From assembly GCF_030385785.1 (NCBI RefSeq), contig NZ_JAUEDK010000012.1:1-64000 (forward strand): a stretch of 64,000 nucleotides of DNA. The letters are read 5' to 3'. Positions 1 through 64,000 of the stretch are shown piece after piece. The notes under the pieces are model-generated. The model was not told where the DNA came from and did no database searches. It saw only the letters and a list, made by a program, of their open reading frames with translations. The stretch is from Crenobacter oryzisoli. GTDB taxonomy: Bacteria; Pseudomonadota; Gammaproteobacteria; Burkholderiales; Chromobacteriaceae. Every line of letters begins with the position of its first letter. Within the stretch, counting starts at the first letter, position 1. The translations under genes and the position numbers were made by a program.

Positions 1-515
1 ACTGGGAAGCGCGGGCCATCGAAACGGTGTCTCGGCATGGGCGCCGGCGCATCTTGTTGACCTCCTTGCTGGATACCAAGGCGTGGCCGGCCAAGGAGAT
101 CGCGGCGCAATACCAGGAACGCTGGCACATCGAGACCAGCTACCGCGAGCTGAAGCAGGACATGTTGGGGGACGAATTGACGTTACGCAGTGGCACTCCG
201 GAGACCGTCCGACAGGAAGTGTGGGGGACGCTCTTGGCCTACAACCTGGTCCGACTGGAGATGGCTGAGATCGCGCGGGAAGTGGGGGTTGCGCCGACCG
301 ATCTTAGCTTTACGACAGCGCTGCATTATTTGCGCTATGAGTGGAGCTGGCTGGCGATCAGCAGCCCCGGCACCTTGCCGGCGCGCTTGCTGCGTCTGCG
401 GGAACGCCTCGGGGAGTTGTTGCTACCGAAACAACGGCGGGGGCGTGAATGCCCCCGCGTGGTGAAAAAGCTGCCGTCCCGTTACCCAATCAAACAGGTT
501 CGATCCGCTAAGTGA
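1..515 (+). CDS. IS4-family transposase, C-terminal part (cut by window edge)
   Basis: The reading frame is open from base 3, so the gene begins outside the window. The sequence contains the IS4 signature Y-x2-R-x3-E-x6-K (tyrosine of YQERW through lysine of RELK), which carries the third catalytic acidic residue of the DDE transposase. The tail after it is basic and ends PIKQVRSAK at a TGA. It stops 48 bp short of the convergent patatin gene. Whether the whole element is intact cannot be judged. A GTG at 27 would be an internal start and is not believed. Confidence 0.85.
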   Translation, partial: WEARAIETVSRHGRRRILLTSLLDTKAWPAKEIAAQYQERWHIETSYRELKQDMLGDELTLRSGTPETVRQEVWGTLLAYNLVRLEMAEIAREVGVAPTDLSFTTALHYLRYEWSWLAISSPGTLPARLLRLRERLGELLLPKQRRGRECPRVVKKLPSRYPIKQVRSAK

Positions 516-563
516 ACGGCATTAGCCCGGGTGGGCGGCATTCTTGTGGAGCACTTGGGCGGA

Positions 564-1478
564 TCAGTGCGTCTGTGCGGCGACCAGCGTCATCTGCTGA
601 GTCTTCTGCGCCAAGAGCTTCTTGATGATAGGCACTGCCTGCGCGGCGGCCTTTTCGCCCTCGAGAATCGCCTGGTTGCGCTGGGCGAAGCCGGTGGTGC
701 CGATGTTCTGTACCTGCGGGCGGATGATCACGTCGGCCTGCTTCAGCTCGTGCTGCAGCATCGGCACGCTCATGATGTTGAGGCTCTGGTCCAGGATGGA
801 CAGGAAGCCGCCGCCGCTGCCGGCTCGGGGCCGCGCCGAGATGTCGACGGCGATCACGAAGTTGGCGCCCATTTCGCGCGCCGCGGTTACCGGTACCGGG
901 CTGGTCAGTCCGCCATCAACGTAGCGGCGGCCGTTGATCACGGTCGGCTGGAACACGTTCGGGATGCTGGCCGACGCGCGCACCGCTTGGCCGGTGTTGC
1001 CGGTGCGGAAGACCATCCGCGCGCCGCTGTCGAAGTCGGTCGCTACTGCAGCGAACGGCTTGGCGAGCTTCTCGATCGGGCGGTTGCCGACCTGGCGGTT
1101 CACGTAGTCGGCCAGCGCCTCGCCCTTGATCACGCCATTGCTCGACAGGCTGAGGTCGGTCAGGTTGGTCTCGTCAAGTTGCACCGCCTTCTGCTGCAGC
1201 TGGAAGCCGTTCAGACCGGAGGCGTACAGGCTGCCGACCAAGGCGCCTGCGCTGGTGCCGGTGACGATGTCGGCCTTGATGCCGGCGTTTTCCAGCACCT
1301 TGATCACGCCGATGTGGGCAAAGCCCTTGGCGGCGCCGCCGCCGAGCGCCAGCGCGATCTTCAGCTTCGGAGGCGGCTTCACTTCGGCAGGCGGAGCGAC
1401 CGGCGCGGTGGAGGTGGTACAGGCGGCCAGCGTCAGCGCGGCCAGCAGGGCGATAGGACGTAACAGCGATTTCATCAT
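564..1478 (-). CDS. Patatin-like phospholipase family lipoprotein
   Basis: A 304-residue protein with a type II signal peptide ending in LAAC (Cys20), so probably a lipid-anchored envelope protein. The patatin fold is shown by the oxyanion motif GGGAAKG at about 46-52, the nucleophile elbow GTSAG with Ser77, and the DGG motif with Asp188, giving a complete Ser-Asp dyad. The family hydrolyses acyl esters of lipids (RssA/NTE group); the substrate is unknown. The start could be either of two adjacent Met codons (1478 or 1475). It lies 49 bp downstream of bioC on the same strand but has no evident link to biotin synthesis. Confidence 0.85.
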   Translation of the reverse strand: MMKSLLRPIALLAALTLAACTTSTAPVAPPAEVKPPPKLKIALALGGGAAKGFAHIGVIKVLENAGIKADIVTGTSAGALVGSLYASGLNGFQLQQKAVQLDETNLTDLSLSSNGVIKGEALADYVNRQVGNRPIEKLAKPFAAVATDFDSGARMVFRTGNTGQAVRASASIPNVFQPTVINGRRYVDGGLTSPVPVTAAREMGANFVIAVDISARPRAGSGGGFLSILDQSLNIMSVPMLQHELKQADVIIRPQVQNIGTTGFAQRNQAILEGEKAAAQAVPIIKKLLAQKTQQMTLVAAQTH

Positions 1479-1527
1479 TGAAAAAGGCCGGGGTCGCCGG
1501 CCTGGGCTTGTTCTCTCGGGATGGGGT

Positions 1528-2439
1528 TCAACGCGGCACTTGGCCGGGCTTCTTGAATTCGATCACCTGGCGGCCATCGGGCAGCAGATCGGCCTTTTGC
1601 TTGGGGCGGCCGAACCAGGCATGCCCATATACGACTTCGTAAGTGGCCGGGAGTTTCCCATCGCGGCGACGAAGCTCGTACGCGGCGCACACCTGCTGCC
1701 AGGCATGCTTGCCCATCAGGCCGCGGCCCCGTCCGCCGGTGGCGTTGTGTGCACCGATCGCCTTCAGATCCTGCATCACGCCCCGGGCGTCATCGTAGGT
1801 CAGCACGATCTTGTCCATGTCCATCACCGGCTCACCGAAGCCGGTGCGCACCAGCGCATCGCCCAGGTCATGCATGTCGATGAACTGGTTGACGTGGGTG
1901 GCGCCATCGACGCCGGCGAACGAGGTGCGCAGTTCCTGCAGCGTGTCCGGGCCGAGCGTCGAGAACATCACCAGACCGTCGGGCTTGAGGATGCGGCGGA
2001 ACTCGGCGAACACGCTGTCGGGCACGTTCACCCACTGGATCGCCAGGTTCGACCAGATCATGTCGACGCTCTGATCCGCCAGCGGCAACGCTTCGAGATC
2101 GCCGCATACCTGCCATGACGAACGCGCCTTGCCCAGGAGTCGCCCGAAGAAGCCTGCGTCGTCCTGCTGCTTGGTGCGCGAGGCTTTCAGCATCGCGGCG
2201 GCCAGGTCGAGTTCGATTACCCGCGCATTCGGGTAGCGTTCGCGCAGTTGCGCGGCGCCATAGCCGGTGCCGCTGCCAGCGTCGAGGATCACCGCCGGCT
2301 CGTGCTTGATATAAGTGAGCCGTTCGGCCATGCGGTCGGACACTTCGCGCTGCAGCACGGCGGCGGAATCGTAGCTGGTGGCGGCGCGCTCGAAGGCGGC
2401 GCGTACCCGCGCCTTGTCGGTGTAAAAGGCTTCACTCAT
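1528..2439 (-). CDS. bioC: Malonyl-ACP O-methyltransferase BioC
   Basis: A SAM-dependent methyltransferase of 303 residues. BioC methylates the free carboxyl of malonyl-ACP so that fatty acid synthesis can build the pimeloyl chain of biotin. The N-terminus (DKARVRAAFERAATSYD) is typical of BioC, and motif I, LDAGSGTGYGA, lies near residues 51-61. It is somewhat longer than E. coli BioC because of a C-terminal extension. Its ATG overlaps the bioH stop as ATGA, so the two are translationally coupled; BioH removes the methyl group that BioC adds. Confidence 0.93.
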   Translation of the reverse strand: MSEAFYTDKARVRAAFERAATSYDSAAVLQREVSDRMAERLTYIKHEPAVILDAGSGTGYGAAQLRERYPNARVIELDLAAAMLKASRTKQQDDAGFFGRLLGKARSSWQVCGDLEALPLADQSVDMIWSNLAIQWVNVPDSVFAEFRRILKPDGLVMFSTLGPDTLQELRTSFAGVDGATHVNQFIDMHDLGDALVRTGFGEPVMDMDKIVLTYDDARGVMQDLKAIGAHNATGGRGRGLMGKHAWQQVCAAYELRRRDGKLPATYEVVYGHAWFGRPKQKADLLPDGRQVIEFKKPGQVPR

Positions 2440-3203
2440 GCGTGTTGGTCCAGATGGCGGCGCAGCGCCGCCACAAAGTCGGTCTCGTGCGACAGGAAAG
2501 GCGCGTGCGAGGCCTGCGGAAACTCGGTCAGGGTGGCGTCCGGCAGCGTCTCGGCCAGCCAGCGCCCGGCACCGATCGGGGTGATCATGTCGCGCGCGCC
2601 GAACAACAGCGCGGTCGGGCTGCCGATCTCGGGGGCGATCGCGCGCGCGTCGGCGTCGAGCAGTAATTGTAACGCAGGTGACAGTCCCTGCGGGCTACCG
2701 TGTGCAAACAGCAGTTCGCGCAGCGCCTTCAACGTGTCGCGTGCGGCCGGTGCACCGAGCGTCTGCAGCGCGAGGAAGCGTTCCAGCGTCAACTCGAACG
2801 AGGTGTCGAGATTGGCGCCGACCGCCTCGATCTGCGCGCGCGGCTGAGCGTGGTCCCAGCCGTCGTCGCGGACGAAGAGCGGGCTGGTGGCGACTAGGGT
2901 CAGGCTCTTGACCGTACCGGGAGAGCGGTGCGCCCAATGCTGGGCGATTAGTCCGCCGAGCGACCAGCCGACCAGCTGTAGTGGCAGCGGGAACTGTTCG
3001 GCCAGACTATCCGCGATCGCTTCAGCGGTATACGGGCCGGTCGGCAGCGGGCTTGCGCCGTGGCCGGGCAGGTCGACCAAGTGCAGCGTGTAGCGATCGG
3101 CCAGCTGTTCGGCTATGCGGGCGAACACACCACCGTGAAGACCCCAGCCGTGCAGCAGCACTACGTCCGGGCCGTGGCCCAGCGTCTCAACAAAGCAATT
3201 CAT
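2436..3203 (-). CDS. bioH: Pimeloyl-[ACP] methyl ester esterase BioH
   Basis: An alpha/beta hydrolase of 255 residues, the usual BioH length. The start at ATG 3203 (MNCFVET) is chosen because the upstream part of the open frame is arginine-rich shadow sequence of the neighbouring methyltransferase gene. The catalytic triad is visible: Ser81 in GWSLGG, Asp205 in GARDMITP and His233 in ASHAPF, matching the spacing in E. coli BioH. It hydrolyses pimeloyl-ACP methyl ester to end chain elongation. It is followed by overlapping bioC. No strong Shine-Dalgarno sequence is seen before the ATG. Confidence 0.93.
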   Translation of the reverse strand: MNCFVETLGHGPDVVLLHGWGLHGGVFARIAEQLADRYTLHLVDLPGHGASPLPTGPYTAEAIADSLAEQFPLPLQLVGWSLGGLIAQHWAHRSPGTVKSLTLVATSPLFVRDDGWDHAQPRAQIEAVGANLDTSFELTLERFLALQTLGAPAARDTLKALRELLFAHGSPQGLSPALQLLLDADARAIAPEIGSPTALLFGARDMITPIGAGRWLAETLPDATLTEFPQASHAPFLSHETDFVAALRRHLDQHA

Positions 3204-3226
3204 CGGGGCAAGATGCGGGTAAAACG

Positions 3227-3844
3227 CTATTTGCGCAAGAGTGCGATGCGAAAGAAGCCGCCGAAACCGGCGGGCTCGTCGTGAGTCTTGGTGAGGCCGG
3301 TGGCGGCGACGATCTCGCCGAGCCGTCGATTGATGTCGGTGGCGATCAGCCTTGTCATCAGGTTGACTGAACGACGTAACAAACTGGCATGACCGGCATC
3401 TGGCAGGAATTTGTCGAACACCACGACGCGGCCGCCCGGCTTCAGCACCCGCTCGACCTCTCGCAGACAGGCGACCGGATCGGGGATGACCGCCAGGACC
3501 AGATGTAGCACCACCGCGTCGAATTCGCCGTCGACGAAAGCCAGCTTCTCGCCGTCCATCACTCGTGCCTCGACAGCGAGGCCGAGGGAACGGGCGCGCT
3601 GCTGCAGCTTGGCGAGCATGCCGGGCGAGATGTCGATGGCGGTCAGCCGCCGGCATGGCATCAGGAAGTCGAGGTCGAGACCGGTGCCGGCGCCGACGAT
3701 CAGGATGCGCTCGTCGGGCAGCGGCTCAAGCAGGTTGATCGCGCGGCGGCGTTGACCGGCGAACACGCCGGCCAGCCGGTCGTAGAACGGCGCGTAGAAG
3801 TTGTAGCGTAAGCGATTAAACTGGCTGACAAGCGGGTGAGACAT
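3227..3844 (-). CDS. Class I SAM-dependent methyltransferase, possibly phospholipid-type
   Basis: A 205-residue Rossmann methyltransferase. Motif I is IVGAGTGLDLDFL at about residues 49-61, followed by an acidic SAM-ribose position (AIDISPGM) and the post-motif VLKPGGRVVVFDKFLP. The N-terminal FNRLRYNFYAPFYDRL and overall size resemble UbiE/PmtA-like enzymes that act on lipids or quinones, but the substrate cannot be assigned. Its first 29 bases overlap the end of the GGDEF/EAL gene upstream and it ends 23 bp before bioH, so it is probably co-transcribed within the biotin cluster. Confidence 0.8.
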   Translation of the reverse strand: MSHPLVSQFNRLRYNFYAPFYDRLAGVFAGQRRRAINLLEPLPDERILIVGAGTGLDLDFLMPCRRLTAIDISPGMLAKLQQRARSLGLAVEARVMDGEKLAFVDGEFDAVVLHLVLAVIPDPVACLREVERVLKPGGRVVVFDKFLPDAGHASLLRRSVNLMTRLIATDINRRLGEIVAATGLTKTHDEPAGFGGFFRIALLRK

Positions 3845-6644
3845 GATCGGCCACCTTGGCGAGCGGCAGGGCCAGGCGCGACCAGTCCAGTTGTTCGGCC
3901 GGCGCCGGCGCCGCGAAATAGAAGCCCTGCAGCGTATGACAACCCATTTCGCTTAGACGGCGCAATTGCCCCTCGGTTTCCACCCCCTCGGCGACCACCT
4001 CGAGCCCCAGCGCCTCGGCCAAGGCCAGGATGGCGCGCACGATCGCGTCGGCCTCGCCCTTGCTGTCGACCTCGCTGACGAAGGCGCGGTCGATCTTCAG
4101 CTTGTCGAAGCGGTAGCGGTGCAGGTAGGACAGCGCCGAATAGCCGGTGCCGAAATCGTCCAGCGCCAGGCGAACCCCAAGCTTGCGCAGCGCCGCCATC
4201 ACCATCGCCGCGGTATCCGGCTCGTCGATCAGCGCGCTCTCGGTGATCTCCAGATACAGCGTGCCGGGCTGGAGGTCGTGCTGACGCACCAGCTGAGTCA
4301 GCCAGGCGACGAAACCCGGGTCATGGAAGTTGGACGAGGACAGGTTGATGTGCAGTGCCAGTGGCGTCGTCACCTGGCCGCTCAGTTGCCAGCGGGTCAG
4401 CTGGCGGCAGGCCGCTTCGATCATGTAACGGTCAAGCCGCACGATCAACCCGCTTTCCTCGGCCACGGGCAGGAAAGTGGCCGGTGCCAGCATGCCGCGC
4501 TCAGGGTGGCGCCAGCGTACCAGCGTCTCCAAGCCCACCAACTCGCCGGTGATCGCGTGGACGAACGGCTGGTAATACGGGATCAGCTGGTCCTGTTCCT
4601 CAAGCGCGCGGCGCAGCTCCGACTCCAGCGCCAGCTGGTCGGCCTGGTCGCGGCGCAGCGCGTGGTTGAACAGTGTGTAACCGTGGCGGCCCTGCTGCTT
4701 GGTGCGGTACATCGCATGGTCGGCGTCGCGCAGCAGGTCGTCGGCCTGATGGTAGAGGTCGCGGTCGGCCAGCACCACGCCGACGCTGGCCGAGGTGAAC
4801 ACCTCGCGGCCATGCAGGATCACCGGGTGCTCGAATTCGGCGACGATGCGTCGCGCGATCGGCTCGCAGTCGTCGAAGCTCTTCACGTTGGACAGCAGCA
4901 CCGCGAATTCGTCGCCGCCGATCCGGGCGAGGAAGTCGGTCTGGCGGAGGCAGCGGTGCAGCCGCGCGCCGACCTCGAATAGCAGGTGGTCGCCGGCCAG
5001 GTGGCCGAGCGTGTCGTTGACGCGCTTGAAGCGGTCCAGATCGATGAACAGTACCGCGAAGCGGTGCCCGCCACTGACGAACTGTTCCCAGCTCTCGCGT
5101 AGCGTGCGCGCGAAGTGGGAGCGGTTGGGCAGGTTGGTGAGCGGGTCATGCAGGCTGTCGTACTTGAGCTGTGCGTTGACCGCGTCGAGTTCGCTGGTGC
5201 GCTCGCGCACCCGCGCCTCGAGCGCCGCGTAGCTGCCTTGCAGTGCTTCGAGCGCGCGCAGCCGCGACAGGGCGGCACCGATGTGGTTGGCGACGAACTC
5301 GAGGATTTCCTGCTCGCGCAGGCTGAAGCGCGCCGCGCTGTCCTCGCTCGACACTGCCAGCACGCCCAAGAGATTGTGCTCGCTGAACAGCGGCACGCCC
5401 AGCCAGCTACCCTGCTTGCCATCGCCCTGCGTGTTGCCGGTACTCAACAGCGGACGGCCGCTGTGCAGCACCTGCTCGATCGGGCCGCGTCCCGGGCGAC
5501 GCGGCGAGGGGCTGCCGGCCCCCGAATTGTACGGGAAGCTCAACAGGTCCTGACCGGCGTCGTACAGGGCCACCTGGCAATGGTCGGCCGGCATCAGCTC
5601 AGCCAGCAGCCGGTGCAGGCCGGCGAGGAAGGCGCCGAGCGACAGGCTGGTGTTGGTCAGCTCGGCGATGCGGTACAGCACGCCGTGCAGCCGCTCGTGG
5701 TGCTGACGGTCGGCGACCTCGGCACGCAATCGGGCGTTGATGCCCTCCAGCTCGTTGGTGCGGTACTGCACTTGACGCTCGAGCTGGCTCGGATAGCGCA
5801 GCGTGTCGAGCGCGAAGCCGAGATGGCGCGCCAACAGCAGCAGGCTGGCCTGCTCGGCGGTGGACAGCGGCATGTCCTGATAGCGTTGCAGCACGAGCGC
5901 GCCGATCGGCTGACCGAGCGCGTTGATCAGCGGTACCGCCATGCCGCTAGTGGGCAGCGACAGATGTGGCGGGCATGGCCAACGCTGTTCCTGGATCAGC
6001 CGTTGCAATGCATCGCGGCTGTAGTGAAGGGGCTGGCCCGATTGCATAAGGTAGCCGACCAGCCGTGGTGGCAGCGCGTCGGCGGCCGGATGCATCGGGT
6101 CAAGCGGATGGCGATCATCGCGGTACAGCGGGAAGCGCAGTGCGGCGTGTTCTTCATCAAGCAGCGCGATGTAGCAGTGCTGCGCGTCCATCAGTCGCTC
6201 GAGCCGGCGCAGGAACTGCTGTGCCAGTTCGTCGGCGTGACCGCATTGATGGCCGAGCTGGCTGATGTCGAGCAGAATTTCGTGGGACAGCTGGGAGACG
6301 TTCAGTGCGTCGCGTAGGCGGACGCACAGCAGGTGGCCGGTCACGAGTTCGGCGAGTGCGTCGAGGTCGGGGCCGGCGTGGCCGCGCCAGATCAGCCAGC
6401 CTATCGCCTGGCCTGCATCGCGCAAGGGCAGTGCGCCACCATCGGCCGGCGCGGCGAGGCCTGCCTCTAGCACATCGGCGCTGGGCAAGCTGTCGGCATG
6501 GCCGAGCGCAGCCAACTGCTGCCAGCGGTTGCCGCGGCGCGCCCAGATGGCGAGGGCGGACAGCGAACCGTGACGGGCCAGCAGGGCCAGGGCCTTGTCG
6601 AGCGCAGCCGGCGGCGCTATCAGATTGTCAGCCGAGCTTGTCAT
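3816..6644 (-). CDS. GAF-GAF-GGDEF-EAL cyclic-di-GMP enzyme
   Basis: A cytoplasmic protein of 942 residues with no membrane segment. Two GAF-like sensor regions (about 140-280 and 320-465) are joined by coiled-coil linkers. The GGDEF domain carries intact GGDEF (576-580) and an inhibitory I-site RQTD (567-570) five residues upstream, so diguanylate cyclase activity is plausible. The EAL domain has ETL in place of EAL (706-708; the Glu is kept) plus LHINLS, LEITES, DDFGTG (829-834), KIDR and AEGVE, so phosphodiesterase activity is also plausible. An in-frame GTG at 6677 would add 11 residues; ATG 6644 is preferred. It sits inside the biotin cluster. Confidence 0.9.
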   Translation of the reverse strand: MTSSADNLIAPPAALDKALALLARHGSLSALAIWARRGNRWQQLAALGHADSLPSADVLEAGLAAPADGGALPLRDAGQAIGWLIWRGHAGPDLDALAELVTGHLLCVRLRDALNVSQLSHEILLDISQLGHQCGHADELAQQFLRRLERLMDAQHCYIALLDEEHAALRFPLYRDDRHPLDPMHPAADALPPRLVGYLMQSGQPLHYSRDALQRLIQEQRWPCPPHLSLPTSGMAVPLINALGQPIGALVLQRYQDMPLSTAEQASLLLLARHLGFALDTLRYPSQLERQVQYRTNELEGINARLRAEVADRQHHERLHGVLYRIAELTNTSLSLGAFLAGLHRLLAELMPADHCQVALYDAGQDLLSFPYNSGAGSPSPRRPGRGPIEQVLHSGRPLLSTGNTQGDGKQGSWLGVPLFSEHNLLGVLAVSSEDSAARFSLREQEILEFVANHIGAALSRLRALEALQGSYAALEARVRERTSELDAVNAQLKYDSLHDPLTNLPNRSHFARTLRESWEQFVSGGHRFAVLFIDLDRFKRVNDTLGHLAGDHLLFEVGARLHRCLRQTDFLARIGGDEFAVLLSNVKSFDDCEPIARRIVAEFEHPVILHGREVFTSASVGVVLADRDLYHQADDLLRDADHAMYRTKQQGRHGYTLFNHALRRDQADQLALESELRRALEEQDQLIPYYQPFVHAITGELVGLETLVRWRHPERGMLAPATFLPVAEESGLIVRLDRYMIEAACRQLTRWQLSGQVTTPLALHINLSSSNFHDPGFVAWLTQLVRQHDLQPGTLYLEITESALIDEPDTAAMVMAALRKLGVRLALDDFGTGYSALSYLHRYRFDKLKIDRAFVSEVDSKGEADAIVRAILALAEALGLEVVAEGVETEGQLRRLSEMGCHTLQGFYFAAPAPAEQLDWSRLALPLAKVADHVSPACQPV

Positions 6645-6811
6645 CGAATGATCGTGGCGCTTTCCGCATATATACACACTACGACAGACCGGGCGTTTTC
6701 TTTAGCGCAGCGGACGGGGCATCATCGCTAGCCCGGCCGTCGTGCGCATCTCAGCACTCGTCTGACATTCCCCGATCGGTGCCGAGTACGGCGCACGGCC
6801 GACGGGGCCTC

Positions 6812-7966
6812 TTATTCTATTTGCTGCAGTACTTCGGCGAGCTTCAGGCAATCCGCCTCGCTGTGTGCCGCCGACAGCGCAATGCGCAGTCGTGCGCTGC
6901 CTTCCGGCACCGTCGGTGGGCGGATTGCTGGCACCCACAGGCCAGCGTCGCGCAACGTGGCCGCAACCCGCAAGGCGTCGGCATCGCTGCCGATCAGCAA
7001 GGGCTGTATCGGTGTGCGTGACTCTCCTAGCATAAACCTTCCGGCGCCCAGCATGACACGACATTGTCGCACGCGTTCGAACAAACGTTCGCGTCGCCAG
7101 CTTTCCGCTTGCATCAATGCCACACTTTCCATCACCGCGCAGGCCAGTGCTGGCGGTTGCGCCGTCGTGTAGATATAGCTGCGAGCCTTGTTCACCAGCC
7201 AGTCGATCAGCCGACGCGAGCCGAGCACCGCGGCACCGGCCACGCCGGCTGCCTTGCCGAGCGTCGCCATCACGATCACTCGTTCCGAGCCGGCCAGCGC
7301 CGGACACTCGCCCAGGCTGCCGCGGCCGTCGCCAAGCACGCCGAAGCTGTGCGCATCGTCTAGGTATAGCCAGGCGTCGTAGCGTTCGGCCAGTGCGAGC
7401 AGTCGGGCCAGCGGTGCCTCGTCCCCGTCCATGCTGTAAACCGCGTCGACCGCGATCAGCCGGGTGCCGGTGGGGCTCTGTTCGAGCTGCTCTGCAAGCT
7501 GCTCTAGGTCATTATGCTTAAATCGCTTAAAAGTCGCACGCGATAATACGCATGCGTCATTCAAAGAGGCATGATTGAGCTTGTCGGCGAAGACGGTCGC
7601 ACGGCGGTCGAGCAGTGCGGTGAGCACGCCGAGGTTGGCAGCGTAGCCGGATGAGAACAGCAGCGCCGCCTCGGCGCCGACGAAATCGGCGAGTGCTTCC
7701 TCGGCCGCCTCGTGGGCCGCGAAGTGGCCGGCGACCAAGTGCGAGGCGCCGCCGCCGACTCCCCAGCGCGCCACGCCCTGCTGGACCGCTTCGATCAGTC
7801 GGGGGTGGTTGGCGAGGCCGAGATAGTCGTTGCTGGCGAATGAGACGAACTCGCGGCCGTCGATGACGAGACGGGGGCCCTGTGGGCTGTCGAGCAAGGT
7901 GCGCTGGCGGTAACGGTGTGCGCCGGACAGCGCTGCCAGCGCGTCGGCCAGTTGATTCGGACGCAT
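6812..7966 (-). CDS. bioF: 8-amino-7-oxononanoate synthase BioF
   Basis: A PLP-dependent alpha-oxoamine synthase of 384 residues that condenses pimeloyl-ACP/CoA with alanine. Seen: SFASNDYLGL near 42, the DDAH cofactor motif (203-206), and the PLP-binding lysine in ATLGKA (Lys238). ATG 7966 is chosen because GGAG lies 7 nt upstream and the longer frame has no family similarity. It follows bioB on the same strand across an 86-bp gap with a hairpin and T-run (separate entry), so its expression may not simply follow bioB. bioA and bioD are not in the window. Confidence 0.95.
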   Translation of the reverse strand: MRPNQLADALAALSGAHRYRQRTLLDSPQGPRLVIDGREFVSFASNDYLGLANHPRLIEAVQQGVARWGVGGGASHLVAGHFAAHEAAEEALADFVGAEAALLFSSGYAANLGVLTALLDRRATVFADKLNHASLNDACVLSRATFKRFKHNDLEQLAEQLEQSPTGTRLIAVDAVYSMDGDEAPLARLLALAERYDAWLYLDDAHSFGVLGDGRGSLGECPALAGSERVIVMATLGKAAGVAGAAVLGSRRLIDWLVNKARSYIYTTAQPPALACAVMESVALMQAESWRRERLFERVRQCRVMLGAGRFMLGESRTPIQPLLIGSDADALRVAATLRDAGLWVPAIRPPTVPEGSARLRIALSAAHSEADCLKLAEVLQQIE

Positions 7967-7973
7967 GACATTC

Positions 7974-8026
7974 TCCACAAAAAAATGTGGCCGAAACGCA
8001 CTCATTATATAGAGGGTGTTTCGGCC
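7974..8026 (-). promoter_or_regulatory. Hairpin plus T-run and -10-like TATAAT between bioB and bioF
   Basis: A perfect 9-bp inverted repeat, GGCCGAAAC at 7989-7997 and GTTTCGGCC at 8018-8026, is followed on the minus strand by ACA and seven T residues, as in an intrinsic terminator. The 20-nt loop contains TATAAT on the minus strand (8004-8009), but no convincing -35 sits 17 bp away. It could stop bioB transcription, attenuate bioF, or place a bioF promoter inside an operator. The structure is seen; the role is inferred. Confidence 0.5.
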
Positions 8027-8052
8027 AGCCTGGCAGTAGTCGGGGTGGTAGT

Positions 8053-9036
8053 TTAAAGCGGCGCGAGGTCGAGCTTGGTCAACAGGGCGCGGTCGGCTTC
8101 CACGTCCGGGTTGCCGGTGGTCAACAGCTTGTCGCCGTAGAAGATCGAGTTGGCGCCGGCGAGGAAGCACAGCGCCTGCATCGCCTCGGGCATGCCGCGC
8201 CGACCGGCCGACAGGCGTACGTAGCTTGCCGGCATCGTCAGCCGCGCCACCGCAATGGTGCGCACGAACTCGGTCCAGTCGATCTCCTCGGCGCCCTCGA
8301 GTGGGGTGCCTTCCACCTTGACCAGGCTGTTGATCGGTACCGATTCCGGCTGCGGGTCGAGGTTGGCCAGCTGGGTGATCAGGCCGGCGCGGTCCTCGCG
8401 CGTCTCGTTCAGGCCGACGATGCCGCCGCAGCACACCGACAGGCCGGCGCCGCGCACCTTGCCGAGCGTGTCGAGGCGGTCTTCATACTCGCGGGTCTGG
8501 ATGATGTCGGCGTATTTGTCCGGCGCGGTGTCGAGGTTGTGGTTGTAGTAATCGAGGCCGGCGCCCTTCAGCTTCTCGGCCTGGCCGTCCTTCAAGAGGC
8601 CGAAGGTGGCACAGGTCTCAAGGCCCAGTTCCTTCACCTGGCGCACCATGTCCAGCGTCTGCTCGAGGTCGGCGTCTTTCGGGCCGCGCCAGGCAGCACC
8701 CATGCAGAAGCGCCCGGCGCCGTTGGCCTTGGCGGCGCGCGCGGCGGCGACCACCTCGTCGACGGTCATCATCGGCTGATTCGGTACCGGGGTGTCGTGG
8801 TGCACCGATTGCGGGCAGTAGCCGCAGTCCTCCGGACAGCCGCCAGTCTTGATCGACAGCAGCGTCGACAGCTGCACACGGGTCGGGTCGAAATACTGGC
8901 GATGAACCTCGGCGGCGCGGAATACCAGTTCCATGAACGGTAGCGCGTACAGCGCCTCGACTTCGGCAACCGACCACTGGCCGGATTCGTGGTGAGGGGT
9001 GGCGGGGCGCTGGAAAATGATCTGATTGGATGACAT
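8053..9036 (-). CDS. bioB: Biotin synthase BioB
   Basis: A radical SAM enzyme of 327 residues that inserts sulfur into dethiobiotin. The [4Fe-4S] motif CPEDCGYC gives Cys67, Cys71 and Cys74 (CxxxCxxC). Downstream [16 protein letters not shown] and LVKVEGTPL are characteristic of BioB. It is the first gene of the minus-strand biotin cluster and is divergent from comF with a short intergenic gap (56 bp if comF starts at 9093). No clear BirA-type operator was found ahead of it. Confidence 0.96.
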
Positions 9037-9092
9037 AGCGATGTTTGTCGGCTAAGACGTTTAGGAATCCATACTGCGAGCCATGCTGCGCG

Positions 9093-9815
9093 ATGACCTC
9101 TACGCTGTCAAACCTACTAAGCCTATTTATTGACAACTGCCCGTTTTTTGAACAGAAGTGCGCGCTATGTGGTGACGCCTCGCCGCATAGCGGAATTTGC
9201 AATTCATGTCAAGATGGTTTGCCCTGGTTTAGTGGGGAAAACTGCTCCCGCTGTGCTTTGCCCCTTGCTGCGGCCGCGCCTTTATGTGGCCAATGCCAGC
9301 GGTTGCCGCCGTTTTTCGACCGGCTGGACGCGGTCTTGCGCTTCGATTTCCCACTTGCCGGACTGCTGCATGCTTGGAAATACGGTCGGCGCTATGAATT
9401 GTCGGGTGTGATGGCGCAAATATTTACACGAAATTCGGTTAACTTCGGCGAAAAACCGGATCTAGTGCTGCCGGTTCCATTGGCGCCGGCCAGGTTGGCC
9501 GAACGGGGCTTCAACCAGAGCGAGGTGCTGGCGCGGGCGTTCGCTGATACACTTGCCTGCCCGTTTTCGACGACGCACTTGTGGAGAAAACGCAACACCC
9601 CGTCTCAGGCCAGTTTGACGCTGGCCGAACGGCGTCGAAATTTGCATGATGCTTTTGGCGTAAATCCTGCTGTGAAAGGGCTTCACGTGCTGTTGGTGGA
9701 CGATGTCGCCACCTCCGGATCGACCCTGTCGGCGCTGGCTTTTGCGTTGAAAAAACAGGGGGCAAAACGGGTCGACGCCAAGGTGCTGGCACGGGCCATT
9801 TTTTCTAAAACTTGA
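9093..9815 (+). CDS. ComF family phosphoribosyltransferase-like protein
   Basis: A protein of 240 residues with an N-terminal zinc-ribbon region (CALCGD, CNSC, CSRC, CGQC pairs) and a C-terminal type I phosphoribosyltransferase fold with the PRPP loop [14 protein letters not shown]. ComF proteins take part in uptake or processing of transforming DNA; in proteobacteria the group is also called GntX/ComFC. ATG 9093 is preferred over a TTG at 9045, which would reach almost to the bioB start. It is followed by trmL 40 bp later. Confidence 0.88.
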
Positions 9816-9855
9816 CCAAGCGTTTGATTCCTTGGAACAATCCGCCTCGCTATCA

Positions 9856-10320
9856 ATGTTTACCGTAGTTCTTTACCAGCCGGAAATCCCGCCCAACACG
9901 GGCAATGTGATTCGTTTATGTGCCAACACCGGCTGTGAGCTGCACCTGGTCAAACCGCTGGGCTTTCCGCTCGACGACGCCAAATTGCGTCGAGCCGGAC
10001 TCGACTATCACGAGTATGCCCGGCTGGTGGTTCATGAAGATTTCGATGCCTGTCTGACCGCGTTGTCGGGGCGACGGATCTTCGCAGCCACCACCAAGGG
10101 TGCCACCCGACATGACCAGGTGGCTTTCCTCCCCGGGGATGTATTGCTGTTCGGCCCCGAGTCGCGCGGTCTGCCGGAAGACGTGCTTGCACGCTTTCCG
10201 GCCGAGCGACGGATCCGGCTGCCGATGCGGCCGGGTTCCCGCAGCATGAATCTGTCCAACGCCGTGGCGGTGACAGTGTTCGAAGCCTGGCGTCAGACGG
10301 GTTTCGAGGGAGGAAGTTAA
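9856..10320 (+). CDS. trmL: tRNA (cytidine(34)-2'-O)-methyltransferase TrmL
   Basis: A SPOUT-class methyltransferase of 154 residues, close to E. coli TrmL (157). Conserved stretches are [11 protein letters not shown] at the start, GPESRGLP in the middle and the knotted C-terminal motif [16 protein letters not shown]. It 2'-O-methylates the wobble base C34/U34 of tRNA-Leu isoacceptors. ATG 9856 is chosen over the TTG at 9832 because the family begins at [10 protein letters not shown]. Confidence 0.92.
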
Positions 10321-10355
10321 GGCTCACGGTTGGCACAACAGCATAAGGGAGGTAT

Positions 10356-11201
10356 ATGCAACCTGTTCTCCGATGGCTGTGGCTAGCTTTTATCAGTCTG
10401 GTACTGGTAGCGTGCTCCACCGTAAAGCCCGCCAGTGCCACCAGTCAACAGACCAAGAAGGTCGCCAATAGAGGCGGCTATTTCCAGAAAGACGGCCCGG
10501 CCGCGCACATTCCAGTGAACCTGGAGCTAGTGCCCGATGCGGTTCCTCAGAATGAGCGGCTGATCCCGTCTGCCAATCGCCCGTATACCGCAATGGGCAT
10601 GAGCTTTCACCCCGATACCAGTTCCAGACCCTACACTGTGGTGGGCCTGGCTTCGTGGTACGGCAAGCAGTTCCACGGTCGCAAGACCACCTCGGGCGAA
10701 CGCTACGATATGTTCGCGATGACCGCGGCGCATCCGACGCTGCCGATCCCGAGTTATGTGCGGGTCACCAATCTGGTGAACGGTAAGGAAGTGATCGTGA
10801 AGATCAACGACCGCGGGCCGTTCCACCCGCATCGCATCATGGACATGTCGTACGCGGCGGCCTACAAGCTGGGCTTCGTCAAGAACGGCAGCGCCAAGGT
10901 TCGTATCGAGCGCGTCTGGCCGGCGGCCGGGGGCGAAGCGGTGGCCAACAACGAGCACTCGGCCGAAGCCAGCGAGGCCAAGCCGGTCTACCTGCAGCTG
11001 GGCAGCTTTTCCCAGCTCGCCAGCGCCGAGGCGCGGCTGAAGGAGCTGGTCGCCCGGTTCGACAGCCAGAAGGACGCCAAGCTTGGCATCGTGAATCAAG
11101 AGGGCAACTACCGCGTGCGCATGGGGCCGTTCGGCAGCCAGGCGGAGGCACAGAAGACCGCCGCCGGGCTTAACGTGACCGCCCAGGTGAGTGCTAGCTG
11201 A
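10356..11201 (+). CDS. rlpA: RlpA family septal ring lytic transglycosylase lipoprotein
   Basis: A 281-residue lipoprotein (LVAC lipobox, Cys20). The double-psi beta-barrel covers about residues 90-175 (ASWYGKQFHGRKTTSGE, KINDRGPFHPHRIMDMS) and a SPOR domain covers about 205-281 (YLQLGSFSQLASAEARL, YRVRMGPFGS). RlpA proteins cleave glycan strands lacking stem peptides; the SPOR domain targets them to denuded septal peptidoglycan. A GGGAGG Shine-Dalgarno sequence precedes the ATG. A strong terminator follows 20 bp after the stop. Confidence 0.93.
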   Translation: MQPVLRWLWLAFISLVLVACSTVKPASATSQQTKKVANRGGYFQKDGPAAHIPVNLELVPDAVPQNERLIPSANRPYTAMGMSFHPDTSSRPYTVVGLASWYGKQFHGRKTTSGERYDMFAMTAAHPTLPIPSYVRVTNLVNGKEVIVKINDRGPFHPHRIMDMSYAAAYKLGFVKNGSAKVRIERVWPAAGGEAVANNEHSAEASEAKPVYLQLGSFSQLASAEARLKELVARFDSQKDAKLGIVNQEGNYRVRMGPFGSQAEAQKTAAGLNVTAQVSAS

Positions 11202-11221
11202 GCGAGACCCGACCGGAACGT

Positions 11222-11256
11222 AAAAAAGCGAGGAACATTGGTTCCTCGCTTTTTTT
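11222..11256 (+). terminator. Intrinsic terminator after rlpA
   Basis: A perfect 15-bp stem (A-run, GCGAGGAAC / GTTCCTCGC, T-run) with loop ATTG. The A-tract on the 5' side makes it able to work in both directions. It ends the comF-trmL-rlpA strand. Confidence 0.93.
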
Positions 11257-11275
11257 ATGCCTGCGCAGTGGTTGT

Positions 11276-11309
11276 AAAAAACCCCGGCGCCGCTGGGGCG
11301 GGCCGGGGT
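11276..11309 (-). terminator. Intrinsic terminator on the engB strand
   Basis: On the minus strand ACCCCGGC pairs with GCCGGGGT across a 13-nt loop and is followed by six T residues. It lies about 190 bp downstream of the engB stop codon, so it either ends a long engB 3' UTR or a separate small RNA. Confidence 0.8.
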
Positions 11310-11498
11310 TAGAAAGCGCCTCGATGTTTAGAGCGAGGCACCCGCTCAGGGAGGTTGGCGGGAGACGCCATCAATGACGTCTGCGTTTTAGTGGGGTACA
11401 GTGTGCAAAAGTTCCCGGATGGGATTTGGTGTCGCTAACAAGGCTCGCTATACGTTGTTGGCCGCTCGGTCGTGCTGCTGTCTGCGGTCGCGCAGCCC
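11310..11498 (-). other. Structured non-coding stretch between engB and its terminator
   Basis: No convincing gene. Three short inverted repeats follow one another before the terminator: GCCTCG/CGAGGC (11318-11339), CCCGC/GCGGG (11341-11362) and AGACG/CGTCT (11363-11382). The run of stems ending in a terminator suggests a structured RNA on the minus strand, either a 3' UTR or an sRNA. No promoter of good quality was found and no known family was recognised. Confidence 0.35.
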
Positions 11499-12158
11499 TT
11501 AGCCGGTTTGGCCGTCATCAGTGGGCTCGTCTGCGGTGTCGTGCGGCGCCTGTGTCTCTTCGGCGAGGGCGAACCAGTCGGCGACCACCTTTTCCACCGA
11601 GTCCATACCCTGTTTCTTCAGGCTGGAGAACAACTGCACGCTGACCGGCTGGCGCTCGGCGCGCTCGGCCAGCGCCTGCTTCACCTTGGCAAGGGTCTTG
11701 GTCTGCTCCTGGCGCGAGAGCTTGTCGGCCTTGGAGAGCAGGATGTGCACCGGGCGGCCGGTGTCGCCGAAGAAGTCGAGCATCTGCAGGTCCAGGTCCT
11801 TGAGCGGGTGGCGCGCATCCATGATCAGGATCAGCCCGACCAAGCTCTGGCGAGTCTGCAGGTAGCGGCCGAGCAGCTGCACCCAGTGCGCGCGCACCGG
11901 CTCCGGCACCTGGGCGTAGCCGTAGCCGGGCAGGTCGACCATGAAACGCTCGCCGCCCAGATCGAAGAAGTTGATGTGCTGGGTGCGACCGGGGGTCTTG
12001 GATACGTAGGCGAGCCGGGTGCGGTTGGTCAGCGTGTTGATCGCGCTGGACTTGCCCGCGTTGGAGCGCCCGACGAATGCCACCTCGACGCGGGTCGGCG
12101 GCAGATCTTTCAGGTGGTTGACAGTGGTATAAAATGTGGCGTTCTGAAAGATAGACAT
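11499..12158 (-). CDS. engB: Ribosome biogenesis GTPase EngB (YihA/YsxC)
   Basis: A TRAFAC-class GTPase of 219 residues. G1 is GRSNAGKS, the switch region has TPGRTQ, G3 is DLPGYG and G4 is SKADK. EngB assists maturation of the large ribosomal subunit and is usually essential. The C-terminus is acidic and low in complexity. It is divergent from cytochrome c4 with a 91-bp shared promoter region, an arrangement common in Neisseriales. Confidence 0.95.
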
Positions 12159-12249
12159 AGTAGTAAGGCAGAAATCAGTTGGTATAGAATAGCAGGTTTA
12201 GAATTGCCACTCTTGCAGACAGTTTCCGCATTCTCCTAAAGGAGCGACC

Positions 12250-12870
12250 ATGAAACCTAAGATGCTCTTGGCGTTGGCTGCTGTTGCAGCCGCCGTAGCC
12301 GGCAGCGCCTTCGCAGCCAGCCCGGTATACAAGGGCGACCCGGCAAAGGGCAAAGTGATCGTGGACCAGGTGTGTGCCGCCTGCCACGGTGTAGATGGTA
12401 ATAGCGCGGGGTCGAACTACCCTTCGCTGGCCGGTCAGCATCAGAAGTACATCCACGATCAGCTTCAGGCTTTCAAAGGCGGTGTCCGCAAGAACCCGGT
12501 CATGATGGGGATGGCCGCGCCGCTGTCGGACGATGATATGTGGAATGTGTCTGCGTACTTCAGTTCGCAGAAGATCAAGCCGCGCGAGGCCAACGACAAG
12601 ACGCAGATGGTGCTCGGCAAGCAGGTCTACCGCGTCGGCAATCCGGTGACCCGCGTGCCGGCCTGTATGGCCTGTCACGGCCCGGCCGGCTCCGGCATTC
12701 CGGACAAGTTCCCTCGCCTTTCCAGCCAGCACGCTGCGTACGTGCTCACCCAGTTGAACAACTTCAAGGTGGGGACCGATCGCAAGAATCCGGTCATGTC
12801 CGATATCGCGTCGCGGATGAGCGATGCCGAGATGAAGGCGGTGGCCGAATACATCTCCGGTCTGCGCTAA
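12250..12870 (+). CDS. Cytochrome c4, dihaem periplasmic cytochrome
   Basis: A 206-residue protein with a Sec signal peptide (cleavage near AFA-ASP) and two class I cytochrome c domains. The haem sites are CAACH (Cys42-His46) and CMACH (Cys139-His143). Distal Met ligands are expected in the PVMMGM and PVMSDI regions. Cytochrome c4 carries electrons from the bc1 complex to terminal oxidases. A clear Shine-Dalgarno AAAGGAG precedes the ATG. It sits directly before the ResB/CcsA genes, whose products attach its haem, but is separated from them by a terminator. Confidence 0.94.
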   Translation: MKPKMLLALAAVAAAVAGSAFAASPVYKGDPAKGKVIVDQVCAACHGVDGNSAGSNYPSLAGQHQKYIHDQLQAFKGGVRKNPVMMGMAAPLSDDDMWNVSAYFSSQKIKPREANDKTQMVLGKQVYRVGNPVTRVPACMACHGPAGSGIPDKFPRLSSQHAAYVLTQLNNFKVGTDRKNPVMSDIASRMSDAEMKAVAEYISGLR

Positions 12871-12947
12871 GCCGGCCCGGGACGGCGAGCCGACTGCCTG
12901 CGCCTTCTGGCGCGGTGCCGGACGCAACTTTCATACCCCGTGTTACT

Positions 12948-12982
12948 CAAAAGGGGAGCCCGCCCGGGGCTTCCCTTTTTTT
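12948..12982 (+). terminator. Intrinsic terminator between cytochrome c4 and resB
   Basis: The stem AAGGGGAGCCC pairs with GGGCTTCCCTT around a short GC-rich loop and runs into seven T residues, ending 15 bases before the resB ATG. Read-through or a second promoter must supply resB. Confidence 0.85.
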
Positions 12983-12997
12983 GTGCCGTATCGATCA

Positions 12998-15016
12998 ATG
13001 AAAACTAGCAAACGCCAGGCCGGTTTTGGCTCCTCCCTGTTCGAGCTGTTGAGCTCGATGCGCTTTGCCATCGGCCTGTTGACCATCCTGGCGATCGCCT
13101 CGGTGGTGGGCACGGTGCTCAAGCAGAACGAACCGTATCCGAACTACGCTTTCGAGTTCGGGCCGTTCTGGTTCCGCGTCTTCGAAACGTTGGGGCTGTA
13201 CGACGTCTACCATTCCGGCTGGTTCTTGGTGATCCTGGCCTTTCTGGTGCTGTCGACCTCGCTGTGCATCACGCGCAATGGTCCGGGTTTCGTGAAGGAC
13301 ATGAGGGCCTTCCGCGACAAGGCGAGCAATGTGTCGCTCGCGGCGATGAAGCACAGTATCGAGCTGGAGGGCCGCATCGCCCCCGAGGCGGTTGCCGGCT
13401 ACCTGGGCCGAGAGGGCTTCCGTTTCAAGGTGCGCGAGCGCGAGGACGGGGCGACGCTGTTCGCCGCCAAGAAGGGGGTGGCCAACAAGCTCGGCTATTT
13501 CTTCGCGCATATTGCGCTGGTGGTGATCTGCATCGGCGGCCTGATCGACGGCAACCTGCCGCTGAAGCTCGGCGAACTGGTCGGCAGGGTCGTGCCGGAG
13601 ACACGCGACATCCCGCAAAGCCAGATTCCCGAACAGAGCCGTCTGTCGGCCGGCAACCTGTCATTTCGCGGTAACGTTACCATTGCCGAGAACAAGAGCG
13701 CCGACGTGATCTTCCAGAATGCGGGCAATGGCTACCTGGTGCAGGAGTTGCCGTTCATCATCACGCTGAAGAAGTTCTACGTCGACTACTACAACAACGG
13801 CATGCCGAAACTGTTTGCCAGCGACATCATCGTGACCGACAAGCGCACCGGCAAGGAGACGCCGGCGACGGTGAAGGTGAACCACCCGCTGATCGTCGAC
13901 GGCGTGGCGATCTACCAGGCGAGCTTCGGTGACGGCGGCTCGCCGCTCGAACTGAAGGGCTGGAACCTGGCACAGCCGGCGATGGCGCCGGTGACCTTGC
14001 GCGGCACCTCGCTCGCCACCCAGCCCTTGAAGGCGAATGGCCGTGACTACCAGCTGGAATTCGGTGAGTTGCGCGTCTTTAATATCGAGAACATGGGCGG
14101 CGCGCAGGGTGATGCCAAGACCTTCTCCGAACGGATGCACGACGCGCGCGAGGTGAAGCACGAGAAGGCGCTGAAGAACGTCGGCCCGAGCATCTCCTTC
14201 AAGTTGCGCGATGCGCAGGGCCAGGCGCGCGAATACCAGCAGTACATGGCGCCGATCACGCAGGAGGGCGCGAGCTACCTGATCAGCGGGGTGCGCAGCG
14301 AGGTCGCCAAGCCGTTCCAGTTCCTGCGCCTGCCGCTCGACGACGACGGCAAGATCGACACCTTCATGCGGCTGCGCGCCGCGTTGCTCAACTCGGCGCT
14401 GTACGACGAGATCGCCGCGCGCACCACCGCCAAGGCGCTGCAGGGCCAAGCGATCAGCCCGGCGATGCAGCAGCAGTTCCAGAGCAGCGTGAAATGGGTG
14501 CTGGCGCGCTTCGCGCAGGGCGGCTTCAGCGCGCTCGAGCAGTTCCTCGACGAGCGGGTGCCGGCCGACAAGCGCCAGGCGGTGGCGCAGACCTATGTGA
14601 AGATCCTGCAGGGCGCAGTGGTCGACGTGATGGACGTGGCGCAGGCGAAGGCGGGCTTGGCACCGCTGCCGGAAGACGGTAAGCATTACCGCTTCCTGCT
14701 CGATGGTCTGGTCGGTGTCAGCGCCTTGAACGACTACGGCGCGCCGGTGTTCCTGCAGCTGACCGGTTTCGAGCAGGTGCAGGCGTCCGGCCTGCAGATG
14801 ACCCGCAGCCCGGGCAAGAATCTGGTCTATTTCGGCTCGCTGATGCTGGTGATCGGCATCATCTTGATGTTCTACGTGCGCGAAGTGCGCCTGTGGGTGC
14901 TGTGCTACGGTGACCGGATGCGCGTGGCGATGAGCTCGAACCGGCACAGCCGCGACCTGGATAGCGATTTTGCGCGCCATACCGAATCTTTGAATCAGTT
15001 AGTGCGAGACGCCTGA
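12998..15016 (+). CDS. resB: ResB/Ccs1-type cytochrome c biogenesis protein
   Basis: A 672-residue membrane protein. Hydrophobic segments lie near residues 22-40, about 68-90 and about 160-180, and one near the C-terminus (about 608-628), with a large periplasmic domain between. ResB with CcsA forms the system II haem delivery and ligation complex for c-type cytochromes. ATG 12998 (MKTSKRQ) is used; an in-frame GTG 15 bp upstream lies next to the terminator T-run. The stop overlaps the ccsA start (TGATG), so the two are coupled. Confidence 0.93.
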   Translation: MKTSKRQAGFGSSLFELLSSMRFAIGLLTILAIASVVGTVLKQNEPYPNYAFEFGPFWFRVFETLGLYDVYHSGWFLVILAFLVLSTSLCITRNGPGFVKDMRAFRDKASNVSLAAMKHSIELEGRIAPEAVAGYLGREGFRFKVREREDGATLFAAKKGVANKLGYFFAHIALVVICIGGLIDGNLPLKLGELVGRVVPETRDIPQSQIPEQSRLSAGNLSFRGNVTIAENKSADVIFQNAGNGYLVQELPFIITLKKFYVDYYNNGMPKLFASDIIVTDKRTGKETPATVKVNHPLIVDGVAIYQASFGDGGSPLELKGWNLAQPAMAPVTLRGTSLATQPLKANGRDYQLEFGELRVFNIENMGGAQGDAKTFSERMHDAREVKHEKALKNVGPSISFKLRDAQGQAREYQQYMAPITQEGASYLISGVRSEVAKPFQFLRLPLDDDGKIDTFMRLRAALLNSALYDEIAARTTAKALQGQAISPAMQQQFQSSVKWVLARFAQGGFSALEQFLDERVPADKRQAVAQTYVKILQGAVVDVMDVAQAKAGLAPLPEDGKHYRFLLDGLVGVSALNDYGAPVFLQLTGFEQVQASGLQMTRSPGKNLVYFGSLMLVIGIILMFYVREVRLWVLCYGDRMRVAMSSNRHSRDLDSDFARHTESLNQLVRDA

Positions 15017-16200
15017 TGGAATTGGTCCACTCTTATGAAAACCCCTCGCTCCTGAAGCGGCTGTCGGCCGTCGACTGGGGCTATGCGCTGTTGGTGCTGG
15101 CCGCCGCGGCGTACACCTACGTGCTGTACGGCGAGATGCTCGATTACTACGAGAAGGCGATCCTCGCCGGCGCCTCGCTGGGCCTGGTGGCCATGGGCTG
15201 GTTCTGGAAGCCCTGGCGGGCGTTCTTCCCTGCGTCGGGCCTGTTGGCGCTTGGCGGCATCAGCCTGTATCACGGCGATCTGGCGCGCGGGCAGAGCGCA
15301 TTCTGGCTCAAGTACGCCCTGTCGAGCCAGTCGGCGATCATGTGGATGTGCACGCTGTTCTTCCTCGCCACGGCGATGTTCTGGGCGGGGTTGATCCGCC
15401 GTTCCGATACGCTGCAGAAGCTGGGCAGCGGCCTAACCTGGTCGGCGGCGCTGATGGGGCTGACCGGGATGTTCGTGCGCTGGTACGAGAGCTACCTGAT
15501 CGGCAGCGACGTCGGCCACATCCCGGTGTCGAACCTATACGAGGTGTTCGTGCTGTTCTGCCTGATCACCGCGCTGATGTACCTGTACTACGAGGCCAAG
15601 TTCGCCGCCCGCCAGGTCGGTGCCTTCGTGCTCTTGGTGATCACGGCCGCCGTCGGCTTCATCCTGTGGTATTCGTTCGACCGCCAGGCGCACGAGATCC
15701 AGCCGCTGATCCCGGCGCTGCAGTCGTGGTGGATGAAGATCCACGTGCCGGCCAACTTCGTCGGCTACGGTTCGTTCGCGCTGTCGGCGATGTTGGGCAT
15801 CGCCGAGCTCCTGGTGCTGCGCGACGCGAAGCGGGCTGAGCTTGCCGGCGGCGAGGCGCAGCCGGGCTGGTTCGCCCGCCGCCTGCCGGCCGCCGACGTG
15901 ATTGACGAGATGATGTACAAGGCGATCACGGTCGGCTTCCTGTTCTTCACCATCGCGACCATCCTCGGCGCGATGTGGGCGGCCGATGCCTGGGGCGGTT
16001 ACTGGAGCTGGGACCCGAAGGAGACCTGGGCGCTGATCGTGTGGCTGAACTACGCGGCGTGGCTGCACATTCGCCTGGTGAAGGGCTGGCGCGGTGAGCC
16101 GCTGGCGTGGTGGGCGGTGATCGGCATTGTCGTCACCAGCTTCGCCTTCCTCGGCGTGAACATGTTCCTGTCGGGCCTGCACTCGTACGGCGGCCTGTAA
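15016..16200 (+). CDS. ccsA: Cytochrome c biogenesis protein CcsA/ResC
   Basis: A 394-residue polytopic membrane protein with a dense set of hydrophobic helices. The tryptophan-rich haem-handling motif WGGYWSWDPKETWA (WWD domain) lies near residue 330, followed by WLNYAAWLHIR. With ResB it moves haem across the membrane and ligates it to apocytochrome c; cytochrome c4 upstream is a likely client. Its start overlaps the resB stop. A bidirectional terminator separates it from the convergent lysR gene. Confidence 0.94.
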   Translation: MELVHSYENPSLLKRLSAVDWGYALLVLAAAAYTYVLYGEMLDYYEKAILAGASLGLVAMGWFWKPWRAFFPASGLLALGGISLYHGDLARGQSAFWLKYALSSQSAIMWMCTLFFLATAMFWAGLIRRSDTLQKLGSGLTWSAALMGLTGMFVRWYESYLIGSDVGHIPVSNLYEVFVLFCLITALMYLYYEAKFAARQVGAFVLLVITAAVGFILWYSFDRQAHEIQPLIPALQSWWMKIHVPANFVGYGSFALSAMLGIAELLVLRDAKRAELAGGEAQPGWFARRLPAADVIDEMMYKAITVGFLFFTIATILGAMWAADAWGGYWSWDPKETWALIVWLNYAAWLHIRLVKGWRGEPLAWWAVIGIVVTSFAFLGVNMFLSGLHSYGGL

Positions 16201-16233
16201 GCCGGCCTTTAGGCCAATCTTGGGCCTTCCCCG

Positions 16234-16264
16234 AACCCCGGCTGCGTTTCGACGCGCCGGGGTT
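16234..16264. terminator. Bidirectional hairpin between ccsA and lysR
   Basis: AACCCCGGC pairs with GCCGGGGTT around a loop that can itself fold (GCG/CGC). The T-tract is weak. It sits between two convergent genes. Confidence 0.65.
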
Positions 16265-16271
16265 TGTCGTT

Positions 16272-17168
16272 TCAGGCTGGCGGGTGGGTTGCCAGCCAGT
16301 CGAGCAGCGCGGCGAGCCGCGCCGATTTCTGCAGCCGCTCCGGGAACACCGCCCACAGCACCGCCTCGCCGTCGGCACCGCCGCAGCGCCAGTCGGGCAG
16401 TACCGCGATGAGCTGGCCGGCGGCGAGGTCGTCGCGCACCCGTTCGAGCGGCAGCCGCGCGATGCCGCAGCCGGCCAGCGCCGCCTGATAGAGCGACTGC
16501 AGGTCGTTGGCGGCCAGCCTAGCCGGCGGGTCGAGCAGCAGGCGCTCGCCGGCCCGCTCCAGCTGCCAGGGTTCGGCGTGGGTGCCGCCGCGGTAGCGCA
16601 GGCAGGCGTGTCCGGCCAGTTCGGTGGGGTGAGCCGGGGTGCCGTGCGCGGCGAGATAGGCGGGGCTCGCGCACAGCAGGCGCTGGTAGCGGAACAGCCG
16701 CCGCACCCGCATGCTGGAGTCGGCCTGCGGCCCCTCGCGAATGCCCAGGTCGAAGCCGCGCTCGATCAGGTCGAAGCGCTCGTCGGAGATGGTCAGCTCG
16801 ACCCGGATCGCCGGGTAGCGGGCGAGAAAACCGGCCAATGCTGGCACCACGAACAGATTGCCGAGCAGCAGCGGTGCGGTGATGCGCAGCAGTCCGGCCG
16901 GCTCCTGCTGGACCGTGGCGAGCGCGGCGCGGCCGGCGTCGTCGGCGGCGACGATGGCTCGGGCGTGCGGCAGGTAGCGTTGCCCGGCCTCGCTTAGCGC
17001 GACGCGGCGGGTGGTGCGGTGAAACAGCGCCGCGCCCAGCTCCGCTTCCAGCTGCCGAATCTGGCGGGTGACGCTCGACGGGGTCAGCCCATGCGCCGCG
17101 GCGGCGCCGGCGAAGGAGCCGTAGTCGGCGATGTGCAGCAAGAGGCGCAGGGCGGCGAGGTCGGCCAT
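16272..17168 (-). CDS. LysR family transcriptional regulator
   Basis: 298 residues. The N-terminal winged HTH (LRLLLHIADYGSFAGAAAAHGL, SSVTRQIRQLEAELGAALFHRTTRRV) is followed by a LysR substrate-binding domain. The start at ATG 17168 (MADLAALR) is set by the family pattern; the much longer open frame is a shadow of the divergent oxidoreductase. It is transcribed away from the flavin oxidoreductase with a 91-bp gap, the usual layout when a LysR protein controls its neighbour. The effector is unknown. Confidence 0.93.
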   Translation of the reverse strand: MADLAALRLLLHIADYGSFAGAAAAHGLTPSSVTRQIRQLEAELGAALFHRTTRRVALSEAGQRYLPHARAIVAADDAGRAALATVQQEPAGLLRITAPLLLGNLFVVPALAGFLARYPAIRVELTISDERFDLIERGFDLGIREGPQADSSMRVRRLFRYQRLLCASPAYLAAHGTPAHPTELAGHACLRYRGGTHAEPWQLERAGERLLLDPPARLAANDLQSLYQAALAGCGIARLPLERVRDDLAAGQLIAVLPDWRCGGADGEAVLWAVFPERLQKSARLAALLDWLATHPPA

Positions 17169-17259
17169 TATTGCAGGCTCCGGAATTCTGTATTGCCTAT
17201 TTGCGGCTTCCCGGCCGGGGCTGTCAACGCCAGACTGGGGACGACCAAGGGAGGTGGCG

Positions 17260-18534
17260 ATGATCAGACAGTTTTCGGCCGATGCGGCGTACGCCGTGGG
17301 CCTGCCGGTGCGCCCGGTGCAGGCGGTGCTCGCGGGTGAGCAGCACTGCGAGGTTGCGGTGCTGGGCGGCGGCCTGACCGGCCTGACCGCGGCGCTGGAG
17401 CTGGCGCGCGCCGGCGTCGATGTGGCGCTGGTCGAGGGGCACCGCTGCGGCTGGGGGGCGTCCGGGCGTAACGGCGGCCAGGCACTGGCGGGCCTGGCGG
17501 CGAGCATGGACGGAGTCGAGGCGGCACTGGGCCTCGACGCGGCCCGCCGGATCTGGGCGATGACGCTGGAGGGCCTGGCGCGGCTGAAGCGCCAGGTCGG
17601 CGAATTCGGCATCGACTGCGGGCTGGCCGAACACGGCTATGTGTATGCGGCGCTGAACCCGCCCCAGCTCGCCGGCCTCGCCGCCTGGCAGCGCAAGGCC
17701 GAGCGTGACTACGGCTATGACGGGCTGAGCCTGCTCGATGCGGCCGGCATCCGGGGGCACATTGGCAGCGAGCGCTACGTCGGTGGCGCGTACGACGCCA
17801 ACGAGGTGCACCTGAATCCGCTCAAATATACGCTGGCGCTCGCCGATGCGGCGCTGGCCGCCGGTGTGTGCGTCTACGAACACAGCCCGGTGTCGTCGAT
17901 CGAACGCGGCGTAATGCCGCGTCTCGTCACTGCGCGAGGCAGCCTGCGCTGCCGCAGCCTGGTGTTGGCCGGCAACGCCTACCTCGAGCAGGTGCCCGAG
18001 CTCGCTCGCACTATCCTGCCGGTGGAGAGCCACATCATCGCCACCGAGCCGCTCGGCGGGCGGGTATGCGATATCCTGCCGACCGGGGTGGCGGTGTCCG
18101 ACTGCAACCATGTGCTCGACTACTATCGCTGCTCGCACGACGGCCGATTGCTGTTCGGCGGCCGTGCCGGCCCGCTGGTGACGCAGCGTGCCGAACATGC
18201 ACGCGAGCGGATGCTGAAGGTGTTCCCGCAGCTTGCCGACGTGCGCATCGACTATGCGTGGGGCGGCTATGTCGATGTGACGCTGAACAAGCTGCCGCAT
18301 TTCGGTTGGCTGACGCCGAACATCCTGTTCGCCCAGGGCTTCTCCGGTCACGGTCTGGCGCTAACCGGCCTGGCCGGCCAGCTGATTGCCGAGGCGCTGA
18401 CTGGCTCCCCGGAGCGCTTCGCACTGTTCGCCAAGCTGCCGCAGCATCGTCTACCACCTGCAATGCGGCCGCTGGCGATTAGGCTCGGCACTACCTGGTA
18501 CCAGTGGCAGGACTGGCGCAGTGCCCGCGCTTGA
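17260..18534 (+). CDS. FAD-dependent amine/amino-acid oxidoreductase (DAO family, PuuB-like)
   Basis: 424 residues with an N-terminal dinucleotide-binding motif VLGGGLTGLTAALELA (Gly36, Gly38, Gly41) and the DAO-family C-terminal flavin contacts (AWGGYVDVTLNKLPHFG, FSGHGLALTGLAG). The overall pattern, including CGWGASGRNGGQ after the first strand-turn, is that of gamma-glutamylputrescine oxidase and related enzymes, but other Puu genes are absent so the substrate is not assigned. A good Shine-Dalgarno (GGGAGGTGG) precedes ATG 17260. Probably regulated by the divergent LysR protein. Confidence 0.87.
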   Translation: MIRQFSADAAYAVGLPVRPVQAVLAGEQHCEVAVLGGGLTGLTAALELARAGVDVALVEGHRCGWGASGRNGGQALAGLAASMDGVEAALGLDAARRIWAMTLEGLARLKRQVGEFGIDCGLAEHGYVYAALNPPQLAGLAAWQRKAERDYGYDGLSLLDAAGIRGHIGSERYVGGAYDANEVHLNPLKYTLALADAALAAGVCVYEHSPVSSIERGVMPRLVTARGSLRCRSLVLAGNAYLEQVPELARTILPVESHIIATEPLGGRVCDILPTGVAVSDCNHVLDYYRCSHDGRLLFGGRAGPLVTQRAEHARERMLKVFPQLADVRIDYAWGGYVDVTLNKLPHFGWLTPNILFAQGFSGHGLALTGLAGQLIAEALTGSPERFALFAKLPQHRLPPAMRPLAIRLGTTWYQWQDWRSARA

Positions 18535-18635
18535 GTGTGCTGGTAGTGACGGAGAGGGATGGGAGAGCGGTCGGCTTTGACCGTGCGGCCGGGATTGGGC
18601 AGCATGGCGGGCCGAGACTGCCTTTCCTTCCCGCG

Positions 18636-18890
18636 ATGCCCTGGTTTCTCTACGTGATCGAATGCGCCGGTGGTCGGCTCTATACCGGTATCAGCACCGA
18701 CGTGGCACGCCGCTATGCGCAGCACGCTGCCGGCAAGGGCGCTCGTTATACCAGGCTGAACTCGCCGGAGCGCTTGCTGCTGACGGTCGAGTATGTTGAT
18801 CGCTCGAGTGCGTTGAAGGCCGAATACGCATTCAAGCAGCTGCCCGCGACCGAGAAGCGGGCGTTTTGTGCGCGGTACGGTGTGGCCTGA
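18636..18890 (+). CDS. GIY-YIG nuclease superfamily protein (UPF0213/YhbQ-like)
   Basis: A single small domain of 84 residues. The GIY-YIG core appears as LYVIECAGGRLYTGIS, then the conserved Arg in DVARRYAQH, the KGARYTR stretch and a Glu in ALKAEYAFK. Family members have weak nuclease activity in vitro and no settled role. ATG 18636 starts right at MPWFLYVIEC. Its stop is directly adjacent to the stop of the convergent secreted protein gene. Confidence 0.88.
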   Translation: MPWFLYVIECAGGRLYTGISTDVARRYAQHAAGKGARYTRLNSPERLLLTVEYVDRSSALKAEYAFKQLPATEKRAFCARYGVA

Positions 18891-19253
18891 TTAGCTGGCC
18901 GCCGGCCAGGCGCCGATCTCGACGCTGTCGAGGCGCCGGCCGCGCTCCAGCACGAAGCCGACCTCGCCGCTGAGCCTGGCACCTGGCGCCAGCGTGCCTT
19001 GGGTCAGCTCGCGGTCCATCTGCCCCGGGGTCAGCCGACGGCCCAGGTCGTCACGGCCATACAGCTTGAGCTTGTCGAGCGAACGCGGTTGGCTGGCGGT
19101 GTTGATCAGCACGATATGGACGATCACCTTGCCCGGCTCCGGTTCCTCCAGTTTGTGGACCTTCAGCGGCACGACGTCCGGCCTGGCGGGCGGGGCGGCG
19201 TGGGCGATGCCGGCCGCCAGGCTCAGGCAGACGGCGAACAGCAGGGGCTTCAT
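18891..19253 (-). CDS. Small secreted protein of unknown function
   Basis: 120 residues with a clear Sec signal peptide (MKPLLFAVCLSLAAGIAHA, cleavage after AHA). The mature part reads as beta-strand-rich (VIVHIVLINTASQPRSL, GEVGFVLERG). No family is recognised. ATG 19253 is backed by AAAGGACG upstream; the longer frame to 19286 has no signal-peptide logic. It is divergent from the metallo-hydrolase gene across 148 bp that must hold both promoters. Confidence 0.7.
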   Translation of the reverse strand: MKPLLFAVCLSLAAGIAHAAPPARPDVVPLKVHKLEEPEPGKVIVHIVLINTASQPRSLDKLKLYGRDDLGRRLTPGQMDRELTQGTLAPGARLSGEVGFVLERGRRLDSVEIGAWPAAS

Positions 19254-19401
19254 GCGACGTCCTTTCGGATCTCGGGGGAATGGCAAGCCTTATCTTCGGC
19301 CAGGTCGGTGCATGGGGACAGGTCAGCCGTGTGGCGATTCGGTGACGGTTGGTGACAGCCGGACGGCATGCCAAAATGGGACTATTTGCCGGAGCCTTGT
19401 C

Positions 19402-20052
19402 ATGAGCCTGCATTACCATCTGATCCCGGTCACCCCGTTCGCGCAGAACTGCTCGGTGCTGTGGTGCGACGTTACCCATCGCGCCGCAGTGGTCGACGCC
19501 GGTGGCGATATCGCGCGCATCAAGGCGTGGGTCGACGCCCATGGGCTGAGCGTCGAGAAGCTGCTGCTGACGCACGGCCACATCGACCACGCCGGCGGCG
19601 CGGCCGCGCTGGCGGCCGATCTGGGGGTGCCGATCGAGGGGCCACAGTCGGCCGAAAGCTTCTGGCTCGATCAACTGCCGAGCCAGGGCCAGATGTTCGG
19701 CTTCCCCAGGAGCGAGCCGCTGACCCCGGACCGCTGGCTGGAGGAGGGCGACACGGTCAGCATCGGCGAGGAGACGCTCAGCGTGATCCACTGTCCGGGC
19801 CATACCCCCGGCCACGTGGTGTTCTATAGCGCTGCGGCGAAGCTGCTCGTTGCCGGCGACGTGCTGTTCCAGGGCTCGATCGGCCGCACCGACTTCCCGA
19901 TGGGCAACCATCAGCAGCTGCTCGACGCGATCCGACAGAAGCTGTTCCTGCTGCCCGACGACACCACGGTGATCCCCGGCCACGGCCCGCTTACCACCAT
20001 CGGTGCCGAGAAGCGCCACAACCCCTTCGTCGCCGACCCTCGCTACCGTTGA
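19402..20052 (+). CDS. Metallo-beta-lactamase fold hydrolase, glyoxalase II-like (YcbL type)
   Basis: 216 residues. The metal motif THGHIDHAGG (His58, His60, Asp62, His63) is followed by HCPGHTPGHV, AGDVLF and PGHGPLTTIG, giving a full binuclear site. The length and the absence of the glyoxalase II C-terminal helical domain fit the YcbL group, which can hydrolyse S-lactoylglutathione weakly. ATG 19402 is chosen on the family start MSLHYHLIPV. The stop overlaps the next gene's start (TGATG). Confidence 0.88.
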   Translation: MSLHYHLIPVTPFAQNCSVLWCDVTHRAAVVDAGGDIARIKAWVDAHGLSVEKLLLTHGHIDHAGGAAALAADLGVPIEGPQSAESFWLDQLPSQGQMFGFPRSEPLTPDRWLEEGDTVSIGEETLSVIHCPGHTPGHVVFYSAAAKLLVAGDVLFQGSIGRTDFPMGNHQQLLDAIRQKLFLLPDDTTVIPGHGPLTTIGAEKRHNPFVADPRYR

Positions 20053-20372
20053 TGGGCCCCGAGTTCGACCGCGCCGTGCTGGCGATCCTGGCCAGCGTGC
20101 CGCCGGGGCGCGTCACCACCTACGGCACGCTGGCGGAACTCGCCGGCTACCCGCGCCATGCCCGCCATGTCGGTCGCCTGCTCGGCCATCTGCCGGACTG
20201 GGCGGTGGTGCCGTGGCAGCGCGTGGTCGGCAGCGGAGGGCACATCGCCAGGCCGGGCACGCCGGGGGCAGACTACCAGCGCCTGCTGCTCGATGCCGAG
20301 GGCATCGAGGTGACGGGAAACGGTCGGGTCGACCTGCGCCGCTACGGTTGGCCGGACGACCGTTTCCGCTGA
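20052..20372 (+). CDS. Alkyltransferase-like protein (ATL, MGMT family without the cysteine)
   Basis: 106 residues of the O6-alkylguanine-DNA alkyltransferase DNA-binding fold (VPPGRVTTYGTLAELAG, ARHVGRLLG). In place of the acceptor PCHRV the protein has PWQRVV with Trp55, the hallmark of ATL proteins. ATLs bind O6-alkylguanine without removing it and flag it for nucleotide excision repair. The start codon overlaps the stop of the metallo-hydrolase gene, so the pair is translationally coupled. A terminator follows about 90 bp downstream. Confidence 0.92.
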   Translation: MGPEFDRAVLAILASVPPGRVTTYGTLAELAGYPRHARHVGRLLGHLPDWAVVPWQRVVGSGGHIARPGTPGADYQRLLLDAEGIEVTGNGRVDLRRYGWPDDRFR

Positions 20373-20462
20373 TCGCCCACGGTGGTCGGCGAATGCCGGC
20401 AACAATGTGGTCTGCTACGCAATGCTCTGTCTGGCAGGGGCGTTCGGCGAAGGTGCAGGCAG

Positions 20463-20488
20463 TGCCACCACCACCGGTGGCATTTTTT
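20463..20488 (+). terminator. Intrinsic terminator downstream of the ATL gene
   Basis: TGCCACC pairs with GGTGGCA and is followed by six T residues. It ends the metallo-hydrolase/ATL unit. Confidence 0.85.
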
Positions 20489-20503
20489 CTGGTGGGTCTC
20501 GGC

Positions 20504-20531
20504 AAAAAAAATGCCACCGCGTCGCGGTGGC
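20504..20531 (-). terminator. Intrinsic terminator of the candidate small RNA
   Basis: GCCACCGC-GAC-GCGGTGGC is followed by A and eight T residues on the minus strand. It faces the plus-strand terminator at 20463-20488 only 15 bp away. Confidence 0.9.
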
Positions 20532-20640
20532 GAGAAAGGATGAGACTGACAAGAAACCGCTTTGCCACGCTGATTCCTCCAGAACGGTGGAGCGTGACCA
20601 GCTTCAGCGTCTAGCTAAAGTTTCTATCGCCATTTTTCAG
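20504..20640 (-). ncRNA. Candidate small RNA with its own terminator
   Basis: In the 480-bp gap between the ATL and DUF1456 genes the minus strand shows a compact unit. A -10-like TATAAA lies at 20647-20652. A nested hairpin follows (outer arms 20567-20573 and 20604-20610, inner arms 20577-20581 and 20588-20592), then a linker and a perfect 8-bp GC stem (20513-20520 / 20524-20531) with eight T residues. A GGAGGA followed by GTG could instead mark a short peptide. Start and function are inferred. Confidence 0.4.
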
Positions 20641-20656
20641 AAAATGTTTATACAGA

Positions 20657-20675
20657 AGTCGAAATTTTTTCGACT
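20657..20675. promoter_or_regulatory. 19-bp perfect palindrome, operator-like
   Basis: AGTCGAAA, three T, TTTCGACT. It falls in the -35/spacer region of the possible minus-strand promoter whose -10 is at 20647-20652, where a repressor site would be effective. The rest of the gap (20676-20852) holds nothing recognisable. Confidence 0.35.
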
Positions 20676-20852
20676 GGATGATTAATGGCTTTGGGAGTCG
20701 CGACGTATTGGCGGTGACAGTCCGGTCAGCGGGGAAGGCAATGGGTGGGGCAGGAGGGCTCAATGCATGCCCGTGCGGCTTGGCGCGCCGGCCGCGCCAG
20801 AGACGCGGGCCGGTGGGGGCGAATGAAAGGCGAACAGCGGGCTAGGCGGTGA

Positions 20853-21305
20853 TCAGCCGCGCAGCCGCAGCGTCAGGCCCTTGAGGAAATTGCGCAGGAA
20901 CTGGTCGCCGCAGGGGCGGTAGTTCTTGTGGTCGGGCTTGCGGAACAGCGCGGTCAGCTCGGGCTTGGAGACGCGGAAGTTGGCCTGCTTCAGGATTTCG
21001 ATCACGTCGTCCTCGCGCAGCTCGAAGGCGACGCGCAGCTTCTTCAGCACCAGATTGTGCGACATCGGCTCGGGGGCCGGCTGGCGGTCGCTCGGGCCGC
21101 GGCGTTCGATGATCAGGCCGTCGAGGTAGGCGGACAGCACTGCGGCCGGGCATTCGGCGAAGCCTTCCTCGTCGTCCTTCTTGAGGTAGGTGGCGAGCTG
21201 GTCGCGGGCGAGGGTCTGGCCGGTCAGGCCGATCACCTCGAGCATCTTGGGCTCGCTGCTGTCGAGCAGGTAACGCAGGCTGCGCAGGATGTCGTTGTTG
21301 GTCAT
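20853..21305 (-). CDS. DUF1456 family protein (YehS-like)
   Basis: 150 residues made of two similar halves (NNDILRSLRYLLD near the start and SHNLVLKKLRVAFEL near residue 80), the pattern of the DUF1456/YehS family. The family function is unknown. The C-terminal NYRPCGDQFLRNFLKGLTL is strongly conserved in relatives as far as can be recalled. ATG 21305 is used; the longer frame to 21365 extends into sequence without family support. It is downstream of pgi on the same strand, after a hairpin. Confidence 0.85.
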   Translation of the reverse strand: MTNNDILRSLRYLLDSSEPKMLEVIGLTGQTLARDQLATYLKKDDEEGFAECPAAVLSAYLDGLIIERRGPSDRQPAPEPMSHNLVLKKLRVAFELREDDVIEILKQANFRVSKPELTALFRKPDHKNYRPCGDQFLRNFLKGLTLRLRG

Positions 21306-21410
21306 CGGCGTGGTCTCGAAAAAGCGGGAAAGGGGCGGATGATAGCGCGAATTACCATGCATCACCGATTCGGGATCGCTGGGGGCGGCTTCCCCCAGTT
21401 CACAAAGCGA

Positions 21411-21436
21411 CGGAGCCCGCCATGGGGCGGGCTCCG
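21411..21436 (-). terminator. Hairpin downstream of pgi
   Basis: CGGAGCCCGCC pairs with GGCGGGCTCCG over a 4-nt loop, 9 bp after the pgi stop. The T-tract is poor on the minus strand (TCGCTTTG). A second small stem, GGGGG/CCCCC, lies just beyond at 21381-21396. Confidence 0.6.
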
Positions 21437-21444
21437 GTGCTGGG

Positions 21445-23094
21445 CTAGGCTCTGCCGTTGGCTTGGCGGTACAGCTGGATCAGCCGCGAAGTCGAGCTGT
21501 CGTGCGGTGCGTCGACGAGCTTGCCGGTCAGCTCGGCGTGGATGGTCTTGGCGAGCTGCTTGCCCAGCTCCACCCCCCACTGGTCGAACGAGTTGATGTG
21601 CCAGATCACCCCCTGCACGAAGATCTTGTGCTCGTAGAGCGCGATCAGCGCGCCGAGGTTGCGTGGGTCGAGGCGGGTCATCAGCAGGGTGTTGGTCGGG
21701 CGGTTGCCGCCGAACACCTTGTGCGGCACCAGCCGCTCCAGCGCCTCGCCCGTGAGGCCTTGCTCGGCCAATTCGACGCGCACCTCGTCGGCGGTCTTGC
21801 CGCGCATGAACGCCTCGGCCTGGGCGAACACGTTGGCGAGCAGGATCTCGTGGTGGCCGGGCAGGCTGGAGCGGTTCTCCAGCGAGGCGATCAGGTCAAT
21901 CGGCGAGATGTGGGTGCCCTGGTGCAAGAGCTGGAAGAACGCATGCTGGCCGTTGATGCCGGTCTCGCCCCAGATGATCGGCGCGGTTTCGAAGTCGACC
22001 GGGCTGCCGTCCAGCATCACCTGCTTGCCGTTTGACTCCATGTCGAGCTGCTGGATGAACGCCGGCAGCCGGTGCAAGTACTGATCGTACGGCGCGATCA
22101 CGTGCGAGCCGCCGCCGTAAAAGTTGATGTACCAGACGCCGATCATCGCCAAGAGCACCGGCATGTTCGCCTCGAGCGGGGCGTTGCGGAAGTGCTGGTC
22201 CATGATGTGGGCGCCGTTCAAGAGCTCGGAGAAGTTCTCCTCGCCCAGATAGAGCATGATCGGCAGGCCGATCGCCGACCACAGGCTGTAGCGGCCGCCG
22301 ACCCAGTCCCAGAATTCGAACATGTTTGCCGGGTCGATGCCGAAATCGCCGACGGCCTTCTTGTTGGTCGATACCGCGACGAAGTGCTTGGCGACCGCCT
22401 TCTCGTCGCGGGCGCGGGAGAGGAACCACTCGCGCGCGGTGATCGCGTTGGTCAGCGTTTCCTGGGTGGTGAAGGTCTTCGACTCGACCACGAACAGCGT
22501 GGTCTCGGCGTGCACCTTCTTCAGCGTTTCCTTCAGCTGCGCGCCGTCGACGTTGGAGACGAAGTGCATATTGAGGCGCGGGTGGCCGTAGGGCTTGAGC
22601 GCGCTACAGACCATCAGGGGGCCCAGGTCGGAGCCGCCGATGCCGATGCTGACGATGTCGGTGATCGGCTGGTTGGTGTAGCCCAGCCACTCGCCCGAGC
22701 GCACCGCGTGGGCGAAGCGGCCCATGCGCTCCAGTACCGCGTTGACCTTGGGCATCACGTCCTCGCCGTCGACCTTGATCGGCGCGTTGGTGCGATTGCG
22801 CAGCGCCACGTGCAGCACCGCGCGCTGCTCGGTGGTGTTGAGCTTTTCACCCTTGAACATCGCCTTGATCTTGGCCGGCAGGCCGACCTGGTGCGCCAGT
22901 TCCATCAAGAGCGCCAGCGTGTCGTCGGCGAGGCGGTTTTTGGAGTAGTCGAGGAACAGCCCGTCGACCTCCAGCGAGTAGCGCTCGGCGCGCTCCGGGT
23001 CGTTGGCGAACAGGTCGCGCATGTGCACGTCCTTGGCGGCCTCGAAGTGGTCCCACAGCGCTTTCCAGGCGGGCAGGTCGGTGAGCTGGCTCAT
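21445..23094 (-). CDS. pgi: Glucose-6-phosphate isomerase
   Basis: 549 residues, the same length as E. coli Pgi. Signature regions are present: [13 protein letters not shown], the phosphosugar-binding [29 protein letters not shown] and GEVGINGQ-like [12 protein letters not shown]. It interconverts glucose-6-P and fructose-6-P, here feeding fructose-6-P back into the Entner-Doudoroff route. ATG 23094 has the Shine-Dalgarno GAGGAGA and overlaps the hexR stop (ATGA). The longer open frame upstream is the hexR shadow. Last gene of zwf-pgl-hexR-pgi. Confidence 0.97.
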
Positions 23095-23996
23095 GATTCT
23101 CCTCGATCGTTCAGGGGCGGCTGGCGAAGCCGCTTGCGGGTCAGGCTGCGTTTGACTCTTTCCAGCTGCGGGATCAGCGCCGGGCCGCGCTTGAGCGCGA
23201 CGCCGACCGCCAGCACGTCGATCAACACCAGGTGCACCAAGCGCGACAGCATCGGGCTGTAGGTGTCGGCGTCCTCGGGTACGTCGGCGGCCAGCACCAG
23301 GTCGGCGCGTTCGGCCAACGGCGAGTGCGGCTTGGTGATCGCGATCACGGTGGCGCCGTTGGCGTGCGCCAGCGACACCGCCTCGATCAGGTCGACGGTG
23401 CGGCCGGTGTTGGAGATCGCTACCACCACGTCTCCCTCGCCGAGCAGGGTGGCGGCCATCGCCTGCACGTGAGGGTCGTTGTATGACACGGTGGGCAGGC
23501 CGAAGCGGAAGAATTTGTGCTGGGCATCGGCGGCGGTGATGCCAGAGTTGCCGAGGCCGTAGAACTCGACGCGGCGCGCGCCGTTGAGCACCTCGACCGC
23601 GGCCTCCACCGAGGCCGGGTCGACCTGGTTGCGGCAGCCGATCAGCGCGGCGACGGTGTTGTCGAACACCTTGGCGGCGATGTCGGTCATCGCGTCGTCG
23701 GGGCGCACCGTGGCGTGCACGTACGGCACGCCGGGCATCAGGCTGGCGGCGAGCTTGAGCTTGAATTCGGACAGGCCGGACACGCCGAGCGAGCGGCAGA
23801 AGCGGATGACGGTCGGCTGGCTGACGCCGGCGCGGCGGGCGATCTCGCCGACCGCCTCTTGCATTACCGTGTACGGCTGCGCCAGCACCAGCTCGGCGAC
23901 CTTGTGCTCGGCGGCGGACAGGTTGGCCAGCTCTAGGCGTACCCGCTCGAGCAGGTTGCCGGTTTCGAGCAGCGGGGTATCGGGATGGCTGCTCAT
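23091..23996 (-). CDS. hexR: RpiR family regulator HexR
   Basis: 301 residues: an N-terminal RpiR HTH ([23 protein letters not shown]) and a C-terminal SIS sugar-phosphate isomerase domain ([37 protein letters not shown]). HexR represses zwf and edd-type operons and is released by the intermediate KDPG. Its gene overlaps pgl and pgi by ATGA at both ends, and two matching operators lie in the zwf/edd gap, so autoregulation through the zwf promoter is likely. Confidence 0.94.
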
Positions 23997-24664
23997 GGCG
24001 ACCAGTACACGGTGAGCGGCAGCGCGAAGAACGCGCCGACCGGATAGCGCTGCGCATCCGATTCGGCGATCGTGGCGACCGCGCGCTTGGCCTGGCCGGC
24101 GATCGCGAGGAGGCGCGCCTCGGCGCGTGCGAGTTCCGCCAAGGTCAGTGTCAGCCGGCGATGCGGCGCGTTCGGCGGCGTGATCGCGATGATGCGGTGC
24201 CGGCTGTCCGGGGCCAGTCCCTCGGCCAGGCCTGCCGCATCGGGGAACAGCGACGCGGTGTGGCCGTCCTCGCCCATGCCGAGCACCGCGACGGTGAGCT
24301 TGGGCAGGGCATGCTCGAGGCGTTCGAGGTCGGATTCCGGGTCGGCCGGGTCGGTGACGAGCGGCACGAAGCGCGCCGCGGCGGCACGGCCGACCAGCAG
24401 GTGCTCGCGCACCAGCCTTGCATTGCTGTCAGGATGGCCGGCAGGGACGATGCGTTCGTCGACCAGGGTGACGGTGACGCGCGACCAGTCGAGGTCGGTC
24501 TGCGCCAGTGCCTCAAACAGGGCGATCGGCGATTTGCCGCCGGAGACCGCCAGGGCGGCCGTGCCGTCGCGCTCGATCGCCGTCTGCAGCCAGCCGGCGA
24601 TCGCGTCGGCCAGGGCGGTGGCCTGCGCGGCCGCGGTATCGAAGGTATGCCAAATAGGGCTCAT
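23993..24664 (-). CDS. pgl: 6-phosphogluconolactonase
   Basis: 223 residues of the NagB/DevB-type lactonase family. Seen: [36 protein letters not shown] and [15 protein letters not shown], which form the phosphate and catalytic pocket. It hydrolyses 6-phosphogluconolactone to 6-phosphogluconate between Zwf and Edd. It follows zwf by 33 bp and overlaps hexR by 4 bp. Confidence 0.95.
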
Positions 24665-24697
24665 GCGAAATCCCGCTGTGATGATGGCCGAACCGTA

Positions 24698-26155
24698 TCA
24701 GCTTTCCTCGTGCCAGGCGACGCCGTTGCGCGACAATAGCGCGCTCGACGCGGCCGGTCCCCAGCTGCCGGCGGTGTATTGCTTGGGCGGCGTAGTGGCC
24801 GTCTCCCAGGTGTCGAGGATGGGTTCGACCCAACGCCAGGCCTCGACCAGTTCGTCGCGACGCATGAACAGTGCGAGGCTGCCACGGATCACGTCGAGCA
24901 GCAGCCGCTCGTATGCGTCGGCGCGGCGCGAGCGCGACATCTCGTGGAAATCGAGGTTCAGATAGGTAGGCTGCAGCACCAGCGAGTCGCCCGGCGCCTT
25001 GGCCATGAAGTGCAGGCGGATGCTCTCCTCGGGCTGCAGGCGGATCACCAGCTGGTTGGCCGGAAGGCCCGACGGGCCCGGCACCAGCTTGTGCGGCACG
25101 TCGCGGAAGTTGATCACGATCTCGGCGACGCGCTCCTGCAGCCGCTTGCCGGTGCGCAGGAAGAATGGCACGCCGGCCCAGCGCCAGTTGTCGATCTCGG
25201 CCTTGATCGCGACGAAGGTCTCGGTGCGGCTGCCGGCCGGGATGTGGTCTTCCTCAAGATAGCCCTTCACCGGGCGGCCGCCGACCGCGCCGGACTTGTA
25301 CTGGCCGCGCACCGTCTTGTTGAGCACGTCGTCCGGGGTGAACGGGCGCAGCGACTTGACCACCTTCAGCTTCTCGTCGCGGATCGCGTCGGCGTCGAGG
25401 CTGGCCGGCGGCTCCATCGCGACGAAACAGAGCAGTTGCAGCAAATGGTTCTGCACCATGTCGCGCAGCGCGCCGGTGCCGTCGTAGAAGTCGCCACGGC
25501 TTTCCACGCCGAGGTCCTCGGCGATGGTGATCTGTACGTCGCGCACCCACTCGCGCCGCCACAGCGGCTCGAACAGCGAGTTGCCGAAACGGATCGCCAA
25601 CAGGTTCTGCACCGATTCCTTGCCCAGGTAGTGGTCGATCCGGTACAGCTGGTCTTCGGCGAAATGCTTCGCGACCGCGTCGTTGATCGCGTTGGACGAG
25701 GCCAGGTCGTGGCCGAGCGGCTTCTCCAGCACCACGCGCACATGCTTGTCGTTCAGGCCGACGGCGGCGAGGTTCTCGCAGATGCCGGCGAACAGGTCGG
25801 GTGCGGTGGCGAGATAGCAGACCACCACCCGCTGCGGGTGACCGGCCAGCTTCTCGGCGAGTCCTGGGTAGCCGGCGGCATCGGACGCGTCGAGACGGTA
25901 ATAGTCGATGCGCTCGCAGAAATGCTGCCATTGGCCGACGTCGAAGTATTCCTTGATGTGAACCCGGGCGTGTTCCTCGACGAATGCGAGGTATTGCTCA
26001 CGCGACCAGTCTTTCCGACCGAGCGCCAGCACACGGCCGTTGTTGTTCAACGAGCCTGCGGCGTGCGCCTGATACAGCGCCGGCAGCAGTTTGCGCATGA
26101 CCAGATCACCGGTGCCGCCGAACAGCACCATGTCGAAAGCGGGGGTAGGGTTCAC
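24698..26155 (-). CDS. zwf: Glucose-6-phosphate 1-dehydrogenase
   Basis: 485 residues. The NADP-binding motif FGGTGDLVMRKLLPALY is at the N-terminus and the substrate-binding/catalytic RIDHYLGKES near residue 180. GTG 26155 is chosen as start because GGAG lies 8 nt upstream; ATG at 26131 would cut close to the nucleotide-binding strand and the longer frame has no family support. First gene of the minus-strand operon, divergent from edd, with a HexR-type operator 29 bp upstream of its start. Confidence 0.95.
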   Translation of the reverse strand: MNPTPAFDMVLFGGTGDLVMRKLLPALYQAHAAGSLNNNGRVLALGRKDWSREQYLAFVEEHARVHIKEYFDVGQWQHFCERIDYYRLDASDAAGYPGLAEKLAGHPQRVVVCYLATAPDLFAGICENLAAVGLNDKHVRVVLEKPLGHDLASSNAINDAVAKHFAEDQLYRIDHYLGKESVQNLLAIRFGNSLFEPLWRREWVRDVQITIAEDLGVESRGDFYDGTGALRDMVQNHLLQLLCFVAMEPPASLDADAIRDEKLKVVKSLRPFTPDDVLNKTVRGQYKSGAVGGRPVKGYLEEDHIPAGSRTETFVAIKAEIDNWRWAGVPFFLRTGKRLQERVAEIVINFRDVPHKLVPGPSGLPANQLVIRLQPEESIRLHFMAKAPGDSLVLQPTYLNLDFHEMSRSRRADAYERLLLDVIRGSLALFMRRDELVEAWRWVEPILDTWETATTPPKQYTAGSWGPAASSALLSRNGVAWHEES

Positions 26156-26183
26156 GCCGGGTCTCCGTGCTAGGTAGTGGTGA

Positions 26184-26198
26184 TGTAGTAATACTACC
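26184..26198. promoter_or_regulatory. HexR operator, zwf side
   Basis: TGTAGTAATACTACC is a near-perfect 15-bp palindrome matching the known HexR consensus (TGTARTWWWWTTACA type). Its position just upstream of zwf would let HexR block the zwf promoter or its leader. Confidence 0.8.
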
Positions 26199-26332
26199 AA
26201 AGACTAGGGGCTTGTCCAGCCAGTTTAGTGAGTGGTGTGCAATATTGGCGTTATTCCTTATAGGGAAGGGAGTTGTTTGGTATTTTTGCGACGTCGGAAC
26301 AATGGGGTAGCCATTCCGGCTTGCATTTTATT

Positions 26333-26347
26333 TGTAGTAAAACTACC
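26333..26347. promoter_or_regulatory. HexR operator, edd side
   Basis: TGTAGTAAAACTACC, the same palindrome with one central difference, ends 36 bp before the edd start codon. Having one site per divergent promoter is the classical HexR layout. Confidence 0.8.
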
Positions 26348-26383
26348 ATCCGATTATCGTTTTTCAAGCACTGGACCGTTGCC

Positions 26384-28228
26384 ATGCCACTGCATCCTGT
26401 CGTCGCCGAGGTTACCCGTCGCATCACCGAGCGCAGCCGGCCCACGCGTGCTGCCTATCTTGCGCACGTGGACGCCGCCCTGAAGCGCGGCAAGGTGGAG
26501 CGCAGCCAGCTGTCCTGTACCAACCTGGCGCACGCGTTTGCGGCAATGCCGGACGATGCCAAGTTCCGGCTGAAGGCGGTGGAAAAGCCGAACCTCGCCA
26601 TCGTGTCCGCGTACAACGATATGTTGTCGGCGCACCAGCCGCTCGAGGCCTTCCCGGCCTGGATCAAGCAGGAGGCGCTGAAAGCGGGCGCGACCGCCCA
26701 GTTCGCCGGCGGCGTGCCGGCGATGTGCGACGGCGTGACCCAAGGCCAGGCCGGCATGGAATTGAGCCTGTTCTCGCGCGACGTGATCGCGATGAGCACC
26801 GCGGTGGCGCTGTCGCACCAGATGTTCGACGCCGCGCTGTATCTGGGCGTGTGCGACAAGATCGTGCCGGGCCTGATGATCGGCGCGCTGACCTTCGGCC
26901 ATCTGCCGGCGCTCTTCGTGCCGGCCGGCCCGATGACCACCGGCATGTCCAACGACGAGAAGGCGCATATCCGCCAGCTCTACGCCGAGGGCAAGGTCGG
27001 CCGCGCCGAACTGCTCGAATCGGAGTCGCAGAGCTACCACGGCGCTGGCACTTGCACCTTTTACGGTACGGCCAATTCCAACCAGATGCTGATGGAGATC
27101 ATGGGCCTGCACCTGCCGGGCACCGCCTTCGTCAACCCGAACACCCCGCTGCGCGAGGCGCTGACCCGTGCCGCCGCGCGCCGCGCCGTACAGATTTCCA
27201 ACCAGGGTGAGACCCCGACCCCAATCGGCCACGTGATCGACGAGAAGGCCGTGGTCAACGGCATCGTCGGCCTGCTGGCCACCGGTGGCTCGACCAACCA
27301 CACCCTGCACCTGGTCGCGATTGCCCGCGCGGCCGGCCTCGACATCTCATGGGACGATTTTGACGAGCTGTCGAGCGTCGTGCCGTTGCTGGCACGCGTC
27401 TATCCCAACGGTGGCGCCGACGTGAACCATTTTCACGCCGCCGGCGGCATCGGTTTCGTGATCCGCGAGCTGCTGGCCGCGGGTCTGCTGCACGACGACG
27501 TCTCCACCGTCGCGGGCAAGGGACTGACGCATTACACGAACGAGCCGTGGCTCGACAACGGCGAACTCGCCTGGCGCCCGGCGCCGACCGAGTCCGGCGA
27601 CCTGGACGTGCTGCGTCCGGCCAGCCAGCCGTTCTCGGCCGATGGCGGCCTGAAGCTGGTCACCGGCCCGCTGGGTCGCGCGGTGATCAAGGTGTCGGCG
27701 GTGAAGCCAGAACACCGCCTGGTCGAAGCGCCAGCGCTGGTGTTCGACAGCCAGGATGAGCTGCTCGACGCCTTCAAGCGCGGCGAGCTGGAACGCGACT
27801 TCATCGCGGTGATCCGCTTCCAGGGCCCGCGCGCCAACGGCATGCCGGAACTGCACAAGCTGACCCCGACGCTGGCGGTGCTGATGGGCCGCGGCTTCAA
27901 GGTGGCGCTGGTCACCGACGGCCGCATGTCCGGTGCGTCAGGCAAGGTGCCGGCGGCGATCCACGTCAGCCCCGAGGCGCTGGACGGCGGCGCGATCGGT
28001 AAGGTGTGCGACGGCGACCTGCTGCGCCTGGATGCCGATGCTGGCAAGCTGGAAGTGCTGGTCGATGCCGCCGAATGGGCCGCCCGGCCGCTGGCTTCGG
28101 CCGACCTGTCCGGCAATGATTTCGGCGTGGGCCGCGAACTGTTCGCCGGCTTCCGCCACACCGCCGACCGGGCTGAGGCCGGCGCGATGAGTTTCCGCCA
28201 CCCGCTGTGGCACACGAACAAGGATTGA
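26384..28228 (+). CDS. edd: Phosphogluconate dehydratase
   Basis: 614 residues of the IlvD/Edd family, which dehydrates 6-phosphogluconate to KDPG using an Fe-S cluster. Family stretches seen: [63 protein letters not shown] and [14 protein letters not shown]. The conserved cysteines in MCDGV and GTCTF fit the cluster ligands. ATG 26384 (MPLHPVV) begins the family pattern; the Shine-Dalgarno is weak. eda follows after 4 bp. Confidence 0.96.
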
Positions 28229-28232
28229 TGAG

Positions 28233-28865
28233 ATGACGATCGACGCGCTTTCCCTCCTGCAAGACGGTCCGGTGATGCCGGTGATCGTGCTGTCCGACCC
28301 AGGCCTGGCGCCTGAGCTCGGCCGCGCACTGGTCGATGGCGGCATCCGCGTGCTGGAAGTGACGCTGCGCACCAAAGGCGCGCTGGCCGCGATCACCCGG
28401 CTGCGCGAGGAAGTGCCCGACGCCATCGTCGGCGCCGGCACGGTGCGCACCCGCGCGCAGTGGGAGGCGGCGCTGGAAGCCGGCGCGCAGTTCGGCGTCA
28501 GCCCGGGCCTGACCGGCGAGCTGGCTGCGGCCGCGCGCTCAAGCAACGTGCCGTTCATCCCCGGTGTGGCTACTCCGTCCGAGGCGATGCGTGCCGCCGA
28601 CGAGGGTTTCCTGATCCAGAAACTGTTCCCGGCCGAGGCGGTGGGCGGCGTGAAGCTGCTCAAGTCGCTGGCCGGCCCGCTGTCGGAGCTGCGCTACTGC
28701 CCGACCGGCGGCATCAATGAAAAGAATGCCGTCGACTACTTGGCGCTGCCGAATGTGCTGGCGGTGGGCGGCTCCTGGCTGACGCCGGACGATGCGATCG
28801 CGGCGCGCGACTGGGCGCGTATTACTGAGCTGGCACGCGGTGCGCGCGCCTTGCGCGAACGCTGA
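28233..28865 (+). CDS. eda: 2-dehydro-3-deoxy-6-phosphogluconate (KDPG) aldolase
   Basis: A class I aldolase of 210 residues that splits KDPG into pyruvate and glyceraldehyde-3-phosphate. Motifs: VLEVTLRT with the catalytic Glu, [24 protein letters not shown] and the Schiff-base lysine in IQKLFPAE, then YCPTGGIN. It lies 4 bp after edd and completes the Entner-Doudoroff pathway; an intrinsic terminator follows the stop. Confidence 0.97.
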
Positions 28866-28909
28866 GCCTAACGATTTCTCCTCTTGTTTTTGTTGCATTT
28901 TCTCTCCCA

Positions 28910-28937
28910 AGGGCGACCGCGTGTCGCCCTCTTTTTT
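28910..28937 (+). terminator. Intrinsic terminator after edd-eda
   Basis: AGGGCGAC pairs with GTCGCCCT over loop CGCGT and is followed by C and six T residues. Confidence 0.9.
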
Positions 28938-29036
28938 GTCTGGTTTTGACTAGGGAAATGGGGGGGAGGCTGGCCGAAGGGGGCTTTGTTGGCAGAGTGG
29001 GCTTCTTCGGCCAACGTTGGTGAGGGTTGCGGCCTT

Positions 29037-29107
29037 GTCGGTCTCGCCCGACCGGCGACCTACTTTCTTTGCTTCGCCAAAGAAAGTAGGCAAAGAAAGG
29101 CGACCCC
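29037..29107 (+). repeat. Palindromic intergenic repeat, copy A
   Basis: A 71-bp unit with an inner perfect hairpin (29059-29071 and 29078-29090, 13-bp arms, loop CTTCGC). The same unit recurs inverted at 29632-29702. Open frames through it (for example one reading YFLCFAKES) are repeat sequence, not genes. Confidence 0.85.
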
Positions 29108-29631
29108 AGCACGCTGGCCTACGGCTTCCCTCGCGCCTGCCAAGCGGCCAGGCGCCGCCGAACTCGCCCCGCGCTAACGTCGCGGTGCTCGAACATGCGG
29201 CGGCTTAAGACCTGGTCGCTTGACGATCGCTCGGCAGCGCGAAGGGGGATGGGCAGGATGATTGCGGCAGATGTGGATTTGTAAGGCTTAAAACCGTGGT
29301 AGGTTTGGGTGAGAGATCCACTGTTGGCCGAATCGGTTCGTTCATTGCATCAGTGTTGTTCGGAACCTTTGTGGTTATCCACAGAAAGTGGGCGACGAAC
29401 CATTTTGTCCGCAGCTGACGCCAAGCCAAGCAATCCACTGTTTTTCCGGACAAATTGCGCGATTGTTACCAACGAGCAGTCTATCTCCCCTTCGACACCG
29501 CCGAGGACGGCGCGGGCAACGGGGGAAGTCGGCGAGCACTGTCCGAGTGCCGATGTAGTCGGTGCGAGTTGCGCAGCCGCCCGTTGGCCGTAGCGCTCGC
29601 AGGGCAGCCCGCGTAGCGGGCCGGCGTCGTG
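29108..29631. other. Gene-free segment between the two inverted repeats
   Basis: No convincing gene. The outer 100 bp on each side are GC-rich and loosely alike in inverted orientation, as if the repeat unit were larger than 71 bp. The centre is less GC-rich and contains one perfect DnaA box TTATCCACA at 29375-29383. All open frames lack a ribosome site and family resemblance. Confidence 0.5.
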
Positions 29632-29702
29632 GGGGTCGTCTTTCTTTGGGTACTTTCTTTGACGAAGCAAAGAAAGTACCTCGCCGGTCGGGCGAGACCG
29701 AC
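29632..29702 (-). repeat. Palindromic intergenic repeat, copy B (inverted)
   Basis: The reverse complement of copy A with only a handful of differences. Where copy A has CC at the outer end of its hairpin paired with GG, copy B has GG paired with CC, a compensatory change that keeps the stem. Confidence 0.85.
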
Positions 29703-29784
29703 AAAAGCAACATGCCGCGCCAATGCGGCCGACAGTTCACCAGAAAAGGTTGGCCGAACGCCCCCGTTCTTATCTGCCCGGCCA

Positions 29785-29816
29785 ACAAAAAAGCCGACCC
29801 AACGGGTCGGCTTTTT
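29785..29816 (-). terminator. Intrinsic terminator after the RNB exonuclease gene
   Basis: A 13-bp A/GCCGACCC stem over a 3-nt loop with T-runs on both strands. It lies 34 bp downstream of the minus-strand stop codon and can work in both directions. Confidence 0.9.
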
Positions 29817-29849
29817 CACGGCACGAAACGGCATGTAGCAGCTGATCGC

Positions 29850-31784
29850 TCAGCCCGCCAACGCGCCCTCGGCGCTCACTTCCACCTCGACGGTGCCACC
29901 TGCACCCACCTCGTCTTCGCTCTCCTGAGCCAGGTCCTGATGACCCTCCACGCCGAGGAAACGGAACTCGATGGTCAGCTCCAGTTCGTCGATGCGCACC
30001 ACGCCGAGGCGCACCGTGTCGCCCGACGCCAGCGTCGGCAGACCCGGCACGCGCACCCGCATCGGCAGGCCGTTCAGGCGCAGTAGATCTTCCTTGATGA
30101 AGTTGGCGGTGATCTCGCTGACGCCTTCCTGCGTGAACCAGCGCAGGCACCAGAAGTATTCCAGCTTGTCCTGAAAGCCGAGGTAGGCGCTGTAGGCCGC
30201 GTCGAAGTCGCGCAGCACCGCGAACAGCATCGCGTCGCCCTGCTCGAACTGCGGCTTCTCGCCACGGATCATCGCGGTGAGCTGGCGCTGGTTGACGAAG
30301 TCGGCGGCGCGGCGCAGCGGCGAGGTGCTCCAGGCGTACTGGGCGACGCCCAAGCCGACGTGCGGCTCGGCCTTGGTGGTCATGCGCACCTTGCCCATGG
30401 TCTGCGCGCGGTACAGCGCCGGGATGCCGGCTTCGGCCAGCATGCGGCCCCACTCGCTGTTGGCGAGGATCATCAGCTCGGAGACCAGCTTGTCCATCGG
30501 CGCGCCGCGCTTGCGGGTGGTGATCAGCACCTTGCCGTCTTCGATCGCGAAGTTGTAGTCGCTCTGCACCGGGCGGGTCGGGTCGTACTTGCCGCGGAAC
30601 TTCTCGCGCGCCACCGCGAACTGCCACAGCCAGACCAGCTCGTTCTTGAACGGGTAGTCGGGGCCGAAGCCCGGTTCGGCCAGGGTTTGTTCGTTGAACA
30701 CCTGTTCCAGCTGGTCGTGGCGCAGGTTGGCGGCGATGCGCACCTTCTCGATGCGGTTCTCGTACGACACCGGTTCGAACTCGGGGGTGACCTCGACGTA
30801 CAGGCTCAGCGCCGGGCAGTCCAAGCCTTCCTGCAGCGTGAACGCCTGCACCAGCTCGTCCGGCAGCATGGTGATCTTGTCGCCCGGGAAATACACCGTC
30901 GACAGGCGCTGGAACACCACGCGCTCGATCTCGGAGCCGACCGCGATGCCGAGCGTCGGCGCGGCGATGTGGATGCCGACGCGCTTGTTGCCGTTGGGCA
31001 GGTCGGTGACCGACAGCGCATCGTCGATCTCGGTGGTGGCGGCGTCGTCGATCGAGAACGCGGCCACGTCGGCGGTGGGCAGATCGTTCTCGGGGGTCGG
31101 CGCCGGCAGTTGGCCGAAGCCGCGGCCCTTCGGGAAGTGTTCCATCAGAAAGCCGGCCAAGAGGTAATCCGGCACCGACGGGATGCCGCCGAGCTGGGCG
31201 GCCAGCTTCAGCGGCGACAGCGCCTTCTTCTGGCAGGCGGCGTCAAAGGCCTTGAATTCGAGGGTTTGCTTGTCCGGACGGTGCAGCAGCAGCATCAGCT
31301 GACTCTTGATCGCGTCGGGCAGGGTGCCTGCGACCATGTCGGCCACCCAGGCGTCGATCTGCTCCTGCTCGCGCTTCTTCTTCTCGATGCCGGCCAGCGC
31401 GGCCTTCAGCGACTCTTCCGGCGCGGCCTTGAAGCGGCCCTTGCCCTTCTTATAGAAGTACATTGGCGCACCGAAGATGGTCAGCAGGATCGCGGCGCCC
31501 TCAATGGCATTCGGCTTGTGGCCGAAGTACTCGGCGCCGATGCTGTCGAAGTCGAACTCGTCCTCGCCGCACACTTCCCACAGGAAGTCGACGTCGATGT
31601 CGGCGGCCAGCGCCTCGGCGGCCGGCAGGAAGTCGGCCAGGGGGCTGGTGAATTCGATCATCACGTTGGCCGCTTTGATCTTGGCGCGCTTGCCGTGCTG
31701 GGTGTCGACCTGCAACGAGGCGTCGTTCTTGGTCACCACAGTGCCGACTTTGAAGGCACCGCTTTCCTCGTAAAAAATATTCAT
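29850..31784 (-). CDS. RNB-domain exoribonuclease (RNase II family)
   Basis: 644 residues. The RNB catalytic domain begins near residue 243 with FSIDDAATTEIDDAL, holding the metal-binding acidic cluster (Asp246, Asp247, Asp254, Asp255), and continues through FPGDKITMLPDEL and RRAADFVNQRQL. The C-terminus resembles a shortened S1-like part. It degrades RNA 3' to 5'. It is not a standard RNase R (no long N-terminal cold-shock pair seen), so rnb/rnr is not assigned. A single-gene unit ended by a strong terminator. Confidence 0.9.
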   Translation of the reverse strand: MNIFYEESGAFKVGTVVTKNDASLQVDTQHGKRAKIKAANVMIEFTSPLADFLPAAEALAADIDVDFLWEVCGEDEFDFDSIGAEYFGHKPNAIEGAAILLTIFGAPMYFYKKGKGRFKAAPEESLKAALAGIEKKKREQEQIDAWVADMVAGTLPDAIKSQLMLLLHRPDKQTLEFKAFDAACQKKALSPLKLAAQLGGIPSVPDYLLAGFLMEHFPKGRGFGQLPAPTPENDLPTADVAAFSIDDAATTEIDDALSVTDLPNGNKRVGIHIAAPTLGIAVGSEIERVVFQRLSTVYFPGDKITMLPDELVQAFTLQEGLDCPALSLYVEVTPEFEPVSYENRIEKVRIAANLRHDQLEQVFNEQTLAEPGFGPDYPFKNELVWLWQFAVAREKFRGKYDPTRPVQSDYNFAIEDGKVLITTRKRGAPMDKLVSELMILANSEWGRMLAEAGIPALYRAQTMGKVRMTTKAEPHVGLGVAQYAWSTSPLRRAADFVNQRQLTAMIRGEKPQFEQGDAMLFAVLRDFDAAYSAYLGFQDKLEYFWCLRWFTQEGVSEITANFIKEDLLRLNGLPMRVRVPGLPTLASGDTVRLGVVRIDELELTIEFRFLGVEGHQDLAQESEDEVGAGGTVEVEVSAEGALAG

Positions 31785-31941
31785 GCGCGCGCTAGCTAAT
31801 GATGGGGCTGGGAAGGGAGCGATTATACCAGCGGGACGGAGCCACCCGGCAGTGGGGCGACGACGGGTGCTGGTAACGACGAAGCCGCCGGCGTCCCCTG
31901 GGCGGGGCGGGCGGCGGCTTCGGTGCAGTGCCGGCCGGCGC

Positions 31942-32712
31942 TTACAGCGGGTCGGCCAGGAACACCTTCACATTGTGCTCGTTGAGCAGCTTCTGCAGCG
32001 GCTCCGGCGGCTCGTTGTCGGTGTAGATCGCGTGGAATTCGCTGATGTGGCCCATCCGCACCAAGGCGTTGCGGCCGAACTTGCTGTGATCGGCGGCAAG
32101 ATAACGGTGGCGCGCGTTCGCCATCATCGCCTGCGCGACGCGCACCTCGCGATAGTCGAAATCGAGCAGCGAGCCGTCCGGTTCGATGCCGGACACGCCG
32201 AGAATCGCGTAGTCGACCTTGAACTGGTTGATGAAGTCCAGCGTCGCGACACCGGTGATGCCACCGTCTGAGGCTCGTACCACGCCCGAGGTGATCATCA
32301 CGGTGAAGTCCGGGTTGGTCGACATGATCGACGCCACGTGGATGTTGTTGGTGATGACGCGCAGGCCCTTGTGCGTGTTGGTCAGCGCTACCGCCACCGC
32401 CTCGATCGTGGTGCCGATGCTCATGAACAGCGAGGCATGGTCGGGAATGCTCTCGGCGATCATGTCGGCGATATGCGCCTTTTCGCTCTGGAACTTCCCC
32501 TTGCGTGCGAAGTAGTCCTCGTTTTCCACGCTGCTGCCGAGCGCGGCGCCGCCGTGGTAGCGGCGCAGCAGGTTAGCTTCGCACAGCTGGTTGATGTCAC
32601 GGCGGATGGTCTGCGGGGTAACGTCGAGCAGCCGGGCCAGTTCCTCGATCGGCATGAAACCGTTGTCGCGGACCAGCTGCAAAATTCTGTCGTGTCGGGG
32701 AGATCGGCTCAT
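31942..32712 (-). CDS. glpR: DeoR family regulator, GlpR-like
   Basis: 256 residues. The DeoR HTH is MPIEELARLLDVTPQTIRRDINQL near residues 19-42, followed by the sugar-phosphate-binding domain with FMSIGTTIEAVA, VITNNIHVAS and LAADHSKFGRNA. The sequence resembles the glycerol-3-phosphate regulon repressor GlpR. No glp gene is next to it in the window, so its target lies elsewhere. A GC-rich hairpin at 31881-31921 lies beyond the stop but lacks a T-run. Confidence 0.85.
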   Translation of the reverse strand: MSRSPRHDRILQLVRDNGFMPIEELARLLDVTPQTIRRDINQLCEANLLRRYHGGAALGSSVENEDYFARKGKFQSEKAHIADMIAESIPDHASLFMSIGTTIEAVAVALTNTHKGLRVITNNIHVASIMSTNPDFTVMITSGVVRASDGGITGVATLDFINQFKVDYAILGVSGIEPDGSLLDFDYREVRVAQAMMANARHRYLAADHSKFGRNALVRMGHISEFHAIYTDNEPPEPLQKLLNEHNVKVFLADPL

Positions 32713-32947
32713 GATGGTTCGAAAGCGAAAATTACGTCACTGTCTTTAACATAGATGTTGTGACGTGAGCAAATCCCGGCGCGTGCTTTCTTCAATTTCG
32801 ATACACCGTCGGCGATTTCGATGGGTGGAAGCGGGTCGTCGCTTGACCCGCCGTGCCTGCTTGACGCCGGCGGTGTCCTGCGTGGTTCCGGAAGGAGGGG
32901 GGGGCTTGACCCCGGCTCCACCGAGTGGTGCGAAGGGGGCGTTGTGC

Positions 32948-34531
32948 TCAGTGGTAGCTGAAGGCCGGCTCGCTTTGCGCGGGCTGCTCGGTGTGGTCGG
33001 CGAGATAGCGGCCGAATGCGGGATAGTCCATCGGGCGGGCATACAGATAGCCTTGCAGCAGCGACACCCGGCGGGTGCGCAAATAGGCCAGCTGGCGCTC
33101 GTTTTCCACCCCTTCGGCCACCGTGACCAGATTCAGCTGCCGGCCGAGCGCGATGATCGCGTCGAGCACCGCGCTGGGCACGTCGTCCCGGATTGTCGAA
33201 ACGAAGCGCCGGTCGATCTTCAGGTAGTCCACCTTCAGCTCGGTCAGGTAGGCGAGGCTGCTGTGGCCGGTGCCGAAATCGTCGATCGCGATCTTCACCC
33301 CCTGGTCGCGCAACCGTTGCAGCGTCTCCTGGGTGACGCCGGTCGATTCGAGCGCGACCCGCTCGGTCAACTCGAGCACGATCTGTCCCTGGTTCGCCGC
33401 GACGGCGTCCTGCAGCAGCCGGCAGTCGGCCGCCAGCGCAGGATCGGTGAGTTGGCAGGGACTGATATTGATGCTCAGGTGGAAGTCCGGCGGCAACGAC
33501 AAGCCGGCGAGGTCGGCGGCGACCTGGCGCATCAACAGCGTGGTGGCGGCGGCGATCTGGCCGTTCTCCTCCAGCTGCGGGATGAAGCGGTCGGGCGGAA
33601 TCAGCGCTCCTCCTGGCGGCTGCCAGCGCATCAGCACCTCGGCGCCGACGCAGCGGCCGCTGCGGCTGTCGATCAGGGGCTGGTAGTAGGGCAGGAATTC
33701 CTGGTTGCGCAGCGCCTGTTCGAGCCGGCCGTTCAGCGAGCGCCAACGCCTCAGCGCGAGGTAAGTGACGATGCCGGCCAGCGCGCCGGCGAGCAGGAAC
33801 AGCGGTAGCTTCAGCTGCTCCTCCCGCAGCAGATACTCCCACAACTCCGCCTGCTCGGTCTGGCCGAACACACCGAATGGGTAGCGAGCCGACGCGACGC
33901 TGACGCTCAGCGCATCCACCGCCGGCTGCGTCGGGGCGAGCCGGTCGCGCAGGAACATCTGGCCGTCGATCACCAGGCCGTATTCCTGCAGCTTGTTGAG
34001 CACGACCCGCCTGAGGAAGGGCTGTAAGAGCCGCATGTCGAGCGAGGCGAGCATGCTGACGCCACCGGGCAACTGGCGGCGTACGTCCAGGTTGATCAGG
34101 CCGGCGCCGGCCAGCGGGTCTTTGTTCAGTTGCAGTTCGACCTGCTGCAGCTGCGGGGCTGCCCCCGGCAGGTCGATGGCCACCCGGCCGAAGGTGCTCA
34201 GACAGTGCAGGTGTTGGCCGTGCACCACGCCGACCGCCCGTACGTAGGGGTTGTGCGCCACCACCGGGCCGAGGCGGGCACGCAGCTCTTGGCAGGGCAG
34301 CGCAATCAGTGGCTCGACCTGGCGCAGCGTCGCGTTGACGTCGTCGAGCAGCCGGTCGATCGCCTCCTGACTGAGCTGGGCGCTCTCTCGGGCCTGCTGC
34401 TGCACGTCGCGCTGCAGGCGGTGGCCGAACAGCCATGCCGTCAGCAGCACCGTGCAGAAGCCGGCCGCCAGTGCGATCAGCCAGTCCCGGCGATGCCGGG
34501 TGGCCAGTATGGGGATGGGGAGAGGCGTCAT
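32948..34531 (-). CDS. Membrane EAL-domain c-di-GMP phosphodiesterase, CSS-motif type
   Basis: 527 residues. A transmembrane helix (about 16-36), a periplasmic CSS-type sensor with Cys80 and Cys110 (here HCLS instead of CSS), a second helix (about 243-263), then an EAL domain (about 270-515). The signature is EVL in place of EAL with the Glu kept; SINISP, LELTER, AIDDFGTGHSSL, KIDRRF and AEGVEN are intact, so it should be an active phosphodiesterase. In enterobacterial relatives, periplasmic disulfide formation at the CSS cysteines controls activity. It stands alone; the 235-bp gap to glpR holds nothing recognisable. Confidence 0.9.
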   Translation of the reverse strand: MTPLPIPILATRHRRDWLIALAAGFCTVLLTAWLFGHRLQRDVQQQARESAQLSQEAIDRLLDDVNATLRQVEPLIALPCQELRARLGPVVAHNPYVRAVGVVHGQHLHCLSTFGRVAIDLPGAAPQLQQVELQLNKDPLAGAGLINLDVRRQLPGGVSMLASLDMRLLQPFLRRVVLNKLQEYGLVIDGQMFLRDRLAPTQPAVDALSVSVASARYPFGVFGQTEQAELWEYLLREEQLKLPLFLLAGALAGIVTYLALRRWRSLNGRLEQALRNQEFLPYYQPLIDSRSGRCVGAEVLMRWQPPGGALIPPDRFIPQLEENGQIAAATTLLMRQVAADLAGLSLPPDFHLSINISPCQLTDPALAADCRLLQDAVAANQGQIVLELTERVALESTGVTQETLQRLRDQGVKIAIDDFGTGHSSLAYLTELKVDYLKIDRRFVSTIRDDVPSAVLDAIIALGRQLNLVTVAEGVENERQLAYLRTRRVSLLQGYLYARPMDYPAFGRYLADHTEQPAQSEPAFSYH

Positions 34532-34923
34532 GGCAAGAGGAAAGACCTCTCAGCCTGGCATGCCTAGGCTGCTGGCGGATGATGCCGACCTGCGTCTAGC
34601 CGGTCATCGTCGATTCCGCACCGCGGAGCTTGGCATGTCGACTGTCGAACAGTCAGACCGAATCTCCATTTGCTTGTAAATAATGACCTTTGAATTATTA
34701 ACCAAATGGCTGGATTAGTGAATTTAAATAATTTGCTCTACTGTGCAAATATCAACAAGTTTACTATTTGAAGTCGAGATAACTGCGTCATTGCTCGGGC
34801 AGCATGGCCCGGGCGGGTAAATCGTCCTGCTGGAAACTGATGCCCCCTTGCAACAGGTGGGCGCGTTGCAAGGGGGGCGCGAAGTCCGGTCGGCCCCGAG
34901 CTGAGCACCGACCGGTGATGGTG
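34532..34923. other. Gene-free, partly AT-rich gap with a 12-bp inverted repeat
   Basis: No gene seen. The central part (about 34675-34790) is markedly AT-rich for this genome. At 34843-34854 and 34865-34876 lies a perfect inverted repeat (CCCCCTTGCAAC / GTTGCAAGGGGG) with a 10-nt loop and no T-run, 48 bp past the dppA-like stop; it may act as a terminator or mRNA end stabiliser for that gene. Confidence 0.5.
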
Positions 34924-36519
34924 TCAGCGTACGCTGATGTCCTCGAAGCTGGTGTTGAGCGGGCTGATCACCACGCCCTGCACGTTCTTGCGCGCCGCCT
35001 TGTACACCACCGTGTATGCGATCGGGCTGAACGGCAGCTCGCGGCCGAACACGAGCTGCGCGCGCGCGTACAGATTGCTGCGCGCCTGCATCGACGGCAG
35101 GCCGCGCGCCTGCGTCACCAGCGCGTCGTAGTCCTTGTTGCACCAGCGCGCGCTGTTGCTGCCGCCGATCGCGTCGCACGACAACAGCGTGCCGAGCCAG
35201 TTGTCCGGGTCGCCGTTGTCGGCCGACCAGCCGAGCAGCGCCGCGTCGTGCTCGCCCTTCTTGATGCGCTTGTTGTATTCGCCCCACTCGTAGCTGACGA
35301 TCTTGGCCTTGATGCCCACCTTGGCCCAGTCGGACTGGATCATCTCGGCCATGCGGCGGGCATTTGGGTTGTACGGGCGCTGAACCGGCATCGCCCACAG
35401 CGCCACCTCGTAGCCCTGCGGCACGCCGGCGGCGTGCAGCAGCTTCTGCGCCTCGGCCGGGTTGTACGGCGTGCTCTTCAGACCCTTGTAACCCCATTGT
35501 CCCGGCGGGATCGGGTTGCTGGCGGCGATGCCGCTGCCCTGGTAGATGCTGGCGAGGATGGCCGGCTTGTCGATCGCCATGTCGAGTGCGCGACGTACGT
35601 TCGCCTGGTCGAGGTATTTCTTCTGCGTGTTGTACGCGAGAAAGCCGAGCGTCATCCCCGGGCGCGAGATCAGCTGCACCTGCGGCACCTTCTTCAGCTC
35701 GGCGATGTCGTCCGGCTTCAGACTGTCGGCCAGTTGGCACTCGCCGGCCTTCAAGCGCTGCGCGCGCACCGCCGAATCGGGGGTGATCGCGAACACCAGG
35801 TTGTCGATCTGCACGTGGTTGGCGCGCCAGTAGCCCGGGTGACGCGCGTAGCGGATCGTCGCGTCCTTCTGGTAGCTCTTCAGCACGAACGGGCCGGTGC
35901 CGACCGGCTTGAGGTTGATGTCCTGCGGGCGGCCCTGCTTCAACAGCTGCGCGGCGTATTCGGCCGACAGGATGGACGCGAAGTCGGTGGCGAGATTCGG
36001 CAGGAAGGCGCTGTCCGGCTTCTTCAGCACGAAGCGCACCGTCAGGTCGTCGACCTTCTCGACCTTGTCGAGGTTCTTGTCGAGGCCGGCGTCGGCCACG
36101 TACGGGAACTCGGTCGGGTAGGCCTTGCGGAACGGCAGGTTCTTGTCGAGCAGGCGGTTGAAGGTGAATAGCACGTCGTCGGCGTTGAAGTCGCGGCTCG
36201 GCGCGAAGCCGGGGATGGTCTGGTACTTCACGCCGGGGCGCAGCGTGAACGTGTAGGTGAGGCCGTCCTGCGACACCTGCCAGCGCGTCGCGAGGCTCGG
36301 GATCAGCCGGGTGCTGCCCGGCGCGTAGTCGACCAGGCGGTTGTAGATCGTCGCCGACGAGGCGTGGAAGGTGGTGCCGGTGGTGAACTGCGCCGGATCG
36401 AAGCCCTCCGGGCTGCCTTCGGAGCAGTAGACCAGCGTGCCGCCGGCGTGGGCGACGCAGACGGAAAGAGTAGCGAGAACGAGGGCGGGCAGGGCGAGAC
36501 GGCCGGCAGAGCGCAGCAT
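34924..36519 (-). CDS. Periplasmic peptide-binding protein of an ABC transporter (DppA-like)
   Basis: 531 residues with a Sec signal peptide (cleavage near AHA-GGT) and the SBP family 5 fold: GGTLVYCSEGSPEGFDPAQ at the mature N-terminus, YNRLVDYAPGS, LVFAITPDSAVRAQRLKAGECQ. The closest type is the dipeptide/haem-binding DppA. No permease or ATPase gene is adjacent, so it is an orphan binding protein in this window. ATG 36519 is preferred over a GTG at 36531; neither has a strong ribosome site. Confidence 0.9.
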   Translation of the reverse strand: MLRSAGRLALPALVLATLSVCVAHAGGTLVYCSEGSPEGFDPAQFTTGTTFHASSATIYNRLVDYAPGSTRLIPSLATRWQVSQDGLTYTFTLRPGVKYQTIPGFAPSRDFNADDVLFTFNRLLDKNLPFRKAYPTEFPYVADAGLDKNLDKVEKVDDLTVRFVLKKPDSAFLPNLATDFASILSAEYAAQLLKQGRPQDINLKPVGTGPFVLKSYQKDATIRYARHPGYWRANHVQIDNLVFAITPDSAVRAQRLKAGECQLADSLKPDDIAELKKVPQVQLISRPGMTLGFLAYNTQKKYLDQANVRRALDMAIDKPAILASIYQGSGIAASNPIPPGQWGYKGLKSTPYNPAEAQKLLHAAGVPQGYEVALWAMPVQRPYNPNARRMAEMIQSDWAKVGIKAKIVSYEWGEYNKRIKKGEHDAALLGWSADNGDPDNWLGTLLSCDAIGGSNSARWCNKDYDALVTQARGLPSMQARSNLYARAQLVFGRELPFSPIAYTVVYKAARKNVQGVVISPLNTSFEDISVR

Positions 36520-36645
36520 GTTAGGGGTCACCAGTCTGAATTGGGACCGATCAGTCTACTGTTCTACCGTTTCGACCGGAAATATCTGTTGGCGATTGGA
36601 TAATGTCGTTTTCTGCTATGCGGCCGTTCGGCCAACGCGGGCACG

Positions 36646-36672
36646 AAAAAGGCCGGGACATGCCCGGCCTGT
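36646..36672 (-). terminator. Intrinsic terminator that probably served argH
   Basis: On the minus strand GGCCGGGC/GCCCGGCC-type pairing (36651-36657 with 36662-36669) is followed by five T residues. It lies downstream of argH but is now separated from it by an inserted MITE. Confidence 0.8.
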
Positions 36673-36687
36673 CGGTGACGGTGCTAA

Positions 36688-36843
36688 GAACCTGTCCACG
36701 ATTTGCTGCGTTCTATCTTCTAGACCTTGGGTGATCCTGCATTGAAATGCCGCTCAACATGCTCATGGACTCCCTGTCCACTCCGCTTTTTCGCGTCATT
36801 TCGCCTTGGCTGACCCTTCGTCCGCGAGATCGTGAACTGGTTC
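36688..36843. mobile_element. Palindromic MITE, copy 1
   Basis: A 156-bp non-coding element bounded by GAACC...GGTTC with imperfect 18-bp terminal inverted repeats and flanked by a direct TAA on both sides (36685-36687 and 36844-36846), a target duplication. Most of its length is self-complementary, with TGGAC-TCCCT-GTCCA at the centre. It is homologous to 45404-45544. TNA duplications suggest mobilisation by an IS5-family transposase; that is inference. Confidence 0.8.
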
Positions 36844-36850
36844 TAAATGC

Positions 36851-38233
36851 TTAGCCGGCCAGCCGCGCGCGGTGGCGGGCGATCTGCGCGCGCACCTGGT
36901 TCGGCGCGGTGCCGCCGACGTGGTCGCGCTGGGCCAGGGAGCCTTCCGGCGTCAGCACCGCGAACACGTCCTCGTCGACCAGCGGGCTGAAGGTGCGCAG
37001 CGTGTCGATGCTCAGGTCGGCGATGTCGACGCCCTGGGTCTCGGCATGGCGTACCGCCAGCGCCACTACTTCGTGGCTGTCGCGGAATGGCAGGCCCTTT
37101 TTCACCAGGTAGTCAGCCAGGTCGGTCGCGGTGGCGAAGCCCTGCAGCACGGCGGAGCGCATCGGCTCCGGCTTCACGGTGATGCCACGCATCATGTCGG
37201 CGTAGATGCGCAGCGTGTCGACCAGGGTGTCCACCGTGTCGAACAGCGGCTCCTTGTCTTCCTGGTTGTCCTTGTTGTACGCGAGCGGCTGCGACTTCAT
37301 CAGCGTGATCAGCGCGATCAGGTGGCCGACCACGCGGCCCGACTTGCCGCGCACCAGTTCCGGCACGTCCGGGTTCTTCTTCTGCGGCATGATCGACGAG
37401 CCGGTGCAGAAGCGGTCGGCGATGTCGATGAAGCCGACGCGCGGGCTCATCCACATGATCAGCTCTTCGGACAGGCGCGACAGGTGGATCATTACCAGGG
37501 ACGCGGCGGCGGTGAATTCGATCGCGAAGTCGCGGTCGGACACCGCGTCGAGCGAGTTCTGACACACGTCGTCGAAGCCCAGCAGCTGCGCGGTGTAGTG
37601 GCGGTCGATCGGGTAGGTGGTGCCGGCCAGCGCGGCGGCGCCCAGCGGCAGGCGGTTGACGCGCTTGCGCACGTCCTGCATGCGCTCGGCGTCGCGGGTC
37701 AGCATCTCGACGTAGGCGAGCATGTGGTGGCCGAAGGTGACCGGCTGCGCCACCTGCAGGTGGGTGAAGCCCGGCATCACCGTGTCGGCGTGCTGTTCAG
37801 CGAGATCCAGCAGCGAGGTCTGCAGTTCGGCGATCAGGCCGGCGATGTCGTCGATCGCGCTGCGCAGCCACAGGCGGATGTCGGTGGCGACCTGGTCGTT
37901 GCGCGAGCGGCCGGTGTGCAGGCGCTTGCCGGCATCGCCGATCTTGTCGGTCAGGCGCTTCTCGACGTTCATGTGCACGTCTTCGAGATCGAGACTCCAG
38001 TCGAAGCGACCGGCGCGGATGTCTTCGAGAATCTCCGCCATGCCGCCACGGATAGCGGCCAGGTCCTCGTCGGACAGCACGCCGGCCTTGTTCAGCATCG
38101 CGGCGTGGGCGAGCGAGCCCTCGATGTCGAACGCGGCCATGCGCTGATCGAAGGTGACGGACGCGGTGTATTTCTTGACGAGTTCGGCGACAGGTTCCGA
38201 GAACCGGCCGGACCAGGCTTTGCTATCATGCAT
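36851..38233 (-). CDS. argH: Argininosuccinate lyase
   Basis: 460 residues of the fumarase/ASL superfamily. The family signature [12 protein letters not shown] is present, as are SRNDQVATD and [18 protein letters not shown]. It splits argininosuccinate into arginine and fumarate in the last step of arginine synthesis. ATG 38233 (MHDSKAW) is preferred over a GTG 12 bp upstream. The stop lies 7 bp from the MITE; the gene is divergent from the AlgZ-like kinase with a 32-bp gap. Confidence 0.96.
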
Positions 38234-38265
38234 GACAATGTCCACCCAAGGTATGCGATCCGAAA

Positions 38266-39297
38266 ATGGCCATTATACGTCAATCATTCGGGCTGACTGC
38301 GTTGCCCGACTTCCGGCGCGCCGCAGTGATCGTCCGGCTGATCGCGGCAGTCGGGCTGCTCTTGGTCGCGCTGGCGCTGCGCAAAGCCGAGACGGGGCAC
38401 GACTTTGTCGCGAGCGGTGCCGTCCTGGCGCGCATGGTGGCGCCCGGCCTCGTGCTGACCCTGGCGGGCCTCGCGCTGGCGAGCCCCTGGCTCTCGCGTC
38501 GGCGTCATCCGGCGCCGTGGAGCGTGGCGCTGGCGGTGGTCGTGTTCGCGCTGGTCGAATTGTCGAACAATGCTGGCCACGTCATTCGCTGGCCGTTTCT
38601 CGGCTGGGTGGCGCTGACCACCGCGCTCTTGATGCACTATTTCTCGCTGCGCGAGCGTGCGCTGTCGCCGGCCCTGCCCGAGGCGCGGCTGGCGGCGTTG
38701 ACCGCACGGATTCGCCCGCACTTCCTGTTCAATAGCCTGAACGCTGCGATCAGCCTGATCCGTAGCCGGCCGGCGCGCGCCGAGATGGTGCTGGAGAACC
38801 TGGCCGACCTGTTTCGCGCGCAGCTGGCCGACCCGGGGCGCAGCTCGACGCTGGCGCGCGAGGTGGAACTCGCGCGGCTGTATCTGGCGATCGAGGCGGA
38901 GCGGCTAGGCGAGCGGCTGAAGGTAAGTTGGCAGCTCGATGCGCCGGACGACGCGCTGCTGCCGCCATTGCTGCTGCAGCCCTTGGTCGAGAACGCGGTC
39001 AGCCATGGCGTCGAGACGCTGATCGTACCGGGCGAGATCCGTATCGAGGCGACGCTGCATCGGCGTCGGTTGGCCATCACCATCCACAACCCGGTCGCCG
39101 ACGAGCCGGCGCTGAAGGTGGCCGGCAACCATATGGCGCTCGGCAATATCTCCGAGCGGCTGGCGCTGATGTTCGACGGCGACGCAACGCTGTCGACCGA
39201 GCGCAGCGAGGATAGCTTCGTCACCCGGCTCGAGCTGCCGTACCGGCCGGTGGTGATCGATACGCATTTGCCGGCGTTTCTGCGCGAGCGCGGTTAG
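38266..39297 (+). CDS. LytS/AlgZ-type sensor histidine kinase, without adjacent response regulator
   Basis: 343 residues. Four hydrophobic segments fill about residues 20-125, followed by a His_kinase domain with phospho-acceptor motif [11 protein letters not shown] (His152) and a short ATPase domain ([30 protein letters not shown]). In many gamma- and betaproteobacteria algZ (fimS) lies next to argH and is followed by algR; here the next gene is dinB on the other strand and no LytTR regulator is present. The partner must be elsewhere or lost. Confidence 0.88.
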
Positions 39298-39324
39298 CGA
39301 CGCTGGTGGCTTTGATCGTGCTCT

Positions 39325-40398
39325 TCAGCCACCGCTGCCGAACAGCGTCAATTGCTCGGGCTGTACCTGCCCGTCCTCGCTCATCCTCACCCCCACCCCC
39401 AATAGCCGCACCGGCCGCGCGCCGCGCGCCCACGCGACGTCGAGCAGTGTCGCGTAGCCTTCGGCGTCGAGCCGGTGGCCCAGGTGTTCGGCGGTGGTCT
39501 GCGTGAAATCAGCGAACTTGATCTTGACGGTCAGCTGCTTGAACGGCGGGGAGCCGGCGCGCTGCCAGCGCTCGGCCAGCTGGGTCAAGAGCGCCGGCAG
39601 CTCGGCGTGGCAGGCGGCGAGATCCGGCAGGTCATGCACGAACGTTTCCTCGACCGACAGCGACTTGCGTGGGCGCTCGGTCTCGACCGGGCGTGGGTCG
39701 ATGCCGCGCGCCATCTGGTAGAGGCGTTCGCCGAAGCGGCCGAACTGTTCGGCCAGCTTGTCGATCGGCCACGCGGCCAGATCTGCGCAGCTGTTGATAC
39801 CGAGCGCGGCGAGCCGCTCGGCGGTGACGCGGCCGACGCCGTGAATCTTCGCCACCGGCAGGGTGGCAACGAAGGAGGCGACGTCCTGAGGGCGGATCAC
39901 GCACAGCCCATCCGGCTTGTTCCAGTCACTCGCCACCTTGGCGAGGAACTTGTTCGGCGCTACCCCGGCGCTGGCGGTGATGCCGACCTCGGCGCGGATG
40001 CGCGCGCGGATCTCCTCGGCGATGCGGGTGGCGCTGCCCTTGTGGTGCGGCGAAGCGGTGACGTCCAGATACGCCTCGTCGAGCGACAGCGGCTCGATCA
40101 GCTCGGTGTAGTCGCGGTAGATCTCCATGATCTGCTGGCTGGCGGCGCGGTAGCGCGCCATGTCGGGCGGGATGATCTTGAGCGTGGGGCAGCGCTTGAT
40201 CGCGGTCGCCGATGCCATTGCGCTATGCACTCCGTAGCGGCGCGCGATGTAGTTGCAGGTGGCGATCACGCCGCGCGCGTCGGGGCGGCCGCCGACCGCG
40301 AGCGGGATGTCGGCGAGCGACGGGTCGTCGCGCATCTCGATCGCGGCGTAGAAGCAGTCGCAGTCGATGTGGATGATCTTGCGCTGCGGCGCGTCCAT
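39325..40398 (-). CDS. dinB: DNA polymerase IV (Y-family)
   Basis: 357 residues. The catalytic motifs are IIHIDCDCFYAAIE at the N-terminus and PLSLDEAYLDVT near residue 100, followed by the helix-hairpin-helix thumb (IHGVGRVTAERLAALGI) and the little-finger domain. Translesion polymerase that bypasses minor-groove adducts. ATG 40398 is used; an in-frame TTG lies 12 bp upstream. Convergent with the kinase gene (27-bp gap). No clear LexA box was found upstream, where the SelW-like gene lies 31 bp away. Confidence 0.95.
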   Translation of the reverse strand: MDAPQRKIIHIDCDCFYAAIEMRDDPSLADIPLAVGGRPDARGVIATCNYIARRYGVHSAMASATAIKRCPTLKIIPPDMARYRAASQQIMEIYRDYTELIEPLSLDEAYLDVTASPHHKGSATRIAEEIRARIRAEVGITASAGVAPNKFLAKVASDWNKPDGLCVIRPQDVASFVATLPVAKIHGVGRVTAERLAALGINSCADLAAWPIDKLAEQFGRFGERLYQMARGIDPRPVETERPRKSLSVEETFVHDLPDLAACHAELPALLTQLAERWQRAGSPPFKQLTVKIKFADFTQTTAEHLGHRLDAEGYATLLDVAWARGARPVRLLGVGVRMSEDGQVQPEQLTLFGSGG

Positions 40399-40429
40399 CG
40401 ATTCGGTCAACGTTGAGGGGCGGCGTGGG

Positions 40430-40729
40430 TCAGGCCGGCGTGTCGCTGTGGCCGAGTGTCTTGTCCGGCGCGACGCGGTCGCGCACCGCTTGCTTCAGCG
40501 TCTTGATGTCGGGGAAGCCGCCGTCTTCCTTGCGGTCCCACAGCCGTTCGCCGTCGAGCCAGACCTGAAAGATGCCGCCGCTGCCGGGTTGCAGGCTGAC
40601 TTCACCCAGCTCCTTCTCGAAGGTGGTGAGCAGTTCCTGTGCGTACCAGGCGGCACGCAACAGCCAGCGGCAGCCGGTGCAGTAGCGGATGGTAATGCGG
40701 GGGGATGCGGTGTTCATGGTGCGGGTCAT
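40430..40729 (-). CDS. SelT/SelW/SelH (Rdx) family thioredoxin-like protein
   Basis: 99 residues (95 if ATG 40717 is used). The redox motif CTGC sits in ITIRYCTGCRWLLRAAWYAQELL, the typical Rdx start, then a GGIFQVWLDGERLWDRKEDGGFPD segment of which the GFPD part is the family hallmark. Bacterial members carry Cys instead of selenocysteine. Role unknown, assumed redox. It is 31 bp upstream of dinB and may be co-transcribed with it. The 247 bp to terC hold nothing recognisable. Confidence 0.88.
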   Translation of the reverse strand: MTRTMNTASPRITIRYCTGCRWLLRAAWYAQELLTTFEKELGEVSLQPGSGGIFQVWLDGERLWDRKEDGGFPDIKTLKQAVRDRVAPDKTLGHSDTPA

Positions 40730-40976
40730 GCGTAAAAGCCAAGCATAACCGATACGGGCGGAAGTGGGATGGCCGGTGCGGTCTTGATAGTTTGTTGTGC
40801 GGCTTGTCTCCTCCATCGCTGTAGACTTGGCGATGCATTTTTTGTCCGACAATCCGGCCATCTCCGCTGCGCAGTCTGCCCGGAGTTTCGCGATCGGTAA
40901 AGCCCTATTTTCATCGGGGCCTATCGTTGTGACGAGGATACAACGCAGTGTCTCGCCGCCGCCCGTTCACGGAGGG

Positions 40977-42071
40977 CTAGCCGTGCGCGTGTTCCGGCGT
41001 CGGCAGCACCCCCTGGCTTGCCAGGTGGAACAGCAGCCAGCCTATCGCCAGCACGCCGAGCAGCGCCGCCGCGCCGACCAGCACGCGCAACGACAAGGAC
41101 AGCAGGCGCGAACTCTGCACCGGGTCGGCGTCGGGATCCGGTGCCGGCATGCTCGTCGGCTCGACCGGCACGACGTCGGCTTGCTCCACCGCTTCCTCCT
41201 CCGCCTCGGCCGCTGGTGCCACCGTCGCGACCGGGGCGGCGAACCCAGGGCTGGCGGGGGCCAGCGCCACGGCCGGCACCGCCAGCCTGGCTGTTGCCTC
41301 CGTTTCTTCGGCCGACGCGCCGAAGCTTGCCAGCCGTTTCATCAGCCCGGCAGCCAGGCCGAGCGGCGGTGGCGCGATCAGCGTCGGGCGCTGCTGGCGG
41401 ATGATGCGGCTCTCCGCTAGCACGAACACCACGCACAACAGCGGGATCGCCAGCGACAGCGCCGGGGCCTGAGTGGCGATCCACGGGGCGACCAGCGGGT
41501 CGGACACGCCGATGCGCCCGGCGATCCAGCCGAGCATCGCGCTGCCGGCCGGCACCCAGAGGGGGTTGTCGTCGAGCAGCCGGGTGATGAACAGGCTGCC
41601 GTACATCAACAGCGGCACGCTGAACAGCAGGCCCAGCACCAGGAACAGCACACTGCCTTGCGCGGCGGCGGCGAGCGCCACCACGTTGTCGAGGCTCAGC
41701 ACCAGGTCGGCGCTGACCACCACCACTACCGCCGACCAGAGCCGGTCGACCTCGCTAGACGCGTCGTCCGCCTTGCCCGTGGGGGGCTCCAGGTCGCCGA
41801 GCAGCAGCTTGATCGCGATGGCGATCAGTAGTGCCGCGCCGATCAGCCGCAGCAGCGGCACCTGCAGCAGGAAGCTGACCACGGTGGTCAGAAGTACGCG
41901 GAGCAGGATGGCGAAACCGGTGCCGATCAGCACCGCGCGCTTCATCAGCGGCCGCGGCAGGCTGCGGCAGGCCAGCGCGATCACCAGCGCGTTGTCTCCG
42001 CTGAGCAGCAGGTCGAGGAAGAACACCTGAAACGCCATGCCGATGGCGTGGCCGAAACTGTCAAAACCCAT
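40977..42071 (-). CDS. TerC family membrane protein with long C-terminal extension
   Basis: 364 residues. The TerC core (1 to about 225) has two repeats with acidic membrane motifs LDLLLSGDNALVIAL and SADLVLSLDNVVALA, the sites thought to bind metal. TerC/Alx/YkoY proteins export Mn2+ or help metallate exported proteins. After the core comes an Ala/Pro/Glu-rich linker (about 255-320), one extra transmembrane helix (about 326-350) and a His-containing end (HAHG). It ends an operon read hflK, hflC, nramp, terC, 31 bp after the NRAMP gene. Confidence 0.88.
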   Translation of the reverse strand: MGFDSFGHAIGMAFQVFFLDLLLSGDNALVIALACRSLPRPLMKRAVLIGTGFAILLRVLLTTVVSFLLQVPLLRLIGAALLIAIAIKLLLGDLEPPTGKADDASSEVDRLWSAVVVVVSADLVLSLDNVVALAAAAQGSVLFLVLGLLFSVPLLMYGSLFITRLLDDNPLWVPAGSAMLGWIAGRIGVSDPLVAPWIATQAPALSLAIPLLCVVFVLAESRIIRQQRPTLIAPPPLGLAAGLMKRLASFGASAEETEATARLAVPAVALAPASPGFAAPVATVAPAAEAEEEAVEQADVVPVEPTSMPAPDPDADPVQSSRLLSLSLRVLVGAAALLGVLAIGWLLFHLASQGVLPTPEHAHG

Positions 42072-42102
42072 TATGTTTTCCCATGCTCGCCGCCGTGCCC
42101 GT

Positions 42103-43341
42103 TCATCCCAGCGCTCCGGCGATGCCTGAATAAAGGCCGATGCCGGCGGTCAGCGTGAACACGGTGGCGACGGCCGCGCCGTACCAGCCTTTCAGGCGAT
42201 GTTCCTCGGGCAGCTCGCGGTGAGCCAGCCAATAGAGGAAGCCCAGTACCACCGGCAACAGCAGCGCGTTGACCACGCCGGTGGCGATCGACAGCCGCAC
42301 CAGGTTGATGCCGGACGAGACCAGCATGCCACCGGCCGCCAGTATCAGCCCGAACGCGGTGTAGAACCACGGCGCCTCGCGCGGATGGTTCTCCAGCGAG
42401 TGGTGCTTGCCGCTGACCTCGCCGAGCGCCCAAGCGGTCGTCAGGCACACGACGATAGTCGCGACCAGCGCACCGCCGCTCAATGCCACCGCGAACAGCA
42501 GCCGGCCGGTATGCGGGCCGAGCACGGCGGTGAACGCCTCGGCGATCTGCGGGATATTATCGAGCGCCATGCTGCCGCGGCCTTCGAACGCCGCCGCCGC
42601 CGCTACCAGCACCGCAGCAGTGACCACCTGGCACAGCACCGCGCCGATCAGGGTATCGAGCCGTGCCGCCCTCAGGTCGGCCTGTTCCAGGCCTTTGTCG
42701 ATCAGCGCCGACTGCTGGTAGAACACCGTCCACGGCATGATGCTGGTGCCGAGGTTGGCGGCCAGCAGGTAGAGGTAGTCGCGGTTGCCCAGCGGCATGT
42801 GGTGCAGTTGGCCGACCAGCTGACCGTAGTCGGGATTGGCCCGCCACGCCACCACCAGGAAAGCCAGCTCGAACACGCCCAGGCAAATCGCCACCCGCTC
42901 CACCGACTGGTAGCTGCCGGTGCAAACCATCGCGAAGATCAGCAGTGCCAGCACGGCGATCGTCTGCCACACCGGCACGCCGAACAGCTGGCCGACGCCG
43001 GCAAGACCGCTCATCTGCGTCACCAGCGCGCCGAAGCAGCTGACCACCAGCGTCGCGGTGGCAAGCCGCGCCGCGGCGCTGCCGAAGCGCTGCAGGATCA
43101 GCTCGCCGTAGCCCTTGCCGGTGCACAGAGCGAGGCGCACCGTCAGTTCCTGTGCCACGAACAACAGCGGGATGATCAGAAACTGCAGCAGCAGCAGGCG
43201 GTAGCCCCACTGCGCCCCGCTTTGCGAGGCGGTGATCACGCTGCCGGCGTCGGTGTCGGCGAGCATCACCACCAGACCCGGTCCCAGCGCCGCAGCCAGG
43301 TGCTTCAGACGGGAAAGCGACAGCGGATGGCTGTGATTCAT
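42103..43341 (-). CDS. Divergent NRAMP family metal transporter (MPW type)
   Basis: 412 residues with about 11 membrane helices. In helix 1 the canonical DPGN is replaced by ADTDAG (28-33); in helix 6 MPW (202-204) stands where classical NRAMPs have MPH, so the metal-coordinating methionine is kept. This supports transport of a transition metal such as Mn2+ or Fe2+, but the changed helix 1 makes specificity uncertain. ATG 43341 (MNHSHPL) is one base past the hflC stop, indicating translational coupling. Confidence 0.88.
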   Translation of the reverse strand: MNHSHPLSLSRLKHLAAALGPGLVVMLADTDAGSVITASQSGAQWGYRLLLLQFLIIPLLFVAQELTVRLALCTGKGYGELILQRFGSAAARLATATLVVSCFGALVTQMSGLAGVGQLFGVPVWQTIAVLALLIFAMVCTGSYQSVERVAICLGVFELAFLVVAWRANPDYGQLVGQLHHMPLGNRDYLYLLAANLGTSIMPWTVFYQQSALIDKGLEQADLRAARLDTLIGAVLCQVVTAAVLVAAAAAFEGRGSMALDNIPQIAEAFTAVLGPHTGRLLFAVALSGGALVATIVVCLTTAWALGEVSGKHHSLENHPREAPWFYTAFGLILAAGGMLVSSGINLVRLSIATGVVNALLLPVVLGFLYWLAHRELPEEHRLKGWYGAAVATVFTLTAGIGLYSGIAGALG

Positions 43342-43342
43342 C

Positions 43343-44218
43343 TCAGCGCTGGCCTCCTGGGCCGCTCCGGAAGTCGTGCAGCAGCGCCGAGTCGGGCGAC
43401 AGCACCAGCGTCGCGCCCGACCCGGCCAGTGCTTGGCGGTAGGTCTGCATCGAGCGGTAGAACTTGTAGAACTTCGGGTCCTTGCTGAACGCGTGCGCCA
43501 GGATCTGGTTGGCCTCGGCATCGCCCTCGCCGCGGGTGATCGCGCTCTGGCGCTCTGCTTCGGACAGGATCACGGTGCGGTCGCGGTCGGCCTTCGCCTG
43601 GATCTGCTGCGCCCACTGGGCACCCTGCGCGCGCAACTCCTTCGCCTCCTGCTGGCGAGCCGATTTCATCCGGTCGTAGATCGCCTGGCTGGTCTCCAGC
43701 GGCAGGTCGGCGCGGTGCAGCCGCACCTCGGTCACCGCCACGCCGAGCGGTCGGGCGCGTTCGGCCACTTCCGCCTGGATGCGCGCGACGATCTGGCTGC
43801 GCTCGGTCGACAGCAAGGCCTTCAGCTGCACCTTGCCAAGCTCCCGGCGCAGCGAGGTGCTGACCAGCTGGTTCAGCTGAGGGCGGGCCTGCAGGTCGGT
43901 GTGTAGCGACTGGTAGAAGCGTAGCGGGTCGACGATGCGGTAGCGGGTATAGGTCTCCACCTCCAGGCGCTTCTCGTCGCCGAGGATCACCTGTTCGGGC
44001 GCCGGCGCCAGTGTCTGCAGCCGGGTGTCGAAGAACTGCACCGAGTCGACGATGGGCAGCTTCCACTTGAGGCCCGGCTGCTCGTTGACATCGACCGGCG
44101 CGCCGAGCCGGATCACCAGCGCCTTCTGCCCCTCGGGCAACGTGTACAGCGTGGAGCTGACGAGCCACAGCAGCGCAAAGCCGCCGATCACGCCGATGCC
44201 GCGCAACGATCGCTTCAT
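43343..44218 (-). CDS. HflC-like SPFH-domain membrane protein
   Basis: 291 residues: an N-terminal transmembrane anchor (about 7-24, GVIGGFALLWLVSSTLYTL), the SPFH/band 7 domain, and a helical C-terminal region. The stretch VTEVRLHRADLP and the run EAERQSAITRGEGDAEANQILAHAFSKDPKFYKFYRSMQ are typical of HflC. HflC pairs with HflK to form a cage that modulates the FtsH protease. It overlaps hflK by 4 bp. The classical hflX-hflK-hflC context is missing, so this may be a second, specialised pair. Confidence 0.9.
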   Translation of the reverse strand: MKRSLRGIGVIGGFALLWLVSSTLYTLPEGQKALVIRLGAPVDVNEQPGLKWKLPIVDSVQFFDTRLQTLAPAPEQVILGDEKRLEVETYTRYRIVDPLRFYQSLHTDLQARPQLNQLVSTSLRRELGKVQLKALLSTERSQIVARIQAEVAERARPLGVAVTEVRLHRADLPLETSQAIYDRMKSARQQEAKELRAQGAQWAQQIQAKADRDRTVILSEAERQSAITRGEGDAEANQILAHAFSKDPKFYKFYRSMQTYRQALAGSGATLVLSPDSALLHDFRSGPGGQR

Positions 44219-45258
44219 TTCGCGCCTCCCTTGGCGGCGGCCTTGGCCTGGTTATCCTGCATCTGCAGGTAGGGCACCACGCCGGCGCCCTTGCCGGTCG
44301 AGTCGGTGACGATCACCTTGCTGGCCTTCTTCAGCACCTCGTCCATGCTGTCGAGATAGAGCCGCCAGGCGATGACGTCCTTGGCCTGCGCGTAGCTGTG
44401 GTAGACCGAATCGAAGCGTTTGGCCTCGCCTTCTGCCAGGTTCACCACCTGGCTCTTGTACGCCTCGGCCTCCTGCTCGATACGCGCCGCCTCACCCTGC
44501 GCCTTGGGCAGGATGTCGTTGCTGTACGCCTGCGCCTCGTTGCGGGCGCGCTCCTGGTCGGCGCGGGCGCGCTGCACGTCGTTGAACGCATCGATCACCG
44601 CCGACGGCGGGTCGACCCGCTGCAGCTGCACCTGGGTGACCAGGATGCCGGACTGCTCGCCGTCGAGCATCTGCTGCAACAGCGTGCGGGTCTGGTCGGC
44701 CACCTGCTGGCGGCGGTTGGACATCGCGGCCTGGATCGGCGTGTGCGAGATCACGTCGCGTAGCGCGCTCTCGGCGGCGATGCGCAGCGCGGTTTCCGGG
44801 TCCTTCACCCTGAACAGGAACTGGCTGGCGTCCTTGATGCGCCAAAACACCACCGCATCGGCCTCGACGATGTTCTCGTCGCCGGTGAGCATCTGCTTCT
44901 CGCGCGGGTCGGTGACGTCGGTCGGCATGTCGTCGTACAGGTTGGCGAGCCGGATCAGATTGATCTGGGTCACCCTGGGCAGCAGCACCGCCTCGATCGG
45001 CCAGGGCAAGTGGTAGTGCAAGCCCGGCTCGGTGGTGTCCACCCAGGCGCCAAAGCGCAACACCACCCCCTGTTCGTCCGGCTGCACCCGGTACACGCCG
45101 GCCATCAACCAGGCTGCGACGATCAGCCCCGACAACAGGGCCAGCCCCCGGCCCTGGAGGCCGAAGAGCTGCAGGTAGTAGTCGAACTGCCGACGCAGCG
45201 CGCCAAGGAGCGCGGGCGGGGCGACAGGAAGGTCGTCTGGTCGCGGAGGTGCAGCCAT
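44215..45258 (-). CDS. HflK-like SPFH-domain membrane protein
   Basis: 347 residues with one transmembrane helix (about 40-60), the VQPDEQGVVLRFGAW start of the SPFH domain, and a long coiled-coil C-terminus (ARADQERARNEAQAYSNDILPKAQGEAARIEQ). E. coli HflK has a glycine-rich N-terminus that is absent here. ATG 45258 is preferred over a TTG at 45282. First gene of the hflK-hflC-nramp-terC operon, preceded by two strong hairpins and a MITE. Confidence 0.9.
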   Translation of the reverse strand: MAAPPRPDDLPVAPPALLGALRRQFDYYLQLFGLQGRGLALLSGLIVAAWLMAGVYRVQPDEQGVVLRFGAWVDTTEPGLHYHLPWPIEAVLLPRVTQINLIRLANLYDDMPTDVTDPREKQMLTGDENIVEADAVVFWRIKDASQFLFRVKDPETALRIAAESALRDVISHTPIQAAMSNRRQQVADQTRTLLQQMLDGEQSGILVTQVQLQRVDPPSAVIDAFNDVQRARADQERARNEAQAYSNDILPKAQGEAARIEQEAEAYKSQVVNLAEGEAKRFDSVYHSYAQAKDVIAWRLYLDSMDEVLKKASKVIVTDSTGKGAGVVPYLQMQDNQAKAAAKGGAK

Positions 45259-45312
45259 AGTCGTCTCATGGAGGGTGGGCAAGTTTGCCCGAATGGCTCG
45301 GCCCCGGGGGGC

Positions 45313-45366
45313 GGGCTGTTAAGCGAAGCCGCCCGGCCTTGGCCGAACGGCTTCGCTTAACAGCCC
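45313..45366. promoter_or_regulatory. Very strong hairpin in the hflK leader
   Basis: A perfect 19-bp inverted repeat (45313-45331 and 45348-45366) with a 16-nt loop that itself contains GGCC-TT-GGCC. It lies 54 bp upstream of the hflK ATG. There is no T-run, so it is not a standard terminator. A further small stem GGGCAA/TTGCCC follows at 45278-45291, nearer the start codon. Confidence 0.55.
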
Positions 45367-45389
45367 GACACCGGGCGCTGCCCGGTGTC
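45367..45389. terminator. Second hairpin between the NRAMP genes
   Basis: GACACCGGGC-GCT-GCCCGGTGTC, a perfect 10-bp stem with a 3-nt loop directly abutting the 19-bp hairpin. It may end transcription from the upstream NRAMP gene, though no T-run is present. Confidence 0.45.
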
Positions 45390-45403
45390 GGTATCCGTAC
45401 TTA

Positions 45404-45544
45404 GAACCTGTTTACGATCTGCTGCACTCGGGTGATCCTGCGTTGAAATGGCGCTCAACATGCTCATGTACTCTATGTACATTCCGCTGTTTCGCGCCCT
45501 TTCGCTTTGGCTGCCCCTTCGTTCGCTAGATCGTAAACAGGTTC
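45404..45544. mobile_element. Palindromic MITE, copy 2
   Basis: 141 bp, bounded by GAACCTGTTTACGATCT and its exact inverse, and flanked by direct TTA on both sides (45401-45403, 45545-45547). The interior is homologous to copy 1 but lacks a roughly 17-bp stretch. The centre reads TGTAC-TCTAT-GTACA, against TGGAC-TCCCT-GTCCA in copy 1, so both partners of a base pair changed together. No coding capacity. Confidence 0.85.
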
Positions 45545-45555
45545 TTAGCGGTGCA

Positions 45556-47193
45556 TCAGATCAGCGCTACCTGGATCACTCGGTAGATCACCATGCCCAT
45601 CGCCACCACCAGATAGACGCGCAGCACGCCCATCCACAGGCGGTTACGCTGCGACAGCACCATGGTCGGCAGCTTCGTCAGCGGGGCCATCCGCCAGCTG
45701 TACAGCGCCTTCAGGTCGATCTTGCGCTCCTGTTTCGGGATGCTGCGGTCGGCTTCCTCGCGAGCGTGCAGCACGTTCACCGCGATCGCGATGACGAGCC
45801 CCACCACACCGCCGCTGATCAGGATGTCGGTGATGGTTTCGCCGGACATGTCTGGGAATACCACGGCAGCGGTCAGGATGATCGACAGCAGCACCAGCAC
45901 GGCGACCACCACTGCGGTCAACAGATTGGTCACGCGGTTGTTCACCCACGGGCCCAGCACGTCCTTGTCGTTGCACAGGATCAGCAGGAACACGGTGGCG
46001 CTCGGCAACAGCACGCCGGCCAGCGTCTGCACGGCATTGGTCAGCAGGCCCAGCGGCACGCCAGGCAGCAGCACCAGCGCGGCGGCCAGCGCGATCAGGC
46101 CGCAGTACATTGCGTAGAAGCCCTTGGCGTCGCCCGGCTTGCGGTGTAGCGAGTGCTTCAGGCTCAGCACGTCGCCGAGGGCGTACGCGGTCGACAGCGA
46201 CACCGCCATCGCGCCGATGATGCTGGCGTCGATCAGCGCGATCGCGAACAGTACGCCCGGTACGCGACCGTAGTACTTGGCGAAGCCCGTTGCCACGGCA
46301 CCGGCGTCCTGGAAGTGGCCCAGCTCCGGTCGGCCGCCGAACAAGGCGGCAGTGAAGGAGATCATCGCCACCGCGCCGATCACCACCAGCACGATGCCCA
46401 GCCACAGGTCGGCGCGCTCGTATTTGATGAAGCGCGGGGTGATGCGCTTGTCGATCACGTAGCTTTGCTGGAAGAACAGCTGCCACGGCGCCACGGTAGT
46501 GCCGACGATGCCGATGATCACCAGCATTACGTCCGACAGCTTGCCGCCGGTCGGCATCTGCGGCACCAGGAAGTCATGCGACACCTGCGTCAGCGGCGGG
46601 TGCACCATCACGAAGATCGGCACCAGCACCAGGCTGCCGACCACCAGGATCAGCGAGAAGCGCTCGAAGCGGCGGAAATCGCCGGTGCTGGCCGACAGCA
46701 TGATGAACACAGCGGCCAGGCACACGCCGGCCACCTTGGGCACGCCGAGGAAGTCCATGCCGAGGCTGATGCCGATGAACTCGGTGACGATGGTTAGCGC
46801 GTTCAGGATGAACAGGTCGATCGCGCTGAACGCGCCCCAGAACTTGCCGAAGCGTTCCAGGATCAGCCGGGCGTGGCCGACGCCGGTGACCGCGCCGAGG
46901 CGCAGCACCATTTCCTGGTTCACATACAGTACCGGGATCAGCAGGCACAGCGTCCACAACAGCGAGGTGCCGTAGTTCTGCCCGGCCTGCGCATAGGTGC
47001 TGAACGCGCCGGCGTCGTTGTCGCCGACCATCACGATCAGGCCTGGGCCGAGGATCGCCAGAAGGGTCTTGAAGCGTTGTTTCCAGCCTTGACGCAACTC
47101 GATGTCGTCGTGGCGGATGGTGCCGAGCGCACCGCGAATATCGCCAACGTGGGCCGTATCCAGAACGGCGGTTTCCACTTTTTGATTGGCCAT
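45556..47193 (-). CDS. Divergent NRAMP family transporter (APW type, possible Mg/NRMT-like)
   Basis: 545 residues with about 11-12 helices and a soluble loop near residues 455-500. Helix 1 carries GDNDAG (57-62) instead of DPGN, and helix 6 carries APW (235-237): the methionine that coordinates soft metals in classical NRAMPs is Ala. Loss of that Met is the known mark of NRAMP-related magnesium transporters, so Mg2+ or another hard cation is a fair guess, not proof. It is a separate unit from the hflK operon downstream. A 10-bp-arm palindrome lies 57 bp ahead of the start. Confidence 0.88.
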   Translation of the reverse strand: MANQKVETAVLDTAHVGDIRGALGTIRHDDIELRQGWKQRFKTLLAILGPGLIVMVGDNDAGAFSTYAQAGQNYGTSLLWTLCLLIPVLYVNQEMVLRLGAVTGVGHARLILERFGKFWGAFSAIDLFILNALTIVTEFIGISLGMDFLGVPKVAGVCLAAVFIMLSASTGDFRRFERFSLILVVGSLVLVPIFVMVHPPLTQVSHDFLVPQMPTGGKLSDVMLVIIGIVGTTVAPWQLFFQQSYVIDKRITPRFIKYERADLWLGIVLVVIGAVAMISFTAALFGGRPELGHFQDAGAVATGFAKYYGRVPGVLFAIALIDASIIGAMAVSLSTAYALGDVLSLKHSLHRKPGDAKGFYAMYCGLIALAAALVLLPGVPLGLLTNAVQTLAGVLLPSATVFLLILCNDKDVLGPWVNNRVTNLLTAVVVAVLVLLSIILTAAVVFPDMSGETITDILISGGVVGLVIAIAVNVLHAREEADRSIPKQERKIDLKALYSWRMAPLTKLPTMVLSQRNRLWMGVLRVYLVVAMGMVIYRVIQVALI

Positions 47194-47249
47194 GGGACAT
47201 ACTCCCGCATTGATAAAGATGGGTGAACGCGGGCCGGTGGGGGGACAAT

Positions 47250-47274
47250 ATGGCTATTTGGTCGAAATAGCCAT
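47250..47274. promoter_or_regulatory. 25-bp palindrome upstream of the APW-type NRAMP gene
   Basis: ATGGCTATTT-GGTCG-AAATAGCCAT, perfect 10-bp arms. The position and symmetry fit a dimeric repressor site or a leader hairpin. The half-site GGCTAT recalls parts of the E. coli MntR box, but spacing and order differ, so no regulator is named. Confidence 0.5.
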
Positions 47275-47447
47275 GTGGTCACTCTATCGGCGTGAATCGA
47301 TTGCCCGGCGAGCCATTTAAGAACGGTGCCGGTGGGTTATCGCCGGTCACGCCAGATAGAGGGCGGGAGGGATGGGAGGGTGATAAAGCGCGCGGTCTTT
47401 ATCTGCTCCTATCCGGTGGAGCCACTCTGGCCGACGTGACCGACCAA

Positions 47448-47636
47448 CTAGGACTGGGGTCCATGGATTAATGGCTCCTTGGTTAAGAAAGCGGCCAATG
47501 CCTTATGCCGCAAGTAATCAACAACGTGTGAAAGGACGCCGCGGTTGACCTTGGCGGTGTCAATCATCTCGTCGAAATGGTCGGGCAGGTCCCGGTGGGC
47601 CTGCGGGTTCGCGTCCAGCAGCATGCCGTAGTGCAT
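47448..47636 (-). CDS. Small hypothetical protein
   Basis: 62 residues, starting ATG with a strong Shine-Dalgarno (AGAGGAG, 7 nt upstream). The product is rich in Asp/His at the start (MHYGMLLDANPQAHRDLPDH) and then amphipathic-helical. Unrecognised. Its start lies inside the end of the next small ORF upstream, and it is 254 bp before the NRAMP start on the same strand, so it may be a leader ORF of that gene. Confidence 0.4.
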   Translation of the reverse strand: MHYGMLLDANPQAHRDLPDHFDEMIDTAKVNRGVLSHVVDYLRHKALAAFLTKEPLIHGPQS

Positions 47637-47790
47637 GGTTCAACTCCTCTGGGTAAGCCAGAGGGAAGCGCACGATCGGGCCGTTGCCGGCTGACGAAAC
47701 GGACAATCCGCCGCGATCAGGCGCCTCCCGAGGAAACGGGAAACTCCGGATGGGGTGATCGACTTCGACAACAATCGGATGACATGACAC
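47560..47790 (-). CDS. Small hypothetical ORF with a strong ribosome site
   Basis: 76 residues; AAGGAGGTG immediately precedes the ATG, one of the best ribosome sites in the window. The first 50 residues (MSCHPIVVEVDHPIRSFPFP...) look protein-like; the last 25 overlap the next small ORF in another frame and look like shadow. A frameshifted or alternatively terminated leader peptide is possible. Unrecognised. Confidence 0.35.
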   Translation of the reverse strand: MSCHPIVVEVDHPIRSFPFPREAPDRGGLSVSSAGNGPIVRFPLAYPEELNHALRHAAGREPAGPPGPARPFRRDD

Positions 47791-48280
47791 CTCCTTCTCC
47801 TGGGGCAGGAGCGGACGACATTCACATCACTGCCACGGGCAGGGCGTGCAAGAGGACGCGCAAAGCCTGGCCCGCCGGGCAGATAAAACACGCACGGCAG
47901 CCACGAATCACAGGGCGAGCCTAGATTCGGCTTTGTTCTAAACGGAGTGCACGGAGAAACGAGATGCGCGCACCGCTTGCCTGGAGCAAGACGGCGGCTT
48001 TGGGAAAAGCAGAGGTCTTGCCAGACTTAATGGAAAAGCATGTCCTGTTGACGACTATGACTGTCCAAGGCAGTGAAACCTCTTTTTACGAAACATTTGA
48101 ATTTTAGGTAGTGCGGCGTGCCAGGGTCAATGAATGGTTTGTAACGAGTTGTTCGATTCCAATGACACATTCTTTGACAAATGAACGTAGAAATTGAGTA
48201 TCAGAATCATAAGCCGACCCGACAGAAAATAAACGACATCAGGTTTATGAGTTAACAGGTTTTATGAATTAAAAATTGAG
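47791..48280. other. Long gap, right half AT-rich
   Basis: No recognised gene. The part after about 48060 is unusually AT-rich for this genome, which may reflect acquired DNA or promoters. It contains one possible 47-residue ORF (separate entry). No inverted repeat of note was seen. Confidence 0.5.
47964..48107 (+). CDS. Possible 47-residue ORF
   Basis: ATG preceded by CACGGAG at a workable distance; reads MRAPLAWSKTAALGKAEVLP and ends ETFEF before TAG. Unrecognised, with codon use less GC-biased than its neighbours. It could be chance in an AT-richer stretch. Confidence 0.2.
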   Translation: MRAPLAWSKTAALGKAEVLPDLMEKHVLLTTMTVQGSETSFYETFEF

Positions 48281-48302
48281 AAAAGCCCCCGCGTTGGGGG
48301 CT
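48281..48302 (-). terminator. Intrinsic terminator after the copper chaperone gene
   Basis: AGCCCCC-AACGC-GGGGGCT followed by TTTTC on the minus strand, 22 bp past the stop codon. Confidence 0.85.
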
Positions 48303-48324
48303 CTCAACCGGCCTGGCCGTGCGG

Positions 48325-48789
48325 TCAATGCTGGTGGGCGTCGCCTGCTGCCGCACCGTCGTCGACCGATACCTCGACGGTCACTTTGCCGGCACGCTTG
48401 AAGGTGAGCGTCAGCGGAAAGTGCTCGCCGCTCTTCAACGGCTTGGCGAGCTCCATCAGCATCAGGTGGGCGCCACCCGGTTGCAGCGCCACCGTCTGGC
48501 CCGGTGCGATCACGAGGCCGTCTTTCAGCTCGCGCATCTTCAACACGCCGTTCTGGTTGAGGTTCTGGTGCAGCTCGACCATGCCGGCGCGGGGGCTGCT
48601 GGCCGAGAGCAGGGTGTCAGGCTGCTTGCCGTGGTTGCTGATCGCCAGATAGGCGCCGCCTACGTTGACGGTCGGTGCGGTACTGCGGCTCCACGGGTGG
48701 CTGATCGCGATGTTGCCGGCATGGAAGTCTTGCGCAAGCGCAGGTAACGCGAGGCAGAGGCAGGCGGTGGCGAGAAGGCGGTTTAGCAT
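48325..48789 (-). CDS. PCuAC-type periplasmic copper chaperone
   Basis: 154 residues with a Sec signal peptide (cleavage near ALA-QDF). The copper site pattern H-x10-M-x22-H-x-M is visible as His74, Met85, His108 and Met110 (HQNLNQ, KMREL, GAHLML). PCuAC proteins deliver Cu(I) to the CuA or CuB site of cytochrome oxidase. A His-rich tail (DAHQH) ends the protein. ATG 48789 is used because the longer frame lacks a leader. Single-gene unit with its own terminator. Confidence 0.92.
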   Translation of the reverse strand: MLNRLLATACLCLALPALAQDFHAGNIAISHPWSRSTAPTVNVGGAYLAISNHGKQPDTLLSASSPRAGMVELHQNLNQNGVLKMRELKDGLVIAPGQTVALQPGGAHLMLMELAKPLKSGEHFPLTLTFKRAGKVTVEVSVDDGAAAGDAHQH

Positions 48790-48976
48790 GCGACTTTGAT
48801 CTTTCGGAAACAGCGTTGCCGTGAGCCTAGCACGAAAGCCGTGCGGCACAATGCGACCGAATGTCGCAGCAAGGTTGCGCCGAGGAGACACTCGCTTACC
48901 GGAACACGACGGCGTCATGGCTGCAGCGGTAGAAGCCGCTAGAATGCAGCTCTGTTGGTCGTTCCCCCTTCCTTTC

Positions 48977-49621
48977 ATGCTCAATTTGTCCTTGCAGTTC
49001 CTGTTCGGCGGCCTGGTGAGCCTGCTCACCATCACTAACCCGCTATCGAAGATCCCGCTGTTCGTGTCGCTGACGCAGCATATGAGCGAGCGCCGCCGTG
49101 ATCATCAGGCCAAGATGGCGTGCATTTACGCTGCGGCGATCATGCTGGTGTGCCTGATGGCCGGCAACCTGATCCTGGCGGTGTTCGGCATCTCGTACGG
49201 CGCGCTGCGCATCGCCGGTGGCTTCGTGGTGGCGGTGCTCGGCTACCGGATGCTGTTCCTCACCCAGGATCCGCAGATGACGCCGCGGCCGAGTAACGAG
49301 CGCGAAGACTATTCGTTCTTTCCACTGGCGATGCCGGGCATCAGCGGCCCAGGCACGATTGCAGTGGTGATCGGCATCTCCACCGAGATCATGGAACAGC
49401 CGACCTGGCCGGGCCGTGCGGCGGCGTTTTTCATGACCTTTCTCGCGATCGCCGGCACCTCGGTCGGCATGTGGCTGGTGCTGCGCTCGGCGACGATGAT
49501 CAGTCAGCGCATGGGCCGCTCCGGCCGCGAGGTGATGACGCGCTTGATGGGCTTCCTGTTGATCTGCGTCGGTGTGCAGTTTGTCGGATCCGGCGTGCGG
49601 ACCTTCATGGCCGGCTCCTGA
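48977..49621 (+). CDS. MarC family integral membrane protein
   Basis: 214 residues with six hydrophobic helices. The family stretch LTITNPLSKIPLFVSLT near residue 15 and FFPLAMPGISGPGTIAVVI near residue 115 (NPxGxxP-like and PGISGPG repeats) define MarC/UPF0056. Once linked to multiple antibiotic resistance in E. coli, but the transport function is unproven. ATG 48977 (MLNLSLQF) starts the first helix. Confidence 0.9.
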   Translation: MLNLSLQFLFGGLVSLLTITNPLSKIPLFVSLTQHMSERRRDHQAKMACIYAAAIMLVCLMAGNLILAVFGISYGALRIAGGFVVAVLGYRMLFLTQDPQMTPRPSNEREDYSFFPLAMPGISGPGTIAVVIGISTEIMEQPTWPGRAAAFFMTFLAIAGTSVGMWLVLRSATMISQRMGRSGREVMTRLMGFLLICVGVQFVGSGVRTFMAGS

Positions 49622-49645
49622 GCCCCTGTCCCGCAGCTCTCCGTT

Positions 49646-49667
49646 ACGCCGCCCTTCGGGGCGGCGT
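49646..49667 (+). terminator. Hairpin with UUCG loop after marC
   Basis: ACGCCGCCC-TTCG-GGGCGGCGT, a 9-bp stem closed by a very stable UUCG tetraloop. The downstream T-tract is interrupted (TGTCGTTT). Confidence 0.75.
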
Positions 49668-49759
49668 TGTCGTTTCAGACTAGCGGTGCCTGGCCAGGCG
49701 AGCTTGTCGAGGCTGCGACGGCCGCGCAGAATGGGGTGAGTTCATCAGTCCTTCCCGTT

Positions 49760-50614
49760 ATGCCCACCCCTGCTGCCTCCGAGTTCACCCGCTTCTTCCG
49801 CGCCGACGACATCGGCGCGCTGGAGTGCCAGGCGGCGCGCTATGTCGACTACAGCTTCGCGCCGCACTTCCACGAGGAATACGTGGTCAACACCCTGCTC
49901 GACGGGGTGCAGTCCTACGCTTACCAGGGCGGCCAATACCGGGCCGGGCGCGGCGCGCTGGTGCTGGTCAACCCTGGCGCGGTGCACACCGGCGAGGCTG
50001 GTAGCGACGGCGGCTGGGCCTACTGCGGCTATTTCCCCTCGGTGACGCTGATGCGCCAGTTGGCCGAACAGCTGACCGGCCGGCCCACCGAGCCGTTCTT
50101 CCGCCACACGGTGGTAGTCGACCCGGATCTGTCGGTGCGGCTGGCGCGGCTTCACCACCTGCTGCGCCACAGCGACGACCGGCTGCTGCGCGAGTCCTGG
50201 CTGCACGCGGTGCTCGGCGACGTGGTGGCGCGCCATATGCTCGGCCATGCACCGCAAGCGGTACAGGCACGTCACAACGTCGAGCGGGTGCGCCAGATGC
50301 TGGCCGACCGGCTCGCCGACAACCTGTCGCTAACCGAACTGGCTGCTGTCGTGGGCCTGTCGCCCTATCACCTCAACCGCAGCTTCCGTGCCGCCTACGG
50401 CCTGCCGCCGATCGCGTGGCGCAACCAGTTGCGGCTGGTCCGAGGGCGGACGCTGTTGGGCCAGGGCGTACCGGCCGGCGAGGTGGCGAGCCGGCTTGGT
50501 TTCGCCGACCAGCCGCACTTCACCCGTGCGTTCCGCCAGGCGCTCGGCATCACGCCGGCGGCGTATCAGCAGGGCTTGGGCGTTGCGCCGAGGCGCGCCC
50601 AGGCCGGCAGCTGA
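49760..50614 (+). CDS. AraC family transcriptional regulator
   Basis: 284 residues. An N-terminal cupin-like sensing domain (YSFAPHFHEEYVVNTLLDG, ALVLVNPGAVHTGEAG) and a C-terminal double HTH (NLSLTELAAVVGLSPYHLNRSFRAAYGLPPIAWRNQLR; GEVASRLGFADQPHFTRAFRQALGITPAAY). It is 74 bp upstream of azlC-azlD on the same strand; AraC regulators next to azlCD usually control them. ATG 49760 is chosen by family start; the frame is open to 49667. Confidence 0.92.
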   Translation: MPTPAASEFTRFFRADDIGALECQAARYVDYSFAPHFHEEYVVNTLLDGVQSYAYQGGQYRAGRGALVLVNPGAVHTGEAGSDGGWAYCGYFPSVTLMRQLAEQLTGRPTEPFFRHTVVVDPDLSVRLARLHHLLRHSDDRLLRESWLHAVLGDVVARHMLGHAPQAVQARHNVERVRQMLADRLADNLSLTELAAVVGLSPYHLNRSFRAAYGLPPIAWRNQLRLVRGRTLLGQGVPAGEVASRLGFADQPHFTRAFRQALGITPAAYQQGLGVAPRRAQAGS

Positions 50615-50688
50615 ACGGCGCAAGATCGTTCAAGACAAGCCTGCCGCTTTCGGCCAACATCTATTCAACACTCATTTGATTCGATGTC

Positions 50689-51396
50689 ATGGCTGCTTCC
50701 TCCCCTTTTCTCGCCGGTGCTCGCGACAGCGTGCCGATGCTGGTCGGTGCCGCACCGTTCGGCGTGATCTTCGGTACGCTGGCGCTCGGTTCCGGCCTCA
50801 GTTCGGCGCAGACGCTGGCGATGTCGCTGATCGTGTTCGCCGGCTCCTCGCAGTTCGTTGCCGCGACGCTGTTCGCCGGTGGCGCGGCGCTGCCCGTGAT
50901 CTGGCTGACCACCTTTGTTGTCAATCTGCGCCACGCTTTGTATAGCGCCACGCTATTGCCTTATGCACGAGACTGGCCGCTTGGCTGGCGTGCCATGCTG
51001 TCGTTCTGGCTGACCGACGAAACCTTCGCGGTGGTCGAGCACCGGCTGCGCGAAGGCCTGCTCGAGGGCGGCCGCGCCTACTGGCTCGGCTCCTCGCTGG
51101 CGATGTACAGCAACTGGCTGCTGTGGACCGTGGTCGGCGTGGTGATCGGCGAGGCGGTGCCGGGCCTGGCCGGCTGGGGGCTGGATTTCGCGATGGTGGC
51201 GACTTTCGTCGCCATCGTCGCTCCGGCGCTGAAGCACCGTCCTTCGCTGGCCGCTGCCTGTACGGCTGGTACGGTGGCGCTCGTGGCGCGCCACTTGCCG
51301 TACAAGCTCGACCTGATGGCGGCCGCCGCCGCCGGCGTGGTGGCCGGGCTGTTGGCCGAGCGCCTGTCGGGCCGGCAAGAGGAGGTCGCCGCATGA
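50689..51396 (+). CDS. azlC: AzlC family permease, large subunit of a branched-chain amino acid exporter
   Basis: 235 residues, polytopic. The AzlC signature GAAPFGVIFGTLALGSGLS and FAGSSQFVAATLFAGG is near the N-terminus, followed by NLRHALYSATLLPYAR. AzlC with AzlD exports branched-chain amino acids or analogues (YgaZH-type). The stop overlaps azlD by ATGA. Confidence 0.92.
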   Translation: MAASSPFLAGARDSVPMLVGAAPFGVIFGTLALGSGLSSAQTLAMSLIVFAGSSQFVAATLFAGGAALPVIWLTTFVVNLRHALYSATLLPYARDWPLGWRAMLSFWLTDETFAVVEHRLREGLLEGGRAYWLGSSLAMYSNWLLWTVVGVVIGEAVPGLAGWGLDFAMVATFVAIVAPALKHRPSLAAACTAGTVALVARHLPYKLDLMAAAAAGVVAGLLAERLSGRQEEVAA

Positions 51397-51707
51397 ACCA
51401 CTGGCTGACGATTATCGGCATGGCCGTGCTGACCTTTTTGATCCGCGCGAGCTTCCTGGTGTTCGGCCAGGGGCTGACTTTCCCGCCGCTGGTGAAGCGG
51501 GCGCTGCGCTACGTGCCGGTGGCGGTGCTGCCGGCGCTGGTGGTGCCGATGGCGCTGGCGCCGCAGGGCGAGATCTGGCTGGCACCGAGCAATCCCTACT
51601 TGATCGGCACGCTGGTGGCCGGCGCGGTGGCGTTCTTCAGCCGCAACACCCTGGCGGCGATCGTGGTCGGCTTCATCGCCTACGGCGCGGTGAAGTGGCT
51701 GCTGTAA
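51393..51707 (+). CDS. azlD: AzlD family protein, small subunit of a branched-chain amino acid exporter
   Basis: 104 residues with three to four hydrophobic helices; LRYVPVAVLPALVVPMAL and NTLAAIVVGFIAYGAVKWLL are typical of AzlD/YgaH. A good Shine-Dalgarno (GAGGAGG) lies in the end of azlC and the genes overlap by 4 bp. Confidence 0.92.
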   Translation: MNHWLTIIGMAVLTFLIRASFLVFGQGLTFPPLVKRALRYVPVAVLPALVVPMALAPQGEIWLAPSNPYLIGTLVAGAVAFFSRNTLAAIVVGFIAYGAVKWLL

Positions 51708-51748
51708 TCCGCCAGCAGCCCACAGCTTGCCAAGCATGGGCTGACAGC

Positions 51749-51769
51749 TTGTCCACAAGCTTATCCACA
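51749..51769 (+). other. Two tandem DnaA boxes
   Basis: TTGTCCACA (51749-51757) and perfect TTATCCACA (51761-51769), same orientation, 12 bp apart, in non-coding DNA after azlD. Spacing near one helical turn is what DnaA-binding clusters show. No AT-rich unwinding region or dnaA/dnaN is near, so it is not an origin. Confidence 0.5.
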
Positions 51770-51818
51770 GGCCGACCGACGCCGGTTATGGCTTTTGGAC
51801 AACTGGCGTGGTCGGCGC

Positions 51819-51919
51819 GGGGCTGTGCTTGTCGGCCCTTGTCGTTCCCGCCGTTTCGTGTCGCATGGTATGGCGCTAGCGCGCACAGCCCCGTCCTGTA
51901 TGACAGGCGGGGCTGTGCG
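51819..51919 (+). other. Mutually exclusive hairpins built from a repeated GGGGCTGTGC
   Basis: GGGGCTGTGC occurs at 51819-51828 and again at 51909-51918; its complement GCACAGCCCC lies between (51883-51892) and can pair with either. The downstream pairing also contains an inner CCTGT/ACAGG stem, giving about 17 bp in total with one bulge. No T-run. It may simply be a terminator left from the broken asd locus. Confidence 0.45.
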
Positions 51920-51922
51920 TAT

Positions 51923-52057
51923 TCAGGCCACGACGCTCCGGCGCGCCTGGCGGTCGGCGACAAAGTCCGGCCGGGCGATCAGCGCCTCGGCGATCTGCAC
52001 CGCGTTCAGCGCCGCGCCCTTGCGGATATTGTCGGCAACGATCCACAAGCAGAGGCC
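51923..52057 (-). pseudogene. 3' remnant of aspartate-semialdehyde dehydrogenase (asd)
   Basis: The minus strand encodes about 44 residues, [23 protein letters not shown] and a short tail to a stop, which match the C-terminus of Asd enzymes of the type ending ...[12 protein letters not shown]. Nothing upstream on this strand continues the protein; the homology stops abruptly at about 52057, where plus-strand LysR homology begins. The catalytic parts are absent, so it is dead. Confidence 0.65.
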
Positions 52058-52240
52058 GTGCGTGCGGGCCTCGCGGTGACGGTGCTGGCCGACCGACTGG
52101 CGCCGCGCAATCTGCCCAGGCTCTCCGGCCTGCCCGAGCTGCCGCCGATGGCAGTGGTGCTGCATCGGAGCGAGGATGCCGATCCGGCGGCGGTAGAGCT
52201 GCTCGCGCGCCTCACTCGTGAGGTGTTGGCGTCGCCCTGA
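52058..52240 (+). pseudogene. 3' remnant of a LysR-family regulator gene
   Basis: The plus strand encodes about 60 residues ([20 protein letters not shown]... [19 protein letters not shown]) typical of the last part of a LysR effector domain. The HTH and most of the protein are missing. The open frame continues leftward only through the asd remnant's opposite strand, by chance. It ends directly against the stop codon of the convergent sterol desaturase gene. Confidence 0.6.
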
Positions 52241-53137
52241 TTAGAGCCGGAACGAGGCCGGCCGTTGCGGTTCGGTCTCGGCGGCCTGCCGGGCGGCGAC
52301 CGATTCCGCGACCTCGGGTGGGGCGAACAGCAGCGTGCCGCGTTCCTTCCAGGTTCTGGCGCGCAACAGCTCGCGCAGCATGTCGTGCCATTCGCAGAAC
52401 GTCACGGTCAGCGGGTTGAACGATGTGACCCGCTTGATGGTGCCGTAGTCGCACGGCACGGCTGGGTCTTCCTTGACGTAGCTGCCGAACAGCCGGTCCC
52501 AGATCACCAGTACGCCGGCGTAGTTGCGGTCGATATAGCGCGGGTTGCGCGCGTGGTGGATGCGGTGGACGGACGGGGTGTTGAGCACCCATTCGAGCGG
52601 GCCGAGCTTGGGGATGGCCTGGGTGTGCACGAAAAACTGGAAGGCGAGGTTGAGCAGCACGATCGCCACGATCAGCCGCGGCTCGAAGCCGAGCCAGGCC
52701 ATCGGCAGCCAGAACAGCCACATGCCGGCGACCGGGTACATCAGGCTCTGGCGGAACGCGGTCGACAGGTTCATCCGCTCCGAGCTGTGGTGCACGCTGT
52801 GTGCGGCCCATAGCCAGCGCACCCGGTGACTGGTGCGGTGGAACCCGTAGTAGAGAAAGTCCTGTGCGAGAAACAGCGCGACGAGACTCGTCCAGGAGCT
52901 GTCGAAAGTGTGGATGCGCCAGTGGGTGTAGACCCAGGAGTAGACGGGGATGACGAACAGCCAGGCGAGCTTGTCGGCGCCTTGGTGCAGCAGGGCGAGG
53001 CCGGTGTTGCACAGCGTATCGCGCCAGCTGTACACGCTGGTGTTGCCGCGACGGCGCCACCAGATGCACTCCCACGCGATGCAGCCGACGAATACCGGCG
53101 CAAGCGCCAACAGGATCAGCTCTACGTCAAACCCCAT
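52241..53137 (-). CDS. Sterol desaturase/fatty acid hydroxylase family protein
   Basis: 298 residues, several membrane helices, and the histidine clusters of the di-iron membrane hydroxylases: HRTSH (100-104), HSVHH (113-117), His171 and HRIHH (191-195). The family hydroxylates or desaturates lipids; the substrate here is unknown. ATG 53137 (MGFDVELIL) has an AGAGGGG ribosome site; the longer frame is a shadow of rodA. Monocistronic as far as can be seen. Confidence 0.92.
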   Translation of the reverse strand: MGFDVELILLALAPVFVGCIAWECIWWRRRGNTSVYSWRDTLCNTGLALLHQGADKLAWLFVIPVYSWVYTHWRIHTFDSSWTSLVALFLAQDFLYYGFHRTSHRVRWLWAAHSVHHSSERMNLSTAFRQSLMYPVAGMWLFWLPMAWLGFEPRLIVAIVLLNLAFQFFVHTQAIPKLGPLEWVLNTPSVHRIHHARNPRYIDRNYAGVLVIWDRLFGSYVKEDPAVPCDYGTIKRVTSFNPLTVTFCEWHDMLRELLRARTWKERGTLLFAPPEVAESVAARQAAETEPQRPASFRL

Positions 53138-53302
53138 CGCCCCTCTTCCTCGTGTTGGCCGTTTGCCGGCTCTCTTGTTGTGTTGCCCGGGAATACTAAT
53201 CAAGCACTTGTTTGAATTCAACCGGAATCGCACGGCGCGGGGTGATTCGGCCAACGTTGTCGCATTTGCGCCCGGTTGCAGCGCAGCATCGGCGCCGGGT
53301 AC

Positions 53303-53330
53303 AAAAAAAGCCGTGCCCGGAGGCACGGCT
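53303..53330 (-). terminator. Intrinsic terminator after rodA
   Basis: AGCCGTGCC pairs with GGCACGGCT over a 4-nt loop, then a run of seven T on the minus strand, 29 bp past the rodA stop. It ends the elongation operon. Confidence 0.93.
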
Positions 53331-53358
53331 GAGTGTGGGGTGGGTGCGCGTCGGGGCG

Positions 53359-54453
53359 CTACTTGCGCTGGTTGGCGATGCCCATCAGCATGCCCTGTCC
53401 GACCAGGATGGACAGGGTCGCGGTGCCACCGTACGAAACCAGCGGCAGCGGCACGCCGACCACCGGCAGGATGCCCGACACCATGCCCATGTTGACGAAG
53501 GCATACACGAAGAAGGTCAGCGTGATCGCGCCGGCCATCAGACGACCGTACAAGGTCGGCGCGCGCGCGGTGATCATCATGCCGCGGCTGATCACCAGCA
53601 GGTACAGGATCACCAGGATCACGTTGCCGACCAGGCCGAACTCCTCCGAGTACACCGCGAAGATGAAGTCGGTGGTGCGCTCCGGGATGTAGTCGAGGTG
53701 AGTCTGCGTGCCGTTGAGCCAGCCCTTGCCCCACGGCCCGCCCGAGCCGATCGCGATCATCGACTGGATGATGTGGTAGCCGGCGCCGAGCGGGTCCTGC
53801 ATCGGGTCGATCAGGGTCAGGATGCGCTTCTTCTGGTAGTCGTGCATGAAGTTCCAGATCACCGGCAGGCTGCCGAGGAAAGTGACCAGGCCACCGATGA
53901 TCAGCTTCCATGACAGCCCGGCGAAGAACATCACGAAGAAGCCGGCAGCCATGATCAGCGTGGCGGTGCCGAGGTCAGGCTGCTTGAGCACCAGTGCGCC
54001 CGGTACCACGATCATCAGGCCGGCAACCAGATAGTGGCGCCAGGACAGCGACAGTTCATACTTCTGGAAGAACCACGCCAGCATCATCGGGATCGCGATC
54101 TTCATGATTTCGGACGGCTGGATACGGGTGATGCCGAGTTCCAGCCAGCGTCGCGAGCCGTTCACCACCACACCGAACAGCGCTACCCCGATCAAGAGCA
54201 GCAGGCCGGTCACGTAGATCGGCGGCGCAAAGTTCATCACCAGCTGCGGGCGCAGGTAGGCGAGGCTCCACAGCACTACCAGCCCCAGCACGGTGTAGCC
54301 GAACTTGGCGGTCAGCCGTCCCCATTCCTGGTTGTCGGCTGAAAACAGCACAAACAGGCTCAGCACGTAGATCAGGCCGAGGAACAGCATCAGCCAGCCG
54401 TCGAGCGGCTCCTTGATGAAGTCCCACAGGCGCTTAAGGGGATGGGGTTGCAT
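53359..54453 (-). CDS. rodA: Rod-shape SEDS glycosyltransferase RodA
   Basis: 364 residues with about ten helices. SEDS signatures: NGSRRWLELGITRIQPSEIMKI and VGVPLPLVSYGGTATLS, plus KQPDLGTATL and the WGKGWLNGTQTHLDYIPERTTDFIFAV loop with the catalytic-region acidic residues. RodA polymerises glycan strands with PBP2 during elongation. ATG 54453 overlaps the end of mrdA by 20 bp; an alternative start at 54480 would overlap by 47. Confidence 0.95.
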   Translation of the reverse strand: MQPHPLKRLWDFIKEPLDGWLMLFLGLIYVLSLFVLFSADNQEWGRLTAKFGYTVLGLVVLWSLAYLRPQLVMNFAPPIYVTGLLLLIGVALFGVVVNGSRRWLELGITRIQPSEIMKIAIPMMLAWFFQKYELSLSWRHYLVAGLMIVVPGALVLKQPDLGTATLIMAAGFFVMFFAGLSWKLIIGGLVTFLGSLPVIWNFMHDYQKKRILTLIDPMQDPLGAGYHIIQSMIAIGSGGPWGKGWLNGTQTHLDYIPERTTDFIFAVYSEEFGLVGNVILVILYLLVISRGMMITARAPTLYGRLMAGAITLTFFVYAFVNMGMVSGILPVVGVPLPLVSYGGTATLSILVGQGMLMGIANQRK

Positions 54454-56431
54454 CGGGGGTTTCCTGTTCAGCGGCGGCACGCTCGGCCTGGGCGCGGGCG
54501 GCGGCGTTCGGGTCGGCGGTGCCGGTCTTGACGGTGGTCAGCTGGCCGACCAGGTCCGCCGGCACCTTGCCGAGCATGTAGAAGTCGGTCAGTGCGCGGG
54601 CGATCGGCGCGGCAGCCGCGGCACCCCAGCCGGCGTTCTCGACGATCACCGCCACCGCGATCTTCGGCTGCTCCACCGGCGCGAACGCGACGAACCAGGA
54701 GTGGTCGCGCTGCTGCTCGGAGATCGCCGCCGAGTTGTACTTGGCCCCCTGCTTGATCGCGACCACCTGCGCGGTACCGGTCTTGCCGGCCATCGTGTAT
54801 TGCAGGCCGACGCCGATGCGCGCAGCGGTGCCGCCCGGCTTGAGCACGGTTTCCATCGCGTGCTTGATGTACTCGAAGTTGGTTTCCTTGAACGGCAGCT
54901 GGCGGGTCGGTTGCGTCTCGATGCGACGCTCCTTGCCGCTCTTTGCGTCGACCACTTCCTGCACCAGGTGGGGCTTGAACACATTGCCGTCGTTGGCCAT
55001 GATCGCCACCGCATTCGCCATCTGCAGCGGCGTGTACGCGTTGAAGCCCTGGCCGATGCCGATGCTGACCACGTCGGCCGGGTACCAGCGTCGCACCTCC
55101 GGCTTGTACTTGGCGAAGCGCTTTTCCTTCCATTCCTTGGACGGCAGTACCCCGGTGGCTTCGCCGTCGAGATCGATGCCGGTCCTGCTTCCCAGGCCGA
55201 ACTGCGACAGCACCGGGTGGATCTTGTCGATTCCCATGTCCCACGCAAGCTTGTAGAAGAAGGTGTCGCTCGATACCTGGATCGCTCGGGCGAGGTTGGC
55301 CGAACCGTTACCGTGCTTGTTCGAGTCGCGGAACTGGTGGCTGGAGCCGGGCAGGGTGAAGAACGCCGGCGCCGCGCGCACGTCGTTGTAGCCGATCGTG
55401 CCGGTTTCGAGCGCGGCCATCGCCATGAACGGCTTGAATGTCGAGCCCGGCGGGTACACACCGCGCAGCGCACGGTTCACCATCGGCTTTTGCCAGTCTT
55501 CGTTCAGGGTTTTCCAGGTAGCGCTGTCGATGCCGTCGATGAACAGGCTCGGGTCGAAGCCCGGCTTGGACAGGAAGGCGAGCACGCCGCCGGTCTGCGG
55601 GTCGATCGCCACCAGCGCGCCGCGACGCTGGCCGAACAGTTTGTCGGCCACTTCCTGCAGGCGGATATCCAGCGCCAGCTTCAGCGTGTTGCCGTTGATC
55701 GGCGGGGTGCGGCGCAAGGTGCGAATCGCGTGGCCGCCGGCATCGGTCTCGACCTCCTCGAAGCCCGAGGTGCCGTGCAGGTCGTCCTCGTACACGGCTT
55801 CGAGGCCGGTCTTGCCGATGTAGTCGGTGCCGCGATAGTTGGCGGTCTTGCCTTCGTCGTCGAGCCGGTCCTGATCCTTCTGGTTGATCCGGCCGATGTA
55901 GCCGAGCACGTGGCTGGTCATCTCCTTGAACGGGTAGTCGCGGAACAGCCGTGCCTTCACCTCCACGCCGGGGAAGCGCCAGCCGTTGGCGGCGACCCGC
56001 GCCGCCTCCTCCTCGGTCAGCTTCATCTTCAGCGGCACCGGCTCGAAGTTGCGCGACTCGGACAGGAATTTCTTGAAGCGCTTCATGTCGCGCGGGGTGA
56101 TGTCGACCAGCTTGCCGAGCGCCTCGACGGTGCTGTCGAGTCCACCGGTCTTGGACGGCGTCACTTCCAGCGTGTACGCCGAGTAGTTCTGCGCCAGTAC
56201 CACGCCGTTGCGGTCGACGATCAGGCCGCGGTTGGGCAGCGTCGGCACCAAAGAAATGCGGTTGTTCTGCGCCAATGTCATGTAGTGATCGTGCTGCATC
56301 ACTTGCAGGTAGACGAAGCGGCCCACCAGCACGATGAACATCAGGATCATGAAGCCGTAAGCGACGATGAGGCGCAGCTCGAACTGTTCGTCGTCCGAAC
56401 GGGTATTTTTCAGGCGGGTAGGGCGCGGCAT
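54434..56431 (-). CDS. mrdA: Penicillin-binding protein 2 (elongation transpeptidase)
   Basis: 665 residues. One N-terminal membrane anchor (about 22-44), a PBP dimerisation region (PNRGLIVDRNGVVLAQN), and a transpeptidase domain with all three active-site motifs: STFK (acyl-serine), SSD and KTGT. It cross-links peptidoglycan made by RodA. The C-terminus is an Ala/Glu-rich tail. It follows mreD by 10 bp and overlaps rodA. Confidence 0.96.
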   Translation of the reverse strand: MPRPTRLKNTRSDDEQFELRLIVAYGFMILMFIVLVGRFVYLQVMQHDHYMTLAQNNRISLVPTLPNRGLIVDRNGVVLAQNYSAYTLEVTPSKTGGLDSTVEALGKLVDITPRDMKRFKKFLSESRNFEPVPLKMKLTEEEAARVAANGWRFPGVEVKARLFRDYPFKEMTSHVLGYIGRINQKDQDRLDDEGKTANYRGTDYIGKTGLEAVYEDDLHGTSGFEEVETDAGGHAIRTLRRTPPINGNTLKLALDIRLQEVADKLFGQRRGALVAIDPQTGGVLAFLSKPGFDPSLFIDGIDSATWKTLNEDWQKPMVNRALRGVYPPGSTFKPFMAMAALETGTIGYNDVRAAPAFFTLPGSSHQFRDSNKHGNGSANLARAIQVSSDTFFYKLAWDMGIDKIHPVLSQFGLGSRTGIDLDGEATGVLPSKEWKEKRFAKYKPEVRRWYPADVVSIGIGQGFNAYTPLQMANAVAIMANDGNVFKPHLVQEVVDAKSGKERRIETQPTRQLPFKETNFEYIKHAMETVLKPGGTAARIGVGLQYTMAGKTGTAQVVAIKQGAKYNSAAISEQQRDHSWFVAFAPVEQPKIAVAVIVENAGWGAAAAAPIARALTDFYMLGKVPADLVGQLTTVKTGTADPNAAARAQAERAAAEQETPDATPSP

Positions 56432-56441
56432 CCGGACAGCC

Positions 56442-56939
56442 TTACAGCGAACGTTGGCGGTACGGCAGCACCAGCAGGTTGGTCAGCAGCGGCCATAGCA
56501 GCGCGCCGACCAGCGGCGGCAGGAAGAAGCTCCAGCCGACGAAGGCCGAGCCGGTCGCCATCCGCGCGATCACCATGATCAGCTGGTTGACCTGCAGCAG
56601 GCCCAGGACCACGATCGCCTGCACCCCGAGGTTGAACATCACCAGCTGACGCTGGCGTAGCAGCACCAGGTAGGCGGTGATGGTGTACGCGAGCGCATGT
56701 TGGCCGAACAGCCCAGCGGTCGCGACATCGGCGATCAGACCGAGGAGGAAGGCGGTGCCGATGCCGACCCGGCTGGGCTGGTTGAGCACCCAGTAGAGGA
56801 TCAGCATGCCGACGAAGTCGGGCAGCCAGCGCACCGAGCCGACCGGCAGCGGCACTAGCTCGACGATCAGTGCCAGCGCAAAGGTCAGGTAGATCAGCCG
56901 GCGCTTCACTGGTTTGAGGAGTTCCTGCGGACGTTCCAT
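56442..56939 (-). CDS. mreD: Rod-shape-determining protein MreD
   Basis: 165 residues with about five hydrophobic helices, for example LIYLTFALALIVELVPLP and the C-terminal LPPLVGALLWPLLTNLLVLP. Size, hydrophobicity and position between mreC and mrdA identify MreD, a membrane scaffold of the elongasome. 13 bp after mreC. Confidence 0.94.
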   Translation of the reverse strand: MERPQELLKPVKRRLIYLTFALALIVELVPLPVGSVRWLPDFVGMLILYWVLNQPSRVGIGTAFLLGLIADVATAGLFGQHALAYTITAYLVLLRQRQLVMFNLGVQAIVVLGLLQVNQLIMVIARMATGSAFVGWSFFLPPLVGALLWPLLTNLLVLPYRQRSL

Positions 56940-56952
56940 CTATCTATAAAAC

Positions 56953-57933
56953 CTAACGTGGACCCGAGGCGGGTGTGGCCGCTTTGGCGGTCGACTTGGT
57001 TTTGGCGTCCTTGCCCTCGCCCTTCTTGGCGGCCTTGGCTGCGGCTTTGGCCGCCTTGGCGTCGAGGGGCACTACAGGTTGCGCCGGCGCAGGAGCCGGC
57101 GGCATCGATTTCTCGCTCACCACCAGCACATAGCGCGAACTCTGCACCCCAGCGTACGGGATGCAGGCCACTCGGGCGAACGCGGCGCCGGCGTTGCGGT
57201 CGACCTTGCCGACCTGAGCCACCGGCACACCGGGTGGGAACACGCTGTCGATGCCCGAGGTGACCAGCCGGTCACCTTCCTTGATGTCGGCGTGGATCGG
57301 CATGTAGCGCAACTCCACCCCGCCGCCGTAGCCGTACAGGATCGCTCGCTGCCCTGTGCGTTCGATCATCACCGGCACCATCTGGTTCTTGTCGACCACC
57401 AATGTTACCTCGGCGGTCAACGGCTGCACCCGGGTGATCTGGCCGAGCAGGCCATGGCCGTCGAGCACCGGCATGCCGCCCTTCAAGCCGGCGTTGGTGC
57501 CGCGATCGATGATCAGCTTGTAGGTGAAGGCATCGCGACCGGTGTACAGCACTTCGGCCTGCGCGGCGACGTCGGTACGGCTGGACGCGATCTGGGCGAG
57601 CGCCTTCAGCTCGGTCAGCTCTCGCTCCACCGTCGCGAGACGCCCGAGCTGGGCGGCATTGCTCAGCGCCGCAGTCCTGAGCTTGGCGTTCTCCTGCTGC
57701 AGCTCGGATTGCGTGGTGAAGAAGCTGCTCAGGTCGCGCACGCCGCTGACCGGCGCGTTGACCGCCCATTGCAGTGGGTAGAGCACCACCGACAGCGCCT
57801 CGCGCGCCGGCTCCATCAGGCCGTAACGGCTGTCCGCCACCAGAAGCGCGACCGACAGCGTCGCGCAGCTGATTAGCCGGACGAGCGGGCGCGGTCCCTG
57901 GCGGAAAAAGCTGGGGGTATTGGCGAAATCCAT
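56953..57933 (-). CDS. mreC: Rod-shape-determining protein MreC
   Basis: 326 residues: one N-terminal membrane helix (about 17-35), a coiled coil (about 63-100, FFTTQSELQQENAKLRTAAL), the periplasmic beta domains (VLDGHGLLGQITRV, DRLVTSGIDSVFPPGVPVAQV) and a Lys/Ala/Pro-rich tail (KAAKAAAKAAKKGEGKD). MreC activates PBP2-RodA. The ATG is only two bases beyond the T-run of an intrinsic terminator, and no purine-rich ribosome site is visible ahead of it. Confidence 0.95.
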   Translation of the reverse strand: MDFANTPSFFRQGPRPLVRLISCATLSVALLVADSRYGLMEPAREALSVVLYPLQWAVNAPVSGVRDLSSFFTTQSELQQENAKLRTAALSNAAQLGRLATVERELTELKALAQIASSRTDVAAQAEVLYTGRDAFTYKLIIDRGTNAGLKGGMPVLDGHGLLGQITRVQPLTAEVTLVVDKNQMVPVMIERTGQRAILYGYGGGVELRYMPIHADIKEGDRLVTSGIDSVFPPGVPVAQVGKVDRNAGAAFARVACIPYAGVQSSRYVLVVSEKSMPPAPAPAQPVVPLDAKAAKAAAKAAKKGEGKDAKTKSTAKAATPASGPR

Positions 57934-57935
57934 GC

Positions 57936-57963
57936 AAAAAACGCCGCCCTCAAGCGGGCGGCG
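57936..57963 (-). terminator. Intrinsic terminator between mreB and mreC
   Basis: CGCCGCCC pairs with GGGCGGCG over a 6-nt loop and is followed by TTTTTT, then GC and the mreC ATG. The stem starts 13 bp after the mreB stop. It should make mreB mRNA more abundant than the downstream genes. Confidence 0.88.
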
Positions 57964-57975
57964 CGGCTTCCCGCT

Positions 57976-59121
<1,146 letters not shown>

Positions 59122-59239
59122 TCAAACCAGGCTGCAAAAGGCCTGGCGCCGCCCTCGTGACGCATCGTTAATCTTGGGAGAAACAAACTCCCTATGATAC
59201 CCTATAAAGCTTGGATTATTAAAGGTTTCAGAGGTCTCC

Positions 59240-59527
59240 ATGTCGCTGACGCATCAGGATGTCGCCCGTATCGCACGCCTCGCCCGCATCGCGGTTACCG
59301 ACGAGGAAATTGCCGCGACCGGCGCCCAGCTCAACAACATTTTCGGTCTAATAGAAAAAATGCAGGCGGTAAATACCGACGGCATCGAGCCGATGGCCCA
59401 CCCGCAGGATGTCAGCCTGCGTCTGCGTGACGATGTGGTCACCGAGACCAATCATCGCGACGCCTTCCAGGCAGTGGCGCCGCAGGTGGCGGCTGGCCTG
59501 TTCCTGGTGCCTAAAGTCATCGAGTAA
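59240..59527 (+). CDS. gatC: Glutamyl-tRNA(Gln)/aspartyl-tRNA(Asn) amidotransferase subunit C
   Basis: 95 residues with the GatC pattern [16 protein letters not shown] at the start, then a helical hairpin ([22 protein letters not shown]) and the C-terminal LFLVPKVIE. It stabilises the GatA-GatB complex. Preceded by AGAGGTCTCC. The 220-bp upstream region holds the mreB/gatC divergent promoters and includes AT-rich TATGATACCCTATAAAG (about 59194-59210), a likely gatC -10 region. Confidence 0.95.
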
Positions 59528-59597
59528 TTCTCGACCGGATCATCGGATGTTGGTTCCATTTCGGCCAATATCCATCTTGCTGTAGGTTTGTCACATC

Positions 59598-61049
59598 ATG
59601 ATTAACGCTACCCTGAAAGAACTGTCGGCCGCACTGGCTGCGAAGTCGGTATCGAGCGCCGAGCTCGCCGGCCAGTTCCTCGATCGCATCGCTGCGCTCA
59701 ACCCCACCCTGAACGCCTTCATCACCGTCGACCCCGAAAAAACGCTGGCCGAGGCGGCCGCCGCCGACGCGGCGCGCGCCGCGGGGCAGGCCGGCCTGTT
59801 GACCGGCGTGCCACTGGCGATCAAGGACATCTTCTGCCAGCAGGGCTGGAAGACCAGCTGCGGTTCGAAGATGCTCGACAACTTCATCGCCCCGTACGAT
59901 GCGCACGTGATCGAGCGCGTGCGCGCCGCCGGCCTCGTTACCATCGGCCGCACCAATATGGACGAGTTCGCGATGGGGTCGGCCAACGAGAACAGCTACT
60001 ACGGCCCGGTGAAGAATCCGTGGGATCTGGCGGCAATTCCGGGCGGCAGCTCCGGCGGCTCGGCCGCGGCGGTAGCGGCGCGCCTGGCGCCGGCCGCGCT
60101 CGGTACCGATACCGGCGGTTCGATCCGCCAGCCGGCCAGTCACTGCGGCATCACCGGCATCAAGCCGACCTACGGTGTAGTGTCGCGCTACGGCATGGTC
60201 GCATTCGCCTCCTCGCTCGACCAGGGCGGCCCGATGGCGCAGACCGCCGAGGACTGCGCGCTGCTGCTCAACACCATCGCCGGTTTCGATGGGCGCGATT
60301 CGACCAGCCTGGAGCGTCCGACCGAGGACTACACCCGTGAACTGGGCAATTCGCTCTCTGGTCTGAAAGTCGGCTTGCCGAGGGAATACTTCGCCGCCGG
60401 CCTGTCGGCCGACGTGGCGCGCGTGATCGACGAGGCGGTGGCCCAGTTGAAGAAGCTCGGTGCCGAGGTAGTCGAGGTGTCGCTGCCGAACACCGAGCTG
60501 TCGATCCCGGCCTATTACGTGATCGCGCCAGCCGAGGCGTCGAGCAACCTGTCGCGTTACGACGGTGTGCGTTACGGTCACCGGGCCGCCGAGTACAAAG
60601 ACCTGGTCGACATGTACGAGAAGAGCCGCGCCGAGGGCTTCGGCGCCGAGGTGAAGCGCCGCATCCTGGTCGGCACCTACGTGCTCAGCCACGGCTACTA
60701 CGACGCCTATTACCTGAAGGCGCAGAAGATCCGCCGACTGATCGCCGACGACTTCAAGAAGGCGTTCGAACAGTGCGACGTGATCCTCGGTCCGGTGGCG
60801 CCGACCGCCGCGTTCAATATCGGCGAGAAGTCGAACGACCCGGTCGAGATGTACCTGTCGGACATCTATACGCTGTCGGTGAACCTGGCCGGCCTGCCGG
60901 GCATGAGCGTGCCGGCCGGTTTTGCCGCGAACGGCCGCCCGATCGGCCTGCAGATCATCGGCAACTACTTCGGCGAAGCGAAGATGCTGAACGTGGCGCA
61001 CCAGTTCCAGCAGGCGACCGACTGGCACCGCAAGGCGCCGGCGCTGTAA
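59598..61049 (+). CDS. gatA: Glutamyl-tRNA(Gln) amidotransferase subunit A
   Basis: 483 residues of the amidase-signature family. The Ser-cisSer-Lys triad is complete: Lys76 (LAIKDIF), Ser151 (GGSSGGS) and Ser175 ([12 protein letters not shown]). GatA releases ammonia from glutamine and channels it to GatB. gatC ends 70 bp upstream. A 20-bp inverted repeat separates it from gatB. Confidence 0.97.
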
Positions 61050-61064
61050 GGATTTGATTTTTTA

Positions 61065-61156
61065 GCCACGGAAGCACACGGAAAGACACGGCAGGAATCG
61101 GGCGACATGGTGCAGACAGTTGCCGTGATCCGCGCTTTTCCGTGTGCTTCCGTGGC
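61065..61156. repeat. 20-bp perfect inverted repeat between gatA and gatB
   Basis: GCCACGGAAGCACACGGAAA (61065-61084) is exactly inverted at 61137-61156 around a 52-nt spacer. It fills almost the whole gatA-gatB gap. The arm belongs to a CCACGGAA-type interspersed repeat seen in many bacterial genomes. The transcript would fold into a long hairpin within the operon. Confidence 0.75.
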
Positions 61157-61181
61157 GGATAAATAGAAGGATTTCTCGACC

Positions 61182-62624
61182 ATGAAATGGGAAGTCGTCA
61201 TCGGTCTTGAGGTGCACGTGCAGCTCAACACCGCCTCCAAGATCTTCTCCGGCTCGTCCACCGCCTTCGGTGCCGAGCCCAATACCCAGGCTTCCGCGGT
61301 GGAGCTGGCGCTGCCGGGCGTGCTGCCGGTGATGAACAAGGCCGCTGTGGAAAAAGCGATCCGCCTCGGCCTGGCGCTCGGTTCCACTATTAATAAGAAG
61401 AATGTGTTTGCGCGGAAGAACTACTTCTACCCGGACCTGCCCAAGGGCTACCAGATCAGCCAGATGGACCTGCCTATCGTCCAACACGGCACCTTGACGA
61501 TCCAGGTCGGCGACGAGGAGAAGGTGATCCACCTGACCCGCGCCCACCTCGAGGAGGACGCCGGCAAATCGATCCACGAAGGCCTGGAAGGGCTGTCGGG
61601 GGTGTCCGGCATCGACCTGAACCGCGCCGGCACCCCGCTGTTGGAAATCGTGTCCGAGCCGGATATGCGCTCGCCCGAAGAGGCGGTCGCCTACGCCCGT
61701 GCGCTGCACACACTGGTGACTTGGCTCGGCATCTGCGACGGCAACATGCAGGAGGGCAGCTTCCGCGTCGACGCCAACGTGTCGGTGCGTCCCGAGGGAC
61801 AAGTCGAATTCGGCACTCGCCGCGAGATCAAGAACCTCAATTCGTTCCGCTTCCTGCAGCAGGCGATCGAGGCCGAGATCCAGTGGCAGATCGACACCAT
61901 CGAGGATGGCGGCAAGGTACAGCAGGCGACCGTGTTGTTCGATCCGGACAAGGGTGAGACCCGCGCGATGCGTTCTAAGGAAGACGCGCACGATTACCGC
62001 TACTTCCCGGACCCGGATCTGTTGCCGGTGGTGATTACGCAGGAGCAGATCGACGCCGTGCGTGAGTCGATGCCGGAGCTGCCGGGCCAGATGAAGGAGC
62101 GCTTCGCCGAGAACTTCGGTGTGTCGGCGTACGACGCCAACCTGCTCACCAGCAGCTACGCGTTGGCCCGCTACTTCGAGGCGGTTGCCGCGGCGACCGG
62201 TCAGGGCAAACTTGCCGCCAACTGGATCAACGGCGAACTGGCCGCTAGCCTGAACCGAGACGGTCTCGATATCGCGCAAAGCCCGCTGTCGGCCGAGCGT
62301 CTGGCTGGCCTGATCGTGCGCATTGCCGACGGTACGGTATCGAGCAAGCTCGCCAAGCAGGTGTTCGAGGCGATGTGGGGCGGTGAGCTGTCCGCCGACG
62401 AAGTGATCGAGCGCGACGGTCTCAAGCAGGTGTCCGACGTCGGTGCCATCGAAAAGATGGTCGACGAGGCGATTGCCGCCAATCCGAAGGCGGTCGAGGA
62501 GTTCCGCGCCGGCAAGGAAAAGGCGCTGAATGCACTGGCCGGCCAAGTGATGAAGGCGTCGAAGGGCAAGGCCAACCCGGCGCAAGTTCAGGAAATCCTT
62601 AAGCAGAAGCTCGGCGCGGCTTAA
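61182..62624 (+). CDS. gatB: Glutamyl-tRNA(Gln)/Asp-tRNA(Asn) amidotransferase subunit B
   Basis: 480 residues: GatB kinase-like core ([73 protein letters not shown]) and a C-terminal YqeY-like tRNA-binding tail ([16 protein letters not shown]). It phosphorylates and then amidates misacylated Glu-tRNA(Gln) or Asp-tRNA(Asn). Followed by a terminator. Confidence 0.97.
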
Positions 62625-62639
62625 TAGCTAAAATCAATG

Positions 62640-62678
62640 CGGATGGCATGCCTTTTGGTATGCCGTCCGTGTTTTTTT
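62640..62678 (+). terminator. Intrinsic terminator after gatCAB
   Basis: CGGATGGCATGCC pairs (with G-U pairs) with GGTATGCCGTCCG over a TTTT loop, followed by TG and seven T residues. Confidence 0.92.
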
Positions 62679-62816
62679 ATTCGTTATTAAATCGGTAGAT
62701 TGTTTGTAATTAAATCATTTGATTTAATGTTCGGTTGCCTTGATTTGCCGAATCTATTGGTGTTGGCGGGACATTCCTAAGTCATTGTCGCAAAAGGCGA
62801 TTCAAGTCTATCGTTG

Positions 62817-62845
62817 TTGACCGGCTCAATCATCTTCCCTATAGT
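62817..62845 (+). promoter_or_regulatory. Sigma-70 promoter of mraZ / dcw cluster
   Basis: TTGACC (62817-62822), a 17-bp spacer, and TATAGT (62840-62845). This is the best promoter match in the window. Transcription should start near 62852, inside the MraZ box array. Confidence 0.82.
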
Positions 62846-62850
62846 GGCGG

Positions 62851-62880
62851 AAAGTGGGAAAAAGTGGGTGAAAGTGGGGC
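62851..62880 (+). promoter_or_regulatory. MraZ operator, three phased repeats
   Basis: AAAGTGGG occurs three times with an exact 10-bp period (62851, 62861, 62871); a weaker half-copy GTGGCG precedes them. MraZ is known to bind TGGG(A/N) direct repeats at this phase just upstream of its own gene. The array lies at the start of transcription, so binding should repress. Confidence 0.88.
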
Positions 62881-62924
62881 GTTTTACCCCTGACCGACTC
62901 TCAACGGGCCATTAGTCAACTATC

Positions 62925-63371
62925 ATGTTCGGCGGCGTTAGCGCACTGTCACTCGATAGCAAAGGTCGCCTGGCCGTTCCGGCCCGGCACCGGGAGATGG
63001 TGTTGTCTGCGTTCGGCGCGAACCTGGTGGTCACGCTCGACTCGCCCGACCATCTGCTGATCTATCCCGAGGTCAACTGGAGGCCGGTGGAGGAAAGGCT
63101 GATGCGGCTGCCCACCGGCAATCCCACGCTGAAGGCTTACCAGCGCCTGGTGCTCGGTCATGCCGAGACGCTGGAGATGGACGCTGCCGGGCGTATTCTC
63201 TTGCCGGCGCGGCTGCGTGAGCGCGTCAAGCTCGGCAAGGATGTTGCGTTGGTGGGGATGGGCAACCGCTTCGAATTGTGGAATGTCGCCGACTGGGATG
63301 CCCAGACCGACGCGGCACTGGAACTGGACTCGGCCGATCTTGCGGCCAACCTTGGAGATTTCTCGTTGTGA
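62925..63371 (+). CDS. mraZ: Transcriptional regulator MraZ
   Basis: 148 residues with two SpoVT-AbrB-like halves: [15 protein letters not shown] near 10-24 and [15 protein letters not shown] near 85-99. MraZ autorepresses the dcw (division and cell wall) operon. It directly follows its promoter and operator and overlaps rsmH (GTGA). Confidence 0.96.
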
Positions 63372-64000
63372 GCACCGCTGCCTTTGTACACCGCACGGTG
63401 CTGTTAACCGAGGCGGTCGACGCCTTGGCCGTTCGCCCAGACGGTACCTACGTGGATTGCACGTTCGGCCGTGGCGGACATAGTCGTGCGCTGCTGTCCC
63501 GGCTCGGTCCGAACGGCCGGTTGATTGCGTTCGACAAGGACCCGCAGGCCGTTGCCGTCGCCAACGCGCTGGCCGCCGAAGATACCCGTTTCACCATCGT
63601 GCACGAAGGCTTTGAGACCTTTGCGCACGAACTCGACCGTCTGGCCGTCGACAGAGTCGACGGTGTGCTGATGGATCTGGGCGTGTCGTCGCCGCAGTTG
63701 GACGACGCCAGCCGCGGCTTCAGTTTCCGCTTCGACGCCCCGCTCGACATGCGCATGGACACCACGCGTGGCCTGACTGCAGCTGAGTGGCTGGCCGTCG
63801 CCGACGAAGCCGATATCAAAGAGGTGATCAAGACTTATGGTGAAGAGCGGTTTGCTCACAAGATTGCAGCAGCCATTGTTGCGACAAGGGCTGACGCCCC
63901 GATCACGACGACGCGCGAGCTCGCCAGCCTCGTTGCGAAAAACGTCCATACTCGCGAACCAGGTCAGGACCCCGCGACGCGTACCTTCCAGGCGATCCGC
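63368..64000 (+). CDS. rsmH: 16S rRNA (cytosine(1402)-N4)-methyltransferase RsmH (cut by window edge)
   Basis: 211 codons are visible; the 3' part is outside the window. GTG start overlapping the mraZ stop. Motifs: [28 protein letters not shown] (SAM site), [24 protein letters not shown] and the characteristic [16 protein letters not shown]. It methylates N4 of C1402 in the ribosomal P site. Second gene of the dcw cluster. Confidence 0.96.

Follow-up and report, generated by a model that had tools for sequence, protein, structure and literature searches.

A second HflK/HflC pair in a conserved gene cluster with TerC and an Nramp-related transporter in Crenobacter oryzisoli and other proteobacteria

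The ordinary hflKC locus of beta- and gammaproteobacteria carries hflK and hflC together with hfq and hflX. TerC proteins of the YjbE type are associated with manganese, and a yybP-ykoY manganese riboswitch lies upstream of some members of this subfamily. In a survey of SPFH proteins, hflK-hflC is described as a single, highly conserved operon, and SPFH-NfeD operons are included, in which an SPFH gene is accompanied by a dedicated partner gene (PMC13086221). For Bacillus subtilis, it is reported that the TerC proteins of the MeeF/MeeY system co-immunoprecipitate with FtsH and with both flotillins (the SPFH proteins FloT and FloA), and that FtsH is essential when these TerC proteins are missing (PMC10550928). 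EleNRMT (PDB 7qia) is reported as an Nramp-related Mg2+ transporter that also carries Mn2+ (PMC8806188).

The window analysed here, a stretch of 64,000 nucleotides of Crenobacter oryzisoli (contig NZ_JAUEDK010000012.1), contains hflK-hflC-NRAMP-terC as a tight four-gene cluster on the minus strand (45258-40977), with a further NRAMP gene upstream; the features are summarized in Table 1. An earlier note, made from the sequence alone, had described these five genes, and their places, strand and families (the latter by TIGR and Pfam scores) were confirmed, as was the packing of the cluster with an overlap of 4 bases (ATGA) between hflK and hflC, a gap of 1 base between hflC and the cassette NRAMP (NRAMPb), and a gap of 31 bases between NRAMPb and terC. 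The two NRAMPs were rightly called divergent; their mutual identity is 33%. The ATG at 45258 is the most likely start of hflK, whose reading frame is open up to a TTG at 45282. A comparison with the genus-mate JH1-16 (G036) yielded dN/dS values of 0.13-0.46, which indicates purifying selection on all five genes.

Table 1. Features of the hflK-hflC-NRAMP-terC region in the window
Feature	Coordinates	Strand	Evidence
terC, YjbE subfamily	40977..42071	-	TIGR03717 181.5 bits, cut-off 134.8
NRAMPb, cassette Nramp-related transporter	42103..43341	-	PF01566 206 bits, cut-off 29.8; TM1 DAGS, TM6 GTSIMPW
Cassette hflC	43343..44218	-	TIGR01932 198 bits, cut-off 134.4; clade 100/100
Cassette hflK (second HflK)	44215..45258	-	TIGR01933 259 bits, cut-off 159.4; cassette clade 100/100
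Strong double hairpin in the NRAMPa-hflK gap, resembling a terminator or leader	45283..45400	-	-85 kcal/mol, z = -8.35
143-bp repeat element between NRAMPa and hflK	45403..45545	.	exact 18-bp inverted ends
NRAMPa, NRMT-like transporter upstream of cassette	45556..47193	-	PF01566 266 bits, cut-off 29.8

The neighbourhood is present far beyond this strain, so the order is not strain-unique. All four genes were found together in 28 of the 61 genomes searched of the window's family, and the order to which this family belongs has the set in two more families; the rotated order NRAMP-terC-hflK-hflC was found in 5/55 genomes of a family taken to be Magnetospirillaceae, and hflK-hflC-terC in two genomes of a further family, one of them directly behind a fur-type gene. 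Two loci of family f255 are without NRAMP beside terC, and contig ends are near. Among 38 loci with the cassette pair (HflKC2), TerC is adjacent in 37 and NRAMP in 36; for 31 of these loci, which were recovered with NRAMPb as query, NRAMP is present by construction, and this search would miss cassettes without NRAMP. The seven loci recovered with HflK alone contain TerC in 7/7 and NRAMP in 5/7. Judged from these neighbourhoods, HflKC2, TerC and NRAMP almost certainly represent a conserved, co-evolving module. A chance neighbourhood of unrelated genes is extremely improbable in view of 38 loci, with two gene orders, from five families and at least three distant groups; for the four-gene cassette it is ruled out by the conservation in two gene orders, and it fits NRAMPa only, which is adjacent in one genus.

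NRAMPa, which the earlier note had counted into the unit, does not belong to it: this genus is the only one in which the gene adjoins the cassette (in the window's genome, G000, and in G036 among the family's cassette genomes). In other genera it is located elsewhere and is absent from the cassette regions fetched, and in the window it is separated from hflK by the double hairpin and the dispersed repeat. The double hairpin has an 83% identical copy at the equivalent place in JH1-16 and was rejected as a conserved leader, since by sequence it was found in this genus only. Diverged copies of the 143-bp repeat are located at 36726-36844 in the window (86%), in L002 (78%) and elsewhere in JH1-16 (89%).

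Plasmid-borne spread of the cassette was also rejected, as the best plasmid matches to HflC (621 records) and NRAMPb (177 records) were all less than 60% identical. Five plasmid regions were opened, one of which had no gene table; hflKC was present in three (Azospirillum twice, Tistrella), without annotated terC or nramp near by, and an Acidithiobacillus region contained an NRAMP and no hflKC. None of the four cassette proteins matched the PADLOC anti-phage models, and a defence system was therefore rejected. For free-standing NRAMPb, no clear conserved neighbours were evident among the 40 loci listed.

The genome of the window keeps an ordinary hfq-hflX-hflK-hflC locus (G000:C45), hence the cassette encodes a second HflKC; the hflKC near hflX that the earlier note had proposed to look for is thus present, and the cassette is not the only hflKC locus. 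Another adjacent SPFH pair was found in 16/17 other cassette genomes, and in G042 the cassette represents the sole recognisable HflKC pair; HflKC2 may therefore serve the ordinary function as well. The cassette pair resembles the canonical locus and the FtsH-HflKC complex (PDB 7vhp) in its family scores, in the hflK-hflC order with overlap, and in having E. coli HflK and HflC as its best PDB matches; unlike the canonical pair it is paralogous, has no hfq or hflX at its locus, is tied to terC and nramp, and forms its own clade. In trees built with 20 of the 38 cassette loci, the HflK rows of the cassettes group in one clade, as do the HflC rows (20/20 rows and 100/100 for each), and both clades are nested in the ordinary HflKC of family f275, a position that points to duplication and subsequent horizontal spread. 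The trees indicate that HflKC2 arose in an alphaproteobacterial family, taken to be Magnetospirillaceae, by duplication of its ordinary hflKC, then became linked with terC and nramp, and moved horizontally into Chromobacteriaceae and other proteobacteria, with the direction being inferred. Residues fixed in the cassette clade include W18, Y25, H168, S219 and T259 of HflC and W306 and D314 of HflK. The cassette shares with the SPFH-NfeD operons the combination of an SPFH gene and a dedicated partner gene; the partner there is NfeD, whereas metal transporters take its place in the cassette, and the term 'TerC' is absent from the main text of the survey (PMC13086221).

Neither NRAMP of the window was found to be an ordinary MntH-type manganese importer, as the 'metal importer-like' protein of the earlier note might be understood. 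The canonical motifs DPGN (TM1) and MPH (TM6) are missing in both NRAMPs of the window (DAGS/MPW in NRAMPb, DAGA/APW in NRAMPa), which score 92 and 106 bits with the MntH profile (cut-off, 430), and their closest solved relative is EleNRMT (157 bits for NRAMPb, next match 54.5; 185 bits for NRAMPa, next match 75). Relative to the NRMT site (Asp55, Gly58, Thr224, Ala227, no TM6 His), NRAMPb differs at two places (D,S,T,M,W) and NRAMPa at one (D,A,T,A,W), with the numbers 227/229 placed by alignment; NRAMPa also carries the NRMT pattern T...A-P-W. As in EleNRMT (PMC8806188), a Trp stands where the first TM6 His stands elsewhere, and Thr224 is found in 12/15 main-lineage cassette NRAMPs; unlike EleNRMT, the main-lineage NRAMPb has Met 227 and Ser 58, and Glu replaces the metal-binding TM1 Asp (Asp55) in 4/15. 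The metal site also differs from that of free-standing relatives: one position holds T or S in 15/15 main-lineage cassette NRAMPs and A in all 26 free-standing rows taken into the count (L164, free-standing and of the other NRAMP lineage, and six NRAMPa rows were left out before the counts). Two NRAMP lineages supply the cassette position (15 of the 18 rows come from the main lineage and 3 from the other), and this refilling argues for a functional slot. All three rows from the other lineage are without the Met; given this loss and the replacement of Asp by Glu, the cassette NRAMPs may differ in substrate, or may not be transporters at all.

Magnesium (or another hard ion) in place of manganese as the ion of the module would be in line with EleNRMT as the best match of both NRAMPs and the lack of DPGN and MPH, with the NRMT pattern of NRAMPa, and with the three cassette NRAMPs without Met; we consider it quite unlikely, as YjbE-type TerC is associated with manganese and EleNRMT carries Mn2+ too. 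Furthermore, NRAMPb keeps the TM6 Met that is reported to counter-select alkaline earth ions in other NRAMPs (PMC8806188).

The TerC protein contains an Ala/Pro-rich linker and an extra C-terminal helix; an AlphaFold2 model of moderate confidence (mean pLDDT 69) places seven helices within residues 3-230 and an eighth at 317-352. Residues G25-D26-N27-A28 and D128-N129-V130 are invariant, and a single clade of cassette TerC is weakly supported (76/68). No Rfam match to the yybP-ykoY riboswitch was obtained in the window, and nine cassette loci gave three tRNA matches only; control by a manganese riboswitch was therefore rejected. The cassette and the MeeF/MeeY system have in common a TerC-family protein tied to FtsH or SPFH proteins. 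The link there is by co-immunoprecipitation and genetics, and with flotillins, not HflKC (PMC10550928), whereas in the cassette, which belongs to Gram-negatives, terC is linked at the gene level to a paralogous hflKC and to the gene of an Nramp-related protein.

Regulatory genes adjoin the cassette in several genomes. A Fur-family gene is located 22 bases ahead of the hflK ORF in G888, behind feoAB; in G955 and G1167, TerC carries a fused response-regulator domain, and a histidine kinase adjoins the cassette in G136 and lies two genes away in G1166 and G1167. The presence of Fur or of response regulators suggests that the cassette is controlled by metal, and would suit a role of HflKC2 as FtsH adaptor that protects NRAMPb and TerC, or delivers them for degradation, by metal status, with no delivery platform. 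In keeping with such turnover control, the window pair is above the HflK/HflC NCBIfam cut-offs, as are two further cassette HflK; a paralogous pair kept with two transporters, however, exceeds the need for degrading two proteins, and we regard this reading as rather unlikely. A bipartite motif, TGTCATCC-N14/15-GCGTT, which resembles an alternative sigma-factor promoter, stands at the hflK 5' end or immediately ahead of it in 21/24 cassettes from genera g2 and g3; a search of 313 loci found it at no other place. It would favour a shared stress regulon only, i.e. four genes co-transcribed for envelope or metal stress with HflKC2 not touching the transporters, but the motif is absent from the window, and such a regulon leaves unexplained the dedicated HflKC clade with TerC in 37/38 loci and the refilled NRAMP slot; we consider it unlikely.

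The gene content suggests a putative membrane device for metal ions, probably manganese, that also serves membrane protein quality control, and the 'platform dedicated to divalent metals' proposed in the earlier note, though putative, is plausible. The best explanation overall, to which we give slightly less than an even chance, is a HflKC2-TerC-NRAMP module with a metal-handling SPFH assembly. Its tentative mechanism, held with somewhat less confidence, is an SPFH assembly that corrals TerC and the Nramp-related transporter and links both to FtsH; the link of TerC, FtsH and SPFH proteins is carried over from B. subtilis (PMC10550928). In the inner membrane, HflKC2 would build a cage or microdomain of the SPFH type that holds TerC and the Nramp-related protein. 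Through TerC a divalent metal, most likely Mn2+, would reach the outer face and be loaded onto exported proteins at the Sec translocon, and the Nramp-related protein would supply or recover this metal. The assembly would also bring FtsH, and jammed or metal-damaged membrane proteins would be cleared. A further reading, conceivable but improbable, places TerC and the Nramp-related protein inside the HflKC2 cage, whether FtsH is there or not; the cage would then be a membrane-walled compartment that moves metal across the membrane and loads exported proteins.

A literature search found no description of an HflKC-TerC-NRAMP unit, in line with the earlier note. HflKC is here seen duplicating and specialising, in contrast to the reported picture of one highly conserved operon (PMC13086221). 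The cassette bears on how TerC loads metal onto exported proteins and why TerC depends on FtsH, and an operon of TerC, a dedicated HflK/HflC pair and a transporter offers a ready genetic system for asking whether SPFH cages hold transporters. If the enclosing cage were true, SPFH cages would be general housings, re-equipped by swapping the operon partner.

The genes hflK, hflC, NRAMPb (a Nramp-related transporter) and terC form one cassette in the window, and the gene for an NRMT-like transporter, NRAMPa, lies just upstream (see table). The placing and shared strand of these five genes, as described in an earlier note, were confirmed by gene coordinates, Pfam and NCBIfam, and the spacing is exactly as claimed: hflK and hflC overlap by 4 bases, and gaps of 1 and 31 bases separate hflC from NRAMPb and NRAMPb from terC. 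NRAMPa is indeed upstream on the same strand, but is set apart from hflK by a double hairpin (-85 kcal/mol, z = -8.35; none of 200 shuffled sequences reached so low an energy) and a MITE-like repeat element with 18-bp inverted ends. The genus-mate JH1-16 (G036) has the double hairpin at the same place, with substitutions; the repeat recurs on a further contig (L002) and also in JH1-16. The island genes are under purifying selection (dN/dS 0.13-0.46, window vs JH1-16).

Features of the metal-transport island and its surroundings in the window
Feature	Position	Strand	Remark
NRAMPa	45556-47193	minus	name supported by Pfam/NCBIfam
MITE-like repeat	45403-45545		between NRAMPa and hflK
double hairpin	45283-45400		NRAMPa/hflK interval
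hflK	44215-45258 (ORF to 45282)	minus	name supported by Pfam/NCBIfam
hflC	43343-44218	minus	name supported by Pfam/NCBIfam
NRAMPb	42103-43341	minus	name supported by Pfam/NCBIfam
terC	40977-42071	minus	name supported by Pfam/NCBIfam
MITE-like repeat, second copy	36726-36844		diverged
copper chaperone PCuAC gene and MarC-family gene	48325-49621	opposite strands	adjoining the island

Within the Chromobacteriaceae, the NRAMPb query matched 33 of 61 genomes at E <= 1e-10, and the surroundings of every match of at least 53% identity were fetched. hflK-hflC-NRAMPb was found in 29 genomes (by genus: g1, 2/2; g2, 10/10; g3, 14/19; g7, 1/6; g8, 1/1; g10, 1/13), with terC next in all except one of these; the hflK-hflC-NRAMP-TerC neighbourhood, for which a conservation search had been proposed earlier, occurs well beyond the window strain, in 28 of the 61 family genomes. 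The cassette of G014 (g3) is without terC and the NRAMPb end, that of G044 (g8) has a frameshift, and hflC is split in G007 (g2).

In the same order, NRAMPb matched 26 of 399 genomes at E <= 1e-70, 20 of them outside the family; opening the best match of each of these 20 yielded two cassettes (G136 and G157). No cassette was found at 20 NRAMPb-matching genomes of the same class (369 searched, own excluded), where some contigs are short and the absence is not firm. Such searches would miss cassettes without NRAMPb. With HflK as query, 205 of 398 genomes of the phylum matched at E <= 1e-60, and only G939, G955 and G888, own genome aside, reached at least 440 bits; TerC adjoins HflKC in all three, and 13 lower-scoring regions that were opened held no terC or nramp. 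The order NRAMP-terC-hflK-hflC is present in 5 of 55 genomes of f275, a family taken to be Magnetospirillaceae (G955, G1161, G1162, G1166, G1167); 16 further HflK regions opened there, from 54 HflK rows, held no terC or nramp. In 2 of 18 genomes of a further family, f255 (G888 and G939), hflK-hflC-terC is present, and the contig ends before any NRAMP is reached. Among 385 Alphaproteobacteria, the class of G955, only G955 and G1257 matched at E <= 1e-105, and the latter match is not a cassette. All searches together gave 38 loci, with TerC in 37 and an NRAMP in 36, the NRAMP having been the query, and present by construction, for 31; the seven loci found via HflK have TerC in 7/7 and an NRAMP in 5/7.

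Seven SPFH-domain matches are present in the window's genome. One pair lies on contig C45 (L232:5161-11321) within hfq-hflX-hflK-hflC-hisZ-purA, every gene scoring above an NCBIfam cut-off; a second hflKC near hflX, the check proposed earlier, therefore exists, and the window pair (HflKC2) is an extra HflKC. This ordinary locus is present although an SPFH survey excepts Neisseriales from the betaproteobacterial conservation of hflKC (PMC13086221). Of 17 other cassette genomes checked, 16 have a further pair of neighbouring SPFH genes, assigned to hflKC from its position, and G042 has the cassette pair only; in G955, G888 and G939 the further pair was read as HflK and HflC. Three-in-a-row SPFH gene clusters elsewhere in G002, G004, G005, G017 and G025 perhaps resemble PaFlo5-7 of P. 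aeruginosa (PMC13086221).

Trees were built from 56 sequences each of HflK and HflC, with 20 of the 38 cassette loci represented. In either tree these 20 rows make up a single clade (100/100; one change in 100% of bootstrap trees). The clade is nested in a fork (100/99) that also holds eight f275 rows of the ordinary type, and it is far from the ordinary HflKC of the window's genome. From this nesting, we read HflKC2 as the probable product of a gene duplication in a lineage of Magnetospirillaceae type and of later horizontal transfer, whose direction we infer. Cassette-fixed residues of HflC include W18 and Y25, both within or close to the membrane helix, and S219 (A in 36/36 others); those of HflK include W306 and D314.

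The best solved relative of both transporters is the Nramp-related Mg2+ transporter EleNRMT (PDB 7qia; NRAMPb, 157 bits, next match 54.5; NRAMPa, 185 bits, next match 75). Fifteen cassette NRAMPs group as a single clade (100/100), surrounded by free-standing relatives of the same order and class; the slot in G955, G1166 and G1167 holds NRAMPs of another lineage. At the metal site, all 15 main-lineage proteins have T (12) or S (3) at position 224, where the 26 free-standing rows all have A, and position 225 is S or C vs V in 26/26; none of the 41 rows departs from Met227 or Trp229. In the three other-lineage proteins, position 224 is A and position 227 is N or S. In 4 of the 15 (L082, L085, L279, L147; three Chromobacterium-type and G157) the metal-binding Asp of TM1 is replaced by Glu. 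The T224A mutant of EleNRMT loses detectable Mg2+ transport, and in other NRAMPs the methionine counter-selects alkaline earth ions (PMC8806188). NRAMPb thus has both the threonine of NRMTs and the methionine of transition-metal NRAMPs; we infer that its substrate may be of Mn2+ type. NRAMPa carries the NRMT pattern, except for Ala replacing Gly58.

Cassette TerC keeps G25-D26-N27-A28, D122, S126 and D128-N129-V130 in 22/22 aligned sequences; its rows group weakly (76/68), and the highest-scoring non-cassette rows are from Magnetospirillaceae. The tail varies. In Chromobacteriaceae it consists of an Ala/Pro linker and a single helix, as modelled for the window protein (mean pLDDT 69). TerC of G955 and G1167 is fused to a response-regulator receiver domain (L217:2951-4354, L245:5681-7066), and f255 and G157 share, by eye, another type of conserved tail.

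A histidine kinase adjoins the cassette in G136 (Pfam), where a P-type ATPase for cations and another NRAMPb are also found nearby, and lies two genes away in G1167 (Pfam) and G1166 (by resemblance), the latter also with a response regulator. In G888 (L218:5028-11551), FeoA/B and a Fur-family gene are followed after 22 bases by the hflK ORF-hflC-terC. Genus g2 cassettes have DUF4337 on the upstream side and DUF1615 on the downstream side (tested in G002, and for DUF1615 in G010 as well), and a further SPFH gene is divergent from the cassette in G025 (L085:4810-5709) and, by position, in G017 and G026 (Chromobacterium-type). The bipartite motif TGTCATCC-N14/15-GCGTT stands at or just before the hflK 5' end in 21 of 24 g2 and g3 cassettes (e.g. 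L279:4529-4555), with no further occurrence among the 313 loci searched, and is absent from the window; a slightly looser form is expected about 0.01 times per 64 kb. It is a possible alternative sigma-factor promoter.

Among the papers that keyword searches of an open-licence library listed, none was seen, from its title and the opening of its abstract, to describe an HflKC-NRAMP-TerC unit. MeeF and MeeY, the TerC proteins of B. subtilis, are recovered together with FtsH and the flotillins FloT and FloA in co-immunoprecipitation, and cells that lack both TerC proteins cannot do without FtsH (PMC10550928); in E. coli, HflK/C and FtsH form an assembly that reportedly enhances degradation of certain membrane substrates (PMC12048511). 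The sequences themselves show gene linkage, a shared ancestry of the HflKC2 genes, an altered NRAMP site and purifying selection. In a proposed mechanism that carries over the B. subtilis and E. coli results, HflKC2 would house TerC with the NRAMP as a metal-delivery and quality-control site.
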